This document shows, in pieces, positions 1 to 64,000 of a stretch of 64,000 nucleotides of DNA. The DNA is taken from positions 2,000,001-2,064,000 of the forward strand of contig NC_008255.1 in assembly GCF_000014145.1 (NCBI RefSeq). Direction: 5' to 3'. The notes under the pieces are model-generated. The model saw only the letters and a list, made by a program, of their open reading frames with translations. It searched no databases and was not told the origin of the DNA. Source of the stretch: Cytophaga hutchinsonii ATCC 33406 (lineage in GTDB: Bacteria; Bacteroidota; Bacteroidia; Cytophagales; Cytophagaceae). The position numbers and the translations under genes are program-made. Numbering within the stretch: position 1 is the first letter of the stretch; each line of letters begins with the position of its first letter.

Positions 1-110
1 AATATGGATATTGCTGCTATCAGTATATTTTCTGCTAAAAACAGTAGAAATAACGTGACGGGATGCAACGCACTTAAATAATCAAGCGCTGCCAGTATAC
101 TATCTTGCAT
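1..110 (-). CDS. Partial membrane protein N-terminus (runs off window)
   Basis: An open frame starts at ATG 110 on the minus strand and stays open to the window edge, giving 36 codons. The peptide starts MQDSILAALDY and continues with a hydrophobic stretch (VTLFLLFLAENILIAAISI) that looks like a first transmembrane helix. The rest lies outside the window, so no family can be named. The start is 45 bp upstream of the CDF gene's 3' end, same strand. It could be a chance frame, but the composition looks like a real membrane protein. Confidence 0.5.
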   Translation of the reverse strand, partial: MQDSILAALDYLSALHPVTLFLLFLAENILIAAISI

Positions 111-155
111 GAGTAGTGTTATCGGGAATACAGTTATTTATTTCAAAAAATGTAA

Positions 156-1067
156 TTAACAAACTTCTGCTCCACAGGGATCATTTTCACGTTCTGTCTC
201 CAGCGTAACATGATGAATATTTTTATGTTCCAGTTCGTGTTTCAATTCCCGCTTGATTATATTTTCATCTGCGATTGTAGTGTTTTTATCTAATACAAGA
301 TGTGCCGTCAATGCATTTTCAGTTGTACTTATCGCCCATGCATGGATATGATGCAGGTCCTTTACTCCTGCTATCTTCAGCGCGGTTTCTTTGATCTCAT
401 GTATATGAATATATTCCGGTACGCCGTCCAGTGACAAACGTAAACTGTCTTTTAAGAGCTTCCAGGTACTGAACAGAATAATGATTGCAACAATCATACT
501 TAATACGCTATCGATCCAGAACCATTGCGTATAGAACATGATTATACCGCCAATAACCAGACCAAGGGAAACAAGTGCATCACTCATTAAATGCAGGTAT
601 GCGCTTTTCACATTCAGGTCTTTTTCTTTATGGCGCAAAAACATGAGTGCCGTAGCGGCATTGATCAAAATACCGATACCTGCCACTACAGCGATGGTCT
701 GGCCTGGCAGGGGTTCGGGATTGAAGAAGCGATGTGCTGCTTCATAAAAGATGGCTCCGATGGAGGCGATTAATATCATGGAATTAAACAAGGCAACAAG
801 GATGGATGTTTTACGATATCCGTAGGTGTAGCTTTCATTTGATTTTATTTTCAGCAGACGAAAGGCCAGCAGTGATAGTGCTAAGGAGGCCACATCTGCC
901 AGGTTGTGCCCTGCATCTGAAAGCAGTGATAAGGAATGCACTGAAAGCCCAACAATGGCTTCAATGACAACAAATAACAAGTTGAGTATAATACCAACGA
1001 TAAAAGCTGTATTGACGTGTGTCAGAATTATGGAATGATCGTGGTGATGTGTGTGATTGTGTTCCAA
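156..1067 (-). CDS. Cation diffusion facilitator, CzcD/ZnT-like metal exporter
   Basis: A 303-residue inner-membrane antiporter of the CDF family, expected to export Zn2+ (possibly Cd2+ or Co2+) in exchange for protons. The N-terminus is a His-rich leader (seven His in the first 11 residues), then six hydrophobic segments. The intramembrane metal site typical of Zn-selective members is visible as H54/D58 (HNLAD, preceded by D51) and H159/D163 (HLMSD). A cytoplasmic ferredoxin-like C-terminal domain follows, with extra His residues, and the protein ends in CGAEVC. The length is normal for CzcD. It lies downstream of purA but is separated from it by a hairpin terminator. Family assignment is firm; the exact metal is inferred. 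Confidence 0.93.
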   Translation of the reverse strand: MEHNHTHHHDHSIILTHVNTAFIVGIILNLLFVVIEAIVGLSVHSLSLLSDAGHNLADVASLALSLLAFRLLKIKSNESYTYGYRKTSILVALFNSMILIASIGAIFYEAAHRFFNPEPLPGQTIAVVAGIGILINAATALMFLRHKEKDLNVKSAYLHLMSDALVSLGLVIGGIIMFYTQWFWIDSVLSMIVAIIILFSTWKLLKDSLRLSLDGVPEYIHIHEIKETALKIAGVKDLHHIHAWAISTTENALTAHLVLDKNTTIADENIIKRELKHELEHKNIHHVTLETERENDPCGAEVC

Positions 1068-1170
1068 AATAAACGGTGTTTATGATACATTTAAATTACG
1101 GTTTATTTTGTCAAAATCATAAACCCACGGTTAAAACCATGGGCTATGGCAGACGATTAAACATGTATAG

Positions 1171-1214
1171 TAAAAAAAGCTCGTTTTGCTTTCCGAAGAA
1201 AGTAAAACGAGCTT
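1171..1214 (-). terminator. Rho-independent terminator of purA
   Basis: The 11-nt arm 1178-1188 (AAGCTCGTTTT) pairs perfectly with 1204-1214. The stem is extended by an inner CTTTC/GAAAG pairing with a CGAA loop. Read on the minus strand, the stem is followed by a run of seven T at 1178-1172. It lies just after the purA stop codon. Confidence 0.85.
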
Positions 1215-1240
1215 AACTATTGTATTATTTCTGAGTCTAA

Positions 1241-2882
<1,642 letters not shown>

Positions 2883-2894
2883 GTATTATTCAGA

Positions 2895-2923
2895 TTTATA
2901 AATCAGGTTTATTTTAATGTCAA
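2895..2923 (-). promoter_or_regulatory. Candidate sigma70-type promoter of the STAS-purA unit
   Basis: On the minus strand TTGACA (2923-2918) is followed by a 17-nt spacer and TATAAA (2900-2895). This is an almost perfect classical sigma70 pattern, unlike the TAnnTTTG pattern common elsewhere in this window. Transcription would start about 5-10 nt before the STAS ATG. AT-rich sequence can produce this by chance. Confidence 0.35.
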
Positions 2924-2949
2924 CAGGAAAATGTTTGAATATTATTTAC

Positions 2950-3447
2950 TTATTCCCCTACTATTCTGCTCTTGGCAGGATCAATATTTTTTTTGTTTTC
3001 GCAGGTAGAGTTTGTACACGCACCATATAGGATAAGTGAATGGTGCAATACATTAAAATGCAGCAGCTCTCCTACCATTGTCTGGATGTTGTATACACGC
3101 GGATCGCAGAATTCAACTACTTTGTGGCAATCTGTACAGATCAGGTGATCGTGCTGACGATAGCCGTATGAACGTTCGTATTGTGCTAAGTTTTTACCAA
3201 ACTGATGTTTTGTAACTAAGTCGCAATCAACAAGAATATCAAGCGTGTTGTAAACGGTTGCTCTGCTCACGCGGTAGTTCTTGTTTTTCATGCTGATGTA
3301 TAAATTCTCTACATCAAAATGTCCAACTCTGGAATAGATTTCTTCCAGAATGGCAAATCTTTCAGGCGTTTTCCTCAAACTTTTATTTTCAAGATACGCA
3401 GTAAATATTTTTTTTACCTGCGATAATAACTCCTCTGGTGCTGACAT
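2950..3447 (-). CDS. Fur-family metal-dependent transcriptional regulator
   Basis: A 165-residue dimeric repressor of the Fur/PerR/Zur superfamily. It has an N-terminal winged helix ([28 protein letters not shown] recognition helix) followed by the metal-binding dimerisation half. The His-rich sensor segment [18 protein letters not shown] is present, with a CTDC pair and a second cysteine pair, CTNSTC, near the C-terminus for the structural zinc. Whether it senses iron, zinc or peroxide cannot be told from sequence. I chose ATG 3447 (MSAPEELL). The longer frame begins with a TTG at 3456 that lies inside a -7 promoter box. The upstream neighbour on the same strand is the Rel/SpoT gene. Confidence 0.92.
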
Positions 3448-3453
3448 AAGTAT

Positions 3454-3486
3454 CAAATATACGAATAAAGGGATTCTTATTCCAAA
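3454..3486 (-). promoter_or_regulatory. Bacteroidota-type promoter of the Fur-family gene
   Basis: On the minus strand TTTG (3486-3483) and TATATTTG (3461-3454) match the Bacteroidota -33/-7 consensus with a 21-nt spacer. The expected start point, about 7 nt past the box, falls on or next to ATG 3447, so the message could be leaderless. The -33 box abuts the 3' end of the Rel/SpoT gene at 3487. Confidence 0.55.
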
Positions 3487-5685
3487 TCAACTGTTTATAC
3501 GAGACACGCTAATAATGTCTGAAATTTCTTTTAGCTTGGAAATGAGGGTGTTCAGATGTTCTGTATCGTTTACAAATACCATCATGGTACCTTCAAAGAT
3601 ACCATCGTCGGTGTCAATGGTAATAGAACGGATATTTACTTTCAGCTGTGTGGAGATCACTTTGGTAACATCGTTTATAATGCCTACCCGATCGGCACCT
3701 ACAATTTTTAACCCGGTTAAGAAAGCAAGTTCTTTCTGAGACGTCCATTTTGCTTTTACAATCCGGTAACCATATTGTGACATTAATTCTACTGCATTCG
3801 GGCAATTGGTGCGGTGGATCTTGATGCCCTCACTTACCGTTACGAAGCCGAACACTTCATCTCCGGGAATCGGGTTACAACATTTTGCCAGGTTGTAATC
3901 GATTTTGTCCATGCCGTCACCGATCAAAACCATATCTTTATCGGAAACTTTTACCGATGTTGATTTTTTATCCGGATCTACTTCAACCGGACGTTTGGAA
4001 GGTTCCGGTTTCTTTTCCGGATCTTTTAAGCGTTTCAGCTGGCTGGGCGGAATAATGTCTTTAGCAACATTATAATAAAACTCTAAAGGTGTTTTCACAT
4101 TAAAGAGTAATAACATTTTGTTGATTGTTTCATTATTCAATGGTATTTTCAAATGGCTCAGCTTACGTTCTACCATTGCCTTACCATCCTGTGCAATAAT
4201 CTTCTTTTCTTCTTTAAGCGATTCCTTGATTTTTGTACGGGCCTTCGATGTAACAACAAACTTCAGCCAATCTTCTGAAGGTTTTTGTTTGCCTGAGGTT
4301 AATATTTCAATCTGGTCGCCGTTATTTAACTGATAACTCAACGGTACCAGTTTTTGGTTCACTTTTGCGCCAAGACAGTGTTCGCCGATCTTTGTGTGGA
4401 TCTCAAAGGCAAAATCCAGTGCTGTTGCGCCGAATTGCAGCGTTTTTAAATCGCCTTTAGGTGTAAACACAAACACCTCTTCGCTGAATAAATTCTGTCT
4501 GAATTCGTTGACAAATTCTATGGCTGAGAAGTCGTTATTTTCAATCAGTTCCCGAACTTTACGGATCCAGTCTTCAATACCGTGCTCTTTAGTCGTCGTT
4601 TTATTTTCTTTGTATTTCCAGTGTGCCGCATATCCTTTTTCGGCAATATCATCCATACGCCTGGTACGGATCTGCACTTCCACCCATTGTCCGGATTTAC
4701 TCATAACCGTTGTGTGCAGCGATTCGTAGCCATTTGCTTTTGGCGTACTCACCCAGTCCTTTAAGCGATCCGGATTTGGTTTATAAAAATCGGTAACGAT
4801 TGAATAAGCTTTCCAGCAAACACTTTTTTCTTCGGCCAGATCGGCTTCCAGAATTAAGCGGATGGCAAACAAATCATAGACCTCTTCAAAAGGTATATTC
4901 TGCTGCTGCATTTTCTGATGAATGGAATAAATAGATTTTGTGCGCCCTTTGATTTTGAATTTAAGGCCGGCACGTTTGAGTGGTATTTCCAGAGGAGCTG
5001 CGAAATCTTTTGTTGTTTTTTCACGTGCAGCATCTGATTTGGCAACTTTATCGGCTATAAAATTATAGCGGTCGGTATCCGTATATTTTAAATACAGATC
5101 TTCAAGTTCAGATTTGATGGCATATAAACCCAGGCGGTGCGCCAGAGGTGCATATAAATACATGGTTTCCGAAGCAATTTTCAGCTGTTTATCACGCGGC
5201 ATGCTTTCTAATGTACGCATGTTGTGTAAACGGTCGGCAAGCTTTACCAGAATAACCCGTACATCTTCTGAAAGTGTAAGGATCATTTTTCTGAAATTTT
5301 CTGCCTGCTGCGAACTTCCGTGTTCGAAGACACCGGAGATTTTAGTAAGCCCGTCGATGATGGTAGCAACCTTTGGGCCAAAATCCCTTTCCAGATCCCT
5401 CAGTTCCAGGTGTGTATCTTCTACCACATCGTGCAGCAAGGCCGCAACGATGGATGTTGTACCCAAACCAATTTCTTCAACTGCAATCTGAGCAACTGCT
5501 AATGGATGATATATATATGGCTCACCGGATTTCCGACGCATATCTTTATGCGCCTGTACCGATGTAAAAAATGCTTTTTTTATAATTTTAGCATCCCCAT
5601 CTTTTAAAATAGGTTTTGCTGCATGAAGCAATGCACGGTATCTTTTTATTATTTCTTTATTCTCCTTTTCAACATCAACCACCAT
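3487..5685 (-). CDS. Bifunctional (p)ppGpp synthetase/hydrolase (Rel/SpoT)
   Basis: Makes and degrades the stringent-response alarmone (p)ppGpp. The 732-residue length is normal for a full-length Rel/SpoT. Domains in order: an HD hydrolase domain (YIYHPLAVA near residue 60 and the HDVVED motif at 85-90), a synthetase domain (RLKDWVSTPKANGYESLHT, EVQIRT), a TGS domain (VFVFTPKGDLKTL), a conserved CC region (LAKCCNPIPGDEV) and a C-terminal ACT domain. With an intact HD motif, the hydrolase is predicted active, so it is the bifunctional type. It starts opposite the tRNA-Leu region with a 260-bp divergent spacer, and the Fur-family gene follows it on the same strand. Confidence 0.96.
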   Translation of the reverse strand: MVVDVEKENKEIIKRYRALLHAAKPILKDGDAKIIKKAFFTSVQAHKDMRRKSGEPYIYHPLAVAQIAVEEIGLGTTSIVAALLHDVVEDTHLELRDLERDFGPKVATIIDGLTKISGVFEHGSSQQAENFRKMILTLSEDVRVILVKLADRLHNMRTLESMPRDKQLKIASETMYLYAPLAHRLGLYAIKSELEDLYLKYTDTDRYNFIADKVAKSDAAREKTTKDFAAPLEIPLKRAGLKFKIKGRTKSIYSIHQKMQQQNIPFEEVYDLFAIRLILEADLAEEKSVCWKAYSIVTDFYKPNPDRLKDWVSTPKANGYESLHTTVMSKSGQWVEVQIRTRRMDDIAEKGYAAHWKYKENKTTTKEHGIEDWIRKVRELIENNDFSAIEFVNEFRQNLFSEEVFVFTPKGDLKTLQFGATALDFAFEIHTKIGEHCLGAKVNQKLVPLSYQLNNGDQIEILTSGKQKPSEDWLKFVVTSKARTKIKESLKEEKKIIAQDGKAMVERKLSHLKIPLNNETINKMLLLFNVKTPLEFYYNVAKDIIPPSQLKRLKDPEKKPEPSKRPVEVDPDKKSTSVKVSDKDMVLIGDGMDKIDYNLAKCCNPIPGDEVFGFVTVSEGIKIHRTNCPNAVELMSQYGYRIVKAKWTSQKELAFLTGLKIVGADRVGIINDVTKVISTQLKVNIRSITIDTDDGIFEGTMMVFVNDTEHLNTLISKLKEISDIISVSRINS

Positions 5686-5734
5686 AAATGCGCAGACTAA
5701 ATCTTTTATTTAATTGTTATTCAAAGGATAAGTG

Positions 5735-5764
5735 TTTGCAAGTAATACTGCCACCGTACTTTTG
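5735..5764 (+). promoter_or_regulatory. Bacteroidota promoter P1 upstream of tRNA-Leu
   Basis: TTTG at 5735-5738, an 18-nt spacer, then TACTTTTG at 5757-5764. Both boxes match the -33/-7 consensus of the Bacteroidota primary sigma factor. The predicted start is near 5771, about 175 nt before the tRNA. No gene longer than nine codons intervenes, so the tRNA is the likely target. Confidence 0.55.
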
Positions 5765-5876
5765 AACATGCTTATACGTAAAGAAAGTTCTATTTAATAA
5801 AAATAAGCCTGATTTTTATTTTTCGTTTATTAAATATTTTTTTTCACCGGATAGTAGCAATATCAAAAAAAAGTTC

Positions 5877-5884
5877 TAAGTTTG
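5877..5884 (+). promoter_or_regulatory. -7 box of proximal promoter P2 for tRNA-Leu
   Basis: TAAGTTTG fits TAnnTTTG exactly and would start transcription near 5891, about 56 nt before the mature tRNA. No good -33 TTTG is visible at the right distance, so this is a half-site call. A GTTCTA string occurs just before this box and also in the P1 leader. Confidence 0.45.
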
Positions 5885-5946
5885 CATTCCCAAATGAGAG
5901 ATACCTCACGAGGAAATGTTCAAACGAGAACATTGATTTTAAAAAA

Positions 5947-6028
5947 GCGGATGTGGCGAAATTGGTAGACGCACTAGACTTAGGATCTAGCGCCGCGAGG
6001 CATGGGGGTTCGAGTCCCTCCATCCGCA
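5947..6028 (+). tRNA. tRNA-Leu (anticodon UAG)
   Basis: An 82-nt class II tRNA. The acceptor stem GCGGATG pairs with CATCCGC, with discriminator A at 6028. The D-arm contains the usual AAATTGGTAGAC. The anticodon stem CTAGA/TCTAG encloses the loop CTTAGGA, anticodon TAG, which reads CUN leucine codons. A variable arm (CGCCGCGAGGCAT) and a T-arm with TTCGAGT complete it. The CCA end is not encoded. It is followed by a strong terminator and stands alone, not in a tRNA cluster. Confidence 0.97.
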
Positions 6029-6048
6029 CACAAACACCAACATGTTTC

Positions 6049-6079
6049 AAACCCTCGCCTGTATAAGCGCGAGGGTTTT
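6049..6079 (+). terminator. Terminator of tRNA-Leu
   Basis: AAACCCTCGC (6049-6058) pairs perfectly with GCGAGGGTTT (6069-6078) around a 10-nt loop. The 3' arm ends in a short T run. It lies 20 nt past the tRNA. Confidence 0.85.
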
Positions 6080-6117
6080 GTATTTTAATTCATTGATAAC
6101 TTAAACATTCTATTACC

Positions 6118-7458
6118 TTGGAAATCGTATTAGACAAAAAAGGCGCTACTTCAGCTACATTGAAAGTAACCATCAAAGCAGATGACTATCAGCCAAAAGT
6201 TCAGAGTAAGCTGAAAGAATATGGTAAAAAAGTTTCTTTGAAAGGTTTCAGACAAGGAAAAGTACCAACGAGTGTTGTTGAAAGAATGTATGGAAAGAGT
6301 TTGAAAGTAGATGAAATCAATCAGTTACTTTCTGAATCTGTAGGTAAATACATTAAAGAAGAAAAATTAAACATTATCGGTTATCCGCTGCCGGATCAGA
6401 ATAAGGCATCCAAAATTGACTGGGATAATCAATCAGAATATGAATTCTCCTATGATTTAGGTTTAATTCCTGAATTTAAGTATGAATTATCAGATAAAGT
6501 ATCTGTTACGAAATACGAAATCGAAGTTGATCCGAAACGCGTTGCAGAAACATTAGACAATATCCGTCGCCAGCAAGGTAAAATGGATGAAGCGGAAGTT
6601 GTTGAATCCGGTGATTACATCAACGGAACGATGAAATCGTTAACAACCGATTTCTCTACGGAAACAATGATCCCTTCTGATAAGATTGCTGCCGCAGAAT
6701 TGAAAAATTTTACGGGTAAAAAAACCGGCGATGTAATTGAATTCGATATTGATAAAGCATTCACCGAAAAATCTTCTATAGCACACGTTACGGGTTTAAC
6801 GAAAGAAGAAGCTGAAACAACTTCAGGCAAATTCTCTTTCACGGTAACAGGTATCCGCCGTTCATTTCCTGCGGAGTTAAACCAGGAGTTTTTTGACAAG
6901 ATATTTGGCCCGGGAGTAGTTACAAGCGAAGAGGCATTCAACCAGAAACTGGAAGAAACGATCCGTGAAAACTATAATCGCGAAGCTGAAGTATTAGTTT
7001 CAAGAGAAGTACGTAAAGAATTCTTAGCCAACACAAAAGTTGAAATTTCTGAAGCGTTTTTAAAGCGTTTTTTATTGATCAACAACGAAGGTAAAATGAC
7101 TCCGGAACAAATTGATAAAGACTTCAATCTGTACCAGGATGATCTGAAATGGTTATTAATCCGCAACAAGATCGGTGAAGATAACGACATTAAAGTTGAG
7201 CATTCAGAAGTTATTGCACGCACAAAAGAGTTATTCATGCAGCAGTTCGGAGGCTTGACTTCCCTGTCTGAAGAAATGGATGAGACAATGAATAAGCTTG
7301 CGGATAATTACCTTTCATCTGAAAACGGAAAGAATTATAACCGTACATTTGAAGAAGTATATTATACAAAAGTGCTTAAATTCATTGAGTCAAAATTAAA
7401 TTTCAAAACTAAAAAAATAAGTGTAGACGAATTTGAAAAATTAGTACAGGCAAACTAA
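6118..7458 (+). CDS. tig: Trigger factor (ribosome-associated chaperone)
   Basis: A chaperone that binds nascent chains at the ribosome exit tunnel. The 446 residues are slightly longer than the E. coli protein. The N-terminal ribosome-binding domain carries the recognisable KVSLKGFRQGKVPTSVVERMYG signature (about residues 38-59). A degenerate FKBP-like middle domain (about 160-250) and a long helical C-terminal domain follow. Translation begins with TTG at 6118, confirmed by the conserved MEIVLDKKG start; no in-frame ATG precedes it. It is upstream of clpP and clpX, but a terminator and a new promoter separate them. Confidence 0.95.
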   Translation: MEIVLDKKGATSATLKVTIKADDYQPKVQSKLKEYGKKVSLKGFRQGKVPTSVVERMYGKSLKVDEINQLLSESVGKYIKEEKLNIIGYPLPDQNKASKIDWDNQSEYEFSYDLGLIPEFKYELSDKVSVTKYEIEVDPKRVAETLDNIRRQQGKMDEAEVVESGDYINGTMKSLTTDFSTETMIPSDKIAAAELKNFTGKKTGDVIEFDIDKAFTEKSSIAHVTGLTKEEAETTSGKFSFTVTGIRRSFPAELNQEFFDKIFGPGVVTSEEAFNQKLEETIRENYNREAEVLVSREVRKEFLANTKVEISEAFLKRFLLINNEGKMTPEQIDKDFNLYQDDLKWLLIRNKIGEDNDIKVEHSEVIARTKELFMQQFGGLTSLSEEMDETMNKLADNYLSSENGKNYNRTFEEVYYTKVLKFIESKLNFKTKKISVDEFEKLVQAN

Positions 7459-7487
7459 TTATTCACGTTTTGTGTTACAACGTAAAG

Positions 7488-7516
7488 AAGTCCTTTGTTA
7501 AAAGGACTTTTTTTTT
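7488..7516 (+). terminator. Terminator of tig, overlapping the clpP promoter
   Basis: AAGTCCTTT (7488-7496) pairs with AAAGGACTT (7501-7509) around a GTTA loop, followed by a T-rich run to 7516. The -33 element of the clpP promoter is formed by the end of the left arm plus the loop. Confidence 0.85.
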
Positions 7517-7523
7517 ACATTTG
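7494..7523 (+). promoter_or_regulatory. Bacteroidota promoter of clpP
   Basis: TTTG at 7494-7497, an 18-nt spacer, then TACATTTG at 7516-7523. Both boxes match the Bacteroidota consensus. Transcription would start near 7530, leaving a leader of about 25 nt before ATG 7555. The spacer is the second arm and T-tract of the tig terminator. Confidence 0.65.
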
Positions 7524-7554
7524 TACAACGTATACCATTAAACAACAAACCAGA

Positions 7555-8244
7555 ATGATCAATCAGAACGAATTCAGAAAATTTGCTGTAAAAGATCAGG
7601 GAATAAGCAGCCTTGCCGTTGACAGCTATATCAATCAGATTCAAAGCATTGCGCCAAATTATATCGTAGGTATGACGCCAAATGTTGTTGAAGAGCGCCA
7701 GATGCGTGCAACAGTTATTGACGTTTTCTCTCGTTTAATGGGTGATCGTATTATTTTCCTTGGAACAGGGATTGACGATTATGTAGCCAATGTAGTAAAT
7801 GCACAGCTATTGTTTTTAGAATCAGTAGATCCTAAGAAAGATATCATGATGTATATTAACAGTCCGGGAGGCTCTGTATATGCAGGCTTAGGGATCTATG
7901 ACACCATGCACTATATCAATCCGGATGTTTCTACAACATGTGTTGGTCTTGCAGCTTCTATGGGTGCTGTTTTATTATGCGGCGGCGCGGCTAAAAAACG
8001 TTCCGCTCTTCCCCATTCAAGAATTATGATTCACCAGCCATTGGGTGGTGCTCAGGGACAGGCATCTGATATTGAAATTACCGCACGTGAAATATTGAAA
8101 CTGAAGGGTGAGCTTTATGAAATTTTAGCGAAACATTCGGGTAAGGATATTGAAACGATCGAGAAGCATTCAGACCGTGATTACTGGTTGAAAGCTGCTG
8201 AAGCAAAAGAATACGGCATCATTGATGAAGTATTGGTAAAATAA
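7555..8244 (+). CDS. clpP: ATP-dependent Clp protease proteolytic subunit
   Basis: The tetradecameric serine peptidase that degrades substrates unfolded by ClpX or ClpA-type ATPases. The catalytic serine is S135 in [11 protein letters not shown] and the catalytic His is H160 in SRIMIHQP. The substrate-binding segment [20 protein letters not shown] is intact. I start at ATG 7555 ([10 protein letters not shown]), giving 229 residues. The longer frame from 7495 would translate through the upstream terminator and the promoter. Even so, the N-terminal propeptide-like part is about 20 residues longer than in E. coli, as is common in Bacteroidota. clpX follows after a hairpin. Confidence 0.97.
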
Positions 8245-8277
8245 TTATCCTTAGATAATTATTACACGTAACCTATA

Positions 8278-8312
8278 AGTAAAGCTTAAAGATTGTATCT
8301 TTAAGCTTTACT
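8278..8312 (+). terminator. 16-bp perfect hairpin between clpP and clpX
   Basis: The 16-nt arm 8278-8293 pairs perfectly with 8297-8312 around a 3-nt loop (TGT). The T run after it is weak (ACTTTTAC). It probably ends or attenuates the clpP message, and may also protect its 3' end. Confidence 0.7.
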
Positions 8313-8363
8313 ACTTTTACAGCGATTTACGCGTCAAAAGATCTTAAAATAAACTGATTAAAC

Positions 8364-9599
8364 GTGGCTCAACAAACCTGTTCCTTCTGCGAGAGACCGA
8401 AAAAGGATGTACTGTTAATGATTACAGGCATACATGCAAATATGTGTGATAAATGCATAACACAGTCATACCAGATTTTACAAGAAGAATTAAAACAAAA
8501 AGGCAAATCTGAGGGTGCGCCTAAATTCAATTTGATTAAACCTGCAAAAATGAAATCTCATTTAGACCAATATGTTATTGGACAGGATGAGGCGAAAAAG
8601 GTAATGTCTGTAGCGGTATACAACCACTACAAACGGCTTATGCAGAGTAAAATAAACGAAGATGATGATGTTCAGATCGAAAAATCAAATATCATTATGG
8701 TTGGCGAAACCGGTACCGGAAAAACTTATCTTGCCCGTACCCTTGCCAAAATATTGCAGGTGCCGTTTTGCATTGCCGATGCTACCGTATTAACGGAAGC
8801 CGGTTATGTAGGTGAAGATGTGGAATCTATCCTGACCCGTTTGCTGCAGGCAGCAAATTACGATGTAGACGCTGCACAGCGTGGTATTGTATACATTGAT
8901 GAGATTGATAAAATTGCGCGCAAAAGCGACAATCCGTCGATCACCAGAGACGTTAGCGGCGAGGGTGTTCAGCAGGCATTGTTAAAACTTCTGGAAGGCA
9001 GTATTGTAAACGTTCCACCACAAGGCGGGCGTAAACATCCTGACCAGAAGATGATTGCCATAAATACAGAAAATATACTTTTTATATGCGGAGGTGCTTT
9101 TGATGGTATTGCGCGTATTATTGCAAACCGTTTAAATACACAACCGATCGGTTTTAAAACTAAAGATGACGAAGACGATATTGATGCGGAGAATCTGCTT
9201 CAATATGTAACCGCTTTAGATTTAAAGACATTCGGGTTAATTCCGGAACTTATAGGCCGTTTGCCATTAGTTTCTTATCTGGATCCGTTGAATGAAGAAA
9301 TGCTGTTAGAAATTCTGACACAGCCTAAAAATGCTATTGTGAAGCAGTATAAGAAACTGTTTGATATGGAAGGTATTTCACTCACCTTTGAACCGGAAGC
9401 CTTACAATTTATAGTAGAAAAAGCCATGGCTTTCAAATTGGGTGCGAGAGGTTTACGTTCTATCTGTGAAGCTATCATGACAGACGCGATGTTTGATCTT
9501 CCATCAGAAGAAATCAAACAGGCATCTTTTGTGATAAACTATGAATATGCCAAAGAAAAGCTGGATCGTTCTAAATTCAGAAAGCTGAAAGCGGCTTAA
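8364..9599 (+). CDS. clpX: ATP-dependent Clp protease ATP-binding subunit ClpX
   Basis: The AAA+ unfoldase that delivers proteins to ClpP. The 411 residues are normal length. The N-terminal zinc-binding domain has C6, C9, C28 and C31. The Walker A motif GETGTGKT, Walker B ([11 protein letters not shown]), the conserved [17 protein letters not shown]-like region and the C-terminal small AAA domain are all visible. The ClpP-contacting IGF-type loop is represented by LIGRLPLV and neighbouring residues. Translation starts at GTG 8364, fixed by the conserved MAQQTCSFC start. It lies downstream of clpP on the same strand and closes with its own terminator. Confidence 0.97.
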
Positions 9600-9621
9600 T
9601 CTATATAATTTATCTTATCGA

Positions 9622-9655
9622 AAAGCTCTGAGGACAATCTTCAGAGCTTTTTTAT
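9622..9655 (+). terminator. Terminator of clpX
   Basis: AAAGCTCTGA (9622-9631) pairs with TCAGAGCTTT (9641-9650) around a 9-nt loop. A run of T follows. Confidence 0.9.
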
Positions 9656-9714
9656 TTTTAAGCATCTTATAAATGATACAACCTGAGCATTTATACGATA
9701 CGACCATATTCACC

Positions 9715-9945
9715 TTATTTATTAGTAACATCAATCCAATACACCATATCTGCTTTTATTTGCAGTTGCACATACATTTCATCAACAGCAGCATTTTTAG
9801 ATGTAAAGGGGGCGTTAATTTGGCCTGAATAACTCGCCTACATTTGTAAAAAATCTATTCGAGGCCATATTAAAGTCTTTTTTGCCTGGAGGTAAAATTA
9901 CATTCCTGTGAAAGCCTGAAAACAGGTTAGTTTTTTACTTTAACT
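9715..9945 (-). pseudogene. Possible decayed gene fragment in two frames
   Basis: On the minus strand two protein-like open stretches follow each other in different frames. The first (about 9943 to 9816) encodes a segment containing LFSGFHRNVILPPGKKDF and MASNRFFTNVGELFRPN, then a stop. The second (about 9834 to 9715) encodes YSGQINAPFTSKNAAVDEM followed by YVQLQIKADMVYWIDVTNK and a stop. They overlap near 9830, as expected if one frameshift broke a single gene. Neither piece has a normal start at its 5' end. Amino-acid composition looks real, but no family is recognised and chance is possible. It occupies the first half of the 620-bp gap after clpX. Confidence 0.3.
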
Positions 9946-10061
9946 AAGAATACCTTATTAATTATACAGCAATAATATACAGGATAATTTACTGCTTCAT
10001 TTGGCTTAATTTTTTATTTAGGACTGCCCTACAAACAGTGTTTACAGCACGTATTCAAGCT

Positions 10062-10220
10062 AATTACAACTGTAATTTACAAATGTAATTACAGTTTACA
10101 TTTGTAATTACATTTGTAAACTGTATATGTATATAATTGTAAATCAATATATTAAATAAACATAGGTAAAGTTACAAAAGTAACATATAAAACTATTACA
10201 TTTGTAAATAGAATTTACAA
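10062..10220. promoter_or_regulatory. Operator/promoter array of a 12-mer upstream of the XRE gene
   Basis: The exact 12-mer TTACATTTGTAA occurs at 10096-10107, 10108-10119 (tandem) and 10196-10207, with its reverse complement at 10077-10088. An 11/12 match lies at 9838-9849. Each copy contains TACATTTG, a perfect Bacteroidota -7 box. Further dyads are AATTACA/TGTAATT at 10062-10077 and GTTAC/GTAAC at 10171-10184. The last copy leads into TTGTAAAT-AG-ATTTACAA just before the ATG. The arrangement suggests repressor binding over promoters, probably autoregulation by the adjacent HTH protein. Confidence 0.6.
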
Positions 10221-10221
10221 C

Positions 10222-10917
10222 ATGGAAGAATCAATTGTAGAGCGAGTCCTTGTACTGATAAAGGATTATGGGCTCACAGCCTCCGAATTTGCTGATAAAA
10301 TCGATGTACAGCGCTCCAGTATGTCGCATTTAGTCTCAGGAAGAAATAAACCCAGTCTGGATTTCATTCAGAAGATATTAAACAATTTTTCAGACATCAA
10401 CCCTACTTGGCTTATTATGGGAACAGGACCGATGAAGCAATTAGATTTATTCGATATTAAAGGAGATGTAGCGCCTACAGAGCCCATACCTGCAGAAAAA
10501 TTTAAATCAGAGACAGCCGTACAACCGGTTACAGAATTAATTACTGCGGAACAAGAATCAGCTTTTAGTGAGCCCGCTAAAGTTGTTTATGCACAAACTG
10601 CTCCTGCACCGGTAGCATTGCCGGAACCACCTGTACAGCATGTTGCGCTTGAGCGAGAAGAAGTTTTGATACAACCTCAAATAACCGCTTCTGTACCTCT
10701 GATCCCTCCGGTAACCATTCCTGAATCACCAGTGATTCAGCCAGCTGCTGCTGCACCGGTTACGCCTCAAATCCCACCTCCGGCAGCTGCACCAACACCC
10801 GTTATTCCCGCTGAAACTGCTTTTTTTACAGAAAAATCTACTCAAAATGATAAAAAAGTCGTAAAAATTGTCTTCTTTTATTCTGATAATACTTTTGAGA
10901 CATTTAATCCACAATAA
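10222..10917 (+). CDS. XRE/CI-type HTH regulator with Pro/Ala-rich linker
   Basis: A 231-residue protein with an N-terminal Cro/CI-type helix-turn-helix (about residues 8-62: TASEFADKIDVQRSSMSHLVSGRNKPSLDF). The short segment NPTWLIMGTGPMKQ after it is typical of phage-repressor-like HTH proteins in Bacteroidota. A long low-complexity linker rich in Pro, Ala and Val (about 80-205) follows, then a conserved-looking tail, VVKIVFFYSDNTFETFNPQ. There is no peptidase or ligand domain, so the way it is induced is unknown. It is preceded by a dense operator-like array and followed 34 nt later by a small lipoprotein gene. Confidence 0.88.
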   Translation: MEESIVERVLVLIKDYGLTASEFADKIDVQRSSMSHLVSGRNKPSLDFIQKILNNFSDINPTWLIMGTGPMKQLDLFDIKGDVAPTEPIPAEKFKSETAVQPVTELITAEQESAFSEPAKVVYAQTAPAPVALPEPPVQHVALEREEVLIQPQITASVPLIPPVTIPESPVIQPAAAAPVTPQIPPPAAAPTPVIPAETAFFTEKSTQNDKKVVKIVFFYSDNTFETFNPQ

Positions 10918-10951
10918 TATCCGTAATCAACTCTCAAATAAAATATTCAAA

Positions 10952-11272
10952 ATGCTCAGATTCAACAGTTTAATTTTTATTATTTTCCTTTTCATATGTT
11001 CTTGTAAATCTGAAAAGGAAAAACGTATGGCCTCCCAATCTGAAAAGAAGGTCAAGATTATTAAACATAAAAATCAAAACCCTACTCTTGAGAACAGTGA
11101 CTTTTTATATAATACTGAAAGTGAGGAAGAATTAAAAAAACATTATAAAAAGCACCATAGTAAACGAAAAGAATTAGATAAATACCAGCCGTCCAGAAGA
11201 AGTAAGGATAACCTGGAATATGAGAATCAGAGCAGAAAGAAAAAGGCTAAGGCTCCACAAACGTACTATTAA
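10952..11272 (+). CDS. Small basic lipoprotein, function unknown
   Basis: I start at ATG 10952, giving 106 residues. The protein opens with MLRFNSLIFIIFLFICSCKSE: a hydrophobic signal with a lipobox-like ICSC and cleavage before Cys. The mature part is very hydrophilic and Lys/Glu/Ser-rich, without a recognisable domain, and is probably disordered. A longer frame begins upstream at 10868 but would overlap the XRE gene and hide the signal peptide. It shares the strand and a 34-nt spacer with the XRE regulator, so co-transcription is likely. A bidirectional terminator follows. Confidence 0.75.
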   Translation: MLRFNSLIFIIFLFICSCKSEKEKRMASQSEKKVKIIKHKNQNPTLENSDFLYNTESEEELKKHYKKHHSKRKELDKYQPSRRSKDNLEYENQSRKKKAKAPQTYY

Positions 11273-11307
11273 GCAACGGTGCTCTAACTTATTTAGAAAA
11301 ACCTAAT

Positions 11308-11343
11308 AAAAAAGCCTTCTCTAATTAAAGAGAAGGCTTTTTT
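11308..11343. terminator. Bidirectional terminator
   Basis: AAAAAAGCCTTCTCT (11308-11322) pairs with the mirror arm 11329-11343 around AATTAA. The A run on the left and T run on the right let it end transcription from both sides, serving the lipoprotein gene (+) and the PorE-like gene (-). Confidence 0.9.
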
Positions 11344-11360
11344 ATAGATCCAATCAGAAC

Positions 11361-13283
11361 TTATTCATTGCTTAGAATCTTCACTTCTGTTCTTCTGTTC
11401 TGCTGCTTATGTTCAGGCGTATCGTTCAGTTCTATTGGTTTCGTTTCCCCATACCCTTTCCAGGTTAATCTGTTTGGGTTAATTCCGCCTTTTTTAATCA
11501 GATAATCTACCACAGCCTTTGCTCTGTTGTCGGATAAAACCATATTGTGGTCGTCATTACCATCTGAATCGGTATGTCCTGACAATTCTATTTTCAAATT
11601 CGGATTGTGTCTTAATATATCCACGAGTTTATCTAATTCCTGAACAGACTCCGGTCTCAGTGTGGCTTTATCTACATCAAAAAATACATTTCTAAGAATG
11701 ATTGACGTGTTTACTTTCAATTTATTCATACAAATAGTATCTATCAGTTCAATATACCCATCCTGTTTTGGGAAGTTAATATTTTTAGATTCAAACAGAT
11801 ATCCCGAAGCTTCTACTGAAATGCCGTAATTTTTACCCGCTGGTAATGAGATTGTATATTTTCCTGTAAAGCTGTTCGAATTGTATACGCCTACAATTTT
11901 CTGTGTATGTAAATCTGTTACAAAAATGGTTGCCGTAACCGGGTGATGATCGTCGCAGGCAACAATCTGTCCTTTAAACAGTACTGTTGGTGCTTTAGGA
12001 GCCGATTCACGCTCTAATACATAGATATCTTTTTCTCCGTAGCCACCAGCCCGTTCAGAAGAGAAATAGGCTCTTTTACCATCTGCAGACCACACAAAAA
12101 ATACATCATCGTCTGCTGTATTGATCGGGTATCCGATATTCTGAGGCGTAGTCAGGATTTCACCTGTTTCAATATCGATGGTACAATAAAAGATATCGTA
12201 GCCGCCCATAGATTTATGGCCTTTAGAGCTGAAATATAATGTTTTGCCATCTGCATGAATAAATGGCGCATCTTCATCATGAATTGTGTTAATAGACGGG
12301 CCTAATAAAATTGCCGGGCCATAATCGCCGTTGTCTTTCATACGAACCATGTAAATATCTGTACCACCCAAACCACCTTTACGGTTACTGGTAAAGAAGA
12401 TTGCCTTTTCATCGGCTGAAATAGATGCGCTTGGCTCCCAGTAAGGTGTATTGATTGTGTTGCCTAAGCGTTGAGGTTTTTCCCAAACTTCTCCTTTTAA
12501 TGTACTCGAATATAAATCACCACCGTCTGTACCGGAATGACGATACATGATCAGTTCCATACCATCCGGAGATAGGGCCACACAGGCGTCATGTGATTCG
12601 GTGTTGATGCCATTACCGATGTCAACAGGTTCAGACCAAAGTGTGTCGTTTAATCTGCTTGACTGGTAAATATCTTCGAAATAAAAACCATCTTCGAGGT
12701 CTTTACCACCACCCGTTGTACTAGGCCTTCTGGATGTAAACAGCAACTCTGTTTCATCGGCAGAAATTACAGGTACATAATCCGGATATGGAGAGTTAAT
12801 TACAGGGCCAAGGTTTCGTATTTTTACTTTAACAGGGGTTTTCACTAACTCAATACCATTTTTGCAGTTCGCAATATATTGATGCATTTCAAAATATTCA
12901 GGTTCGTCTGCATCTAATGTTTGCTGGTATTCGCGGTATAAAGCAATGGCTGCTTCAAATTTATGCTGTAAATGAAAACAACGTGCGTAATAAAAAGTTA
13001 TAATGGGGTCTTTACTTCCTACTTTAGCATTATCCAGGTATGGAAAGGCATTTAATTCATGCCCGATCTGGAAATAGCATTTTGCAATATTGAATGCCAG
13101 TTTATAATCGGTGGTATCTACTTTCCAGGCTTCCAGAAAAAAGGGAAGCGCCTGATGATACTCTTCCATGTCAATATGTTCCTTACCTTTCTTTATGTTT
13201 TTATCATAATTTCCAGGAATTACCTGTCCAGAAACTTGTCCGTAAAAAAGACAACACAACACCAAAAACAGATATTTTTTCAT
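11361..13283 (-). CDS. PorE-like envelope protein: TPR, PD40 propeller, carboxypeptidase-like domain, OmpA
   Basis: A 640-residue exported protein with a signal peptide (MKKYLFLVLCCLFYGQVSG). Order of domains: TPR-like helices (about 25-130); five or so PD40/WD40-like propeller blades, with repeated SADxxxxxFTS and HADGKTLYFSS motifs (165-400); a carboxypeptidase regulatory-like beta domain (425-500); and a C-terminal OmpA peptidoglycan-binding domain (LSGHTDSDG...NRAKAVVDYLIKKG...KGYGETKP, about 525-640). This is the architecture of PorE, which anchors the type IX secretion machinery to peptidoglycan. OmpA/PD40 proteins are numerous in Bacteroidota, so a T9SS role is inference. A same-architecture paralogue lies at 14128-16059. 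Confidence 0.85.
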   Translation of the reverse strand: MKKYLFLVLCCLFYGQVSGQVIPGNYDKNIKKGKEHIDMEEYHQALPFFLEAWKVDTTDYKLAFNIAKCYFQIGHELNAFPYLDNAKVGSKDPIITFYYARCFHLQHKFEAAIALYREYQQTLDADEPEYFEMHQYIANCKNGIELVKTPVKVKIRNLGPVINSPYPDYVPVISADETELLFTSRRPSTTGGGKDLEDGFYFEDIYQSSRLNDTLWSEPVDIGNGINTESHDACVALSPDGMELIMYRHSGTDGGDLYSSTLKGEVWEKPQRLGNTINTPYWEPSASISADEKAIFFTSNRKGGLGGTDIYMVRMKDNGDYGPAILLGPSINTIHDEDAPFIHADGKTLYFSSKGHKSMGGYDIFYCTIDIETGEILTTPQNIGYPINTADDDVFFVWSADGKRAYFSSERAGGYGEKDIYVLERESAPKAPTVLFKGQIVACDDHHPVTATIFVTDLHTQKIVGVYNSNSFTGKYTISLPAGKNYGISVEASGYLFESKNINFPKQDGYIELIDTICMNKLKVNTSIILRNVFFDVDKATLRPESVQELDKLVDILRHNPNLKIELSGHTDSDGNDDHNMVLSDNRAKAVVDYLIKKGGINPNRLTWKGYGETKPIELNDTPEHKQQNRRTEVKILSNE

Positions 13284-13327
13284 CTCAATTCAACTAATTT
13301 AAATACAAGTTAATATAAATATGAGAC

Positions 13328-13360
13328 AAAAAAAAGAGCCTCTTTTACAGAGACTCTTTT
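13328..13360 (-). terminator. Terminator of the 123-residue exported protein gene
   Basis: AAAAGAG-C-CTC (13332-13342) pairs with GAG-A-CTCTTTT (13350-13360), with one mismatch. On the minus strand the stem is followed by a long T run. Confidence 0.75.
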
Positions 13361-13383
13361 AAGTGACTAATAATTAGATAAAT

Positions 13384-13755
13384 CTAATATTGTAGATATA
13401 ATTTCTGTTCTTTTCTTGTCACAAAATGCACTTTTACAACCCCTTGCATATCTGCCAGTTGAACATTCTTAAATTTCTTACCGTTTAATCTCTTTGTGAT
13501 GTATTCTTTTAATTCAGCATTAGAAGTTGAAACATCTTTAATATGCATGACATTATTCGCATCTACATCATATGAAATCATCACGGATTGATTTGCGCCA
13601 TTTAATAAATGCGTTGGATTACCTATAAGTGTGTTTATTCGCTGACTAACAGCAGTCTTCTTATCTTTAGAAACTGTTTTAGCCGTTGGATTGAAAGCAA
13701 ATGCACCTGTTATCATTAAAAGGGCAGAGATGAATAAAGACGTTATATTTTTCAT
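13384..13755 (-). CDS. Small exported protein of unknown function
   Basis: 123 residues with a clear Sec signal peptide (MKNITSLFISALLMITGAFA). The mature part has a compact alpha/beta pattern (VMISYDVDANNVMHIKDVST...ELKEYITKRLNGKKF...GVVKVHFVTRK). It resembles the small periplasmic TonB-C-like proteins common in Bacteroidota, but I do not recognise a named family. It is transcribed from its own promoter region and ends at a terminator. It sits between the two PorE-like genes on the same strand, opposite a tiny exported-protein gene at 13938. Confidence 0.75.
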   Translation of the reverse strand: MKNITSLFISALLMITGAFAFNPTAKTVSKDKKTAVSQRINTLIGNPTHLLNGANQSVMISYDVDANNVMHIKDVSTSNAELKEYITKRLNGKKFKNVQLADMQGVVKVHFVTRKEQKLYLQY

Positions 13756-13937
13756 GGCTTTACAATTATTTAATGATGAATTAACAATTTAATAACATTG
13801 AATATATAAATGTAACGAATGAAATGGTATAAAGTTTACAAAAGTATGTTAAGTTTTTACAGGATTATAAAATAAAATACCAATAAAATTATGTTATTAA
13901 GTAAAATATTGCTATTTTAGTAGCATAAATACTAGAA

Positions 13938-14090
13938 ATGATGAGAAAAATCGTATACATATTAACAGTAGTATTTGCATTATCAGCGATTGGTGCATCC
14001 GCTACACCTGGAAAGCCTGCCGGTAAACATAAAAGCCATAAAAAAGCTAAAAAGAAAAAATCTGGCTACATGTTTGATTTTCAACATTAA
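13938..14090 (+). CDS. 50-residue exported, Lys/His-rich peptide
   Basis: A short gene with a signal peptide-like start (MMRKIVYILTVVFALSAIGASA) and a mature part of about 28 residues. It is dominated by Lys, His and Gly (GKHKSHKKAKKKKSGY) and ends FDFQH. Start and stop are clean, the frame is supported by a classical signal sequence, and a strong terminator follows 5 nt after the stop. The start could be the first or second ATG (13938 or 13941). No function is recognisable; a metal-binding or envelope-associated role would be a guess. It runs opposite to the flanking PorE-like genes. Confidence 0.65.
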   Translation: MMRKIVYILTVVFALSAIGASATPGKPAGKHKSHKKAKKKKSGYMFDFQH

Positions 14091-14094
14091 TATA

Positions 14095-14126
14095 AAAAGG
14101 GCGATGTAACAATCGCCCTTTTTTCT
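14095..14126. terminator. Bidirectional terminator between the 50-residue gene and the second PorE-like gene
   Basis: AAAAGGGCGAT (14095-14105) pairs perfectly with ATCGCCCTTTT (14112-14122), with T runs on both sides. It closes both convergent genes. Confidence 0.9.
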
Positions 14127-14127
14127 T

Positions 14128-16059
14128 TTATAATATTTTTATTTCCAACCGTCTGTTTTTTTGACGCCCTTCTTCTGAATTATTATCTGCTACAGGACTA
14201 GCGGCTCCATATCCTTTATACGTAATTCCTGCTGGTTTAATTCCGTGTTGTATTAAATAATCATAAACGGCTTTTGCACGCATAGCTGACAGTTTCAGGT
14301 TAGCCTCTGCTGTACCAACATTATCGGTGTATCCGGCCAGTTCAACGCGTTGTGCGGGATTAATCTGAATAAAATTAATAAGCTTTTTCAATTCACTGAT
14401 TGATTTTTCTTCCAATTGATATGAATTGGTTTGAAAGAAAATATTATTGAGTGTTACGTGTGAACCAGATATAATAGGTGTGAGATAAATATCCAATGTA
14501 AGTGCATCAAAACTCGTTGGATTTTTATAATTAACGTTCAGTGATTCGAATAAGTATTTATTTCTGTTTACATATACGGCATACTCCTTTCCTTCTGTAA
14601 TAACAATGGTATATTCACCTGTAATACTATCTGACTGAACAGCCTGTGTGACTGTGTTTGTTTCAATATCAACCAATTCAACACGTGCGCCCAATGGCTT
14701 CTTTGTTTGCTTGTCATAAATATGGCCTTTAGCAAACGTACTTATCCTGCCCGGCTTTAATGATTGAGGAACATCGAACTCGTACAAAAATATTCTGCTG
14801 TTGTAGTTAACATTTGTACCATCAAATCTGGAGTAATATCCTTTGGCGCCATCTACGGTAATGAATAACGTTTCATCATTGGCGTAGGTATTTAATGGAT
14901 AACCGATATTCTTTGGTACAGCCCAGGTTGTATCGTTGCCGGTTGTATAAAAAATATCCAGCCCCCCCATGCCTAATAAACCATTGGATGAAAAATACAA
15001 GGTTGTGCCGTCGGCATGGATGAATGGCGAAAATTCTGTACCGCTTGTATTTACTGATGATCCTGCATTTTGTGCAGGCGACCAGATACCCTTTTCATCC
15101 AAATGCGTCACATAAATATCCTCCTTTCCAAACCCTCCTTTACGTGCTGAAACAAAATACAAGGTTCGGCCATCTGCCGATAAACTCGGGTGCGAATCCC
15201 AGGAAGTACTGTTTACTGCAGGCCCTAAATTTGTTGGTTTAGACCATACATTGTTTACTTTTTTTGAAATGTAAATATCACAGGATCCTAATCCGTCTGC
15301 TTTGCCGCAACCTACAAATACCAGGGAATTTCCATCCATGGAGATGGAGCACGTTCCTTCATTTTCTTTTGAATTGATGTTATCGGATATGGAGACAGGT
15401 TCAGACCATTTGCCGTTTACATAAGAAGAAGTAACGATATTTTCATCATCCTGCCTGGATAAACCGGATAGTGTGGTATAATAAAGTGTTTTACCATCCG
15501 CGGTAAGTACCGGATGAGACTGCGCGAAGGCAGTATTGATAGGCGGTGTCATTAATACCGGTTTAAAATCTACCGGATGTTTCATCATATCAATTGCAAA
15601 ATCACATTTAGCAATATATACAGGAGTTTGCTCTTTAATTTTTTTATCGCCGGATTGAACATTTAGTGCATAGCCAAAATAGCGTTTCGCACGTACATAC
15701 TCCCCTTCATTATACGATAATTCCCCTGCTGTAAAATACGCTCCGGCAAAGGCTTTAACACTGGGGTCCAGATCCGCTCCTTTACAAAAATATCGTGCTG
15801 CAGCTGTTTTATTTCCCATAGCCATGTACATAGACCCGACTTTATAATACGCTTCTACAAAGCCTGTATCCTTTTGTATAACAGCATCAAGCACATTGAT
15901 TGCTTCGTTCCATCTGCGCTGCTGCTGTAAGAGCTCGGCTTCCTGATACGCGGAGATTGATTTCTTGTTTTTTGTATGATAGGTAGTGGTTTGTGCAACT
16001 GAAAAAACACTAAACAACGCCATGCAAATAGTTATGCTGATTACTTTATTAAAACTCAT
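14128..16059 (-). CDS. Second PorE-like protein: TPR, PD40 propeller, carboxypeptidase-like domain, OmpA
   Basis: 643 residues with a signal peptide (start MSFNKVISITICMALFSVFS). The domain order equals its neighbour at 11361: TPR repeats (about 35-150, EAYYKVGSMYMAMGNKTAAARYF); PD40 blades with SADGRTLYFVSARKGGFG, HADGTTLYFSSNGLLGMGG and similar (about 175-415); a carboxypeptidase regulatory-like domain (about 430-510); and OmpA-C (VELAGYTDNVGTAEANLKLS...KGYGAASPV). It is clearly a paralogue, but diverged, so the duplication is not recent. It probably links an outer-membrane or periplasmic machine to peptidoglycan; which machine is not shown by context. Confidence 0.85.
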   Translation of the reverse strand: MSFNKVISITICMALFSVFSVAQTTTYHTKNKKSISAYQEAELLQQQRRWNEAINVLDAVIQKDTGFVEAYYKVGSMYMAMGNKTAAARYFCKGADLDPSVKAFAGAYFTAGELSYNEGEYVRAKRYFGYALNVQSGDKKIKEQTPVYIAKCDFAIDMMKHPVDFKPVLMTPPINTAFAQSHPVLTADGKTLYYTTLSGLSRQDDENIVTSSYVNGKWSEPVSISDNINSKENEGTCSISMDGNSLVFVGCGKADGLGSCDIYISKKVNNVWSKPTNLGPAVNSTSWDSHPSLSADGRTLYFVSARKGGFGKEDIYVTHLDEKGIWSPAQNAGSSVNTSGTEFSPFIHADGTTLYFSSNGLLGMGGLDIFYTTGNDTTWAVPKNIGYPLNTYANDETLFITVDGAKGYYSRFDGTNVNYNSRIFLYEFDVPQSLKPGRISTFAKGHIYDKQTKKPLGARVELVDIETNTVTQAVQSDSITGEYTIVITEGKEYAVYVNRNKYLFESLNVNYKNPTSFDALTLDIYLTPIISGSHVTLNNIFFQTNSYQLEEKSISELKKLINFIQINPAQRVELAGYTDNVGTAEANLKLSAMRAKAVYDYLIQHGIKPAGITYKGYGAASPVADNNSEEGRQKNRRLEIKIL

Positions 16060-16186
16060 ATATTAAGGTTAAACACATATCTAATATAGCTAAACTTACT
16101 GAAAATTAATTTCTGTCAGCCGTATCCTGTCTAAAATATTAAAAATAGTAACTATCTTGTTTTTCAATACTATTTCATTGTTTTAC

Positions 16187-17473
16187 ATGCAGATCAGATC
16201 AATAAAAGATTATTCACCGTTTGCTCTTTTTTTACCGCTCCTTGTCCTGTACACCGCTTACGTATGTTATTTTCATACCGATCAGATGGAAGGAGATGAA
16301 ATGCGGTATATTCAGTTTGCAAAAAACCTGCTGCAAGGGTTTTATTCTCCTGCGTATCCGCATATTGACTTGATTAACGGTCCCGGTTATCCGATTGTGC
16401 TGATGCCATTTGCAGCATTGAGTACCCCATTGATTTTTATTACACTCTTTAATGCTGTTTTATATTATGTATCTGTAGTGTTTTTATTTAAGGCCATACA
16501 GCTAGTAACGCTTTCCTTTAAGGCAGCCTGTATAGCAGCATTATGCTGGGGTTTGAATATTCTTGCCTACCAGGAGATGCCGTGTATACTTACCGAATGC
16601 CTTACAGCATTTTTAATAAGTGCTTTCAGCTATCAGCTTATCCGTATTTATTCAACACCGGGCTTTACTTACAAAACTCTGTTACCGGCAGGTTTCACCT
16701 TTGGTTTTTTAATTCTTACTAAAGTGATCTTTGCGTATGTATTAGTGATCTTACTTGTATGCACAGGCATCTGTTATGTGCTGCGCAAACATTCTGACCT
16801 GATGTTAAAAATCGTTTGTATCTTCTCCTTTGCACTTCTTACCATTACCCCATATATTATTTATACTTATTCGTTAACAGGTAAGTTTTTTTATTTGAGC
16901 AGTGAAGGGGGCAAAGTATTGTATTGGATGACCTCGTTAGATGCTCATGAATACGGCGACTGGAACAACAATACCTTTACAGCCAACTGTTCGGAAACGT
17001 TCTGCAATGCAGATCTTATTGCTGTAAATCATGCTGCGGATATACAACAGATCAATGCGTGTAAAGATGTACTTGAAGCAGATGCGTTGTTTAAACACAT
17101 GGCTATTGAACATATTAAAACCAATCCGGTGAAATATATTAAAAACTGGTTTGCCAACATTGGCCGGTTATTATTTGGTTTTCCAGCTTCGTATTATTTT
17201 CAAAGCCCTGCTACGTTAGTGCGTATTTATATCAATTCCGTTTTGCTGCTGGCGCTGGTATATTCGTGTATTGCGGTTTTATGGAACTTGAAAAAAATAC
17301 CGGTGGAAATAAAGATACTGGCTGGTTTTTCAATGTGCTATTTAGTGTTAAGCTCCCTGTTCAGTGCGTATCCGAGGCAGTTTAATGTATTGGTGCCTGC
17401 GCTGCTGATCTGGATCACGTATATCCTTAAAAATACCGTAAAAATAGATCTTAAAATATCAGCCGGAAACTAA
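16187..17473 (+). CDS. Polytopic GT-C-type glycosyltransferase-like membrane protein
   Basis: 428 residues from ATG 16187 (MQIRSIKDYSPF); a longer frame from TTG 16157 is less likely. It has a first transmembrane helix, then the acidic first loop FHTDQMEGDEMRYIQFAKNLLQG, the position where GT-C glycosyltransferases (ArnT/PMT-like) carry their catalytic acid, and about nine more hydrophobic segments. The family would use a polyprenyl-phosphate sugar donor and act at the periplasmic face; donor and acceptor are unknown. It converges on queE and overlaps that gene's 3' end by 4 bp. Confidence 0.75.
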   Translation: MQIRSIKDYSPFALFLPLLVLYTAYVCYFHTDQMEGDEMRYIQFAKNLLQGFYSPAYPHIDLINGPGYPIVLMPFAALSTPLIFITLFNAVLYYVSVVFLFKAIQLVTLSFKAACIAALCWGLNILAYQEMPCILTECLTAFLISAFSYQLIRIYSTPGFTYKTLLPAGFTFGFLILTKVIFAYVLVILLVCTGICYVLRKHSDLMLKIVCIFSFALLTITPYIIYTYSLTGKFFYLSSEGGKVLYWMTSLDAHEYGDWNNNTFTANCSETFCNADLIAVNHAADIQQINACKDVLEADALFKHMAIEHIKTNPVKYIKNWFANIGRLLFGFPASYYFQSPATLVRIYINSVLLLALVYSCIAVLWNLKKIPVEIKILAGFSMCYLVLSSLFSAYPRQFNVLVPALLIWITYILKNTVKIDLKISAGN

Positions 17474-18087
17474 GGGATATTCATGAATTTGTGGATCTGC
17501 AGCGAAATTTCCCATTCCGGATTTTCTTTCACAAAAGAAATAATCTGCGGCAGCATTTCTTCCTGACGCGACCATTCAGGCTGTAAAAACAGCTTGCAGC
17601 CTTTTTTAAGTTTGGGTAAAAATGTTTTGGCCCATTCAATATCACTTGAATGAAATACAATAATCTTTAATTCATCGCAGGCTTCAATAACAGATGGTAA
17701 CGGCGCTTTAAACTTTTTCGGTGACAGACAGATCCAATCCCATTCGCCTGATAACGGATGTGCCCCGCTTGTTTCAATATGGTTTCTAAACCCCTCCTGC
17801 TTTAACTGTGCCGTAAGGTTTGTGAGATCATGCATTAACGGTTCTCCGCCCGTAATCACAGCGATACGGCCGGTAAAGGCTGACGCTTCGGCAACCATGT
17901 GTTCAATGGTTTGCATCGGATGCTGGGAAGCATCCCACGATTCTTTTACATCACACCAATGACAGCCCACGTCGCAACCTGCAAGGCGGATAAAGTACGC
18001 TGCTCTGCCCTGGTAATGCCCTTCCCCCTGGATGGTGTAAAAGGATTCCATGACAGGCAAGGATTGTATGGATGTAGAAATGTGCAA
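17470..18087 (-). CDS. queE: 7-carboxy-7-deazaguanine synthase (radical SAM)
   Basis: Converts 6-carboxytetrahydropterin to 7-carboxy-7-deazaguanine in queuosine precursor synthesis. The 205-residue length is normal. The radical SAM cluster ligands are C38, C42 and C45 in GCDVGCHWCD (CX3CX2C). The substrate-facing VMESFYTIQGEG motif precedes them, and the GGEPLMH SAM-binding motif follows. No other queuosine genes (queC, queD, queF) are in the window. Its 3' end overlaps the convergent glycosyltransferase gene by 4 bp. Confidence 0.94.
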   Translation of the reverse strand: MHISTSIQSLPVMESFYTIQGEGHYQGRAAYFIRLAGCDVGCHWCDVKESWDASQHPMQTIEHMVAEASAFTGRIAVITGGEPLMHDLTNLTAQLKQEGFRNHIETSGAHPLSGEWDWICLSPKKFKAPLPSVIEACDELKIIVFHSSDIEWAKTFLPKLKKGCKLFLQPEWSRQEEMLPQIISFVKENPEWEISLQIHKFMNIP

Positions 18088-18206
18088 TATATATATGTTT
18101 ATGGCTGTCTAAACCTCTAAGGATTTCAATAGTTAGAATTATTAAAATCAATTGTGCATTTTAATCCCTGGAGGTTTCGAACCAAGTCTTAGACGATAAG
18201 CTCTAT

Positions 18207-19079
18207 TTATTTTAAAGCCGCTGCCTGCAGTGTATTCATTAATAGTGAAGCTATGGTCATAGGACCTACGCCGCCCGGTACAGGCGAAATATACGAAGTT
18301 TTGGGAGCAACTTCATCAAACTTCACATCTCCCAATAATCTGAACCCGGATTTTTTTGTAGCATCATCAATACGGTGGATACCAACATCCACTACAACCG
18401 CGCCTTCTTTAACCATATCCGCTGTTACAAATTCCGGCTTACCGATGGCAACAATTAATATATCTGCCTGAAGAGTCAGTTCTTTTAAATTCTTTGTGCG
18501 GGAATGCACCATGGTTACCGTTGCGTTACCGGGGTTGGTATTACGCGCCATCAAGATGCTCATGGGAGAGCCAACAATATGACTTCTGCCCATTACCACG
18601 CAGTGTTTACCGGAAGTCTCAATGCCGTTGCGTTCCAGTAACTGCATAATGCCGTAAGGTGTAGCAGGCAGATAGGTTGGTAAATTCAACACCATCCGGC
18701 CTAAGCTTGTCGGGTGAAAGCCATCCACATCTTTATCCGGAGAAATGGCTTCCGTTACTTTTTGTTCATCGATGTGTTTGGGTAAAGGCAATTGAACAAT
18801 ATATCCATCAATGTCTTTGTCTGCATTTATTTCTGCAACTTTCGCAAGCAAATCAGCTTCCGTAATTGTTTCAGGAAGTTTAACCAGTGTTGATTTGAAT
18901 CCAACCAGTTCACATGCTTTCACCTTTGCATTCACATAGGTAACAGCAGCACCGCTATCGCCTACCAATACAGCAGCTAAATGCGGGATCTTACCACCTT
19001 TAGCTTTTATAGCTTCAACTTTTGTCTTCAGTTCTTCCTTGATCTGATCGGAAGTGATTTTACCGTCTAGTAATTGCAT
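18207..19079 (-). CDS. folD: Methylenetetrahydrofolate dehydrogenase/cyclohydrolase
   Basis: Interconverts 5,10-methylene-THF, 5,10-methenyl-THF and 10-formyl-THF in one-carbon metabolism. The 290 residues match the family. Recognisable are [11 protein letters not shown] with the catalytic Tyr/Lys pair, the VQLPLPKH motif, [11 protein letters not shown], the Rossmann-type [14 protein letters not shown] and the C-terminal [16 protein letters not shown]. It lies upstream of queE on the same strand with a 119-bp gap, and downstream of lepA, beyond a repeat-rich spacer. Confidence 0.97.
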
Positions 19080-19085
19080 AGATGC

Positions 19086-19311
19086 TTAATGCGTAAGGCT
19101 TAAAGCTTAAGGCTAATGCTCTAAACTTTAATAGTAGTACTTAAATTTATCTTCAGCTGTTGTTGGTGCTCCGCGTTGTTATTTGCTCATTATCTAAGAT
19201 TAAAGATAGCGGAAACACCAACAACGGCTTAGTAACTTACAGCATGAAAGGCAATCAATGTTAACAGACGAAAAGCATTAAGCTTTTAGCGTTAAGCATT
19301 AGGCCTAATGA
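19086..19311. repeat. Short-repeat-rich spacer between lepA and folD
   Basis: The spacer contains several variants of GCTTAAGGC/GCATTAAGC-type words: GCTTAATGCGTAAGGC, AAAGCTTAAGGCTAATGC and GCATTAAGCTTTTAGCG followed by TTAAGCATTAGGCCTAATG. The 12-mer AAAGCTTAAGGC at 19102-19113 recurs at 26005-26016, downstream of the DUF5686 gene. It looks like a small interspersed repeat family or its decayed copies. No gene is visible in it. Confidence 0.5.
19155..19229. repeat. Long imperfect inverted repeat (possible structured RNA)
   Basis: The arm 19155-19174 (AGC-T-GTTGTTGGTG-C-TCCGC) pairs with 19209-19229 (GCGGA-AA-CACCAACAAC-G-GCT), so 18 of about 20 positions are paired. An inner ATCT/AGAT pairing sits in the 34-nt loop. 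There is no T run, so it is not a simple terminator. Confidence 0.5.
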
Positions 19312-21102
19312 CTATTGATCCAGTTTCAGGATTGCCATGAAGGCTGCCTGCGGAATCTCGACGTTACCAACCTGGCGCATACGTTTCTTCCCTTTTTTCT
19401 GCTTTTCAAGAAGCTTTCTTTTACGGGAGATATCACCGCCGTAACATTTTGCCAATACGTTTTTGCGCATTGCTTTTACTGTCTCCCGGGCAATGATTTT
19501 TTGTCCGATTGCAGCCTGCACTGCAATCTCAAACATCTGCATCGGGATCAGGTCTTTCAGTTTTTCACACAACCGTTTGCCCCAATCATAGGCTTTATCA
19601 CGGTGAACGATCGCTGACAAGGCATCTACCTTCTCACCATTCAGCATGATATCCAGTTTAATTACATTGGATTCCCGGAAACCGATCAGTTCATAATCCA
19701 GAGAGGCGTAGCCTTTAGAAATGGTTTTTAATTTGTCGAAGAAGTCAAATACAATCTCTGCCAACGGAAGCTCGAATGTTAATTCAACCCGATCCGATGT
19801 TAAGTATGTCTGATTGGTAATGATACCGCGTTTATCCATACACAAGGATATTACAGGGCCAACGAAATCAGCCTTGGTAATGATCTGTGCTTTAATGTAG
19901 GGTTCTTCGATGTAATCCAATGTAGTTGGTTCAGGCATATCAGAAGGTGCATTTACTACAACCATCTCATTGCCCTTTGTAAGATAAGCCTTGAACTGTA
20001 CCGAAGGAACAGTTGTGATCACTGTCATATCAAATTCACGTTCCAGGCGCTCCTGTACAATCTCCATGTGCAGCATTCCTAAGAATCCGCAACGGAAGCC
20101 AAAACCGAGAGCGATGGATGTTTCCGGTTCCCACACCAGAGAAGCGTCATTCAGCTGAAGCTTTTCCATAGCTGCGCGTAAGTCTTCAAACTCACTTGTT
20201 TCAACCGGATAGATACCGGCAAATACCATTGGTTTCACATCTGCAAAACCCTGAATCGGTTCTCCCGGTCTGCTTACGTGTGTAATGGTGTCGCCTACTT
20301 TAACATCTTTCGCTTCTTTGATCCCTGAAATGATATACCCTACATTACCCGCACTCATTTCAAGCTGCGGTTCCTGCTGTAATTTCAATACACCAATTTC
20401 ATCCGCATAGTATTCTTTGCCGATGTTTATGAATTTAACCTTATCTCCTTTTTTAATGGTACCGTTGAAAATACGGAACATAACTTCAATACCTCTGAAT
20501 GAATTGAACTGAGAGTCAAATATCAATGCCTGTAACGGAGCTTTCGGGTCTCCTTTAGGAGGCGGTATACGTTGAATAATGGCTGCAAGAATTTCAAAAA
20601 TACCGATTCCTTCTTTACCGCTGGCAGGTATGATGCTGTCGCGGTCACAACCTAACAATTCAACCACCTGGTCTTTTACTTCTTCCGGCATGGCACCGGG
20701 TAAATCAATCTTATTCAACACCGGAATGATTTCTAAATCATTTTCCAGAGCTAAATATAAATTTGATATTGTCTGTGCTTCTATACCCTGTGCAGCATCA
20801 ACAATCAGTAATGCACCTTCACAGGCCGCAATGGATCGGGATACTTCATAAGAAAAATCGACGTGACCGGGTGTATCTATCAGGTTCAAAACATATTTTT
20901 GTCCTTCATAGATGTAATTCATCTGGATCGCGTGGCTCTTAATCGTGATGCCGCGTTCTCTTTCAAGATCCATATCATCCAATACCTGCGCCTGCATCTG
21001 CCGGTTAGATACTGTACTTGTGAATTCTAATAGTCTGTCTGCCAAGGTACTTTTACCGTGGTCAATATGTGCAATAATGCAGAAATTACGAATGTTTTCC
21101 AT
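19312..21102 (-). CDS. lepA: Elongation factor 4 (LepA), ribosome-associated GTPase
   Basis: A translational GTPase that acts on ribosomes, proposed to back-translocate or assist initiation under stress. 596 residues, normal length. The start is [25 protein letters not shown], with the P-loop [17 protein letters not shown] (G3) and NKIDLPGA (G4) follow. Domain II, EF-G-like domains III and V, and the LepA-specific C-terminal domain ([20 protein letters not shown]) are complete. Promoter -7 box TAAATTTG lies at 21128-21121 on the minus strand, 18 nt before the ATG. Confidence 0.97.
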
Positions 21103-21120
21103 CTACCTACTCTTCTTGTG

Positions 21121-21128
21121 CAAATTTA
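21121..21128 (-). promoter_or_regulatory. -7 box of the lepA promoter
   Basis: TAAATTTG on the minus strand fits TAnnTTTG. The predicted start near 21114 gives a leader of about 12 nt before the lepA ATG. No clear -33 TTTG is seen at the expected distance. Confidence 0.4.
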
Positions 21129-21245
21129 ATCATTTAAACGCAGAAAACCGTGTATCTTATCCACGCAATCTCTCGTTTGATTAGATTAAAACAAATACGT
21201 ATTATTGAAATTATATCCTTCAACTTTTAAACCACAAAATCATAA

Positions 21246-23552
21246 ATGAACCTGCCAAAAAACCCATTTGGGGAATGGATTCAAAAAGTATATCACTCTT
21301 TTGCGGTTCAATTGATTTTTAATAATGTAAAAAAAAATCAGATTTTACTTTTTATCTGGATCATTCTGCTGGGTTTTATAACGCGTAATTTTGGTGATAT
21401 TATCGGTATTCCGTACCTGTTTCTGGACCCGGAATATTTATCAGCAACGAATTTCAAGAGTTTCTTTATTATTGGAGTATCGCTGGGGATTTTCATTACT
21501 TCATACCACATAACTATATACATATTAGATAGTTACAAGTTCCCATTTTTAGGAGCAACGCCAAAACCATTTTCTACTTTCTGTCTCAACAACAGCACCA
21601 TGCCGCTATTATTTACGGTGGTTTATATTGCCTGTGTCGTTCAGTTTCAATTTAACTACAGTTTAAAATCTTCCTGGGATATAGTGTGTCAGGTATCCGG
21701 TTTAATAAGCGGACAACTCTTCACTATTGTAATTCTGTTTTTATATTTCAGCAGAACCAATAAAGACATTTTTAAAGAACTAGCCTTATCTGTAAACAAA
21801 ACGCTAAAGAGGAGTACGATCAACCGGGTGAATGTTTTAAAAGATTTTCATTCAAAAAAAATAAAAAATAAATACCACATCACTTCTTTTATCACCTTAA
21901 ACTTTAAGGTTGCTAAAACACCCACGCATGAACATTTAGACCGTTCTATGATGATGCTGATCTTTGATCAAAACCATTTGAATGCGGTTATTGTTGAAAT
22001 CTTTCTGATCACGTTAATCATCAGCCTGGGTTTATTCCGCGACAATCCGATCTTTCAGATACCGGCAGCTGCCAGTGGTATTTTATTTTTCTCGATCATT
22101 GTAATGTTTACCGGTGCATTCTCTTACTGGCTAAGAGGCTGGGCCATTTCTACCCTCATTCTTATTTTAATTGTTTTCAATGTTTTACTGAAGGAAAAAT
22201 TGATACAATCTACCTATCAGGTATTCGGGATCAATTACAGCAAAAAAAATGCAGTCTATAATATGGATCGCTTAAAAGCTTTAAGCAATCAGCAAACATA
22301 TAATGAAGATAAAATGCAGACGATAACCATATTGAATAAATGGCGAAGTCAGTTTCCGGACAGTGCAAAACCAAAGATCATTTTTATCTGCAGCAGCGGC
22401 GGCGGACAACGCGCTGCTGTGTGGACATTACGTACGCTGCAATATGCAGATAGCATGACAAATGGTGCTATGTTTAAACAGACACGTTTAATGACAGGGG
22501 CTTCAGGCGGCATTATCGGAGCTAGTTATTTTAGGGAATTATGTTTATTAAAAGCGCAGGGTAAAATTAAAAGCCCTCATGAATTTCAATATTTAAGTGA
22601 TATTTCAGAAGACGTATTGAATCCGATCGTTTTCAGTATGGTTGTTAACGATCTGTTTTTCAGGTTTCAGAAATTTACCGATGGAAATCATGAATATTAT
22701 AAGGACCGTGGCTATGCTTTTGAACAGAAGTTACATGAAAATACCAACTATGTGCTTTACAAGCGGATCTCCGATTACAAAAAACCGGAAGAGGAAGCAC
22801 AGATTCCGATGCTGATCCTATCCCCTACGATTATTAATGATGGGCGTAAATTATATATTTCACCGTTGAATATTTCATACATGACAACGGCATCAACTAC
22901 ATCAACCAGTTCAACCAATTTCAGACAAAAACTAAAAGGGATCGAATTCAAAAAGTTTTTTGAGGAACAGGATGCAAACGATCTGCATTTTATGAGTGCA
23001 TTGCGTATGAGTGCTACATTCCCATACATTACGCCCAATGTAGATTTGCCAAGTGAACCGGCCATGGAAATCATGGATGCAGGCTTATCCGACAATTTTG
23101 GTGTAAAAGACGCTACATCGTTTTTGTATGTATTTAAAGACTGGATCAGTGCTAATACCAGCGGCGTTATTTTTATTAACATTCGTGATTCAGAAAAAAA
23201 CCAGGAAGTAGAAATTCAGGCACCGGGTTCGGTGTTTCAAAAAATCATTTCTCCGATTGGTGGTTTATATAATAACTGGAGTGATTATCAGGATTTCAAT
23301 AATGATAATTTAATTGAATATGCTTCTTCCTGGTTAAACTGCCCGCTAGAAGTTGTTGAATTTGAATACATTCCTGTTATGAATAAGTTCCTTTCAACGG
23401 AAAATAAACAATCAGCAAAAGACCCTAAAAGCGGCCGTGCTGCATTGAGCTGGCATTTGACCCTGCAGGAAAAAGAAAGCATTTACAATACAATTATGGA
23501 GCCCAATAATCAATCGTCAATAAAACGACTGCAATTTTTATTGAGCCAATAA
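21246..23552 (+). CDS. Membrane-anchored patatin-like phospholipase
   Basis: 768 residues. The N-terminal half (about 1-325) has several hydrophobic segments (LLFIWIILLGFITRNF, FFIIGVSLGIFITSY, LLFTVVYIACVVQF, AVIVEIFLITLIISLG and others). The C-terminal half is a patatin domain: the oxyanion-hole glycines in ICSSGGGQRAA (about 380-390), the nucleophile S420 in GASGG, and the dyad aspartate D611 in MDAGLSDNFGV. It should hydrolyse acyl chains of lipids at the inner face of the membrane; substrate unknown. The DUF5686 outer-membrane protein gene starts 14 nt downstream, so the two are almost certainly one operon. Confidence 0.85.
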   Translation: MNLPKNPFGEWIQKVYHSFAVQLIFNNVKKNQILLFIWIILLGFITRNFGDIIGIPYLFLDPEYLSATNFKSFFIIGVSLGIFITSYHITIYILDSYKFPFLGATPKPFSTFCLNNSTMPLLFTVVYIACVVQFQFNYSLKSSWDIVCQVSGLISGQLFTIVILFLYFSRTNKDIFKELALSVNKTLKRSTINRVNVLKDFHSKKIKNKYHITSFITLNFKVAKTPTHEHLDRSMMMLIFDQNHLNAVIVEIFLITLIISLGLFRDNPIFQIPAAASGILFFSIIVMFTGAFSYWLRGWAISTLILILIVFNVLLKEKLIQSTYQVFGINYSKKNAVYNMDRLKALSNQQTYNEDKMQTITILNKWRSQFPDSAKPKIIFICSSGGGQRAAVWTLRTLQYADSMTNGAMFKQTRLMTGASGGIIGASYFRELCLLKAQGKIKSPHEFQYLSDISEDVLNPIVFSMVVNDLFFRFQKFTDGNHEYYKDRGYAFEQKLHENTNYVLYKRISDYKKPEEEAQIPMLILSPTIINDGRKLYISPLNISYMTTASTTSTSSTNFRQKLKGIEFKKFFEEQDANDLHFMSALRMSATFPYITPNVDLPSEPAMEIMDAGLSDNFGVKDATSFLYVFKDWISANTSGVIFINIRDSEKNQEVEIQAPGSVFQKIISPIGGLYNNWSDYQDFNNDNLIEYASSWLNCPLEVVEFEYIPVMNKFLSTENKQSAKDPKSGRAALSWHLTLQEKESIYNTIMEPNNQSSIKRLQFLLSQ

Positions 23553-23566
23553 TTCTTGTATTTTTG

Positions 23567-25999
23567 ATGGTGCGCAAACATCTTTTCTTCCTGCTGAAAT
23601 ATATTTTATCTGTGTGGCTGCTTCTGCAAGGTATCAGTCATTCTTTTGCACAGACAGATACGTTAAGAGGTCAGATCAGAGAAACCTTTTCAAATCAGGT
23701 ATTACCCTTTGTACATATCACTATTTTTCCTTCGGGCAATGAATTCATCAGCAACATAGATGGCACCTTCAGCATGCCGCATCCGGCAGCTGGAAGTAAA
23801 ATTATATTCAATCGCTTTTTACACCGCACCGTTGAAATAGAAATTACGGGAGGTCCTATCCCGGGAGATACGATGCAGGTAAGATTAAACCGTTTTCAGC
23901 TCTTTCCTCCCTTGCCGCCTACCAATGCGGCTACACTTGATATTATTAAGCATACAATTAATCTTGCCTCCGAAAACAATATCAATAAGCACAAACAGAT
24001 ACAATATCAAACCTATAATAAACTCACTATTGATGTTGGCAATAACAGTCACGTAAATGACCTGTTGAAGAAACTACGTGCAAATGGCTGGTTAAAAATT
24101 GATGACATTTCAGGGAATCAGCATTTGTACATTCTGGAAAGTGTTGCAACCAGAAAAATATTAAACAGTCAGAATCAGCTGGAAAACATTGATGCATTGA
24201 TGAGTTCCGGTATCCGGATTCCGGGTGTAGCATTTCTGGGTACACACCTGCAGCATTTTAATGTGTATGATAATTTTGTGGAAGTAGCGGGTAAAAAATA
24301 TATCAGTCCGCTGGCGCAGAGTCATAGTATAAACCGGTATAATTATCAGATCTTAGATACTCTTTATTTAAAAGACGGAAAATATTTTTCGATCGCCTTT
24401 GCGCCCAAAGCCAGTAAGAACTTTAGCGCGTTAAAAGGCCTGATGCTGATACATGCCAATGATTATTCCGTACGCTACGTGCTTGTGTCTCCAGCCTTTC
24501 AGAATAAAGGCCTGACAGAAGTTACCGTACAATACAAAACAATTGATCATGAACTGTTCCCCGACAGACAAACCATTTATCTGCGCGGAACCGAAGATGT
24601 AGGCGGCTTGTCTCCTATTATTCAATCTTCTACGTGGTATCATTTTTATCAGACAAATAAAAATTTCAAAGACTGTCAGTTCAATGAATGCATCTTATCC
24701 TACAAAGAGGAAGACATTGAAAAAGATACCAACTATTGGAATCAAATGCGGCAAACACCTGCTACGCTGACGGATAAAAATACCTATACCTATTTTCAAA
24801 ATGGAATCAACCCATTGCTGCTGCAAAAGTTTCTGAACCTGGGGCAAAATATTTATTTCGGAAAGCTCACCGTAGGTTATGTTAACTTTGACCTGAATAA
24901 AATACTCAATCACAACCGGGCTGAGGGATTCCGCATCGGTATTGGCGGAACAACCAATTACAGGTTCTCTAAAATCTGGAAATTCTCAGCCTTTGTTGGT
25001 TATGGTTTTGGTGATACTAAATTTAAATACGGCCTGGGTGTAGAAAGGATGTTGTATCTGCCTAAAAAATGTGCGGCAGGCATCAGCTTCAGTAATGAAT
25101 TGCAGGAAGCCGGCGGGCAGCAACAGGCCTTTGACACACCCCAATATTCCAGTGAAACATTGCGCCGGTTACTTATTACCTATATGGATTACACAAAAAA
25201 TCTGATGGTATATTTTAAGGCTCATCCGATTACCTATCTCGATTATAAAATGTCTTTTTCCTATCAGCATACGTTGCCCAATTATAACTATGTGTATAAA
25301 GGAGAAGCATTTGAATCGATCAATTATTTTGAATGGAGTAATGGTATTCGTTATGCGTTTGGAGAACAGGAAATACATTTAAACGATGAAATTATTAAGC
25401 AGCTTTCCAAATATCCTATTCTGTATTTCAATATTGACAAAGGTTTTAAAATAAGCAATCAGCCGTTTACGTACACCCGCTATGAATTCCGGATTGATCA
25501 GTTTATTAAAATTGTAGATCTGGGTAAAACAGGTATACAGATGGTTGGCGGTGCAACTTCAGGGTATGCGCCTTACAGTAAATTGTTTGTAGGTAAAGGC
25601 AGCAGTAAAAGCGCTGGTGTGGTGGTACACAATAGTTTTGAAACGATGGGCTATAATGAATTTGTTGCTGACCGGTATTATGGTTTATTTTTAAGCCATG
25701 ATTTTGGAAGAATGTATTACCGCAGCCGGTTCTTTATGCCAAACTTCATGGTTATCTATAACATCGGCTGGGGATTTCTGTCACATCCGGAATACCATGC
25801 AGGACCACAAATGAAAGATTACAGCAAAGGCTACAAAGAAACGGGCGCATTTATTAACAATATAGTAGTATTGAAATTATCAGGTCTTAAAATGGGTATT
25901 GGAGCCGGTGTATTTTTCAGATATGGTGAATACCAATATCCTAAAACATCCGATAACGCGGTGTTTAAATTCTCATTGAATTTATCGCCGGGATCGTAA
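23567..25999 (+). CDS. DUF5686-type outer-membrane barrel with carboxypeptidase-like N-terminal domain
   Basis: About 810 residues from ATG 23567 (MVRKHLFFLLKYILSVWLLL), with a signal peptide ending near SFAQ. Residues about 33-110 are a carboxypeptidase regulatory-like beta-sandwich (TLRGQIRETFSNQVLPFVHITIF...NIDGTFSMP), as in the plug-side domains of Bacteroidota outer-membrane receptors. The rest is long, rich in Tyr/Phe/Asn and alternating beta strands, and ends KFSLNLSPGS, consistent with an outer-membrane barrel. It matches my knowledge of the DUF5686 family. No ligand is known. It is operon partner of the patatin gene; the ORF's TTG at 23564 is part of a TATTTTTG string. Confidence 0.8.
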   Translation: MVRKHLFFLLKYILSVWLLLQGISHSFAQTDTLRGQIRETFSNQVLPFVHITIFPSGNEFISNIDGTFSMPHPAAGSKIIFNRFLHRTVEIEITGGPIPGDTMQVRLNRFQLFPPLPPTNAATLDIIKHTINLASENNINKHKQIQYQTYNKLTIDVGNNSHVNDLLKKLRANGWLKIDDISGNQHLYILESVATRKILNSQNQLENIDALMSSGIRIPGVAFLGTHLQHFNVYDNFVEVAGKKYISPLAQSHSINRYNYQILDTLYLKDGKYFSIAFAPKASKNFSALKGLMLIHANDYSVRYVLVSPAFQNKGLTEVTVQYKTIDHELFPDRQTIYLRGTEDVGGLSPIIQSSTWYHFYQTNKNFKDCQFNECILSYKEEDIEKDTNYWNQMRQTPATLTDKNTYTYFQNGINPLLLQKFLNLGQNIYFGKLTVGYVNFDLNKILNHNRAEGFRIGIGGTTNYRFSKIWKFSAFVGYGFGDTKFKYGLGVERMLYLPKKCAAGISFSNELQEAGGQQQAFDTPQYSSETLRRLLITYMDYTKNLMVYFKAHPITYLDYKMSFSYQHTLPNYNYVYKGEAFESINYFEWSNGIRYAFGEQEIHLNDEIIKQLSKYPILYFNIDKGFKISNQPFTYTRYEFRIDQFIKIVDLGKTGIQMVGGATSGYAPYSKLFVGKGSSKSAGVVVHNSFETMGYNEFVADRYYGLFLSHDFGRMYYRSRFFMPNFMVIYNIGWGFLSHPEYHAGPQMKDYSKGYKETGAFINNIVVLKLSGLKMGIGAGVFFRYGEYQYPKTSDNAVFKFSLNLSPGS

Positions 26000-26052
26000 G
26001 GCGGAAAGCTTAAGGCCTGATGCGGAAGGTAAAAAGGAAATGTTACTATACT

Positions 26053-27042
26053 TCACTGTTGTTTTTGCAGTGTTTTCCTTTTAATTTCATTTGTCTTTTT
26101 ATCCAGGTACATAAATTCGGTATTGCTTACCCATGTAAGAAAGCACCAGTCCTGAGAATCTTCAAAAGACATTTTTAATTTAATATGTTCATCCAGTACA
26201 AACACCTGATTATACTGATCACGGGCAAGTAACAGCTGTTGATCCGGAGAAAGATCATAATCTTCAAACGATGCGTTTTTTGTCTTGCATTCCCTGCATC
26301 TTCTGGTTCCCTGAAAGGGTTTCTTTTTATGTTTATAGTCTATCGTACGAAGTTTTTCTCCATCAGCATTATAGAATTCAAGAATACTTCCGTCACTGAA
26401 TTCCTGTAAAATCATAAACAGATTGTGTTGCCTGTTCGCTTTTGAAAAACTGCGGTGTGGTGCTGGAATTTCTTTGATTACTTTTCCATCGAGTAAAATA
26501 ATGTAATTCATTTGTGTACCGGAAATACCTAATCTATTGCCTTGCAGCAAAGAGATGGATGTAAGCTCATAAACGCCGGAAAGAAATACCAGCCTGACCT
26601 GCCGTGTACTTATATCAAAAGAATAAACAGCGCTTTCAGATGACAAGGCATCGATCTTGGTATTTACTGTCAGATATACCACATGTTGCCCCGGCGTTGC
26701 AGTCAGCGCAGAAATAACTCCTTTAAACGGAATTTCTTCTTTAAGTTCTCCTTCAAAAGAATATACATACAACATACCCGCATAATCACTGACGCCTGTA
26801 TAGGTTAAGATCACATCCGGATTTTTTTGAATAAACGCGCGTGTTCCTTTTATCTGCAGCTGTTTTTCATTTCGCATGTAGTCTGCATGAGCTGCCCTGC
26901 CGATAACAATAAGTCCTGAAGCAGAATCAATGGAAAGACTGTTGTATAAACCAATATGATCAAGATAAACGGCATTGAATTGTGCATCCGCTGACACAGC
27001 CATCAATAAAAAAAATACAGGAAGCAGGATTGTTTTTTTCAT
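26053..27042 (-). CDS. Exported protein of unknown function, propeller-like
   Basis: 329 residues with a signal peptide (MKKTILLPVFFLLMAVSADA). The mature part has repeated beta-rich segments with Gly/Asp turns (SIDSASGLIVIGRAAHADY, YAGMLYVYSFEGELKEE, SAVYSFDISTRQVRLVF, DYDLSPDQQLLLARDQ), suggesting a beta-propeller. A CRECKTK cysteine pair is near residue 250. No named family is recognised. It converges on the DUF5686 gene at about 50 bp and has its own upstream region. Confidence 0.75.
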   Translation of the reverse strand: MKKTILLPVFFLLMAVSADAQFNAVYLDHIGLYNSLSIDSASGLIVIGRAAHADYMRNEKQLQIKGTRAFIQKNPDVILTYTGVSDYAGMLYVYSFEGELKEEIPFKGVISALTATPGQHVVYLTVNTKIDALSSESAVYSFDISTRQVRLVFLSGVYELTSISLLQGNRLGISGTQMNYIILLDGKVIKEIPAPHRSFSKANRQHNLFMILQEFSDGSILEFYNADGEKLRTIDYKHKKKPFQGTRRCRECKTKNASFEDYDLSPDQQLLLARDQYNQVFVLDEHIKLKMSFEDSQDWCFLTWVSNTEFMYLDKKTNEIKRKTLQKQQ

Positions 27043-27112
27043 ATAACTAAAACAGTGGCAAAATAAAAAGGGTCCGATTCTATAATCAATCTATTGAAGG
27101 TAATAATATCCA

Positions 27113-27553
27113 TCATATTTCAACACGAATCTTTTCCAATACATTTATATAGTCTTGCTTGTCAAATATAAAAGGACCAATGTGTGTATACGCAATTAAT
27201 TCGGGTGCCTGATAACCTGTTTCATATCCGAAGTCTTTCCATGTAATAGTTGTATCTGTAACTTCAATACGCGCTGTTATGGCTCCGCAGCTAATGTCTC
27301 CGCAATGGGCGCATACATACAAGCTGATCCGGCCGGATTGCAGATCTGCCAGCAATATGCCTTCAAACTGATCCAGCTGACGATGTTCTTCTGCTTTATT
27401 CGGCATCCAGCCAAATGCTCCGATCAGATCCAGTTCAGGCAAGACAAACTGTGAAAGTGCCTGCCCGGATACAACAAAATCCAGGTATCGTCTTTCAGGT
27501 CGCTGAGGCGCTTCGCTTTTATAATGTTTGGGCGTTAATGTTAAACGGTGCAT
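27113..27553 (-). CDS. Conserved-looking cytoplasmic protein, function unknown
   Basis: 146 residues, no signal peptide. It is marked by a cysteine-rich turn, VCAHCGDISCGAITARIEV, that resembles a metal-binding or redox site (CxxC plus a third Cys five residues on), followed by WKDFGYETGY. I recall similar uncharacterised proteins in diverse bacteria but no defined function. It is oriented like the next small genes at 27912-29266, but a terminator separates them. Confidence 0.7.
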   Translation of the reverse strand: MHRLTLTPKHYKSEAPQRPERRYLDFVVSGQALSQFVLPELDLIGAFGWMPNKAEEHRQLDQFEGILLADLQSGRISLYVCAHCGDISCGAITARIEVTDTTITWKDFGYETGYQAPELIAYTHIGPFIFDKQDYINVLEKIRVEI

Positions 27554-27852
27554 GTAAATAACATATGTTTATTGATATGTTTTAAACGGTGTACATTACC
27601 AGGATGTTTAAACGCATTTTATTTATTGTGTTTACAGGTACCTACGCACCTGTTTACAGTATGTTTCAAATGCGATTCCATATTGCTGTTTTAAAAATAC
27701 TTATTCCCTTACTATCTGCCGGTTCCAATCGGAATTTCAATTCATGTTAACCGCAAGGTCTTGCTGGCGCAAGCATTCGCTGGTGTCTTTTGTTGCTAAC
27801 GCAAAGCTCTGGCTGTACCGTTATTGCTTGTGCTTACTTCTGATCGTAGTAC
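27554..27852. other. Intergenic region with short repeats, no gene
   Basis: A stretch of about 300 bp without a convincing gene. It holds small hairpins such as GCAAG-GT-CTTGC (27762-27773) followed by GCGCAAGC, a direct repeat TGTTTACAG around 27631-27660, and an AAACGCATTT / AAATGCG near-inverted repeat. These look like degenerate repetitive palindromes. Confidence 0.45.
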
Positions 27853-27893
27853 GAAAAAAAAGCCTGTCGGCTGCCGAAGCAGAGACAGGCTTT
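27853..27893 (-). terminator. Terminator of the 124-residue protein gene
   Basis: AAAGCCTGTC (27859-27868) pairs with GACAGGCTTT (27884-27893). On the minus strand a run of T follows (27860-27854). It lies 18 nt past the stop codon of the gene at 27912. Confidence 0.85.
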
Positions 27894-27911
27894 GTATATG
27901 TTGGTTCATCG

Positions 27912-28286
27912 TTATTTTCTTGGATTACCTGTTAAATGTGAATTGTGGTAATCGTTTACAATATCATTTCTACCTTCCATATGATCTACGTATGTTTCTA
28001 CATAATTGATATCGAATGAATAGCCCCCTAATAACCAGATTGCTCCCCACTCCTTTGTTGTACGCATCAACACGTAATCATTGCCATCAATCTGCGTTGT
28101 ATAGCTTACGGACATATCGTTGGAATTAAAAGCTGTATCGCATAAAAAAATATGCTCACTCCATGGATGGTCAAAATTGCTTACACGCACCAATGCCTGA
28201 TTATTTTCGAAAGCTCCGTAACGTGTTACCTGTACATAAATACCGCGTGTACCTTTGTAAACTTCTGTGTATTTGCTGATGTCCAT
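27912..28286 (-). CDS. Small protein of unknown function
   Basis: 124 residues, no signal peptide or membrane segment. Beta-rich and aromatic (IYVQVTRYGAFENNQALVRVSNFDHPW, WGAIWLLGGYSFDINYVETYVDHMEG). No family is recognised. It ends at a clear terminator and begins after a 147-bp gap, so it may be a single-gene unit, although the two genes upstream of it share its strand. Confidence 0.65.
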   Translation of the reverse strand: MDISKYTEVYKGTRGIYVQVTRYGAFENNQALVRVSNFDHPWSEHIFLCDTAFNSNDMSVSYTTQIDGNDYVLMRTTKEWGAIWLLGGYSFDINYVETYVDHMEGRNDIVNDYHNSHLTGNPRK

Positions 28287-28433
28287 TATATTATTTTTTA
28301 GTGGGTTACAATGTTTGAAAGCGTATGCAGTTTAAGCATTATCCTGGAATTTCGCAATCCGGTATTTGTTATGGAATTATAAATAAATGATCAATCCTGT
28401 TCTGATAACTTTATCGAATTCGTTTTTTCGGAA

Positions 28434-28784
28434 TCAATAAAACACATCCCGTTCACCTATATCTATTCCATGAACTTCGCTAAAATAACGCTGCAGTTCT
28501 TCCCACATCGCATTCCACTGCACATTCTTTTCTATGTCTCTCTTATCAGCAGCAGCTTCCTTATCGGTATAAATCTCTACCAGATCTTTCGTTGCCTGTG
28601 TAAAAAGAGTTGCGTATTCGGAAGCTTTTTTACTATCGTTATTCTTTAAAATAGCCAGGCAGGCATTATGCACCGCGTCCTGCTGCACATGTTCCAGATA
28701 TATTCTGTGCCCTACTTTTGCTTTGCGTTCACCAAGATTTTTATGCGATGCTGTCAGGATCTCTTTAACTTCTTCCAGTGTCAT
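28434..28784 (-). CDS. Small alpha-helical protein of unknown function
   Basis: 116 residues, charged and predicted mostly helical (LEEVKEILTASHKNLGERKAKV, LFTQATKDLVEIYTDKEAAADKR). No signal peptide, no transmembrane segment, no recognised family. It lies 53 bp downstream of the DUF6157 gene on the same strand and may be co-transcribed with it. Confidence 0.6.
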   Translation of the reverse strand: MTLEEVKEILTASHKNLGERKAKVGHRIYLEHVQQDAVHNACLAILKNNDSKKASEYATLFTQATKDLVEIYTDKEAAADKRDIEKNVQWNAMWEELQRYFSEVHGIDIGERDVFY

Positions 28785-28837
28785 AAGCGTAACATTTATT
28801 TATAAGTATGTAGCCGGATCTTTACTGTATGATGGCA

Positions 28838-29266
28838 TTACTTTTTAGAAGTGCGCATTGCTTTAACTTTTTTGATATCCGGGTCGCGGACAAACTTTTG
28901 GTATTCCTCCGTTTCCATTCCATATAAAGCTATTTTACCTTTTTTATCCGCATGTACACCAAACCCAAACTGTTTTGTTAACGGAGAAGCTCTGAAACAT
29001 GCCTGCCCTTTTGAGAAAAACGCCTTCCGTGCTGCTTCATATTCACTTTTAATTAAATCGTTTTTATCTGCATACACCTGAAACAATACATCGTCCGAAG
29101 TGTACTTATAAGGATTCTTTGATAGCATTTCAAATTGTCTGAAAGCGATCGTTTTTTTATCGTTTTTAACTTCCGGTACTTTTCCTTCTGAAACGCTACA
29201 ATCATCTGCCACTTCAATAAAGGTGTCTGAATAATTTGTTGTATGGGTTTTATCGGGCAGTATCAT
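28838..29266 (-). CDS. DUF6157-like protein
   Basis: 142 residues. The pattern HTTNYSDTFIEVADDCSVSEG, then KNPYKYTSDDVLFQVYADKNDL and FSKGQACFRASPLTKQFGFGVH matches what I know as DUF6157, a short bacterial family of unknown function often annotated only as hypothetical. The conserved SPLTK-(x2)-G-(x)-G-(x)-H block is intact. The protein has no signal peptide. It is the first of three consecutive minus-strand small genes ending at 27912. Confidence 0.75.
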   Translation of the reverse strand: MILPDKTHTTNYSDTFIEVADDCSVSEGKVPEVKNDKKTIAFRQFEMLSKNPYKYTSDDVLFQVYADKNDLIKSEYEAARKAFFSKGQACFRASPLTKQFGFGVHADKKGKIALYGMETEEYQKFVRDPDIKKVKAMRTSKK

Positions 29267-29460
29267 ATTTCTGTTTTTTTAATAATGTTGTATCCGTTTT
29301 CAGTAATACTAAAGCCTGAATATTGATTTTCACAAACCAGTATAATAATAATCGGTTTTTCTTTAAACCATATTCCCTGAACGAATTATTTTTATAGGAG
29401 GTTTCGCAATCAATAAAATCCAAACTGCAATAATGCATGCTGTGCCATGATCCTGTTTTC

Positions 29461-29487
29461 TCAGATATACCGTTTCGACATATCTGA
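29461..29487. promoter_or_regulatory. Inverted repeat upstream of the cellulase gene
   Basis: TCAGATAT (29461-29468) and ATATCTGA (29480-29487) form an 8-bp dyad with an 11-nt spacer, a size typical of dimeric regulator operators. It lies about 87 bp before the GH5 start. The rest of the 307-bp gap (29267-29573) holds duplicated AGTATAATAATA and ATAGGAGGTTT strings but no gene. Confidence 0.4.
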
Positions 29488-29573
29488 TTGCCAGGTTTGT
29501 GAATGAAAGTATAATAATAGGAGGTTTTTTCTATAATTCTACTTAGATTAAGTGATATTTATCTAACCTGATT

Positions 29574-31340
29574 ATGAAAATACTACACCTGATACCTGTA
29601 TTTTTTTTATATGTTGTTCACGCAGCTGCGCAATCTCCTACACTCCTGATTGAAGATTTTGAAGATGGCAATACGCAAAATAATTTAGGCGGCTATTGGT
29701 ATAGCTTTAATGATAATCCTAATGGTGGCAAAAGCCGGTTGAAACAGACCGCCTGGCAGAAAGAAGCATTTGTTCAGACAGGTGGCTATCAGTCTGCAGG
29801 TATGTTTCAGGTAGACGTTATCCTTGAAAAAGGGAACTATCAATGGAATCCCTATTTTGCATTTGCAACCAGTGTTGCTAAATCTGTTCCCAATAATATA
29901 AACCCTGCTTCCTTTGCAGGTATCTCTTACTGGCATAAAGGCGTGGCACACAAAGTGCGGGTTGAAACCGCTGAAGTTACCGATTATGATTTCTATTCAA
30001 TGCGGGTGCCGGCAAGCGATGTATGGACCTTTGTTACCATTGATTTTTCCATGTTAAATCAGGAAGGCTGGGGTAAGAAAGTTCCACTGAATCTGGACAA
30101 CTCCATCAAACTAATCTGGAACCTGGATGAGACATCCGGCAATTTTCAGCTGGATGATATACGTTTTGTGAAACAAATCACCTATGTTAAACAGCATAAT
30201 ATGGAAATCCTTCCGGCTGAAATACCTTCACCCATTGCGGTAAAAGGAAATGTCTCAAATCCGTTAAACGATTTGTCGAAAAAGTATTTAACCAAAGGAT
30301 TGAATCTTGCCAGCTGGGCCGAAGCAAATAAAATTACTTCTGCCAATCCAAAAGACTGGAAATACAATGAAGCAATTATTAAGCTGCAGGCCGAACAGGG
30401 GCTGCTGGGTATCCGTTTCCCGATTGATCTGGACCTCTATGTAGTAGATCGCTTAAATGTATTGAATGGCACCAAAAAGAAAATAGAAATAGAACCGATG
30501 CTCTATACCTTGATGGACTCCATGAATATCTGGACCAAACGCTATGGACTTTCCTTAACAATCGATTATCATGCCTATGATGGAAGCTACAACAGAGCAT
30601 CTTCCAAGGATCCAAAATTCAGAGAAGCGGTTTCTTCTTTGTGGCGTGTGGTGGCACAGCATTTTGTTAAAGAGAAACGTGAAGACTTGTTTTTTGAATT
30701 AACCAACGAACCTTGTTTAAGTTTACCGGAAGGCGAATACATTGATCAGACAGACTGGACATTACTTGCTCAAATGATGATTGACTCTATACGCCGGGTG
30801 GATAAAACACGTCCGATTATTTTCGGCGATACAAAATGGTATAGCTTAGACGAATTAATTAAAAATAAGCCGTTAAAAGATCCGTATGTAATCTACTGTT
30901 TCCATATGTACGATCCGTTCTTGTTTACACATCAGGGAGCTTCATGGGCCAATATGGGCACCATGAAAAACATTCCGTTCCCGTATTCACCTGAACGCTG
31001 GTCTACAGAGTTCCGCGACTTTGGTATTGTAGACGGTACACCGGCCTGGGTAAAAGACCTGGCAAAAAGGTATTATCAGGAAGGAAATAAACAGTTTATC
31101 AAAAACAGGCTGGCGAAAGTAAAAAACTGGGCATATGAATATAATGTTCCGCTGATCTGCAATGAATGGGGAGCTTTACCGAACACAGCTAAAATCGAAG
31201 ACCTGAACGCGTACTTTAAAACCATGGGAGAAATTTTCGAAGAGATGGATATTTCGTGGCAGGTATGGTTTGGTATTATGGATTCAGACTATAAATTACT
31301 GCCGGGAATGGCTGAAGCACTGCATTTGAAAAAGAAATAG
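29574..31340 (+). CDS. Glycoside hydrolase family 5 endoglucanase-like cellulase with N-terminal beta-sandwich domain
   Basis: 588 residues with a signal peptide (MKILHLIPVFFLYVVHAAAQ). Residues about 22-200 form a CBM11/CIA30-like carbohydrate-binding sandwich (IEDFEDGNTQNNLGGYW...KVPLNLDNSIKLIWNLD). The GH5 barrel follows (about 235-585): the acid/base is E379 in FELTNEP and the nucleophile E531 in ICNEWGA, with the conserved IRFPIDL, DYHAY and FHMYDP segments. It should cleave beta-1,4-glucans such as cellulose. There is no T9SS sorting domain at the C-terminus (it ends HLKKK), so it may stay periplasmic or use another route. A terminator follows. Confidence 0.9.
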   Translation: MKILHLIPVFFLYVVHAAAQSPTLLIEDFEDGNTQNNLGGYWYSFNDNPNGGKSRLKQTAWQKEAFVQTGGYQSAGMFQVDVILEKGNYQWNPYFAFATSVAKSVPNNINPASFAGISYWHKGVAHKVRVETAEVTDYDFYSMRVPASDVWTFVTIDFSMLNQEGWGKKVPLNLDNSIKLIWNLDETSGNFQLDDIRFVKQITYVKQHNMEILPAEIPSPIAVKGNVSNPLNDLSKKYLTKGLNLASWAEANKITSANPKDWKYNEAIIKLQAEQGLLGIRFPIDLDLYVVDRLNVLNGTKKKIEIEPMLYTLMDSMNIWTKRYGLSLTIDYHAYDGSYNRASSKDPKFREAVSSLWRVVAQHFVKEKREDLFFELTNEPCLSLPEGEYIDQTDWTLLAQMMIDSIRRVDKTRPIIFGDTKWYSLDELIKNKPLKDPYVIYCFHMYDPFLFTHQGASWANMGTMKNIPFPYSPERWSTEFRDFGIVDGTPAWVKDLAKRYYQEGNKQFIKNRLAKVKNWAYEYNVPLICNEWGALPNTAKIEDLNAYFKTMGEIFEEMDISWQVWFGIMDSDYKLLPGMAEALHLKKK

Positions 31341-31400
31341 CCTGGTTATAGAAAGCGTTTACAAAATCATATATAATTAACTCATTATTAAGTAAAAATA

Positions 31401-31439
31401 AAACTCAGCTGCATGTATATACAGCTGAGTTTATTGTTT
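31401..31439 (+). terminator. Terminator of the cellulase gene
   Basis: AAACTCAGCTG (31401-31411) pairs with CAGCTGAGTTT (31422-31432) around a 10-nt loop, followed by a T-rich tail. Confidence 0.85.
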
Positions 31440-31480
31440 TATGTATGTTTTCAAGGAACTCGTTAAATCAAATCTGGTGC

Positions 31481-33367
31481 TTACTGGCAGTTTTCGCAAT
31501 AGGTTTTCTTCAGGTAATCATCTTCCAGCAGCTGAAAGGTAATCCCCTGCTTTTCGATGGAATTAAAGGCTGCGCAGTAGCGCTGCTGATTAATATTGAT
31601 GGCATTTAACATGATGCTTCTGTATTCAGGTTTGTCTGTATAAAACGGATCGGATATGGTCAGATTAATGTAATAGAACAACAGTTCTTCATCCACATCA
31701 ATGGTATTGATTTTAGGTTTTAACAATGCCGTAGCCCAATCGTATTTTGCATAATACGAAAAGTACTGTGCCAGGCTTACCATATCATCATCTGTCATGA
31801 TAAGGTTTTTATAAATAGCCTGAATGCTGGTTAAGCATTTATCTTTATTGATGTAATCTTTCAACTGCATATACTGATCGCCCCGAATGATGTAATAATT
31901 TACAAGCATGCGGTTAATCAGTGTAGCAGGAATGCCATACTTGTTGAGGCTGTAGATTTCAATTTTAAAATCGTCGGGTTTGGTTGTAAGCGTACCTTCA
32001 AGCCATAACTGAAATTTAAGCACACATATATTATACCGGAACCGTCCTTCATTGGGGAAAAGCCTGGACAATTCCTGAAACTGTTTTAAGGCTGCCTGCG
32101 CATCCATATCTACTAAAAAACTGAAGATGCCTTTATTATTGAGCAGTATACTAAATTCCGTTTTCCTGGGGATTTCCATCCGGTTTGCATAATTTTCAGC
32201 GGCTTCACTGCGCAAGCGATCATACAATACAGTTTGTATCTCCAACGCGCGCTGCAGATTTTTATCTGTGAGTGAAGCGTTAAACTGTTTTACCAGTTGT
32301 TCCGAATCGGTATTCAGATAAGGATTCTTTTTATCCAGTTCAATATATAAAATTGCTTTGCGGTGTTTTTTAAGAATAGGTTCCAGCTCCGCCATGATTG
32401 TTTTGTCTGTCAACTTTGCTTTGATTTCATCTTTGGTAAGCGAAGCAAAAGCAGCATACTTTGTTGTTTTAATATCCTGTAAAAATTCTACCCAATTTTC
32501 TGAGGCATGAATATCCATTCTGATGGTCGATTTCTGATATCCCTGTAAAGCAGTAACAATGCTCTGTGCTCTTTTCTGCTGCAGGTCAATATTCACATTT
32601 TTTGGACCTTCAATAGAAGAATATGCCCGTATCGTAATGGATTTGATATCATAGTCAACCAGGTTTAAGGAATCAAAAATGGGTTTTACATCGGCAGCAG
32701 AATACTCGTATTTCCCTTTTTCAAAAGGCACAACAAATTTAAATTCCTTTTGAAACACCCGTTGATACAATGTTTTATTTGAATCTTTATCGGATTTGAA
32801 AACAAGTTTATTCAGGTAAAGGCCCATGTCTAATAAACCCCAGCCGAAGGTAGGCAGCTGATAAAAGGTCTTATATTGACACAAATAGTAGTTCTGAATC
32901 AGCAGTACATTTGCTTCAATCTCCTTTCCCCAAAGTATTGGCGGCACCTCACCTATTTTTACGGCATAATATCCATTCGGAAGTGTAAATGCATTTGCTT
33001 TAAGTTTGGTCAGGTACATTGGTTCTAACAACGTACCTTTGCCAGCCCAGGAAGTTTCTGTTTTATTTTTTCCGCCGCATACATATTGGTCTTTGCTTAC
33101 TAAATCAATAGCTATACCATCGGCTGACGTACGGAACAGTTTTGAAAACCATACAGGATCTGTTATCAGAAAATATACTTCATGTGTCTCACTGATTGAT
33201 ACGCCCATTTGAACTTCAGGCGGCATCATCTTTAATGTCTGCAAACAGGTAGCACATTTTGTTGCTATTGCTTCACCCGGATTTTTCAGATTAAACGTAT
33301 TTTGCGCGTAGCTTGTAAAACAAAAAAGAACCAGGGATACAAAAAGAAAGATGCGTATAGGTATCAT
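31481..33367 (-). CDS. Exported OmpA-like protein with cysteine pairs, function unknown
   Basis: 628 residues from ATG 33367 (MIPIRIFLFVSLVLFCFTSYA), where a clear signal peptide begins; a longer frame to 33454 lacks one. The mature N-terminus has a CATC motif (ATKCATCLQTLK) and CGGKNK, and the protein ends YCENCQ, so two CxxC pairs frame it. A central segment (YDIKSITIRAYSSIEGP...QQKRAQSIVTALQGY) resembles an OmpA-type peptidoglycan-binding domain. The C-terminal third is helical and repeat-like (TPR-like). The cysteines could bind metal or haem-like cofactors, or form disulfides; a single CATC not followed by His is not a c-type cytochrome motif. Function unknown. Confidence 0.75.
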   Translation of the reverse strand: MIPIRIFLFVSLVLFCFTSYAQNTFNLKNPGEAIATKCATCLQTLKMMPPEVQMGVSISETHEVYFLITDPVWFSKLFRTSADGIAIDLVSKDQYVCGGKNKTETSWAGKGTLLEPMYLTKLKANAFTLPNGYYAVKIGEVPPILWGKEIEANVLLIQNYYLCQYKTFYQLPTFGWGLLDMGLYLNKLVFKSDKDSNKTLYQRVFQKEFKFVVPFEKGKYEYSAADVKPIFDSLNLVDYDIKSITIRAYSSIEGPKNVNIDLQQKRAQSIVTALQGYQKSTIRMDIHASENWVEFLQDIKTTKYAAFASLTKDEIKAKLTDKTIMAELEPILKKHRKAILYIELDKKNPYLNTDSEQLVKQFNASLTDKNLQRALEIQTVLYDRLRSEAAENYANRMEIPRKTEFSILLNNKGIFSFLVDMDAQAALKQFQELSRLFPNEGRFRYNICVLKFQLWLEGTLTTKPDDFKIEIYSLNKYGIPATLINRMLVNYYIIRGDQYMQLKDYINKDKCLTSIQAIYKNLIMTDDDMVSLAQYFSYYAKYDWATALLKPKINTIDVDEELLFYYINLTISDPFYTDKPEYRSIMLNAININQQRYCAAFNSIEKQGITFQLLEDDYLKKTYCENCQ

Positions 33368-33456
33368 AAATATCTTCAGAAATATAATAGCGTAATCTGT
33401 CTTGCATGGAGAAAAAACTATTCCCATTGAATAAATAACACAGTACAATAGCATGA

Positions 33457-33490
33457 AGATATTATTTAATCTCAGCTATAAATAATATCT
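33457..33490. repeat. 12-bp AT-only inverted repeat
   Basis: AGATATTATTTA (33457-33468) is the exact reverse complement of 33479-33490, with a 10-nt loop. It lies between the YdeI gene and the OmpA-like gene. Without a T run it may be an operator or weak terminator. Confidence 0.4.
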
Positions 33491-33554
33491 CCGGTAATTA
33501 TTATAAACACTGCCATTATTCTACACCGCTAAAAAATAAACGCAACAATTGTAT

Positions 33555-34136
33555 TTATCTGAACGGTTTAGGTTTCAGCTTTTCACCGGCATGTTCCGCT
33601 ATTTCGGTTATGCGTTTTTGTCTGGTCTCTGCCCGTTTAGCAAGCACAAGCCATTGCAGCAGTGTTTTCCGAACCGATTTACTTAAACTTAAAAAGAATG
33701 CTTTGGAACCAGAATATGCCTTAAAGGCTTTCTCCAGATCCTCCGGTATGATCAATGCTTCTACCTCATCCAGTATTTTCCATGAACCATTTCTTTTCGC
33801 TGTTTCAATACTTTCCAAGCCAGCCGGAGTCATCAACTCAGCAGCAATCAGCTGCTGTACTTTTTCCTTGTTTACTTTTGACCACGTGCTGTTTGGTTTA
33901 CGCTTACATAAAAATTGCATAAACGAATCGGCATCAATCGATTTCCGTTTACCATCTACCCAGCCAAAGCATAAGGCTTCATCTACAATGGCACTCCAGG
34001 GAATACTTGGTTTAACTGCATGTTTTTTATAGCAAACGAGCCAGACAGATTCCTTTGAATGGTGATTTTTTTGCAGCCATTTCCGCCACTCCTTTTGAGT
34101 AGCCGGACAAAACAGTTCTACCGGTTCTTTTTCCAT
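33555..34136 (-). CDS. YdeI/OmpD-associated family protein
   Basis: 193 residues. The N-terminal half matches the YdeI/bacteriocin-protection family: EWRKWLQKNHHSKESVWLVCYKK, DEALCFGWVDGKRK and FCKRKPNSTWSKVNK. Members have been linked to antimicrobial-peptide tolerance in enterics but their biochemistry is not settled. No signal peptide. It is followed by nothing on the same strand until the OmpA-like gene and is preceded by the DUF1761 gene 44 bp upstream, so they may share a transcript. Confidence 0.88.
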   Translation of the reverse strand: MEKEPVELFCPATQKEWRKWLQKNHHSKESVWLVCYKKHAVKPSIPWSAIVDEALCFGWVDGKRKSIDADSFMQFLCKRKPNSTWSKVNKEKVQQLIAAELMTPAGLESIETAKRNGSWKILDEVEALIIPEDLEKAFKAYSGSKAFFLSLSKSVRKTLLQWLVLAKRAETRQKRITEIAEHAGEKLKPKPFR

Positions 34137-34180
34137 TTCATTTGATGATTATTAAAAAACTGCCCGTTTGCTATAAAGAA

Positions 34181-34597
34181 TTATTTCATTGCATATAGTA
34201 CCGTACATGCAACAACAATACCCACCAGATGAAATGCTCCGCTAACAGCGCCGTAAAGCATCGGCCGTGGTATATTGGGGTTGATTGCTATGTTTATGGT
34301 ATTGGTAACTAAATAACCCAGGCCAGCAACAAAGGCAAACTCCAGCGCAGCGGTGTAGGAATTGATCTCCAACGCATGCATGAATAAAGCACTTGTGATG
34401 GTAATAATAAGCGAACATACTGCCGGCCCCACGATATAGGTTGCTGCCTGTTTTGACTGCGGCTGATTTTCTCTGCCCAGAGATCGGGCATATTGCTTTT
34501 TAAACAGGAACATATACCAAAGCGGACCAAGAAAGAAATAACCTGCAAATGCGGCTAAGATGCTCATCCAGTTAAGCGCTGAAAACAAATGAATCAT
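34181..34597 (-). CDS. DUF1761 membrane protein
   Basis: 138 residues with four hydrophobic helices (NWMSILAAFAGYFFLGPLWY, VGPAVCSLIITITSALF, AALEFAFVAGLGYLV, LVGIVVACTVLYAMK). The FLGPLWY motif in the first helix is typical of DUF1761. The function is unknown. It is downstream of the WYL regulator (79 bp) and upstream of ydeI-like, suggesting a three-gene group. Confidence 0.88.
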   Translation of the reverse strand: MIHLFSALNWMSILAAFAGYFFLGPLWYMFLFKKQYARSLGRENQPQSKQAATYIVGPAVCSLIITITSALFMHALEINSYTAALEFAFVAGLGYLVTNTINIAINPNIPRPMLYGAVSGAFHLVGIVVACTVLYAMK

Positions 34598-34676
34598 TTT
34601 TTTAGTTTTTTAAACGTTTATAATGATACAAAACTAACGCAGTGGGATGACAGCCTTATGTCAGGGGTATGAAATA

Positions 34677-35369
34677 TTAATGGTATTTATCGAAAAACTC
34701 CTGTAAGGTCAGGTTATGCGGATTGAATTTTTCGGTTTGGATTTCAAGCTTTTTAATTCGATCCAGGCGAAAATAGCGAAACTCGTTACGCAGGCGGCAC
34801 CACGCTACTAACAACCAGTTTTCCTGCGTACTTAACAAAGCAAAGGGTTCAATAAGCCGATCGGTTTGTGCCTCTGCTTCGTTAATATACTCAATCCGGG
34901 TCAGGTAAAAATTAGTCAGTGCAAATTGTAAATCAGACAAATCTTTACTGTTCCGTTCCCGATTTGTATTTTGATCAAAACGCGTCCGTTCAGCAAGCAG
35001 GTTTACCTTATCTTTGATCGGGTGGCCCAGTACAGCTTTAATTTTATCAATAGCTTCTGAATAATGCTGAACGAAAGAAGCGTCTTTATTTTTCAGTACA
35101 AGCTGCTCTGCCAGGATCAATGCATTGGCCTGGCTTTCGGTAAACATTACAGGAGGTATCCGGTAACCTTCCATTAATGTATATCCTTTGCCTTCTTCGG
35201 TAAGGATGGGAACGCCTGATTGTTCCAGTGCTCTGATATCTCTGTAAATGGTCCGGACACTGACAGAAAACCTGTTTGCCAACTCAGTGGCTGTCAGCAG
35301 CCGTTTGGTTTGCAATTGGGTTATGATTGCCGTGAGCCGGGAAAGACGTTTTGTGTCGTTATCAATCAT
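34677..35369 (-). CDS. YafY-type transcriptional regulator (HTH + WYL)
   Basis: 230 residues. An N-terminal helix-turn-helix of the HTH_11 type (LLTATELANRFSVSVRTIYRDIRALEQSG, about 20-50) is followed by a WYL ligand-sensing domain whose core is visible as LSTQENWLLVAWCRLRNEFRYFRLDRI (about 178-204). WYL domains bind nucleotides or single-stranded nucleic acid in some systems. It could control the DUF1761 gene next to it; this is inferred from neighbourhood only. Confidence 0.92.
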   Translation of the reverse strand: MIDNDTKRLSRLTAIITQLQTKRLLTATELANRFSVSVRTIYRDIRALEQSGVPILTEEGKGYTLMEGYRIPPVMFTESQANALILAEQLVLKNKDASFVQHYSEAIDKIKAVLGHPIKDKVNLLAERTRFDQNTNRERNSKDLSDLQFALTNFYLTRIEYINEAEAQTDRLIEPFALLSTQENWLLVAWCRLRNEFRYFRLDRIKKLEIQTEKFNPHNLTLQEFFDKYH

Positions 35370-35458
35370 TGTCAGATTTTATTATCAGAGGCTGATACCT
35401 TATTGAGTGGCACTTTATGCCGCTTTATTGCAACATTCACCTATCAGATTCTGGCCGA

Positions 35459-36184
35459 TCAATAAATAATTTTCTTTGAATAAACTTTTTCACCATCTGA
35501 AAGATAAATAATGTATGTGCCGCTTTGTATGGCAGACAGCGGGGTTGGTTGTCCTTCAGACGTATTGCCTGATAATAATAAGGCACCTGATGTATTAAAT
35601 ACATTATAGTGTAATATAGAAGAAGCCTTGCGGCCAGACCAGTGATTTACTAAAAAACTTTTGGTATCTGTATTCCAATTGACAGCAGCATCGGCGATGT
35701 GTTGCTTTTGATTATCTGTTGTGATTACTTCAATTTTACCGGTAATTCTATTGTTGGTATTATTGCATTCAGTTCCGGGATAAATGAATACATCTACGAT
35801 TAAATAAGGATATGCATGTAACGGATAATTTCCCACTGCATTCGGATAGGCACCCATCGTTCCTGTATAACTAGCTCCTGCGGCAATAATCCCTGCGCTT
35901 CCGTTGAAATCAATTTTTGAACCTCCGGCTGCTTTTGTATTTGTGCCTTGCGCATCTGTAGAAACATAATTCTGCAGGGAGATTTCACTTATCGGCACAG
36001 ATTCCGTACCGATATTTTTAATCTCATACGTGTATGTATAGGTATCAGACTCAAGAGATGTAAAGGTAATTTTTGTAATGATCAGGTCTATGCCGGTACA
36101 GGCCTGCAGCGTGTTTACACAGATCAACGACAGAAATAGAAAAAATCCTGTCAGCAAAGAAATAGTGCGTAATGATTTCATCAT
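35459..36184 (-). CDS. Secreted T9SS cargo protein, CARDB-like
   Basis: 241 residues with a signal peptide (MMKSLRTISLLTGFFLFLSLICVNT). The body has a beta-sandwich with DLIITKITFTSLESDTYTYTYEIKNIGTESV, the pattern of CARDB-type domains. The last 75 residues (YNVFNTSGALLLSGNTSEG...LSAIQSGTYIIYLSDGEKV and KKIIY) are a type A T9SS sorting domain. It should be secreted and cleaved or attached at the cell surface. Ligand unknown. The gene stands alone, next to an NTF2-like gene. Confidence 0.8.
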   Translation of the reverse strand: MMKSLRTISLLTGFFLFLSLICVNTLQACTGIDLIITKITFTSLESDTYTYTYEIKNIGTESVPISEISLQNYVSTDAQGTNTKAAGGSKIDFNGSAGIIAAGASYTGTMGAYPNAVGNYPLHAYPYLIVDVFIYPGTECNNTNNRITGKIEVITTDNQKQHIADAAVNWNTDTKSFLVNHWSGRKASSILHYNVFNTSGALLLSGNTSEGQPTPLSAIQSGTYIIYLSDGEKVYSKKIIY

Positions 36185-36274
36185 AAAAGTGTATGTTTTG
36201 TATGTGAAATAAATATAGAAAAAAAGCGGTGAATATAATTGCGCTTTTATATTTACGCGCTGCTATTTCAATCT

Positions 36275-36649
36275 TTAATAGAAAAACTGCTCGGAGATGA
36301 TAGCGCCGTCTTTCACTTCATACAGCATAATTTCGTTGAGCTGAATTCGTCCGAATCCCTCCACGGTAACGTCCATTTCACGACCTACAGCAAAGTGATT
36401 GCCCGCCACAACAGGCGCACTTGTGGTAGCTCCATGAAAGTCCCGGATCTTTTTTACAAAGTCCGCTCCTTTTTTACGCACGTTTGCTTTACCTTCGGCG
36501 TACCCCATGTACGGTGAGTTGACAGGGTCAATACTCTTTACCTCTTCGGCAAAAAGTTCGTCTTGGATCTCAAACCATTTTTCTTCTTTTGCCAGTGCAT
36601 AGAAGCGTGCGGCAATGTCTTGCGTTGTATTCGTTTTAACAGATGTCAT
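36275..36649 (-). CDS. SnoaL/NTF2-like protein
   Basis: 124 residues, cytoplasmic, with an NTF2-like alpha+beta pattern (DIAARFYALAKEEKWFEIQDELF, DFVKKIRDFHG, GFGRIQLNEIMLYEVKDGAIISEQFFY). The family includes ketosteroid-isomerase-like enzymes and many proteins of unknown role; no catalytic dyad is obvious. A terminator-bearing gap of about 218 bp separates it from glutamine synthetase II. Confidence 0.8.
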   Translation of the reverse strand: MTSVKTNTTQDIAARFYALAKEEKWFEIQDELFAEEVKSIDPVNSPYMGYAEGKANVRKKGADFVKKIRDFHGATTSAPVVAGNHFAVGREMDVTVEGFGRIQLNEIMLYEVKDGAIISEQFFY

Positions 36650-36810
36650 AAGATTTGTATCATAGGTTTACCACACAAAGATATTGGCTGAAGAATTAGT
36701 AAGCTGGGTGTAAAATGGACTTTGTGACGGGATGATTTGGACAGTATGGCGCACCTGAACCGTGGTCAGTTTGCGACAGGTCGCGGTGAAAATCTAATTC
36801 CACAGAACAA

Positions 36811-36845
36811 AAAAAGTCCCCCGATTAACTATCGGGGGACTTTTT
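36811..36845 (-). terminator. Terminator of glutamine synthetase II
   Basis: AAAAAGTCCCCCGAT (36811-36825) pairs perfectly with 36831-36845 around TAACT. A/T runs at both ends allow use in both directions; it ends the GSII message. Confidence 0.95.
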
Positions 36846-36867
36846 AAATATAAGATCTTCAAACAGA

Positions 36868-37887
36868 TTAGCGCTGAACCGGCTTAACTGTTTTGATGAT
36901 ACGTGCAGCAACTTTGTATGGATCAGCCGCAGAGTTCGGACGACGATCTTCTAAGTAACCGCTCCAGCCTTTTGCCGGAACTAAAACCGGGATACGGATA
37001 GAAGCACCACGATCAGATACACCGTAGCTGAAATCATGAATACTTGCAGTCTCGTGCTTACCAGTTAAACGTAATTCGTTGTGTGCACCGTACACTTCGA
37101 TGTGCTCTTTAACAACCGGACGGAATGCTTCACATACTTTATCGAATACTTCTTTGCTTCCGGCAGTTCTTAATAATGTGTTAGAGAAGTTCGCGTGCAT
37201 ACCTGAACCATTCCAGTCAAGGTCGCCAAGCGGCTTACAGTGGTAGTTAACATAAACACCGTATTTCTCCCCGATTCTTTCTAATAAGTAACGAGCAACC
37301 CAGATTTCATCTCCGGCACGTTTCGCACCTTTAGCGAAGATCTGGAATTCCCACTGACCTGCAGCTACCTCAGCGTTGATACCTTCAACGTTCAAGCCAG
37401 CGTCAAGACATACATCCAAATGCTCTTCAATGATCTCACGACCGTAAGCATTCTGTGCACCTACTGAACAGTAGTAAGGTCCTTGTGGTTTTGGATATCC
37501 ACCAGCAGGGAAACCTAACGGCATGTTTGTAGATAAATCATATAAGAAATATTCCTGTTCGAAACCGAACCAGAAATCATTGTCATCATCTTCAATCTGA
37601 GCACGGCCATTTGTAGGGTGCGGAGTACCATCAGCATTCAATACTTCACACATTACTAAATAACCGTTTTTTCTCTGAGGATCCGGGCAAACAAATACTG
37701 GTTTCAATAAACAGTCAGAAGAACCACCTTTTGCTTGTTCTGTTGAAGAACCATCAAATGACCAGTTGCTCAGGTCTTCTAATTTACCGCTAAAATTCTC
37801 TTCAATTTTAGTCTTGCTACGTAAGCTTTGAGTTGGTTTGTAACCATCAAGCCAGATGTACTCTAATTTTGACTTTACCTTTGCCAT
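36868..37887 (-). CDS. Glutamine synthetase type II (eukaryotic-like)
   Basis: Makes glutamine from glutamate, ammonia and ATP. The 339 residues equal the short GSII form (eukaryotes and some bacteria), not the 470-residue GSI. Visible: the beta-grasp N-terminus (LEYIWLDGYKPTQSLRSKTK), NWSFDGSSTEQAKGGSSDC, WFGFEQEYFLYDL, the glutamate-binding NGSGMHANFS segment and the ATP-site segment NELRLTGKHETASIHDFSYG. GSII enzymes are not adenylylated. It lies 243 bp downstream of a GSIII gene on the same strand; promoter -7 box TAAATTTG is at 37947-37940. Confidence 0.94.
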   Translation of the reverse strand: MAKVKSKLEYIWLDGYKPTQSLRSKTKIEENFSGKLEDLSNWSFDGSSTEQAKGGSSDCLLKPVFVCPDPQRKNGYLVMCEVLNADGTPHPTNGRAQIEDDDNDFWFGFEQEYFLYDLSTNMPLGFPAGGYPKPQGPYYCSVGAQNAYGREIIEEHLDVCLDAGLNVEGINAEVAAGQWEFQIFAKGAKRAGDEIWVARYLLERIGEKYGVYVNYHCKPLGDLDWNGSGMHANFSNTLLRTAGSKEVFDKVCEAFRPVVKEHIEVYGAHNELRLTGKHETASIHDFSYGVSDRGASIRIPVLVPAKGWSGYLEDRRPNSAADPYKVAARIIKTVKPVQR

Positions 37888-37939
37888 CGAAATTGAACTT
37901 GTTTATAGATAATTAATATGAATTGTAAATACTATGATG

Positions 37940-37947
37940 CAAATTTA
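37940..37947 (-). promoter_or_regulatory. -7 box of the GSII promoter
   Basis: TAAATTTG (minus strand) fits TAnnTTTG. It predicts a start near 37933 and a leader of about 46 nt. No TTTG at -33 is evident. Confidence 0.45.
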
Positions 37948-38130
37948 AACCTCTATTTGGAAAAAACTAATGTTTTAACACTCAACCGGCATCTATTTTT
38001 GAACATATGTTAAAACTTTTTCATTTCACGCTCACAAAATGCTTTATAGACAATTTTTCATGAGAAAAATGCAATTTAAACAGGCATCCTTTTAACAGAA
38101 TACCTGTTTAAAATTAGAACAATACTATTC

Positions 38131-40305
38131 TTAGCGTAAGAATAGTAGTTCTCTGTATTTCGGCAACGGCCACATCTCATCATCCACAATCAGCTCCAGT
38201 TTATCTACTGCATAGCGGATCGTTTCGAAGTATGGTTTTACTTTATCGCAATATGCTTTTGCTCTTTCAGGCATGTGCTCGATGATGTTTGCTTTTTTAC
38301 GTGCATCGGTCATGGCATCAACATCCGTTTGAATGGCATTGATGTGTTTTGAGATTTCTTTAATTACTTCAATTACCGGCTTCGCTTCTTTTTCAAGACC
38401 AATATCTTTCAATCCTTTCACATTCAGAATTAATTTATTCTGATATTCAATCGCTGTAGGAATGATGTGGTTAATGGCAAGATCACCGATTACACGGCCT
38501 TCGATCTGAATTTTTTTAATATAATTTTCCTGCATGATCTCGTAACGTGCTTCAAGCTCGCGTTCGGAATAAATACCATGCTTTTCAAATAATTTTTTAA
38601 CTTTTGGTGTAATCCAGAAATCAAGCGCCTGCGGTGTTGTCATTACATTGTTCAAGCCTCTCTTCGCTGCTTCTTTAACCCATTCATCGCTGTAGCCATT
38701 GCCTTCAAAACGGATCTTCTTGGAAGCAAGTGTATAATCACGCAGTACGTTTGCTACGGCAACTTCTTTTTTCACACCTTTATCAATCTGCTTATCTACA
38801 TCCAGCTTAAACTGCACAAGCGTTTCCGCTACAATGGTATTTAAAACGGTCATAGGTGAAGCAGAGTTTGCTGCACTCCCAACGGCTCTGAATTCAAATT
38901 TATTCCCCGTGAAAGCAAACGGAGACGTTCTGTTGCGGTCTGTATTATCCAATAACAATTCAGGAATTTTGTTGATCCCTAATTTCATGTACATGTTATC
39001 TCCTTTATCGATGCGCACATTTCCGTTTTTCTCAAGCTCATCCAGCACTTCAGACAATTGTGTCCCTAAGAAAACTGAGATGATGGCAGGAGGCGCTTCG
39101 TTAGCACCTAAACGGTGATCGTTACCAGCCGAAGCAATAGATGCACGCAATAGATCTGCATAATCATTTACTGCTTTTACTACGTTCACCAGGAAGGTTA
39201 AGAAAATTAAGTTTTCTTTCGGCTTGCTGCTCGGGCTCAATAAGTTTTTGCCAAAGTTGGTGCTCAGCGCCCAGTTATTGTGTTTACCGCTTCCGTTGAT
39301 TCCTGCAAACGGCTTCTCATGAAACAATACTTTTAAACCGTGTTTCTCAGCAACTTTATGCATCAGATCACGAATTAACTGATTGTGATCACAGGATAAA
39401 TTACATTCTTCAAACGTTGGCGCCATTTCATATTGTCCGGGAGCAACTTCGTTGTGACGGGTACGTGCGGGAATACCAAGCTTCAGCGCTTCAATTTCAA
39501 AATCCACCATGAAATCATTTACACGTGGAGGTATAGATCCAAAATAGTGATCGTCTAATTGCTGCCCGCGTGATGGTGCATGACCAAACACGGTACGGCC
39601 TGCCATCAGCAGGTCCGGGCGTGCATTGAACAAGGCAGCATCTACTAAGAAATATTCCTGCTCCGGCCCAAGTGTTGCCGTTACTTTGGTAATGTCTTTA
39701 TCGAAAAACTGACATACTTCTGTTGCTGCTTTATCAACTGCGGCCAATGATTTTAACAAAGGCGCTTTATTATCTAAGGATTCACCTGTATAGGAAACAA
39801 ATATAGTAGGAATACATAACGTACCACCCATGATAAAAGCCGGAGATGAAGGATCCCAGGCAGTATAGCCACGTGCCTCGAACGTAGAACGGATACCACC
39901 GTTTGGAAACGAGGACGCATCCGGCTCCTGCTGAACCAATGCACTTGCTTTAAATTTTTCCAGCGCTTTGCCGTTTTCATCCAGATCAAAGAATGAATCG
40001 TGCTTCTCTGCTGTTGCATCCGTTAATGGCTGAAACCAGTGTGTATAATGCGTTACGCCCTTTTCCATGGCCCAGCATTTCATACCTGCAGCAACAGCAT
40101 CTGCCGTTACAGCATCTATTTTCTCTCCTGTTTCAATCGCGGACAAAACGACTTTTACAGCATCGGAAGAGATGTATCGTTTCATTGCATCAACCCCAAA
40201 TACATTTTCACCATAGTAGTCAGATATTTTATTGGATGGTGGAACAACTTTAACAGGTTGCCGATCATTAAGAGTTTCTAATGCTTTAAAACGTAAATGC
40301 GCCAT
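38131..40305 (-). CDS. glnN: Glutamine synthetase type III
   Basis: The dodecameric GSIII typical of Bacteroidota and cyanobacteria. 724 residues, the usual length. Visible: ENVFGVDAMKRYIS at the start, FGHAPSRGQQLDDHYFGS, EVAPGQYEMAPTFEECNLSCDHNQL, HEKPFAGINGSGKHNNWAL, and ANEAPPAIISVFLG. It performs the same reaction as GSII. Why both are kept is unknown; they may serve different nitrogen regimes. It has its own promoter and a GGGTTA hairpin close to the transcription start. Confidence 0.96.
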   Translation of the reverse strand: MAHLRFKALETLNDRQPVKVVPPSNKISDYYGENVFGVDAMKRYISSDAVKVVLSAIETGEKIDAVTADAVAAGMKCWAMEKGVTHYTHWFQPLTDATAEKHDSFFDLDENGKALEKFKASALVQQEPDASSFPNGGIRSTFEARGYTAWDPSSPAFIMGGTLCIPTIFVSYTGESLDNKAPLLKSLAAVDKAATEVCQFFDKDITKVTATLGPEQEYFLVDAALFNARPDLLMAGRTVFGHAPSRGQQLDDHYFGSIPPRVNDFMVDFEIEALKLGIPARTRHNEVAPGQYEMAPTFEECNLSCDHNQLIRDLMHKVAEKHGLKVLFHEKPFAGINGSGKHNNWALSTNFGKNLLSPSSKPKENLIFLTFLVNVVKAVNDYADLLRASIASAGNDHRLGANEAPPAIISVFLGTQLSEVLDELEKNGNVRIDKGDNMYMKLGINKIPELLLDNTDRNRTSPFAFTGNKFEFRAVGSAANSASPMTVLNTIVAETLVQFKLDVDKQIDKGVKKEVAVANVLRDYTLASKKIRFEGNGYSDEWVKEAAKRGLNNVMTTPQALDFWITPKVKKLFEKHGIYSERELEARYEIMQENYIKKIQIEGRVIGDLAINHIIPTAIEYQNKLILNVKGLKDIGLEKEAKPVIEVIKEISKHINAIQTDVDAMTDARKKANIIEHMPERAKAYCDKVKPYFETIRYAVDKLELIVDDEMWPLPKYRELLFLR

Positions 40306-40344
40306 AATATAAGATAATTAACAGATGGGGTTAAAATTCTAACC

Positions 40345-40373
40345 CAAAACTAAAAAAATACCCCTTATTTCAA
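40345..40373 (-). promoter_or_regulatory. Bacteroidota promoter of glnN with overlapping hairpin
   Basis: On the minus strand TTG (40373-40371), an 18-nt spacer and TAGTTTTG (40352-40345) fit the consensus. The predicted start is near 40338. A GGGTTA/TAACCC dyad at 40328-40345 straddles the start and could be an operator. The leader would be about 33 nt. Confidence 0.55.
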
Positions 40374-40509
40374 CCCTTTACACCCAATTATTTGGAGATA
40401 ATTACCAAAAATCAGGAAAAATACCTACTTCTCTATTCAAAAAAGAAGCTAAAAATGAATGGTAAAACTAATTGCAGCATTTCATGGGTGTATTGTTTTC
40501 AAATCTGCT

Positions 40510-40517
40510 TATTTTTG
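40510..40517 (+). promoter_or_regulatory. -7 box ahead of the LtaS-like gene
   Basis: TATTTTTG fits TAnnTTTG and predicts a start near 40524, upstream of the LtaS-like frame, which opens at 40522. TTG at 40493-40495 is only 14 nt upstream, so the -33 element is uncertain. Confidence 0.4.
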
Positions 40518-40590
40518 ATGATTAAACTCTTTTATTTATACTAAACTGAAAAAGCTTACTTTATTTCTATTCCGCTACCTGCTTTTCTGG

Positions 40591-42384
40591 ATGCTGCTTT
40601 TTCTGGCAGGCAGATGCTTTTTTTTGATCTATCACATTAAGCCTGTTGCAAAACTTCCTGTATCAGAAACGTTATTAGCTTTTATATATGGACTTACCTT
40701 AGATATTTCATTTGCTTCTTATATCACGATTCTGCCGGCAGCGTTATTACCCGTTCTGCTGCTGTTTAACATTTCTGAAAAAAAAATACGTAGCGGTTTA
40801 CTTATATATAGTACTGTCTGGATTATACTGCTTGCCTTTATTTATACACTTGATGCAGAGCTTTTTTCATTCTGGGGTTTCCGCTTAGATAATACGCTGT
40901 TCCGCTATACAGGCACAACAGGAGAAATGATCGGTTCAGCCATGTCGTCTCCTCTGGTAATCCTGCTTCCCTTCTATTTCATTGCAAGTTATGTTGGCTA
41001 TAAATCCTATAAAAAATTTCTGTATCCCTATACCTTTTCGAAGCTGAAAATCTGGATGCTGCCTCTTATGCTGCTGCTTGCTGCCGCACTTGTTATCCCT
41101 ATCCGCGGCGGCTTACAACAGATTCCCAATAATGAAAGTGTTGCGTATTATTCTACCAATAATCTGCTGAACCAGGCAGCACTGAATCCGGCGTGGACAT
41201 TGGCGCGGTCAGTGATTGAGCAAAACGGCCCGGATCTCAGCCGGTATCACTTTTTTGAATCTGCCGAGGCTGAAAAACAGCTGGCAGCAATGCTGCGGCA
41301 ACAGGAGCTGGAAGCAGACACGATTCTGACTAATTCCCGCCCGAATATTATTATTATTGTCTGGGAAAGCCTTACAGCAAAAGTTTTGAACGATACCGTA
41401 ACACCACGCCTGCATGCGCTGCTTACGGAAGGCATTTATTTTTCAAACTTTTATGCCAGCGGAGACCGCAGTGATAAAGGGCTTGCGGCTATCTTAAGCG
41501 CATATCCCGCACAACCGGACTTTTCGATTATGACAGAACCGGGCAAATCACGGAAACTACCTTTCATTACCCAACAGCTTAAGGCTGCAGGATACCAAAG
41601 TACTTACCTGTATGGCGGTGAACTGGAGTTTGCCAATATGCGGTCCTATATGAATTACAACGGTTTTGACCAGGTGCTGGGCAAATCTGATTTCCCGAAA
41701 GAAACATGGGGAGCCAAATGGGGCGCGCACGACGAAGCTACCTTTGCACGGCTTTTTTCAGAAATAGAAACCAATACGGAAACTGCCGCACCATTTTTTT
41801 ATACCTTGTTTACGCTAAGCAGCCATGAGCCTTATGATGTGCCTGTAAAACCTGTCATTACAGGTAGTTCAAAAACTGCACAGTTTAAAAATGCACATCA
41901 CTACACCGATTCGTGTTTTTTTGACTTTATACAGAAAGCGAAAAAACAAACCTGGTGGAACAATACCTGGATCATTGTTGTAGCCGATCACGGACACGTG
42001 TTACCGGGAAGTGAGTATGCCACGCACAATCCAAGTGAATTTAAAATTCCGATGTTATGGCTGGGCGGTGCAATAAAAACGCACAAAACCATTACAAAAA
42101 CATATTCGCAGATCAATCTGGCTCCCACGATTGCTTCTTACCTTAAACTAAACCCGGAAGCCTTTACATTTTCAGCTCCTATATACTTGCAGGATACAAC
42201 AAAACGGATGGCCTGGTATTCGTATAACGATGGTTTTGCAATGGTGCAGAATAATGACACCTATTTTAAATACAATCTTAACAGTCAGAAACTTGAAACA
42301 AAAAAGGGATTGTTTGATTCCAAATTCCTTACACAGGGACAAGCGTTCCTTCAGATTTTAATGGAGGATTTTTACAATAAATAA
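40591..42384 (+). CDS. LtaS-like sulfatase-fold membrane phosphotransferase
   Basis: 597 residues from ATG 40591. The N-terminal 180 residues hold five hydrophobic helices, and the rest is an exported alkaline-phosphatase-superfamily domain. Metal and nucleophile sites: E259 in VWES, S294 in GDRSDKGL (the usual Thr is Ser here) and D466/H467 in VADHGH. Gram-positive LtaS moves glycerol-phosphate from phosphatidylglycerol to polymers; Gram-negative relatives modify lipids or glycans. The frame stays open upstream to 40522 with a sequence of the same character (KKLTLFLFRYLLFW before the ATG), so a non-ATG start such as CTG 40546 is possible. Confidence 0.85.
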   Translation: MLLFLAGRCFFLIYHIKPVAKLPVSETLLAFIYGLTLDISFASYITILPAALLPVLLLFNISEKKIRSGLLIYSTVWIILLAFIYTLDAELFSFWGFRLDNTLFRYTGTTGEMIGSAMSSPLVILLPFYFIASYVGYKSYKKFLYPYTFSKLKIWMLPLMLLLAAALVIPIRGGLQQIPNNESVAYYSTNNLLNQAALNPAWTLARSVIEQNGPDLSRYHFFESAEAEKQLAAMLRQQELEADTILTNSRPNIIIIVWESLTAKVLNDTVTPRLHALLTEGIYFSNFYASGDRSDKGLAAILSAYPAQPDFSIMTEPGKSRKLPFITQQLKAAGYQSTYLYGGELEFANMRSYMNYNGFDQVLGKSDFPKETWGAKWGAHDEATFARLFSEIETNTETAAPFFYTLFTLSSHEPYDVPVKPVITGSSKTAQFKNAHHYTDSCFFDFIQKAKKQTWWNNTWIIVVADHGHVLPGSEYATHNPSEFKIPMLWLGGAIKTHKTITKTYSQINLAPTIASYLKLNPEAFTFSAPIYLQDTTKRMAWYSYNDGFAMVQNNDTYFKYNLNSQKLETKKGLFDSKFLTQGQAFLQILMEDFYNK

Positions 42385-42433
42385 GCTACCTTTGCTGCGT
42401 ATGTAGCTTTTGAATAGCGATACAGATTCCCCC

Positions 42434-43750
42434 ATGAAAAAAGTAGCTTTCTATACCTTAGGCTGTAAATTGAATTTCTCTGAAACATCGACCATTGGCC
42501 GTATGTTTACAGAGAATGGATATGAAAAAGTTGAGTTCCATGAAAAGGCTGATGTATACATCATCAACACTTGCTCGGTAACCGACCATGCCGATAAAAA
42601 ATGTAAGAAAGTTGTGAAAGAAGCGCTCCGTTATTCGCCGGGTGCTTTTGTGGGAATTATTGGTTGTTATGCACAGTTAAAACCGGAAGAAATTGCCCAG
42701 ATACCCGGTGTTGACGCTGTTTTAGGAGCTTCTGAAAAATTTAAGTTGTTTGAATTGCTTGGGAATTTTGACAAACAGGACAAAGCAACCATCTATACCA
42801 GCGACATTGCACATGCAACAGATTATTATTGTTCGTATTCGGTTAATGATCGTACGCGTACGTTTTTAAAAGTACAGGATGGCTGTGATTATTCGTGCAG
42901 CTTCTGTACCATTCCGTTGGCGCGTGGCAGCAGCCGCAGTGATACCATTGCAAATATTGTTAAAACGGCTAAAGAGATTGCCGCAAAAGATGTAAAAGAA
43001 ATTGTATTAACTGGTGTAAACATTGGTGATTATGGCATCATCAGTGGCACACGTACCACAAGCTTCCTGGATCTGATCAAAGAACTGGATAAGGTTGAAG
43101 GCATTGAACGTTTCCGGATATCTTCCATTGAACCGAATTTACTTACAGACGAGATCATTTCATTCGTTTCTACGTCCAGGCGTTTTGTTCCGCATTTTCA
43201 TATTCCGCTTCAGTCGGGTAATGATAAGATCCTGAAACTGATGCGCCGCCGCTACAAACGTGAGCTGTATGCGGAACGTGTTGAAGCGATCAAAAAAGTG
43301 ATGCCGCACGCCTGTATCGGTGTGGATGTGATTGTAGGTTTTCCAGGTGAAACAGATGAGGACTTTAACGTAACCTATAACTTCCTCAACGAACTGGATA
43401 TTTCTTATTTACACGTATTCAGCTACTCTGAACGTGCCAATACACTGGCTGCTACCATGAAAGGCAAACGGCCCAACAGAGACCGCAGCGAGCGCAGCAC
43501 CATGCTGAGAACGTTATCTGAAAAGAAACGTCGTTTTTTCTACGAGCAGCACATTACTGAAACAGCCGACGTATTATTTGAAGCAGAAGAAGAAAATGGC
43601 AGCATGTTTGGCTTTACAAACAATTACGTAAAAGTCGTAACTGCTTACGATCCGCTTTGGGTAAATGAACTCAAAAAAGTAAAATTAAAAACAATTAACA
43701 CCGAAGGATTGGTAGAGATTGAGCCTGTCTGGGAAAAAGTTGTTTCATAA
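42434..43750 (+). CDS. mtaB: tRNA t6A37 methylthiotransferase
   Basis: Adds a methylthio group to t6A at position 37 of ANN-decoding tRNAs. 438 residues from ATG 42434; an upstream TTG frame is less likely. The N-terminal iron-sulfur ligands are C11, C47 (NTCSV) and C78 (GCYAQ); the radical SAM ligands are C151, C155 and C158 (GCDYSCSFCTIP). The VTDHADKKCKK motif separates MtaB from MiaB. A C-terminal TRAM domain is present. A TACCTTTG -7 box lies at 42387-42394, immediately after the stop codon of the LtaS-like gene. Confidence 0.94.
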   Translation: MKKVAFYTLGCKLNFSETSTIGRMFTENGYEKVEFHEKADVYIINTCSVTDHADKKCKKVVKEALRYSPGAFVGIIGCYAQLKPEEIAQIPGVDAVLGASEKFKLFELLGNFDKQDKATIYTSDIAHATDYYCSYSVNDRTRTFLKVQDGCDYSCSFCTIPLARGSSRSDTIANIVKTAKEIAAKDVKEIVLTGVNIGDYGIISGTRTTSFLDLIKELDKVEGIERFRISSIEPNLLTDEIISFVSTSRRFVPHFHIPLQSGNDKILKLMRRRYKRELYAERVEAIKKVMPHACIGVDVIVGFPGETDEDFNVTYNFLNELDISYLHVFSYSERANTLAATMKGKRPNRDRSERSTMLRTLSEKKRRFFYEQHITETADVLFEAEEENGSMFGFTNNYVKVVTAYDPLWVNELKKVKLKTINTEGLVEIEPVWEKVVS

Positions 43751-43818
43751 ATATTTTCAGGGATTATGCCCCTGCTCCCGGGCATAATTCTGTTTCGTTT
43801 AAATTTTAATCTGTCCGT

Positions 43819-45555
43819 ATGCATACCTTTATTAATTTAATAAAATTATTTCTTGTTGAACTTCTTATTATTTTTTCTGTCGTTATTATAATAAACAAAT
43901 TTGTAGGCAACACTAAAACAACAATAAAAGCGGATGCTGAAGGCTATTATGATTACCTTCCGTCGATTTTTATTCATCATGATCTGGTGAGATTATCTGC
44001 TCCCAAAGATCAAAATCCGCAACTGTATAACCGTATCAATAACCGCCCGTATAACGATTACGAAAAATTTAAAGTCAACAAATATCCGTGCGGAACAGCT
44101 ATCCTGCAACTCCCCTTCTTCACCTATACGCTACTGTTCAATGCCGATCTTGAGAACAACGATATGGATGGATATCAGTATGTTTTTCACCGGTCTATTT
44201 TCTTTGCTGCACTTACGTATTTGTTTTTAAGTCTTATTTTCCTGAAAAAAATTCTAGAAACATATTCCATTAAGACATACATTATTATTTTAACACAGGT
44301 ACTGGTTGCCCAGGCCACTTTACTGATCAATTATGTAAATTATGATGCAGGCTTTAGTCATGTGTATTCATTGTTTGCGATAACAGCGTTCTGCTATTTT
44401 ACTATTCAGTATTTTAAAACACATCAAATAAAGTATGTTCTTATTACCTGTGTGTTTTTAGGATTAATTTTGCTGCTAAGACAAATTAATCTTCTCATTA
44501 TTTTAGCTATTCCTTTTTTAGCAGGCTCGGCTGAAAATTTAAGAACAGGAACAATGCTGCTCTTTTCCCAGTATAAAAAATTACTTATTGGTCTATTACT
44601 TGTAATTGGAGTTTTTTCGATTCAATGTATTCTTTGGTACCTTCAAACAGGACATTTCTTTGTTTATTCATACCAAGGCGAAGGTTTTGACTTTACAAAT
44701 CCAAAATTCATCGATATTTTATTTAGCTATAAGAAAGGCTTATTTGTATATACGCCGGTATTATTTATCTGTTTATCCGGATTGGGATTATTTCTGTTTA
44801 AACGCAATTACTATTTATTTTTCACCTGGCTCACGTTTTTTGTGATCCTAACCTACATTCTTTCATCCTGGCATTCATGGTATTATGGAGCAAGTTATGG
44901 ACTCAGGGCATACATTGATTTTTATCCCTTGTTTTTCATTTTACTTGCCTGTTTTTTAAATGAAGCGTCAATGCTCTCAAAAAGTATTTGTGTGGTACTA
45001 TGCCTGATAACGATTCCAGTCAATATTATTCAAACGTACCAGTATAAAGAAAACATACTTCATTGGTATGAAATGGATAAGAACAAATACTGGAAAGTGT
45101 TTTTAGAAACAGATGATGCCTTTAGAGGTATTTTATGGCAAAAAGAATATGATTATGACAACTATGCTCTTGTTAAGGAAATAGCGTTAGGAGATATTTA
45201 TACAACTAAAAATACCACCAATCTGGTCCTAAAGATCAATAGCGCCGAGATCCCTGATTTTAACAACGTGCGTATTGTGCAAGCATTGGCTTACGATGAT
45301 TTTAAAACCGATAACCGCTCTAAATTGGTGTTGTGGATACAAGACTCAACCAATAATAAAAATCTCTATTGGAATGACGCCAATCTCTTACATTTTCCGG
45401 AAAGAAAGTTTAATGATTGGCAAACAGGTATTTATAATTATGAATTTATTATACCTAATGACGAAACCATAAAAACGATAGGATTTGAAGTAAAGACCGC
45501 CGAGCAAGGATGTGATCTGAAGAATATGCGTTTACGGTTTTTAAAGTTGAGATAG
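43819..45555 (+). CDS. Polytopic membrane protein, GT-C glycosyltransferase-like
   Basis: 578 residues. About ten hydrophobic helices to residue 400, then a soluble C-terminal domain of about 170 residues with alternating beta strands. The first extracytoplasmic loop reads KADAEGYYDYLPSIFIHHDLVRL, matching the acidic GT-C catalytic loop (D-A-E-G-Y-Y-x-Y-L-P) of Bacteroidota polyprenyl-phosphate-sugar transferases. The acceptor is unknown. The neighbouring mtaB gene is unrelated in function; the 68-bp gap does not exclude joint transcription. Confidence 0.7.
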   Translation: MHTFINLIKLFLVELLIIFSVVIIINKFVGNTKTTIKADAEGYYDYLPSIFIHHDLVRLSAPKDQNPQLYNRINNRPYNDYEKFKVNKYPCGTAILQLPFFTYTLLFNADLENNDMDGYQYVFHRSIFFAALTYLFLSLIFLKKILETYSIKTYIIILTQVLVAQATLLINYVNYDAGFSHVYSLFAITAFCYFTIQYFKTHQIKYVLITCVFLGLILLLRQINLLIILAIPFLAGSAENLRTGTMLLFSQYKKLLIGLLLVIGVFSIQCILWYLQTGHFFVYSYQGEGFDFTNPKFIDILFSYKKGLFVYTPVLFICLSGLGLFLFKRNYYLFFTWLTFFVILTYILSSWHSWYYGASYGLRAYIDFYPLFFILLACFLNEASMLSKSICVVLCLITIPVNIIQTYQYKENILHWYEMDKNKYWKVFLETDDAFRGILWQKEYDYDNYALVKEIALGDIYTTKNTTNLVLKINSAEIPDFNNVRIVQALAYDDFKTDNRSKLVLWIQDSTNNKNLYWNDANLLHFPERKFNDWQTGIYNYEFIIPNDETIKTIGFEVKTAEQGCDLKNMRLRFLKLR

Positions 45556-45758
45556 ATTTCTATTTACAGCCTTTCATATTAGCTTATTAGGGTATTAAAC
45601 AGCCTATGGTAATAAGAAACATGTGTTTATGTATTACGTATAGTTTTACGTAGTTCTTGCTATCTATTCATCTTCACTGGTTATTGATGTTTTTAGGCAT
45701 TCTGGAAACAGTAATTGTCTGACAAAAATACTTCTAAATGCCTCACATACAAAAATCC

Positions 45759-45813
45759 ATTATCCATAAAAAAAGGCTTCCGTTGATAACGGAAGCCTTT
45801 TTTTATGGATAAT
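45759..45813. terminator. Very long perfect hairpin terminator (26-bp stem)
   Basis: The arm 45759-45784 (ATTATCCAT, then seven A, then GGCTTCCGTT) is the exact reverse complement of 45788-45813, with a 3-nt loop (GAT). A/T7 tracts sit inside the stem, so it can end transcription both ways. It lies 9 nt past the stop of the T9SS cargo gene at 45822. Confidence 0.9.
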
Positions 45814-45821
45814 GAAGTAAA

Positions 45822-46616
45822 TTACTTCTTGAATATTTTGAACGTCTGGTTATCGCAGTTTAGGTAGTAAACACCTGTTGGAGAAGTCGCAATGTCAATT
45901 TCACTACCTTTAGACTTTCTGATAACGTTACCAAACGCATCCTGCAGTTCATACTCAACCGGTCTTGATAAGGTAATTTTATCTGTAACACGATGCGGAT
46001 AGAATGTTACCGGAGCTAATGTTGATGTATATTCTACTGTTGAAGAATATTTGATCTGACCATCTACTTCAAGGTATTTGATTCTGTATTGATTTACACC
46101 TGAATGGTGGAATGATTCTGTCTGATATGAATTCATCAATGAATTACCTAAGCCATTTAATTCCTTTACAATTACCCATGTATTGTATCTCATTTGCTCA
46201 ACAAACATTTTACCTTTAGGACGCTCTCCTTTTGTAGACCACAAAATATGATCCTGATCAACTGAAAATGAACTGATTGAGAAAGCACTTGTTGCCTGAA
46301 TAACCTGCGGATTTAAAATCTTAGGTTTGCAATCGTCTTTATGCGTAATTTTTATGGTAACCGGATCACCGATTTTCATGAAAGATAAATCTATTTCAAA
46401 TGCGCTGCTGGCAACATTGTATTCCTTCTTCACTTCATTCACATAAACATCATTTGTGCAATAATCACGCATGTTACCTGCAAATGGGTTCTGAACATAT
46501 AGGTTTTTACCTTGATAAACACCTGATATTGTCAATATTCCAGCTTGAGACGTAAATACGCTAAAAAGGACTATAGCAGATAATAATAATTTACTTACTA
46601 ATTTAATATGTGTCAT
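45822..46616 (-). CDS. Secreted T9SS cargo protein
   Basis: 264 residues with a signal peptide (start MTHIKLVSKLLLSAIVLFS) and beta-rich body. The C-terminal 65 residues (TFYPHRVTDKITLSRPVEYE, LQDAFGNVIRKSKGSEIDI, TGVYYLNCDNQTFKIFKK) form a compact T9SS sorting domain. Two cysteine pairs (YCTNDV, DDCKPK) may form disulfides. The body has no recognised enzyme domain, so it is likely structural or adhesive. It is a single gene closed by an unusually strong terminator. Confidence 0.8.
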   Translation of the reverse strand: MTHIKLVSKLLLSAIVLFSVFTSQAGILTISGVYQGKNLYVQNPFAGNMRDYCTNDVYVNEVKKEYNVASSAFEIDLSFMKIGDPVTIKITHKDDCKPKILNPQVIQATSAFSISSFSVDQDHILWSTKGERPKGKMFVEQMRYNTWVIVKELNGLGNSLMNSYQTESFHHSGVNQYRIKYLEVDGQIKYSSTVEYTSTLAPVTFYPHRVTDKITLSRPVEYELQDAFGNVIRKSKGSEIDIATSPTGVYYLNCDNQTFKIFKK

Positions 46617-46808
46617 TTTCCTTGTAAGGATTAGTTTTATAAAAAATTAAATTGACCTCAGCAAATATTGTCAATTATTACATTATTTACAAGCTATAAA
46701 AACAATAATTTATAAAGATTATGCACATTTTTACTTATTCTAATTTACCAAAAAGTTTTTTGGAGGTACTTTAATTATAGGCTAACTTGTATAAAATTTT
46801 CGACTTTC

Positions 46809-48074
46809 ATGGTACACAGGTTACTATTCATATTCGCATTCATTCTTTCGATAGCATTTTCTTCAAGTGCCAATCAGATAGTTGTACCTATGGATGAGTC
46901 GCAGTCCAATCACTTAAAATCATATGGTGTTGCTTATTGGGTGCTTACAAAAGATGCTGCAGTAGACTGGCTATTAAATTACCGTGGAGGAAGTTTTGCC
47001 TTTACGTATACACCTGCTTTCGTGAATGAACTCGTGATCCGTGGGGTTTCCTATGAAATTATCTCTGATGCGGATTATGCAAATATTCAGGCCTTTATCA
47101 GTAAACCTGAAATAAATATGGATGTGGTAAAATTGGAAAAGTATCCCAAAATTGCTGTTTATTCTCCCAAAACGAAACTCCCCTGGGACGATGCGGTGAC
47201 CATGGTACTCACCTATTCTGAAATTCCATATACCGTTATTTATGATGATGAAATCATTGGTGATTTACTTCCTACCTATGACTGGCTGCATCTGCATCAC
47301 GAAGATTTTACAGGCCAATACGGAAAGTTTTATTCCATGTATCGCAATCAGCCCTGGTATCAGCAGCAGCAGCGGGAATATGAGGCTTCTGCAAAACGTC
47401 TGGGCTTTAACAAAGTATCTGAATTAAAATTAGGCGTTGTAAAAAAGATCCGTGATTTCTGTGCCGGCGGCGGATATATGTTTGCTATGTGTTCTGCAAC
47501 AGATACGTATGATATTGCTTTAGCGGCAGAAGGTATTGACATCTGCGAATCAATGTATGACGGTGACCCTGCAACACCCAATGCCTCGAGCAGACTGGAC
47601 TTCAGCAAAACATTTGCCTTTCAGAACTTCAAATTAAAATCTGATCCGTATGAATACGAATACTCCAATATTGATAACAATCCCCCTGAACGCGGGCTCA
47701 CGGAGAACAATGATTACTTTAATCTGTTTGATTTTTCTGCTAAATGGGATGTGATCCCGACCATGCTTACACAGTGCCATACACGTACGGTACATGGTTT
47801 TATGGGGCAAACAACGGGATTTAAAAAATCATTGATTAAACCGGAAGTAATTGTTTTAGGTGAAAACAAAGAAATCGGTGAAGCGAAATTCGTACATGGT
47901 ACATACGGTAAAGGTACGTGGACATTTTATGGTGGTCATGATCCGGAAGACTACCAGCATTTCGTAGGCGAAGAACCAACGGATCTGAACCTGCACCCAA
48001 ACTCTCCGGGCTTCCGGCTTATTTTGAACAATGTGCTCTTCCCTGCCGCGAAAAAGAAAAAGCAGAAAACTTGA
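46809..48074 (+). CDS. Exported amidotransferase-fold protein (often named asparagine synthetase B)
   Basis: 421 residues with a signal peptide (MVHRLLFIFAFILSIAFSSSA). The central part has the GATase1-like pattern with GGGYMFAMCSATDTYD, in which a cysteine sits at the nucleophile-like position, and HTRTVHGFMGQTTGF. In many Bacteroidota genomes such proteins are called asparagine synthetase B, but this protein lacks the N-terminal nucleophile Cys and ATP-pyrophosphatase domain of true AsnB and is exported. I regard the name as misleading. The glutaminase gene follows 132 bp downstream on the same strand. Confidence 0.7.
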   Translation: MVHRLLFIFAFILSIAFSSSANQIVVPMDESQSNHLKSYGVAYWVLTKDAAVDWLLNYRGGSFAFTYTPAFVNELVIRGVSYEIISDADYANIQAFISKPEINMDVVKLEKYPKIAVYSPKTKLPWDDAVTMVLTYSEIPYTVIYDDEIIGDLLPTYDWLHLHHEDFTGQYGKFYSMYRNQPWYQQQQREYEASAKRLGFNKVSELKLGVVKKIRDFCAGGGYMFAMCSATDTYDIALAAEGIDICESMYDGDPATPNASSRLDFSKTFAFQNFKLKSDPYEYEYSNIDNNPPERGLTENNDYFNLFDFSAKWDVIPTMLTQCHTRTVHGFMGQTTGFKKSLIKPEVIVLGENKEIGEAKFVHGTYGKGTWTFYGGHDPEDYQHFVGEEPTDLNLHPNSPGFRLILNNVLFPAAKKKKQKT

Positions 48075-48206
48075 TTTAGTCTCCAGTTCCATGGTACTAG
48101 TTGTTAGACGATAGTATACCGAGAATAGTTTGCAGTATTGCGATTCTCCTCGCGTACTTTGCGGTTATAAATAAATGTTAATTTAAAAATACCCCGAATC
48201 ATCCGC

Positions 48207-49121
48207 ATGAATTACCAGGCCATACTGAATCAAATACAGGGCGATATACAACCTTATTTAGGTCAGGGTAAAGTTGCTGATTACATTCCGGCTCTCGCAG
48301 GAATCAATCCTTCTAAGTTTGGCATGTCTATACACACCATAGATGGCATTACAGCGACCATAGGTGATGCGCAGGAGCAATTTTCCATTCAGAGTATTTC
48401 GAAAATATTAACGCTCACCATGGCTGTTTCCTTAGATGATACAAACATCTGGAAACGTGTTGGCAGAGAACCATCAGGAAGTAAATTCAATTCACTGATA
48501 CAACTGGAGCTTGAACAGGGCATTCCGCGCAACCCTTTTATCAATGCAGGTGCCCATGTGATCACTGATCTTGTATATTCCCATTTCGATGATCCCAAAG
48601 AAGCTATTCTTGCATTCACACGTATGGTTAGTATGAATGATTCAATCAGCTATGATTATGTAGTTGCTCAATCGGAACGAGAAACAGGAAACAGAAATCT
48701 TGCGATGGGGTATTTCATGAAAAGCTTTGGTAATATTGAAAATAAAGTACGTGATGTTCTGGATGTGTACTTCCATCAATGTTCGCTGGCAATGAGCTGT
48801 ACTGATTTAAGCAAAGCGTTTTTATATTTAGCGAATGAAGGTGTTTTACCAACTTCAGAAAAAACAATTATTACTAAAAAGAATTCTGACCGTATCAATG
48901 CACTGATGTTAACCTGTGGCATGTATGATTCTGTAGGAGATTTTGCTTACCGTGTAGGCTTACCATCTAAGAGTGGTGTCGGGGGCGGCATTGTATCCAT
49001 TGTACCCGGAGAAATGGTCATTGCAGTATGGTCGCCGGGCTTAAGCGAATCCGGAAATTCACTTGCGGGAACAAAGGCGCTGGAACTGTTTGTAAACTAT
49101 ACCGGGAAAACGATTTTTTAA
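48207..49121 (+). CDS. glsA: Glutaminase (GlsA family)
   Basis: Hydrolyses glutamine to glutamate and ammonia in the cytoplasm. 304 residues, normal length. The beta-lactamase-like fold has the SxxK motif in [12 protein letters not shown], with [14 protein letters not shown] and [21 protein letters not shown] as conserved blocks. It shows no regulatory domain. It follows the exported amidotransferase-fold gene, so the two could form a glutamine/asparagine-related pair; this is inference. Confidence 0.95.
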
Positions 49122-49163
49122 GTTTTAAGTTTTAAATTTTAAGAAAAAACGTCATTTAAAAAA

Positions 49164-49198
49164 CTTATTACTTATTACTTATTACTTATTACTTATTT
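49164..49198. repeat. Tandem CTTATTA heptamer repeat at a gene end
   Basis: Four exact CTTATTA copies at 49164-49191 and a fifth near copy to 49198. The last copy contains the stop codon of the DUF3999 gene (49193-49195), so the array runs through that gene's end. Upstream, 49119-49144 also repeats AAGTTTT. Both look like slippage-prone simple sequence. Confidence 0.75.
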
Positions 49199-50482
49199 TT
49201 TCTTCATTTCATTGAGCATCTTCCACGACATAAACGATAATATAGCAATCAATCCTATTATTGAAAGCCACACCACAAGCTTGCTTTCATACCAACTCGT
49301 ATGATTATCAATCATGATCTCTTTTAAAGCCGGCACATGCCTGTCTGTTTTTTCAACCGCCAGGGTTGGTAGAATAACCGGAATACTGTCTGCAAAATAC
49401 TGAAGGTCATACACCGGTGCCGTATCCGCTGAATCCGAATAGATCAGCGCATACCGCTGGCCTTTCTCCAGATATGTTTTTAGGTAACGCGTAAGCTGCC
49501 AGGCTTCTGCCTGCTCTACTTTTAATGGACGGTTATCGTTGTTCTCGATAATCAGGTAAAATTCTTTTTCACGGAAAAAAGAAAAATCAAATTCATTCAA
49601 CGAATACGAATTCAGTTCAATTGTACCAATCGGATTATAATAGATCTTGTTGCGCTGAACATCTGTTTCTTTGCGTGCAATTGTAACCGAACGTTTATAA
49701 TAGCGCGGACCCGTTACATGAAAACGTATTCTGTTAATAATGTAATTATCTGCAAAAGAGATTTTAATAAAACTTGTTTTGACTGCTGCGCTGTCTTTTT
49801 GCGCAATAGCAGGTGCAGGTACAGATTGATAGATCCCTTCTTTTAAATATGTTTCGTAATAACCCGCTTTTAATACATTTACCGGATAGCTCCAGCGGTC
49901 CTGATGCCAGAAGTTCCATCGTGTTTCATCCCAGTAACCACGGTCAGTAAGGTCAAACCGGTAATACAGATAATCTGTCAGCGGGAAGTTTACATAACTA
50001 ACCACTTTGGTGTCCGTTTCGCTATATTGATTATAAAATACATCAAATTGTTTTACAGCAAACCAATTAATACTGTCATCACTTCCGAGAATCTGATAAA
50101 CTTTAACCGCATCTGAATTCTTCAGAACAAAGCAAATGTTGTTGATGGGTTTCTTCGCAGGATTTTTAATGGTAAGTTTTGTACAGCACTTATCAATGAT
50201 CTCATTTGAAACAATAGGATATTCTTTAAAGCGCGTATCTGAAAAATTTGCTTCTTCTGTTTTTTGAATAAAAGGAACTTCCTGGTTTGATGCATCTACA
50301 ATGCGGATATCTGCATAACCATCCTGCAGCTTCGCTCCTATTTCAGGCGTTACAACAATGTTATAAAATCCATCTGCAGTTACACTGTCTGCCAGCGTAG
50401 CCTTCCAGCGATAATTCTGCTGAGCCAGTAACATGCCTGAAACAGCTGCAATCAAAAAAACAGTCAATGCAATTTTTCTCAT
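49193..50482 (-). CDS. DUF3999 protein
   Basis: 429 residues, with a signal peptide (start MRKIALTVFLIAAVSGMLL) and a C-terminal transmembrane helix (KLVVWLSIIGLIAILSFMSW) followed by a short Lys-rich tail. The periplasmic body is beta-rich and includes a galactose-binding-like region (NYIINRIRFHVTGPRYYKRSV). DUF3999 occurs next to DUF2339 in many bacteria. Function unknown; the pairing suggests they act together, perhaps in cell-envelope transport or assembly. It starts 7 nt after the DUF2339 gene. Confidence 0.85.
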   Translation of the reverse strand: MRKIALTVFLIAAVSGMLLAQQNYRWKATLADSVTADGFYNIVVTPEIGAKLQDGYADIRIVDASNQEVPFIQKTEEANFSDTRFKEYPIVSNEIIDKCCTKLTIKNPAKKPINNICFVLKNSDAVKVYQILGSDDSINWFAVKQFDVFYNQYSETDTKVVSYVNFPLTDYLYYRFDLTDRGYWDETRWNFWHQDRWSYPVNVLKAGYYETYLKEGIYQSVPAPAIAQKDSAAVKTSFIKISFADNYIINRIRFHVTGPRYYKRSVTIARKETDVQRNKIYYNPIGTIELNSYSLNEFDFSFFREKEFYLIIENNDNRPLKVEQAEAWQLTRYLKTYLEKGQRYALIYSDSADTAPVYDLQYFADSIPVILPTLAVEKTDRHVPALKEIMIDNHTSWYESKLVVWLSIIGLIAILSFMSWKMLNEMKKK

Positions 50483-50489
50483 GGTATAC

Positions 50490-52946
50490 TTATTCTTCCG
50501 TAAGGATTTTCTTTAACTTCTGATACATGAATGATATAACCAGCAACAACACGCCCAGGCATATGAAGGCTGCGATCTTGCCGCCCTCAGACATTTCACG
50601 TATGTCGAATATAAACATTTTCAATAAGGTCAACCCGAAGATGGTTAAGGAAATGATACGCAGTGTTTTTACTTTGTATTTCATACCCAGCACCATCAAT
50701 GCAAAGGACGCAATCCCCCATAAGATCGGGAAGCCAACTTTATAAATCTGATGTGTTACCTGATACAGTTCTTCGCCTGTTTTAGAAGAAGCAACCAAAA
50801 CAATATTTTCTAATTCCGCACTCAGCATATAGATCACCATAAAGCAGCCGAACCATAAAAAGAATGAAAACTGTTTTGAATTTTTATCGCAGGAATGTTT
50901 AACAATGCTGAATATGTTTATTAAAAGAAGCAATAACAGCAGATTGTTTACATAATGAAAATAGTAATGGAAAGCCAATACAGGTGTATTCTGCAGGTAC
51001 GCATCACGTACATCTGTATAGACCTCGTTGTAATAGATCAGATAGAAGAATGAAATAATGGCACATCCGATTACTGGAAAAATCAACAGCCAGGATACGT
51101 TTTTATATTGTGCGTATAACGAGAACACTAAAATAAACAGGATGTTATAGCAGCCGGTATAAATCGGCGTAATCTCCGTTATACCTGCTTCCAGTACAAA
51201 CCGCGATTCAAACTGAAAATATACTTCCTGCAGACCTGCCAGATAAGCAAGCAGAAAAACAACACATTCTAAACCGCTTTTGTATAAAGCTATATCCAGA
51301 TCCAGAAACAGTTTCGTATCCGTTTCTTTTTTCAATAAAAAGATGGTTGCTCCTAACGAAGCAAGCACCATGATACTGGCAACAAAAGCTTTATTGATAA
51401 ATAAAGCAAGGATTCCCGGAGCGCTCCAGTATTCATTGTTCCAGTCCATCAACAGACTGATGATCATTAATCCTGTAATGATGAACGATGCCACTTTCAT
51501 AATACGTATGCCTGATTTCTGTGACAGCCATAACAGCAATACAGATTCAGCAGCCCAGAACAAGGTGATGTAATTTCCTTCCAGCTGAATAGGTGCTGCA
51601 AGTGTCACAAACGTGAGTACCAAACCAATTAACAGGTATACCAGGTTATTGTCGACCTTCTTATTTTTAAATAAGACATAGGCAAATACGAAGTTAAATA
51701 CGGCAATTAAAATGGTAAACAAACCCTGATATAAGCCATCGTGTATCCCTTTCAGAATGAGCATTCCGGCGCTGTAATATAAAAAAGTATTTGAAATCAA
51801 GATTGTTAATTCAAACGGCAGAAAGGCTTTATTTTCTTTTACATTGTTTATAATATTCATGGCAAAGAATATCAGATAAAACAGTGTTCCGAAAAGCAGT
51901 GCACCGATATGTGGTTTGGGTTCTTCGCTGTAGCTTAAGGTAAATGTATCCACCAGCCAGCCACCATACAACAGTACGGTAAATATAAAACAGATCACGT
52001 TGATAATGTTCCATCGTTTGAAGTACGAAAGAACGATCATACCGATATTTAAAATAAGCACATATGTAAACAACACCTGGTAATTGCCGGAACCTGTACT
52101 CACCATAAATGGTGAGCCGAAGCCACCGATGATCGCCAGTACAGCAAGTTCTTTCCGGTCGTATAGTATGGAAAGCATTACAGCAAAAACGGTAATGATA
52201 ACCATGATTGCAAAAGCTATGGCCTGAGGCATTAATTTATATTCATGGAAAGCGATAGCTATCGTAAGATAAAAGATTGCCATACCGCCGCCTACAAGCA
52301 CCGAACTGAATGACCGGAATGTATTGCGCATGTAATGCGCAAACCCAATCAGAATACCTCCGCATACAATGCCAATAAACACACGGCCTATTTCATTGAT
52401 CCAGTTTTGATCAATCGCAAATTTCACAAAGAAACCGATACCCAAAACCAAAATAGCAATACCAATTTTGTTGATCAGATTTTCGCCGATGAATTTTTCC
52501 AGATCCGGATTACGCTCAAAGAAGCCGGGTTCTTTAGGCTTTGGCGGCGCAACAGGTTTAGGTGCCGGAATCGGCTTTGGCTGATCCGCTTTATGTGTAT
52601 ACGATACAACAGCCTGAGTTTCTACCGGCGTTGTTTCTTTTTTATCATCAATTGTAGTTTCTATCGGCGGAATAATCGTTTCCTCTTTTTGGGTTTCAAT
52701 GATTGTAATGGGAGGTGTAACAATCTCAGGTACCTTTTGCTCGTGGGACTGCTGAGGCTTCAGAAGATCATCCGGTAATGTATTTCGTTTTAATTCATTG
52801 CGCAGGTCTGAAAGTTCCTTTGCCATTAACAACAGCTTCTTTTGTAATGCTTCTGTATTTTCTACAAGTGTGCCGGTTCGGCTAAGTAAAATAAAAATGC
52901 AGATAAATAATCCAACAAAAAGTAAACCCATTAAAAAGCCATCCAT
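50490..52946 (-). CDS. DUF2339 polytopic membrane protein
   Basis: 818 residues. A short N-terminal transmembrane helix, a coiled-coil region (LVENTEALQKKLLLMAKELSDLRN, about 27-55), a Pro/Thr/Val-rich linker (about 70-140) and then roughly twenty hydrophobic helices. The LIGENLINKIGIAILVLGIGFFVKFAIDQNWI block at about 152-185 is the DUF2339 hallmark. It is operon partner of the DUF3999 gene, 7 nt downstream. No function is known. Confidence 0.9.
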   Translation of the reverse strand: MDGFLMGLLFVGLFICIFILLSRTGTLVENTEALQKKLLLMAKELSDLRNELKRNTLPDDLLKPQQSHEQKVPEIVTPPITIIETQKEETIIPPIETTIDDKKETTPVETQAVVSYTHKADQPKPIPAPKPVAPPKPKEPGFFERNPDLEKFIGENLINKIGIAILVLGIGFFVKFAIDQNWINEIGRVFIGIVCGGILIGFAHYMRNTFRSFSSVLVGGGMAIFYLTIAIAFHEYKLMPQAIAFAIMVIITVFAVMLSILYDRKELAVLAIIGGFGSPFMVSTGSGNYQVLFTYVLILNIGMIVLSYFKRWNIINVICFIFTVLLYGGWLVDTFTLSYSEEPKPHIGALLFGTLFYLIFFAMNIINNVKENKAFLPFELTILISNTFLYYSAGMLILKGIHDGLYQGLFTILIAVFNFVFAYVLFKNKKVDNNLVYLLIGLVLTFVTLAAPIQLEGNYITLFWAAESVLLLWLSQKSGIRIMKVASFIITGLMIISLLMDWNNEYWSAPGILALFINKAFVASIMVLASLGATIFLLKKETDTKLFLDLDIALYKSGLECVVFLLAYLAGLQEVYFQFESRFVLEAGITEITPIYTGCYNILFILVFSLYAQYKNVSWLLIFPVIGCAIISFFYLIYYNEVYTDVRDAYLQNTPVLAFHYYFHYVNNLLLLLLLINIFSIVKHSCDKNSKQFSFFLWFGCFMVIYMLSAELENIVLVASSKTGEELYQVTHQIYKVGFPILWGIASFALMVLGMKYKVKTLRIISLTIFGLTLLKMFIFDIREMSEGGKIAAFICLGVLLLVISFMYQKLKKILTEE

Positions 52947-52949
52947 ATC

Positions 52950-52983
52950 AATATCTTTAATACGTTAAAGTGCTAAAGATATT
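52950..52983. promoter_or_regulatory. Alternative hairpins just before the DUF2339 gene
   Basis: AATATCTTTA (52950-52959) can pair with TAAAGATATT (52974-52983). Alternatively CTTTAA (52955-52960) pairs with TTAAAG (52965-52970). The two foldings exclude each other and lie just upstream of the ATG at 52946. Confidence 0.35.
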
Positions 52984-53037
52984 AAATTGGAGTGAAAGTA
53001 TTTTCATTTTTTATCCTTTGTACATACACACATATAA

Positions 53038-53080
53038 GTATTTGTATGTTAAATATTTAAAATATTTAACATACAAATAC
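53038..53080. repeat. 20-bp AT-only perfect palindrome
   Basis: GTATTTGTATGTTAAATATT (53038-53057) is the exact reverse complement of 53061-53080, with a TAA loop. It lies 40 bp past the 3' end of the lipoprotein gene at 53121. It lacks a T run and GC core, so a terminator role is uncertain. Confidence 0.6.
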
Positions 53081-53120
53081 AAAATTATTCCATACAAATG
53101 ATTGAATCTCCAGAACAGAA

Positions 53121-53873
53121 TTATTTCATTTTCATTTCTGCATAGGTTGTACTTAGGTCCTGTTCGGGATCTGTGAAATTAGATTGCGCCTGCTGTATAA
53201 GCAATGTGTTGGCACCTTTCCATTTAACCTGATCAGGTCCCCAGGTATACAATTCTTTCTCTCCGATCAATACCGGTTTTGATTGTTTCATTTCAAATAA
53301 CTGAAAACCATTAAAGGTAAAGTTTGCCTGCAGATCCTGATTAAATGTGATGATGTATTTTTTATCCGGAGAAACAACGGGCATGCCATACAATGCAGTA
53401 AAATCACCGGAATTTTTATCAATCAACAGATAACCATATGCTTCATAATAGGTACCCATCAACAGCCATTGATTTATTTCTGGCATATCTTTCAGAAATG
53501 TATAATTAGCGAATGCATCATCATCTTCATCATTATTATTTATCATATAAATAATTTTATTGTTGGCGCATGTGATACCAAGCGAATCGCCTTTTCTGGA
53601 AACAACGGATGCATAGGCACGCATTCTATTTGTTTCAGATGTATCCATATTTTTAAACAGATCCGGTAACGCTTCAAAATCTGCTTTTGAGATAGTTGTC
53701 AATTCAAATACATGGTCACCAATGTGAAAAACAGAAGAATCTGCCATTTCAAAATAGCGATCATTTTCTGCTGCTTCTACAGAATCTGTAACAACAGTTG
53801 ATTCAGTTGTTTTTTTATTACACGAAAACACTAGAATAAGTGTAGTAAAAAATAAAAAGAAAGAATGTTTCAT
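53121..53873 (-). CDS. Lipoprotein of unknown function
   Basis: 250 residues with a lipobox (LILVFSC, cleavage before the Cys of CNKKTTES). A flexible, charged linker follows, then a domain of about 200 residues with Trp/Tyr-rich beta segments (INQWLLMGTYYEAYGYLLIDKNSGDF, VVSPDKKYIITFNQDLQANFTFNGF). The second resembles a propeller-type repeat, but the family is not recognised. A composite hairpin lies between it and the upstream FMN reductase gene. Confidence 0.75.
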   Translation of the reverse strand: MKHSFFLFFTTLILVFSCNKKTTESTVVTDSVEAAENDRYFEMADSSVFHIGDHVFELTTISKADFEALPDLFKNMDTSETNRMRAYASVVSRKGDSLGITCANNKIIYMINNNDEDDDAFANYTFLKDMPEINQWLLMGTYYEAYGYLLIDKNSGDFTALYGMPVVSPDKKYIITFNQDLQANFTFNGFQLFEMKQSKPVLIGEKELYTWGPDQVKWKGANTLLIQQAQSNFTDPEQDLSTTYAEMKMK

Positions 53874-53976
53874 CGGTTAAAACAGTTAATTCAACAGTAA
53901 AAATTACAGTATTAAGATACTATAATTTTGCTATAAATTAATGGTTTTGAACAGAAATAAATTGTCAAAAAAATAG

Positions 53977-54021
53977 GACAGAAATCAACAGGGTGCCTGA
54001 ACGCTGCTGTTCAGGCCTGTC
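53977..54021 (-). terminator. Composite hairpin between FMN reductase and lipoprotein genes
   Basis: GCCTGAAC (53995-54002) pairs with GTTCAGGC (54009-54016). An outer GACAG (53977-53981) pairs with CTGTC (54017-54021). On the minus strand the structure is followed by CTATTTTTTTG. It most likely terminates the FMN reductase gene, but a leader role for the lipoprotein gene is possible. Confidence 0.6.
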
Positions 54022-54134
54022 TTTAAGTTAATTTTGATGCAGATTCCTAGATGTTTCTATCCGATCTTTACATCTGTAAATTTGCCAAACGCGTCAAATC
54101 TATGGGTGCTGTTTTTAAGTTGCGCTTTACATAA

Positions 54135-54695
54135 TTAGCTTTTCATTCTATTGGTTGCTTCTATGCACCAGAGTAATTCTTTAATAAAAGCATCTGCCCG
54201 TTTATCTGTAGCAGCTTTGTCTGTAGCATTTCCCTGTTCATCAAAGGCATACTGAACCTTTGGTACGGGAAACATAGCAGGCACCGTCCATGCTTTCATT
54301 TTCCATAAAGAGAACTGTAACGAAGTGATAACCTGCGTGCCGCCAAAACCGCCGTTAGATACCGTAGCAATAGCCGTCGGTTTGCGGTGCCATTCATCAT
54401 ACAACAGATCCACTACATTTTTTAAGGCTGCCGGATAACCGCCGTTGTATTCCGGTGTAACGATTACTATACCATCGGATGATTTAATTTTTTCCGCAAA
54501 CTCGAGTGTTTGAGGTGCCGGATTTGGTTGAAATTTTAACCGTTCATTAAATATCGGAAACTGGTATACATTCAGATCCACAATCTCTGCATTGGCCAGG
54601 TTGTTTTCTTCCATATATTTTTTGAAGTATAAGGCAACCCGGTCGCTATTTCTTCCTGTACGTACACTTGAAGAAAGGATAATAATGTTACTCAT
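54135..54695 (-). CDS. NAD(P)H-dependent FMN reductase
   Basis: 186 residues of the flavodoxin-like NADPH-dependent FMN reductase family. The phosphate-binding start SSSVRTGRNSDRVALYF and the VTPEYNGGYPAALKNVVDLLYDEW segment are typical. It reduces FMN or small quinone/chromate-like acceptors with NAD(P)H. It stands alone, ended by a composite hairpin. Confidence 0.9.
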   Translation of the reverse strand: MSNIIILSSSVRTGRNSDRVALYFKKYMEENNLANAEIVDLNVYQFPIFNERLKFQPNPAPQTLEFAEKIKSSDGIVIVTPEYNGGYPAALKNVVDLLYDEWHRKPTAIATVSNGGFGGTQVITSLQFSLWKMKAWTVPAMFPVPKVQYAFDEQGNATDKAATDKRADAFIKELLWCIEATNRMKS

Positions 54696-54811
54696 ATAGT
54701 ATGCTGATTTTTACTTTGTTTATCCTTAAGTTCATTTTTTTACTGCACATAAACAACATGCCTGTCTAAAAATATATAAATACAAGATAAAATATTATAC
54801 AATGCTGTATA

Positions 54812-54850
54812 TAAAAAAACGTCCGGAATTTCATAAAAAATTCCGGACGT
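54812..54850 (-). terminator. Terminator of the hibernation factor gene
   Basis: ACGTCCGGAATT (54819-54830) pairs perfectly with 54839-54850; on the minus strand a T run follows the stem. Confidence 0.9.
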
Positions 54851-54874
54851 TATCATCTATAATTACTACGAATG

Positions 54875-55189
54875 TTAGTAGCTTCGCTGGCGTTCTAAAT
54901 TTTTCTCAAGTGTTGTTGTAAGCTTGTCTATCGCGCCACTTACAGCTTTCTCAATTGTATCTGCATTATTTGTAACAGCAAATGGTTTCTTACCTTCCAT
55001 TCTTGCTTCAAGTACACAACGTTTATCATCTCCACCTTCCTTGCTGCTATTTTCATCAGACAGGTGTACTTCAATACGTGTAATGTGTTCACTAAAACGA
55101 TCCAACGAATCTGATATCATTGAACTTAAATAATTTGCAGTACGCTCGTTACTTGCAACGTTTTTGTCTGTGTTGAATTGAATAGTCAT
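54875..55189 (-). CDS. Short ribosome hibernation factor (HPF/RaiA family)
   Basis: 104 residues, the short form of the HPF/RaiA (sigma-54 modulation) family. It has the beta-alpha-beta-alpha order (MTIQFNTDKNVASNERTANYL, EHITRIEVHLSDENSSKEGG, CVLEARMEGKKPFAVTNNAD, IEKAVSGAIDKLTTTLEK). It binds 30S ribosomes in stationary phase. The C-terminal tail is short and lacks the long dimerisation domain of long HPF. Confidence 0.88.
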   Translation of the reverse strand: MTIQFNTDKNVASNERTANYLSSMISDSLDRFSEHITRIEVHLSDENSSKEGGDDKRCVLEARMEGKKPFAVTNNADTIEKAVSGAIDKLTTTLEKNLERQRSY

Positions 55190-55283
55190 GGTATTGAAGA
55201 ATTTGGTTAGTCTATTTAATATATAATATTGTACGGGAGGAGCGGGCTTTCGGTTGTACCCTTTTGAAAGAATTTATACAGGC

Positions 55284-55430
55284 TTATTTTTTTACCTTTT
55301 TAATCTTAAGCTGCGGGTCATCTTCCTTAGGTGCCTTCTTATTAAAATCCTCGTTGGTTTTTGCTTCACTCATTGAGCCTTTCCCAGCCTGTGCTTTGGG
55401 TGCAGTCTGTCTATTTTTATTTGGTTCCAT
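55284..55430 (-). CDS. Short Lys-rich disordered protein
   Basis: A 48-codon frame starting at ATG 55430, MEPNKNRQTAPKAQAG and ending LKIKKVKK. Nearly a quarter of the residues are Lys, with Pro, Glu and Asn; no hydrophobic core, so intrinsically disordered. It lies upstream of the hibernation factor gene on the same strand. It may be real but is too small to be certain. Confidence 0.5.
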   Translation of the reverse strand: MEPNKNRQTAPKAQAGKGSMSEAKTNEDFNKKAPKEDDPQLKIKKVKK

Positions 55431-55603
55431 AGAATAAATCGGTTAGTTCATAGAACCAATATGTTCTTTTATTTCTGAAAACAAAAATCTAATAAGCTGA
55501 ATATGCGATTTATATAAACTTCTGATAAAATAATGTAAAAAAAATTAATGCATTTCTGAATAATCCTGTTTCTTACTCTTTTACATAGGAACTCAGGAGA
55601 TTA

Positions 55604-56644
55604 TTATTTTAATATTCTTTTTTTAAGCCACGCTCTGAAGGGCTCATCATATAATTTTAATGCAGCAAACGCCAGCACAATAAAAAGTATAAAAAGTCCT
55701 GAACCAACCGCAAAGAGCTCCGTCGGCGCAGGTTTTTTTATTCCAACCCACGACGTATAAATATATATAAATGGATAATGAATAATATAAATCGGATACG
55801 AAATATCGCCGGAGAATTTGCATACCTTCGCCCACTTACCGCTTATCGTGCCACCTGCACCGGCAGCAATAATAAATGGAAAAACAAAGATAATACACAC
55901 CGCATCATAAAGGCCGTTATACGCAAACACCGGAAGGCTGAAAAGAAAAAAGAGCAATGCAGAACAAATGGCATACGCCATCGGAATGCGAATTAATTTA
56001 CGGGAACGGAATAACAGGATGCCAGCTAAGAATGGAAATACCATACGTACAAAGGCGATCCAGAACGTCTCATAACTCCAGCCCGTACCGATATCACCAT
56101 GATGAATAGATGTTGCGGTCAATACACAAGCGCTTATAAGTACGAGCCCCCACAACAACTTTATACCGATGCGATGTCCGAACCACGCATAGAATATGTT
56201 TGCCATGTATTCCTGAAACAGCGACCACAGCGGACCGTTGAGGGTATGTGTTTCGCCCCAGCCGCGAAGATCCGGTGTTGGCAATAAGGTAAAAGTAAGC
56301 AGCGTTACACCAATAATCTTCAATGCAGGTATCTGTTCTGAATTATTATAAGGATCCAGTGCGAAAGCAAGCACACTGATTACCACACTTAACATAACGA
56401 GCGGATGCAGACGGACAAACCGTATTTTAAAGAAATCAATAACAGACATGTACTCCCAGCGGTCGTCGTATGCATAAGCCACTACAAAGCCGGATAGCAG
56501 AAAAAAGAAATCTACTGCCAGATAGCCGTGATGCATTGGGTTGTCTGTGTAAACAGGAAACGATGCTTCAAAGAGGTGGAAAATAACAACCAGAAGCGCT
56601 GCCGTTCCCCGCAGTCCGTCAAGGATCGGATAATGTGGTCTCAT
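55604..56644 (-). CDS. Acyltransferase family 3 membrane protein
   Basis: 346 residues with about ten hydrophobic helices. The N-terminus RPHYPILDGLRGTAALLVVIFHLFEASFP carries the conserved first helix with the catalytic His (IFH) of the OafA/NodX acyltransferase family. Such proteins O-acetylate or O-acylate surface polysaccharides or lipids. The substrate is unknown. A TATATTTG -7 box lies at 56676-56669 on the minus strand. Confidence 0.93.
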   Translation of the reverse strand: MRPHYPILDGLRGTAALLVVIFHLFEASFPVYTDNPMHHGYLAVDFFFLLSGFVVAYAYDDRWEYMSVIDFFKIRFVRLHPLVMLSVVISVLAFALDPYNNSEQIPALKIIGVTLLTFTLLPTPDLRGWGETHTLNGPLWSLFQEYMANIFYAWFGHRIGIKLLWGLVLISACVLTATSIHHGDIGTGWSYETFWIAFVRMVFPFLAGILLFRSRKLIRIPMAYAICSALLFFLFSLPVFAYNGLYDAVCIIFVFPFIIAAGAGGTISGKWAKVCKFSGDISYPIYIIHYPFIYIYTSWVGIKKPAPTELFAVGSGLFILFIVLAFAALKLYDEPFRAWLKKRILK

Positions 56645-57007
56645 TGTCTGTTTCTTTTGATTTCTTCACAAATATACTGCATGAAAAAGCTTTGGGGTAC
56701 ATGTGAAGAGAAGTTTCATGCATCTCTTATATAAAATTCAGAAAATTAAACCGAATCTGTTACGCTTAATTACCCATACTTCTTTCCAATTTCTACATAG
56801 AAAACAGTTTCAAAAACAACCGGAATTTTTATTTTACCCATACACAAAAGATGAAATTTAATAACGCCTAAATATATCCATACGAAAACACTATATGCTC
56901 CCGGCTTTTATTTTTTAGATTTATTTACCTGTTCCTTTGAATCGTAAAAATAATACATTTACTTTGAAATACAAAGTACTTTATATTTTATAAAAACCGA
57001 CTGAAAA
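56645..57007. other. Divergent intergenic region, no gene
   Basis: A 363-bp AT-rich region between divergent genes, holding promoters for both. Besides the TATATTTG box of the acyltransferase gene, the dyad TACTTTG-N5-CAAAGTA at 56960-56978 lies 30 bp before the di-iron gene and may be an operator. Nothing else is recognised. Confidence 0.5.
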
Positions 57008-57760
57008 ATGAAAACAAGTAAAAAATGGATCGCGCATTTTGAAGCGAATGCTTTACATCAACGGATAAACTGGGACTTGTTTCCTGCAATAACAGAAGCA
57101 GAAACAGCCTCTGTCCTTTCTTCTCTGCAAGCCTGGCAATTGGGTGAAACATCAGATGGTGCCCATCTGATCCATGCATCCACCTTATATGCAAGCCACA
57201 TTGGTGATCTGGATTACATCGATGCGGTAAAACTTTTTATAAAAGAGGAACAAAAGCATGGCAATAATTTAGGCCGGTACCTGGATGTTATTGATAAACC
57301 AAGAATCAAAAAAGACTGGGGAGATAGCTTGTTTAGAAAAATCCGTTATTTCAATACGAATATGGAGATCTGGACGCTGGCAGTAATAACGGTTGAAAGC
57401 GCCGCGCAGGTTTTTTATCAGTGTCTGAAAAATGCAACCGAATGCACGCTACTAAGGCAAATCTGTACAGACATTTTAATTGATGAAGCCTATCACATCG
57501 ACTTCCAAACGGAACGCATGACAATCCTGTTTAATAAAAAGTCCGTTCTCTCACGCTGTCTCAGCCGCATCATGTACCCGGTTTTCTTTTTTTCTACGTC
57601 ACTGCTGGTTTGGTCTGCACATAAAAAATTATTTAAAGCCGGCGGAATAGACTTTAAAAAATACATGAATAAAATGAAATACAAATATTTTAAGACGCTG
57701 CACCGGATTGCTTTGGTATGCAGCAGGAAAAGTACCCTTATACATTCAGCCCTGCATTAA
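57008..57760 (+). CDS. Ferritin-like di-iron protein of unknown function
   Basis: 250 residues. Two ExxH motifs, E81-x-x-H84 (KEEQKHG) and E160-x-x-H163 (IDEAYHIDFQTE), with E130 in VITVESAAQ and E169 as further ligands, form a ferritin-like carboxylate-bridged di-iron site. A hydrophobic segment at about 184-203 suggests membrane contact. The partners and substrate are unknown; it is not a standard bacterioferritin or ribonucleotide reductase. Confidence 0.8.
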   Translation: MKTSKKWIAHFEANALHQRINWDLFPAITEAETASVLSSLQAWQLGETSDGAHLIHASTLYASHIGDLDYIDAVKLFIKEEQKHGNNLGRYLDVIDKPRIKKDWGDSLFRKIRYFNTNMEIWTLAVITVESAAQVFYQCLKNATECTLLRQICTDILIDEAYHIDFQTERMTILFNKKSVLSRCLSRIMYPVFFFSTSLLVWSAHKKLFKAGGIDFKKYMNKMKYKYFKTLHRIALVCSRKSTLIHSALH

Positions 57761-57883
57761 TCAACTGCAGCTTAGCATTGTGAAATGTGATTTGTATAAC
57801 GATCTTTTGAAATTATGTAAAGCTTTGATCTGCATAAAAAAACGGTAAATAGTATCTTTACGATACACCAGCAAACACATTGT

Positions 57884-58687
57884 ATGAAAGCATTAACTCA
57901 GGAAGGTAAACAACAGATAGGATCCATTGCATCAAGATATGGCATCAGCCAGGATTCGGTAACATCTATGCTGCAGGCAGTCATAAACGGCGGCGGCAGA
58001 ATGGCACAATTCAACATCTATGAGCTTGGGGGCAGCGGACAATGGATGCAGGGCGGCATGACTATGGTGGGTGATATGTTTAATCATTCACTAAAAAATA
58101 CGGTGAACAATCTTTGTCAGGAATTGTCTGCGTTACTTTCGAAACAAAACATATTTGAGACTGCACCTGAAACAGCTGAAGGCTTTATAGATGGCTTTGC
58201 GTATGCAGGTAACTGGTGGCCTTCTGAGTTAGGGTCCCCTGGTTCATCAGGCGTACAGAATAATGTGAAATATGCCTTCTTCCCGGCGCCTGTGAGCCGG
58301 CTGGCAATGGAGATTAACGGCGAAGTATCGGTGTATAATACATTGGATCATCACATCTCGGGTGTATCTCAACAGCAGGGCCGCGGCTACTCCGTTGTAT
58401 TCAGCAGCCAGTATGGCAATGTAGATGTATTGAATCTGCCCTTAGTTTCCGGTCCGGGAACAATTAAGCATGATACCACTACACCACTCTCCGCTCCTGC
58501 TGTTTCAACGACATCGTCAGAACCGATAGAACCACTGATCGGCAAGACACCGCTTACATCAACACCTTCCACAACTGAAGATGATATCTTTATAAAAATA
58601 GATAAGCTGGGAGAACTATTTAATAAAGGAATTTTAACGCTGGAAGAATTCAACAGTAAAAAAGCAGAGTTGCTGGCAAGATTGTAG
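57884..58687 (+). CDS. SHOCT-domain protein
   Basis: 267 residues. The body (residues 1-175) starts KALTQEGKQQIGSIASRYGISQDSV, has a Gly-rich region (NGGGRMAQFNIYELGGSGQWM) and resembles lipid- or envelope-related SHOCT proteins. A Thr/Ser/Pro-rich linker (about 195-225) leads to a C-terminal SHOCT domain (FIKIDKLGELFNKGILTLEEF). SHOCT is a short oligomerisation/regulation module. Function unknown. A GTATC-N5-GATAC dyad lies at 57852-57866. Confidence 0.8.
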   Translation: MKALTQEGKQQIGSIASRYGISQDSVTSMLQAVINGGGRMAQFNIYELGGSGQWMQGGMTMVGDMFNHSLKNTVNNLCQELSALLSKQNIFETAPETAEGFIDGFAYAGNWWPSELGSPGSSGVQNNVKYAFFPAPVSRLAMEINGEVSVYNTLDHHISGVSQQQGRGYSVVFSSQYGNVDVLNLPLVSGPGTIKHDTTTPLSAPAVSTTSSEPIEPLIGKTPLTSTPSTTEDDIFIKIDKLGELFNKGILTLEEFNSKKAELLARL

Positions 58688-58874
58688 TCTTTATTAGAAT
58701 TTACTCAATGAAGTGATTAGAGTATTTTATCTGGCTGTTGCTGGCATTGTTGCTCACACAAGGCTAAAAAAGAACTTGATACTGAATGCAAGTCAAACAA
58801 TACAATCGCAAAGCAAATCACTACAAGCCTTTCCTGTAAACAATACTATCAAACGGAAATTCTAACAAACATTT

Positions 58875-59618
58875 TTAAGGTGTGTTAGAAATGGTTCTGC
58901 TTTTAACCGCATTCAGCACCAGATCAATACCCTGACGCAACAAGGAGTTACGTGTCTTCCTGTAGGCTTCTGTCAATAAAGGAACACAAGCACGTGTACC
59001 TACCGTTTCCAGTGTTGTACAGATTATGTTTTTCATATGACTGTCTTTGGTTGCGGCAAATAGTCCGAGCAGCAGCGGTTCAACTTCCGGATCCGCTGTT
59101 TTTGCAAGCGCAAGAATCGCATTTGTTTTCAGGTGCACTCCACGCTTCTTTGCCAGCTGTTTGATGGGCTCTATGTTCAGGCCTGCAGCTGTCTTATCCA
59201 TTTTTTCAATACCGATCAAAATAGATATGTTCACATCTGCATCTTTTTCATGCTCCAGATGCATCATGAGAAAATTGAATAAAGCATTATCCTTTGTATT
59301 TGTACATACGTAGGCGAGGCAAAAAAACAGGTGTCGCTTCTTCGCTTCGTAAGCAGGTAAAGCAAGCAATTGCAACAAAGCTTCTTTCTCATCCTCGGTA
59401 GACAGTGTTTCCGCCCTGCGGCAGGCATACCAGGAAACCTGATCAGTATTGCTTATTTCGGTTCTTCTTTTCCGTTGCAGCAAGGGAGAATATAACTCCT
59501 CCGAAGCCATCGTATTCACAAGAAAAGACATGTCATTATTTCTAAGATCTGATTCAAGCAGCAGCCGCGCTTCTTTCAGTCTGGAAGCATGACTTTTAAA
59601 TAAATTAAAAATTTTCAT
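58875..59618 (-). CDS. HEAT-like repeat protein
   Basis: 247 residues from ATG 59618. Helical repeats of the HEAT type are visible (LNIEPIKQLAKKRGVHLKTNAILALAKTADPEVEPLLLGLFAATKDSHMKN, ACVPLLTEAYRKTRN). It probably serves as a scaffold or assembly factor; no partner is evident. It stands alone between a SHOCT gene and a RibD-like gene. Confidence 0.65.
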   Translation of the reverse strand: MKIFNLFKSHASRLKEARLLLESDLRNNDMSFLVNTMASEELYSPLLQRKRRTEISNTDQVSWYACRRAETLSTEDEKEALLQLLALPAYEAKKRHLFFCLAYVCTNTKDNALFNFLMMHLEHEKDADVNISILIGIEKMDKTAAGLNIEPIKQLAKKRGVHLKTNAILALAKTADPEVEPLLLGLFAATKDSHMKNIICTTLETVGTRACVPLLTEAYRKTRNSLLRQGIDLVLNAVKSRTISNTP

Positions 59619-59677
59619 ACGCAAAATAAATATCCGTTACAATATTTCTTCTTTTTAAATTTAGAAAAACTGATTTG

Positions 59678-60226
59678 TTATTTCAGCGGCTCATAATACA
59701 AAATAACCGCACCGGATGTAAAGTTTTTTGTCTGTACCAATCTGAACATAGGCTTATCCTGGATATTCTTAAATAGAGGCAAACCACTGCCTGCAACAAC
59801 CGGGTGCACACAGAGCTGAAATTCATCAATTAAATTCAGATTCATAGCAGCTACAATCATACCCGGACTGCACACATAAATATCTTTACCCGGCTGCTGT
59901 TTAAGTGCTGTAAGCTCTTCTTCAAGACTTCCTTTTGCCAGCGTTGCACTATTCCAACCTGTATCCTTCAGCGTATGAGAAAAGACAAGTTTAGGTACGC
60001 GGTCGATGGCAGCTGCAAATTCATCTGTAGCTTTTTTACCCGTAGGGTTTGCCCGTATGCTTTGCCAGTACTGCATCAGCTGGTATGTAACCCTGCCATA
60101 CACGGCAACGCCGGTGTTATGCAGCAGGTCTGCGTAATGCTGGTGGATCTCTGCATCCGGATTAACTGCTGTATGGTCGCAATATCCATCAATCGTCATG
60201 TTGATGGCTGCAATTACTTTTCTCAT
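59678..60226 (-). CDS. RibD C-terminal/dihydrofolate-reductase-like protein
   Basis: 182 residues from ATG 60226 (MRKVIAAINMTIDGY). The longer frame begins with a hydrophobic stretch not seen in this family. Typical segments: AAINMTIDGYCDH, GVAVYGRVTYQLMQYW, LVFSHTLKD and ELTALKQQPGKDIYVCSPGM. Such proteins are NADPH-dependent reductases; natural substrates are mostly unknown. Confidence 0.9.
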   Translation of the reverse strand: MRKVIAAINMTIDGYCDHTAVNPDAEIHQHYADLLHNTGVAVYGRVTYQLMQYWQSIRANPTGKKATDEFAAAIDRVPKLVFSHTLKDTGWNSATLAKGSLEEELTALKQQPGKDIYVCSPGMIVAAMNLNLIDEFQLCVHPVVAGSGLPLFKNIQDKPMFRLVQTKNFTSGAVILYYEPLK

Positions 60227-60343
60227 AGGCTGTTTTTTTATTATTGATATTAAAAACTTCTTCAATGACGTGTCTCAGAACACAGCCTGCTGTCAGGTAT
60301 GTTTTATATTCAGCTTCATTAAAATATCTGTTTAATAATGTCT

Positions 60344-60994
60344 TTAAAATTCTATTTCCAACGAAGGACGAATACGTATGTCTGGATGATTGCCGGAAGC
60401 AAAGAAATATACATTATATGGAATTTCATTTACCAGTTTCAATCTTAAACCAAAACGTTTACCGGCGGGTTTATCAATCATATGCTGTACCAGATTCGTT
60501 ACATCCAGTTTTAAATAATCAGACTTGGGATTTTCTTTTTTATTGATCGTTACACGCTCCTGCCTATCAATATCGGGTTGCATGTTCCAGGTAACTGTTT
60601 TTTCATTCCAGTCAGAAACAATCTCTTCAATCATGAAACCAACTTCTGCTTTATTGCCTTGTCCTCCTAACCGGGCATCGTATCTGGATGTTGGATTAAA
60701 ATACAGATTCAGATAAGCATGTTTAATTTTTGTATGCTGCACAATGTCTGCTGTATTAAAATCCAATACCACCCGATTTACATTTACTCCGCCATCTTGT
60801 GTCCAGGCATACAAATGTATATCCTCCAGTTCACCGTAATTATTTTCGGGAACAATTCTGCTGAACACAGCATCACCACGTACAGATTGGTAGGAATACC
60901 TTGTTACGGTATTTTCAGAAGTATGTATCGTATGCTTTTTTGAGCAGCCGATAACGAACAAAATAACTGATAAAAGAAAGAAAATATTTTTCAT
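60344..60994 (-). CDS. DNRLRE-domain lipoprotein
   Basis: 216 residues from ATG 60994, with a lipoprotein signal (MKNIFFLLSVILFVIGC). The rest is a beta-sandwich DNRLRE/CBM96-like domain (VVLDFNTADIVQHTKIKHAYLNLYF, SDWNEKTVTWNMQP, LDVTNLVQHMIDKPAGKRFGLRLK). These domains bind polysaccharides such as alginate or are structural in surface proteins. The longer frame to 61108 overlaps the terminator and end of the PDH E2 gene. Confidence 0.8.
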   Translation of the reverse strand: MKNIFFLLSVILFVIGCSKKHTIHTSENTVTRYSYQSVRGDAVFSRIVPENNYGELEDIHLYAWTQDGGVNVNRVVLDFNTADIVQHTKIKHAYLNLYFNPTSRYDARLGGQGNKAEVGFMIEEIVSDWNEKTVTWNMQPDIDRQERVTINKKENPKSDYLKLDVTNLVQHMIDKPAGKRFGLRLKLVNEIPYNVYFFASGNHPDIRIRPSLEIEF

Positions 60995-61023
60995 AAAAAG
61001 CTTATTGGAAAGGATTGAAAATA

Positions 61024-61052
61024 AAATGCCCCGATAAGTTATCGGGGCATTT
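61024..61052 (-). terminator. Terminator of the PDH E2 gene
   Basis: AAATGCCCCGAT (61024-61035) pairs with ATCGGGGCATTT (61041-61052) around AAGTT. It lies 28 nt beyond the PDH E2 stop codon on the minus strand. The T run is weak (TTATTTT). Confidence 0.85.
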
Positions 61053-61079
61053 ATTGTATAAGAAGATATAAGAAGAAAC

Positions 61080-62744
61080 TTACGCAAGAATACGTACCGG
61101 ATCTTCAAGGTAGCTTTTTAATGTCTGTAAGAACGCTGAACCTACTGCACCATCTACTACACGGTGATCGCACGCTAAGGTTACTTTCATGATGTTACCA
61201 ACTACAATCTGTCCGTTTTTAACGATCGGAGTCTGTTTGATACCGCCTACGGATAAGATACATGCATCCGGAGAGTTGATGATCGATGTAAACTCATCAA
61301 TACCAAACATACCTAAGTTAGAGATCGTGAATGTATTGCCGGCCATGTCTGCAGGCTGTATTTTTTTGCTCTTTGCTTTACCGCCAAGTTCTTTTACTTC
61401 CTGAGAAATATGAGACAAGGATTTAGAATCTGCGAAACGTACTACCGGAACAACAAGTCCATCTTCAATAGCAATGGCAACACCAATGTGAATGTGGTGG
61501 TTCACACGGATTTTGTCTCCCTGCCACGAAGCGTTCACCATCGGGTGTTTGCGAAGCGCTGCTGCACTTGCACGGATCACCATATCATTGAATGAAACTT
61601 TCGCTGTAGCTACTTCATTGATGCTTGCACGTGCTTCTATCGCTTTATCCATGTTGATTTCCATGGTTAAATAGAAGTGCGGAGCAGTGAATAAGCTTTC
61701 AGATAAACGTTTCACGATTACTTTACGCATTTGTGAAACCGGTACTTCGTCAAAGCCTTCCTGACCAACTATGTTTGGTAATGAAGCTGCCGGAGCGCCG
61801 GAACCTTTAGCAGGAGCTGCTTCAGCCGGAGCCGCTTTAAAGTTTTCAATGTCGCGTTTTATAACACGGCCGTGATCTCCTGAACCTTTAACCTGTTTGA
61901 TATCGATTCCTTTGTCTGAAGCAATTTTACGTGCCAGCGGAGAAATCTTGGCTCTTTCATCTGAAGAGGAAGAAGCCTGTGCTGCAGGAGCATTGTTTGA
62001 TGCGGGTGCAGAAGCTGTTTCCTGTTTAGCCGGTTCGCTTGCTGCTGCCGGAGCTGCAGATGGCTTACCGCCGTTTTTATATGCGTTGATGATCGGTGTT
62101 ACATCTGTTCCTTTTTCACCAATAATGGCAATCAGGCCGTCGATCTGAACCGCATCTCCTTCTTTTACTTCAATGTGAAGAAGTGTTCCGTCTTCATAAG
62201 ATTCCATTTCCATGGTAGCCTTATCAGTAGCTACTTCTGCAAGTAACTCACCAGACTTAACTGCATCTCCAACTTTTTTATGCCATGCTACAATTGTCCC
62301 TTCAACCATTGTATCACTCATTTTAGGCATTAAGATCGCTTCTGCTTTGATAGAAGAAAGATCTACTGCAGGTGCAGCCTGTTTAGCCGCTTCCGCAGGC
62401 TTTTCAGCTTTTGGTACCTCTGCTTCTGCTTTAGCTTCTGTTTTTGGAGCCTCAGCTGGTGCACCGCCACCTTTGATTTCTTTAATTAAAGCATCAATAT
62501 TTTCACCATCTTTACCAATTACTGCAATTACACCATCAATAGGTACTGCACTTTTTGCTTCAGCTGCTATATATAGGAGTGTTCCGTCTTCATAAGATTC
62601 CATTTCCATGGTAGCCTTATCCGTTTCAACTTCTGCTAAAAGGTCTCCGGATTTCACCTTATCTCCTACTTTTTTGTGCCATGCCGCGATAACACCTTCT
62701 GTCATGGTATCGCTCATTTTAGGCATTTTAATCAATTCTGCCAT
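61080..62744 (-). CDS. Pyruvate dehydrogenase E2 (dihydrolipoamide acetyltransferase)
   Basis: Transfers the acetyl group to CoA in the pyruvate dehydrogenase complex. 554 residues: two lipoyl domains with lipoylated lysines K43 and K175 in ETDKATME and ATDKATME, Ala/Pro/Glu-rich linkers, a peripheral-subunit-binding domain (ISPLARKIASDKGIDIKQVKGSGDHGRV) and a catalytic domain ending with the active-site His/Asp motif DHRVVDGAVGSAFL. The E1 and E3 genes are not in the window. It stands alone with its own terminator. Confidence 0.96.
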   Translation of the reverse strand: MAELIKMPKMSDTMTEGVIAAWHKKVGDKVKSGDLLAEVETDKATMEMESYEDGTLLYIAAEAKSAVPIDGVIAVIGKDGENIDALIKEIKGGGAPAEAPKTEAKAEAEVPKAEKPAEAAKQAAPAVDLSSIKAEAILMPKMSDTMVEGTIVAWHKKVGDAVKSGELLAEVATDKATMEMESYEDGTLLHIEVKEGDAVQIDGLIAIIGEKGTDVTPIINAYKNGGKPSAAPAAASEPAKQETASAPASNNAPAAQASSSSDERAKISPLARKIASDKGIDIKQVKGSGDHGRVIKRDIENFKAAPAEAAPAKGSGAPAASLPNIVGQEGFDEVPVSQMRKVIVKRLSESLFTAPHFYLTMEINMDKAIEARASINEVATAKVSFNDMVIRASAAALRKHPMVNASWQGDKIRVNHHIHIGVAIAIEDGLVVPVVRFADSKSLSHISQEVKELGGKAKSKKIQPADMAGNTFTISNLGMFGIDEFTSIINSPDACILSVGGIKQTPIVKNGQIVVGNIMKVTLACDHRVVDGAVGSAFLQTLKSYLEDPVRILA

Positions 62745-62972
62745 TATCTTTTATAGAGATTAAACGTATGCTTAGAACTCAAAAATACGTTTTTTACAAT
62801 AAATTCCCACTACTAAGTATAGAATTTCTGTAGGTACTTTTGCGTAGCTGCTTATTTTTTTATTTTTAAAGAACCGACCTGTATTTAAAGAACTGTTTGT
62901 TAACGGATTGCTTTTTCAGCTACTTCCGGCTCGCGCACCCAATCTTTCAACAACAGGTATGGAATTTAGGTT

Positions 62973-63632
62973 TCAATCCGGTATTTGCTGCAGGCCGGCC
63001 AAATGTTGCTGATCATTGCTGCAGACAATTTTTATTTCCTGCACACTTCCTTCCAATACATATAAACATAGATTGGCGTGCTGAAACTGATCCATTTCAG
63101 CCAGGCTTGTTTTAGTAATCAGGCTCAATAAGATACGGATGGCTCTGCCGTGCATACACATGAGAATGGTTTCATAGGGAGAATTAAGAATTTCCGTTAC
63201 AACGGGTTCCTGACGCTTCTGTACATCCAGCGGACTTTCACCACCCCACATTTTGAATTCAATATCGCCTTGCTGCCAGCGGGCCAGAAGATCTTTATAT
63301 TCATTGTGTTCAGTGGCCGTTGCCAGTTTACCATCCATTTCGCCCCAGCTGATCTCATTCAAACCCGGACGGATGAAATGCGGAATCGGCTGATCAATAA
63401 AGGACTGTACAGATTCAATGCTTCTGTTCAAGGCAGATGTATATACCACATCAAACGGTATGTGCCTGTATGCCTGATAAAAGGCATCCGCCTGGGCACG
63501 TCCCGTGTCATTCAACGATGAATTTACTGCACTGCCTTGTACAATTCCCCTTTTATTGAATTCCGTTTGTCCGTGGCGGACGAGGTATATTTTTTTGGTA
63601 CTCAAAATTATTCTACTTTTGTTAGCCTTCAA
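62973..63632 (-). CDS. Histidine phosphatase family protein (phosphoglycerate mutase-like)
   Basis: 219 residues with the RHGQTEFNKRG phosphate-binding motif (residues 19-29) and the MCMHGRAIRILL motif carrying the second active-site His. It dephosphorylates small substrates; which one is unknown. ATG 63632 is chosen; TTG 63605 is an alternative start, close to the motif. It diverges from the thioesterase gene at 63650 with only 17 bp between them, so their promoters must overlap coding sequence. Confidence 0.9.
   Translation of the reverse strand: MKANKSRIILSTKKIYLVRHGQTEFNKRGIVQGSAVNSSLNDTGRAQADAFYQAYRHIPFDVVYTSALNRSIESVQSFIDQPIPHFIRPGLNEISWGEMDGKLATATEHNEYKDLLARWQQGDIEFKMWGGESPLDVQKRQEPVVTEILNSPYETILMCMHGRAIRILLSLITKTSLAEMDQFQHANLCLYVLEGSVQEIKIVCSNDQQHLAGLQQIPD
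63594..63621 (+). promoter_or_regulatory. Bacteroidota promoter of the thioesterase gene
   Basis: TTTG (63594-63597), a 16-nt spacer and TACTTTTG (63614-63621) fit the consensus. The predicted start is near 63628, leaving about 22 nt before ATG 63650. It lies inside the 5' coding end of the divergent histidine phosphatase gene. Confidence 0.55.
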
Positions 63633-63649
63633 TCTTGCTTACAAGTATA

Positions 63650-64000
63650 ATGATAAATACAAACATAACACTTGAAGAATTAAATAAAATGAGTGTGAAC
63701 ACCATGGGTGAACACCTGGGAATTGTATTTACAGAAGTAGGTACCGATTATATCTGCGGCACCATGCCGGTAGATAACCGAACCAAGCAGCCGATGGGAT
63801 TGTTACATGGCGGAGCATCCGGTGTATTAGCCGAAACACTTGGCAGCATCGGTTCGTATTTGTGTGTGGATATTAAAACGAAGGCCTGTGTGGGCCTCAA
63901 CCTTTCGTGCAACCACATACGTGCGGCCAAGGACGGTCTGGTGACTGGTAAAGCTGTATTGATACATGAAGGCGGAAAAACACATATCTGGAATATTGAT
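63650..64000 (+). CDS. Hotdog-fold thioesterase (PaaI/MenI-like), truncated by window end
   Basis: 117 codons, open at the right edge. It has the hotdog pattern: LNKMSVNTMGEHLGIVFTEV, GTMPVDNRTKQPMGLLHGG, a conserved GGASGVLAETLGSIGSY block with the acidic catalytic residue (E in LAET), and GLNLSCNHIRAAKDGLVTGKA. Family members hydrolyse acyl-CoAs such as phenylacetyl-CoA or 1,4-dihydroxy-2-naphthoyl-CoA; substrate not shown. Only the last 20-30 residues appear missing. Confidence 0.9.
   Translation, partial: MINTNITLEELNKMSVNTMGEHLGIVFTEVGTDYICGTMPVDNRTKQPMGLLHGGASGVLAETLGSIGSYLCVDIKTKACVGLNLSCNHIRAAKDGLVTGKAVLIHEGGKTHIWNID

Follow-up and report, generated by a model that had tools for sequence, protein, structure and literature searches.

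The window analysed here is a 64,000-nucleotide stretch of the Cytophaga hutchinsonii ATCC 33406 genome (NC_008255.1 positions 2,000,001-2,064,000), in which a gene for a polytopic patatin is followed by a gene for a DUF5686 protein (table 1). Both open reading frames were found where a sequence-only reading of this DNA had placed them, and the multi-pass N-terminal half and complete catalytic set that it had noted in the patatin were also recovered.

Table 1. Features of the patatin-DUF5686 locus, in window positions.
Feature	Position	Strand	Basis
lepA, divergent flank (context only)	19312..21102	-	Position beside folD and queE conserved in the family
Polytopic patatin-like acyl hydrolase, 768 aa	21246..23552	+	Open frame; PF01734; full-length homologues; AlphaFold
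Membrane domain at the N-terminus (residues 1-316; 6 or 7 TM helices)	21246..22193	+	Mean hydrophobicity and charge (74 homologues); model helices; conservation
Patatin/iPLA2-fold catalytic domain, residues 368-768	22347..23549	+	VIA-align structural matches
GGG oxyanion-hole codons 385-387	22398..22406	+	Invariant in 74 of 74 homologues
Nucleophile Ser420 in GASGG	22503..22505	+	Invariant in 74 of 74 homologues
Catalytic Asp611 in DAG	23076..23078	+	Invariant in 74 of 74 homologues
DUF5686 protein, probable outer-membrane barrel, 811 aa from TTG	23564..25999	+	PF18939; subtype confined to this locus in Cytophagaceae; start codon from sister species
CarboxypepD_reg-like N-terminal domain of the DUF5686 protein, as in SusC	23666..23848	+	Weak PF13715 match; profile match

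The sole Pfam domain of the patatin protein was Patatin (PF01734), which covered residues 382-623 and scored 63.5 bits (curated cut-off 27.7; E = 4e-17). The AlphaFold model, built from 74 sequences, was confident (pLDDT 88, pTM 0.89). Structural comparison of this predicted model over residues 365-768, a search that barely covered the membrane domain, aligned the catalytic domain with iPLA2-beta (6aun, VIA-align Z 22.4), plant patatin (4pkb, 21.6) and PlpD (5fya, 19.1), and also with CapE and CapV (Z about 21), all of them at Z 19-22. No solved relative of either protein was detected by phmmer, and NCBIfam gave no match of note for either. None of the PADLOC defence models matched the patatin at E up to 1, and a defence role, including that of a CBASS patatin effector, was rejected on this ground; the one weak PADLOC match to the DUF5686 protein (E = 0.0015 over 48 residues) was discounted. 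Only one other patatin-domain gene was found in the C. hutchinsonii genome (2345536-2346135, L004), encoding a cytosolic-type protein of 342 aa.

The downstream protein matched DUF5686 (PF18939) with E = 6.6e-33 (114.5 bits against a cut-off of 39.2) and carries an apparent signal peptide. Its N-terminal domain gave profile matches to the N-terminal domains of SusC (E = 1.4e-14) and is the only part with solved relatives; PF13715, weak in the window protein, matched in 19 of 21 family members. An AlphaFold model from four sequences reached only pLDDT 37, and the assignment as a probable outer-membrane barrel draws on general knowledge of the family. We know of no function for this large family, and our literature search found no paper on it. 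A second DUF5686 gene of C. hutchinsonii, at 1.92 Mb, belongs to a different subtype. The gap between the two genes, previously given as 14 nt, is indeed short, but that figure holds only from the ATG at 23567 (a start that would give 810 aa), which is not conserved in sister species. The context of this codon is TTGATGGTG in the window, compared with TTGAGAGTG and TTGGTTGTG in two other genomes of the genus, where AGA or GTT stands in its place, while the TTG at 23564 and the GTG at 23570, also a possible start, are kept. The real gap is therefore probably 11 nt (TTG) or 17 nt (GTG).

The arrangement of the two genes was compared across the family. The patatin is directly followed by DUF5686 on the same strand in 15 of 19 Cytophagaceae genomes, and the operon-like pair thus extends well beyond C. 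hutchinsonii. Gaps range from -4 to 11 nt in most of these genomes, and the 4-nt overlap seen in four of them suggests translational coupling. Scans for sigma-70 and Bacteroidetes-type promoters and for terminators at the patatin-DUF5686 locus performed no better than on shuffled sequence. Among the remaining genomes, one has the patatin relocated beside gldC and a pyrD-like gene, without the DUF5686 subtype; a second shows the same relocated arrangement on a contig that ends just after the patatin, which has probably also been kept without the subtype; one has DUF5686 without a patatin match; and one, incomplete, has neither. At L037 and L038 (about 9.3-12.3 kb) the relocated patatin lies directly after the gliding gene gldC (TIGR03515, E = 1.9e-38 and 1.9e-41). 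In the Sporocytophaga assembly (L036/L240), the patatin is intact but the DUF5686 gene behind it is broken into three frames (L036:12280-14696), reflecting either a decayed gene or assembly errors.

In the tree, the paired DUF5686 proteins formed a single supported clade, apart from the second DUF5686 of the genome and from class-wide ones. The DUF5686 of L066, a more distant Bacteroidia genome in which it lies one gene from the patatin at the same lepA locus, was sister to this clade, and one unpaired member (L235) was nested inside it. The intervening gene of L066 (12254-13315) encodes 353 aa and has no NCBIfam match. This topology points to one origin with occasional loss; the pairing thus appears to have arisen once, to have been kept for a long time and to have been lost sometimes.

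A single origin is also what would be expected if the pair were simply part of an old queE-folD-lepA/patatin-DUF5686 stretch that had stayed intact in a family whose genomes rearrange slowly, the two genes being functionally unrelated. The upstream block is as conserved as the pair itself in Cytophagaceae, lepA and folD (and queE where covered) lying beside the pair in every family locus in which that side is visible, and some of the pairing could be due to nothing more than shared synteny. However, gene order changes between genera right after DUF5686 (in the window, the gene at 26053-27042 lies on the opposite strand), while patatin and DUF5686 stay within a few nucleotides of each other. 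Moreover, where the patatin has moved (G467 and G468), the DUF5686 subtype was not found in the genome, instead of having been left behind. We therefore regard inherited synteny as a possible but somewhat doubtful explanation. As further features of the surroundings, a protein with TPR, PD40 propeller and OmpA-like domains is encoded at 14128-16059 on the minus strand of the window, its gene holding the same position close to lepA and the patatin in most genomes of the family, and a GH5 cellulase gene at 29574-31340 (PF00150, E = 2.9e-26) fits the cellulose-degrading host.

Outside this family the patatin lacks a constant neighbour. Full-length homologues of the polytopic patatin were present in 188 of 295 genomes of the class Bacteroidia, nearly all in single copy and mostly at 35-44% identity. 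In a phylum-level sample of 198 complete genomes, it occurred in 15, all within Bacteroidia. The expectation that adjacency to DUF5686 would be conserved across many Bacteroidota lineages was not borne out: among 65 homologous patatin loci with at least 2.6 kb downstream, a survey that undersampled Cytophagaceae, DUF5686 was the next gene in only 3 and one gene away in 1, and all four of these loci are in or close to the Cytophagaceae clade. A same-strand gene followed the patatin in only 30 of the 65. No conserved third partner was identified, the patatin neighbours in other lineages being lineage-specific and mostly housekeeping-looking genes. Among the matches listed for the 295 genomes, 70 had both genes, 27 DUF5686 only, 115 patatin only and 83 neither. 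Co-occurrence, the other sign of a shared system that had been proposed, was thus positive on these matches with kinship ignored (odds ratio 1.9, p = 0.02), but weak. Unpaired DUF5686 genes had an RND-type transporter-like gene nearby in 3 of 20 cases and a kdsB-like gene in 4 of 20 (three of these from a single genus); these names come from sequence appearance and the cases are too few to use. The transporter-like genes, resembling the RND-type (MmpL-like) by the same judgement, lie beside or near DUF5686 at L158, L159 and L165. Most likely, the polytopic patatins form a general family of the housekeeping type in Bacteroidia and need no fixed partner.

Patatins of the size expected for PL-Omp85 proteins, recognised by open-frame size only (760-840 aa with a patatin domain), occur alongside the polytopic patatin in many genomes, and the latter is therefore no general replacement for them. 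The idea that the two types are mutually exclusive was discarded, as both are present, for example, in G014, G095 and G062. In the C. hutchinsonii genome a patatin of PL-Omp85 size was not found, unlike in most of its class relatives.

On which side of the inner membrane the patatin acts depends on its last hydrophobic run. Hydrophobicity averaged over the homologues gave six clear segments (near residues 41, 82, 127, 159, 254 and 283), with the run continuing to 314 and including a strongly hydrophobic seventh segment at 297-315. Residues 172-232 (about 170-232) form a positively charged loop, which is probably cytoplasmic, and the positive-inside pattern of loop charges over 74 homologues gives a predicted N-terminus inside. 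By a rough estimate, the insertion energy of 297-315 is -1.25 (negative in 97% of sequences), which is near the -1.62 of TM6, whereas soluble helices give +4 to +7. If this segment inserts as a seventh TM helix, the catalytic domain emerges on the periplasmic side. The conserved Trp295-x-x-x-Trp299 surrounds a turn with R, K or G at position 297 and a variable position 298, and the charges just past residue 316 are mixed, without a positive cluster. Cysteine is scarce in the catalytic domain (0.33%; exported proteins, identified roughly, have 0.41%, and the overall average is 0.70%). Taken together, the hydrophobicity, the charges and the low cysteine content make a topology of seven TM helices with the active site in the periplasm probable; we consider the periplasmic placement fairly likely, even with the AlphaFold model counting against it.

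In that model residues 274-316 form one unbroken helix, which implies that the chain crosses the membrane six times and that the active site is cytoplasmic. The enzyme would then serve inner-leaflet or new-lipid turnover, or act as a regulated lipase, and DUF5686 would be unrelated and merely co-transcribed. The continuous helix, in a confident model, agrees with this placement, as do the lack of a conserved patatin neighbour outside Cytophagaceae and the fold matches to CapV and CapE; well-studied bacterial patatins such as these are cytosolic. Nevertheless, a run of 42 residues, charged only at 297 (R/K/G) and at the variable 298, exceeds one TM helix, the tryptophan pair around the Gly/Arg turn resembles a hairpin, and the mixed charges after 316 and the scarcity of cysteine also count against a cytoplasmic domain. 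A cytoplasmic catalytic domain is thus rather unlikely. Conservation of the membrane domain matches that of the catalytic domain (mean top-residue frequency 0.60 in each, with 20-22% of columns conserved at 90% or more in both, over 74 homologues), and the membrane domain contains conserved polar residues (D61, E63, N115, N116, Q242, N243 and H244). It would accordingly be expected to do more than anchor the enzyme.

The reading that we prefer, and to which we give about an even chance, is that the patatin works in the inner membrane as an acyl hydrolase of envelope lipids, able to do so without the barrel, and that it was linked once to DUF5686 in Cytophagaceae. It would be a serine acyl hydrolase with a Ser420-Asp611 dyad, embedded in the inner membrane by a domain of seven helices. 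Its C-terminal domain, most likely facing the periplasm, would remove acyl chains from membrane lipids, be they phospholipids, lysolipids or further acyl lipids of the envelope, by analogy with the periplasmic patatin domain of PlpD, which does this from the outer membrane. The sulfonolipids of gliding Cytophaga were also considered as a possible substrate. In the Cytophagaceae lineage the gene would have become co-transcribed, once, with that of an outer-membrane DUF5686 protein, for which the same outer-membrane lipids may be a signal or a substrate, or which may only share regulation. A joint lipid-remodelling job for the two proteins is plausible. The most ambitious version, in which the patatin represents an undescribed class of periplasm-facing polytopic inner-membrane phospholipases widespread in Bacteroidia and forms with a dedicated DUF5686 barrel a two-membrane lipid-remodelling unit in Cytophagaceae, seems to us unlikely. 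Still less probable is a trans-envelope pair in which the patatin frees a fatty acid, a lysolipid or part of a head group, and the DUF5686 barrel exports or imports this product or inserts it into the outer membrane: it fits the operon-like order in 15 of 19 family genomes, the four overlaps and the one origin shared with the related L066 arrangement, but the patatin stands alone in most lineages and DUF5686 proteins of other families adjoin unrelated genes.

Envelope lipid turnover in Bacteroidota is poorly described. In this setting, a conserved, mostly single-copy polytopic patatin with an intact active site makes a clear envelope-lipase candidate in Bacteroidia, and the family merits attention above the pair itself, while the Cytophagaceae pair offers a concrete handle on DUF5686. 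In agreement with the earlier statement that no described function was known for the combination, our literature search found no paper on it.

The nearest points of comparison are the PL-Omp85 proteins PlpD of Pseudomonas and FplA of Fusobacterium, which share with the window protein the patatin fold, the Ser-Asp dyad and a tie to an envelope membrane. In PlpD the patatin domain is periplasmic, and a deletion strain had raised phospholipids (PMC11116518). PlpD, however, is one polypeptide with a signal peptide, patatin, POTRA and 16-strand Omp85 barrel, whereas here a polytopic inner-membrane domain precedes the patatin domain and the candidate barrel is a separate DUF5686 protein. The Omp85 and POTRA Pfam models had no match in the patatin or its DUF5686 neighbour, and the one-polypeptide layout of PL-Omp85 does not apply to them. 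Plant patatin and iPLA2-beta share some 300 residues of the catalytic fold (Z about 22) at 11-13% identity, but are without the polytopic N-terminal membrane domain. The CBASS effectors CapV and CapE likewise have the patatin fold, but are soluble and lack a membrane domain. Finally, the partner resembles other Bacteroidota DUF5686 proteins in its above-cut-off PF18939 match and SusC-type N-terminal domain, and differs from them in that its subtype forms a clade of its own.
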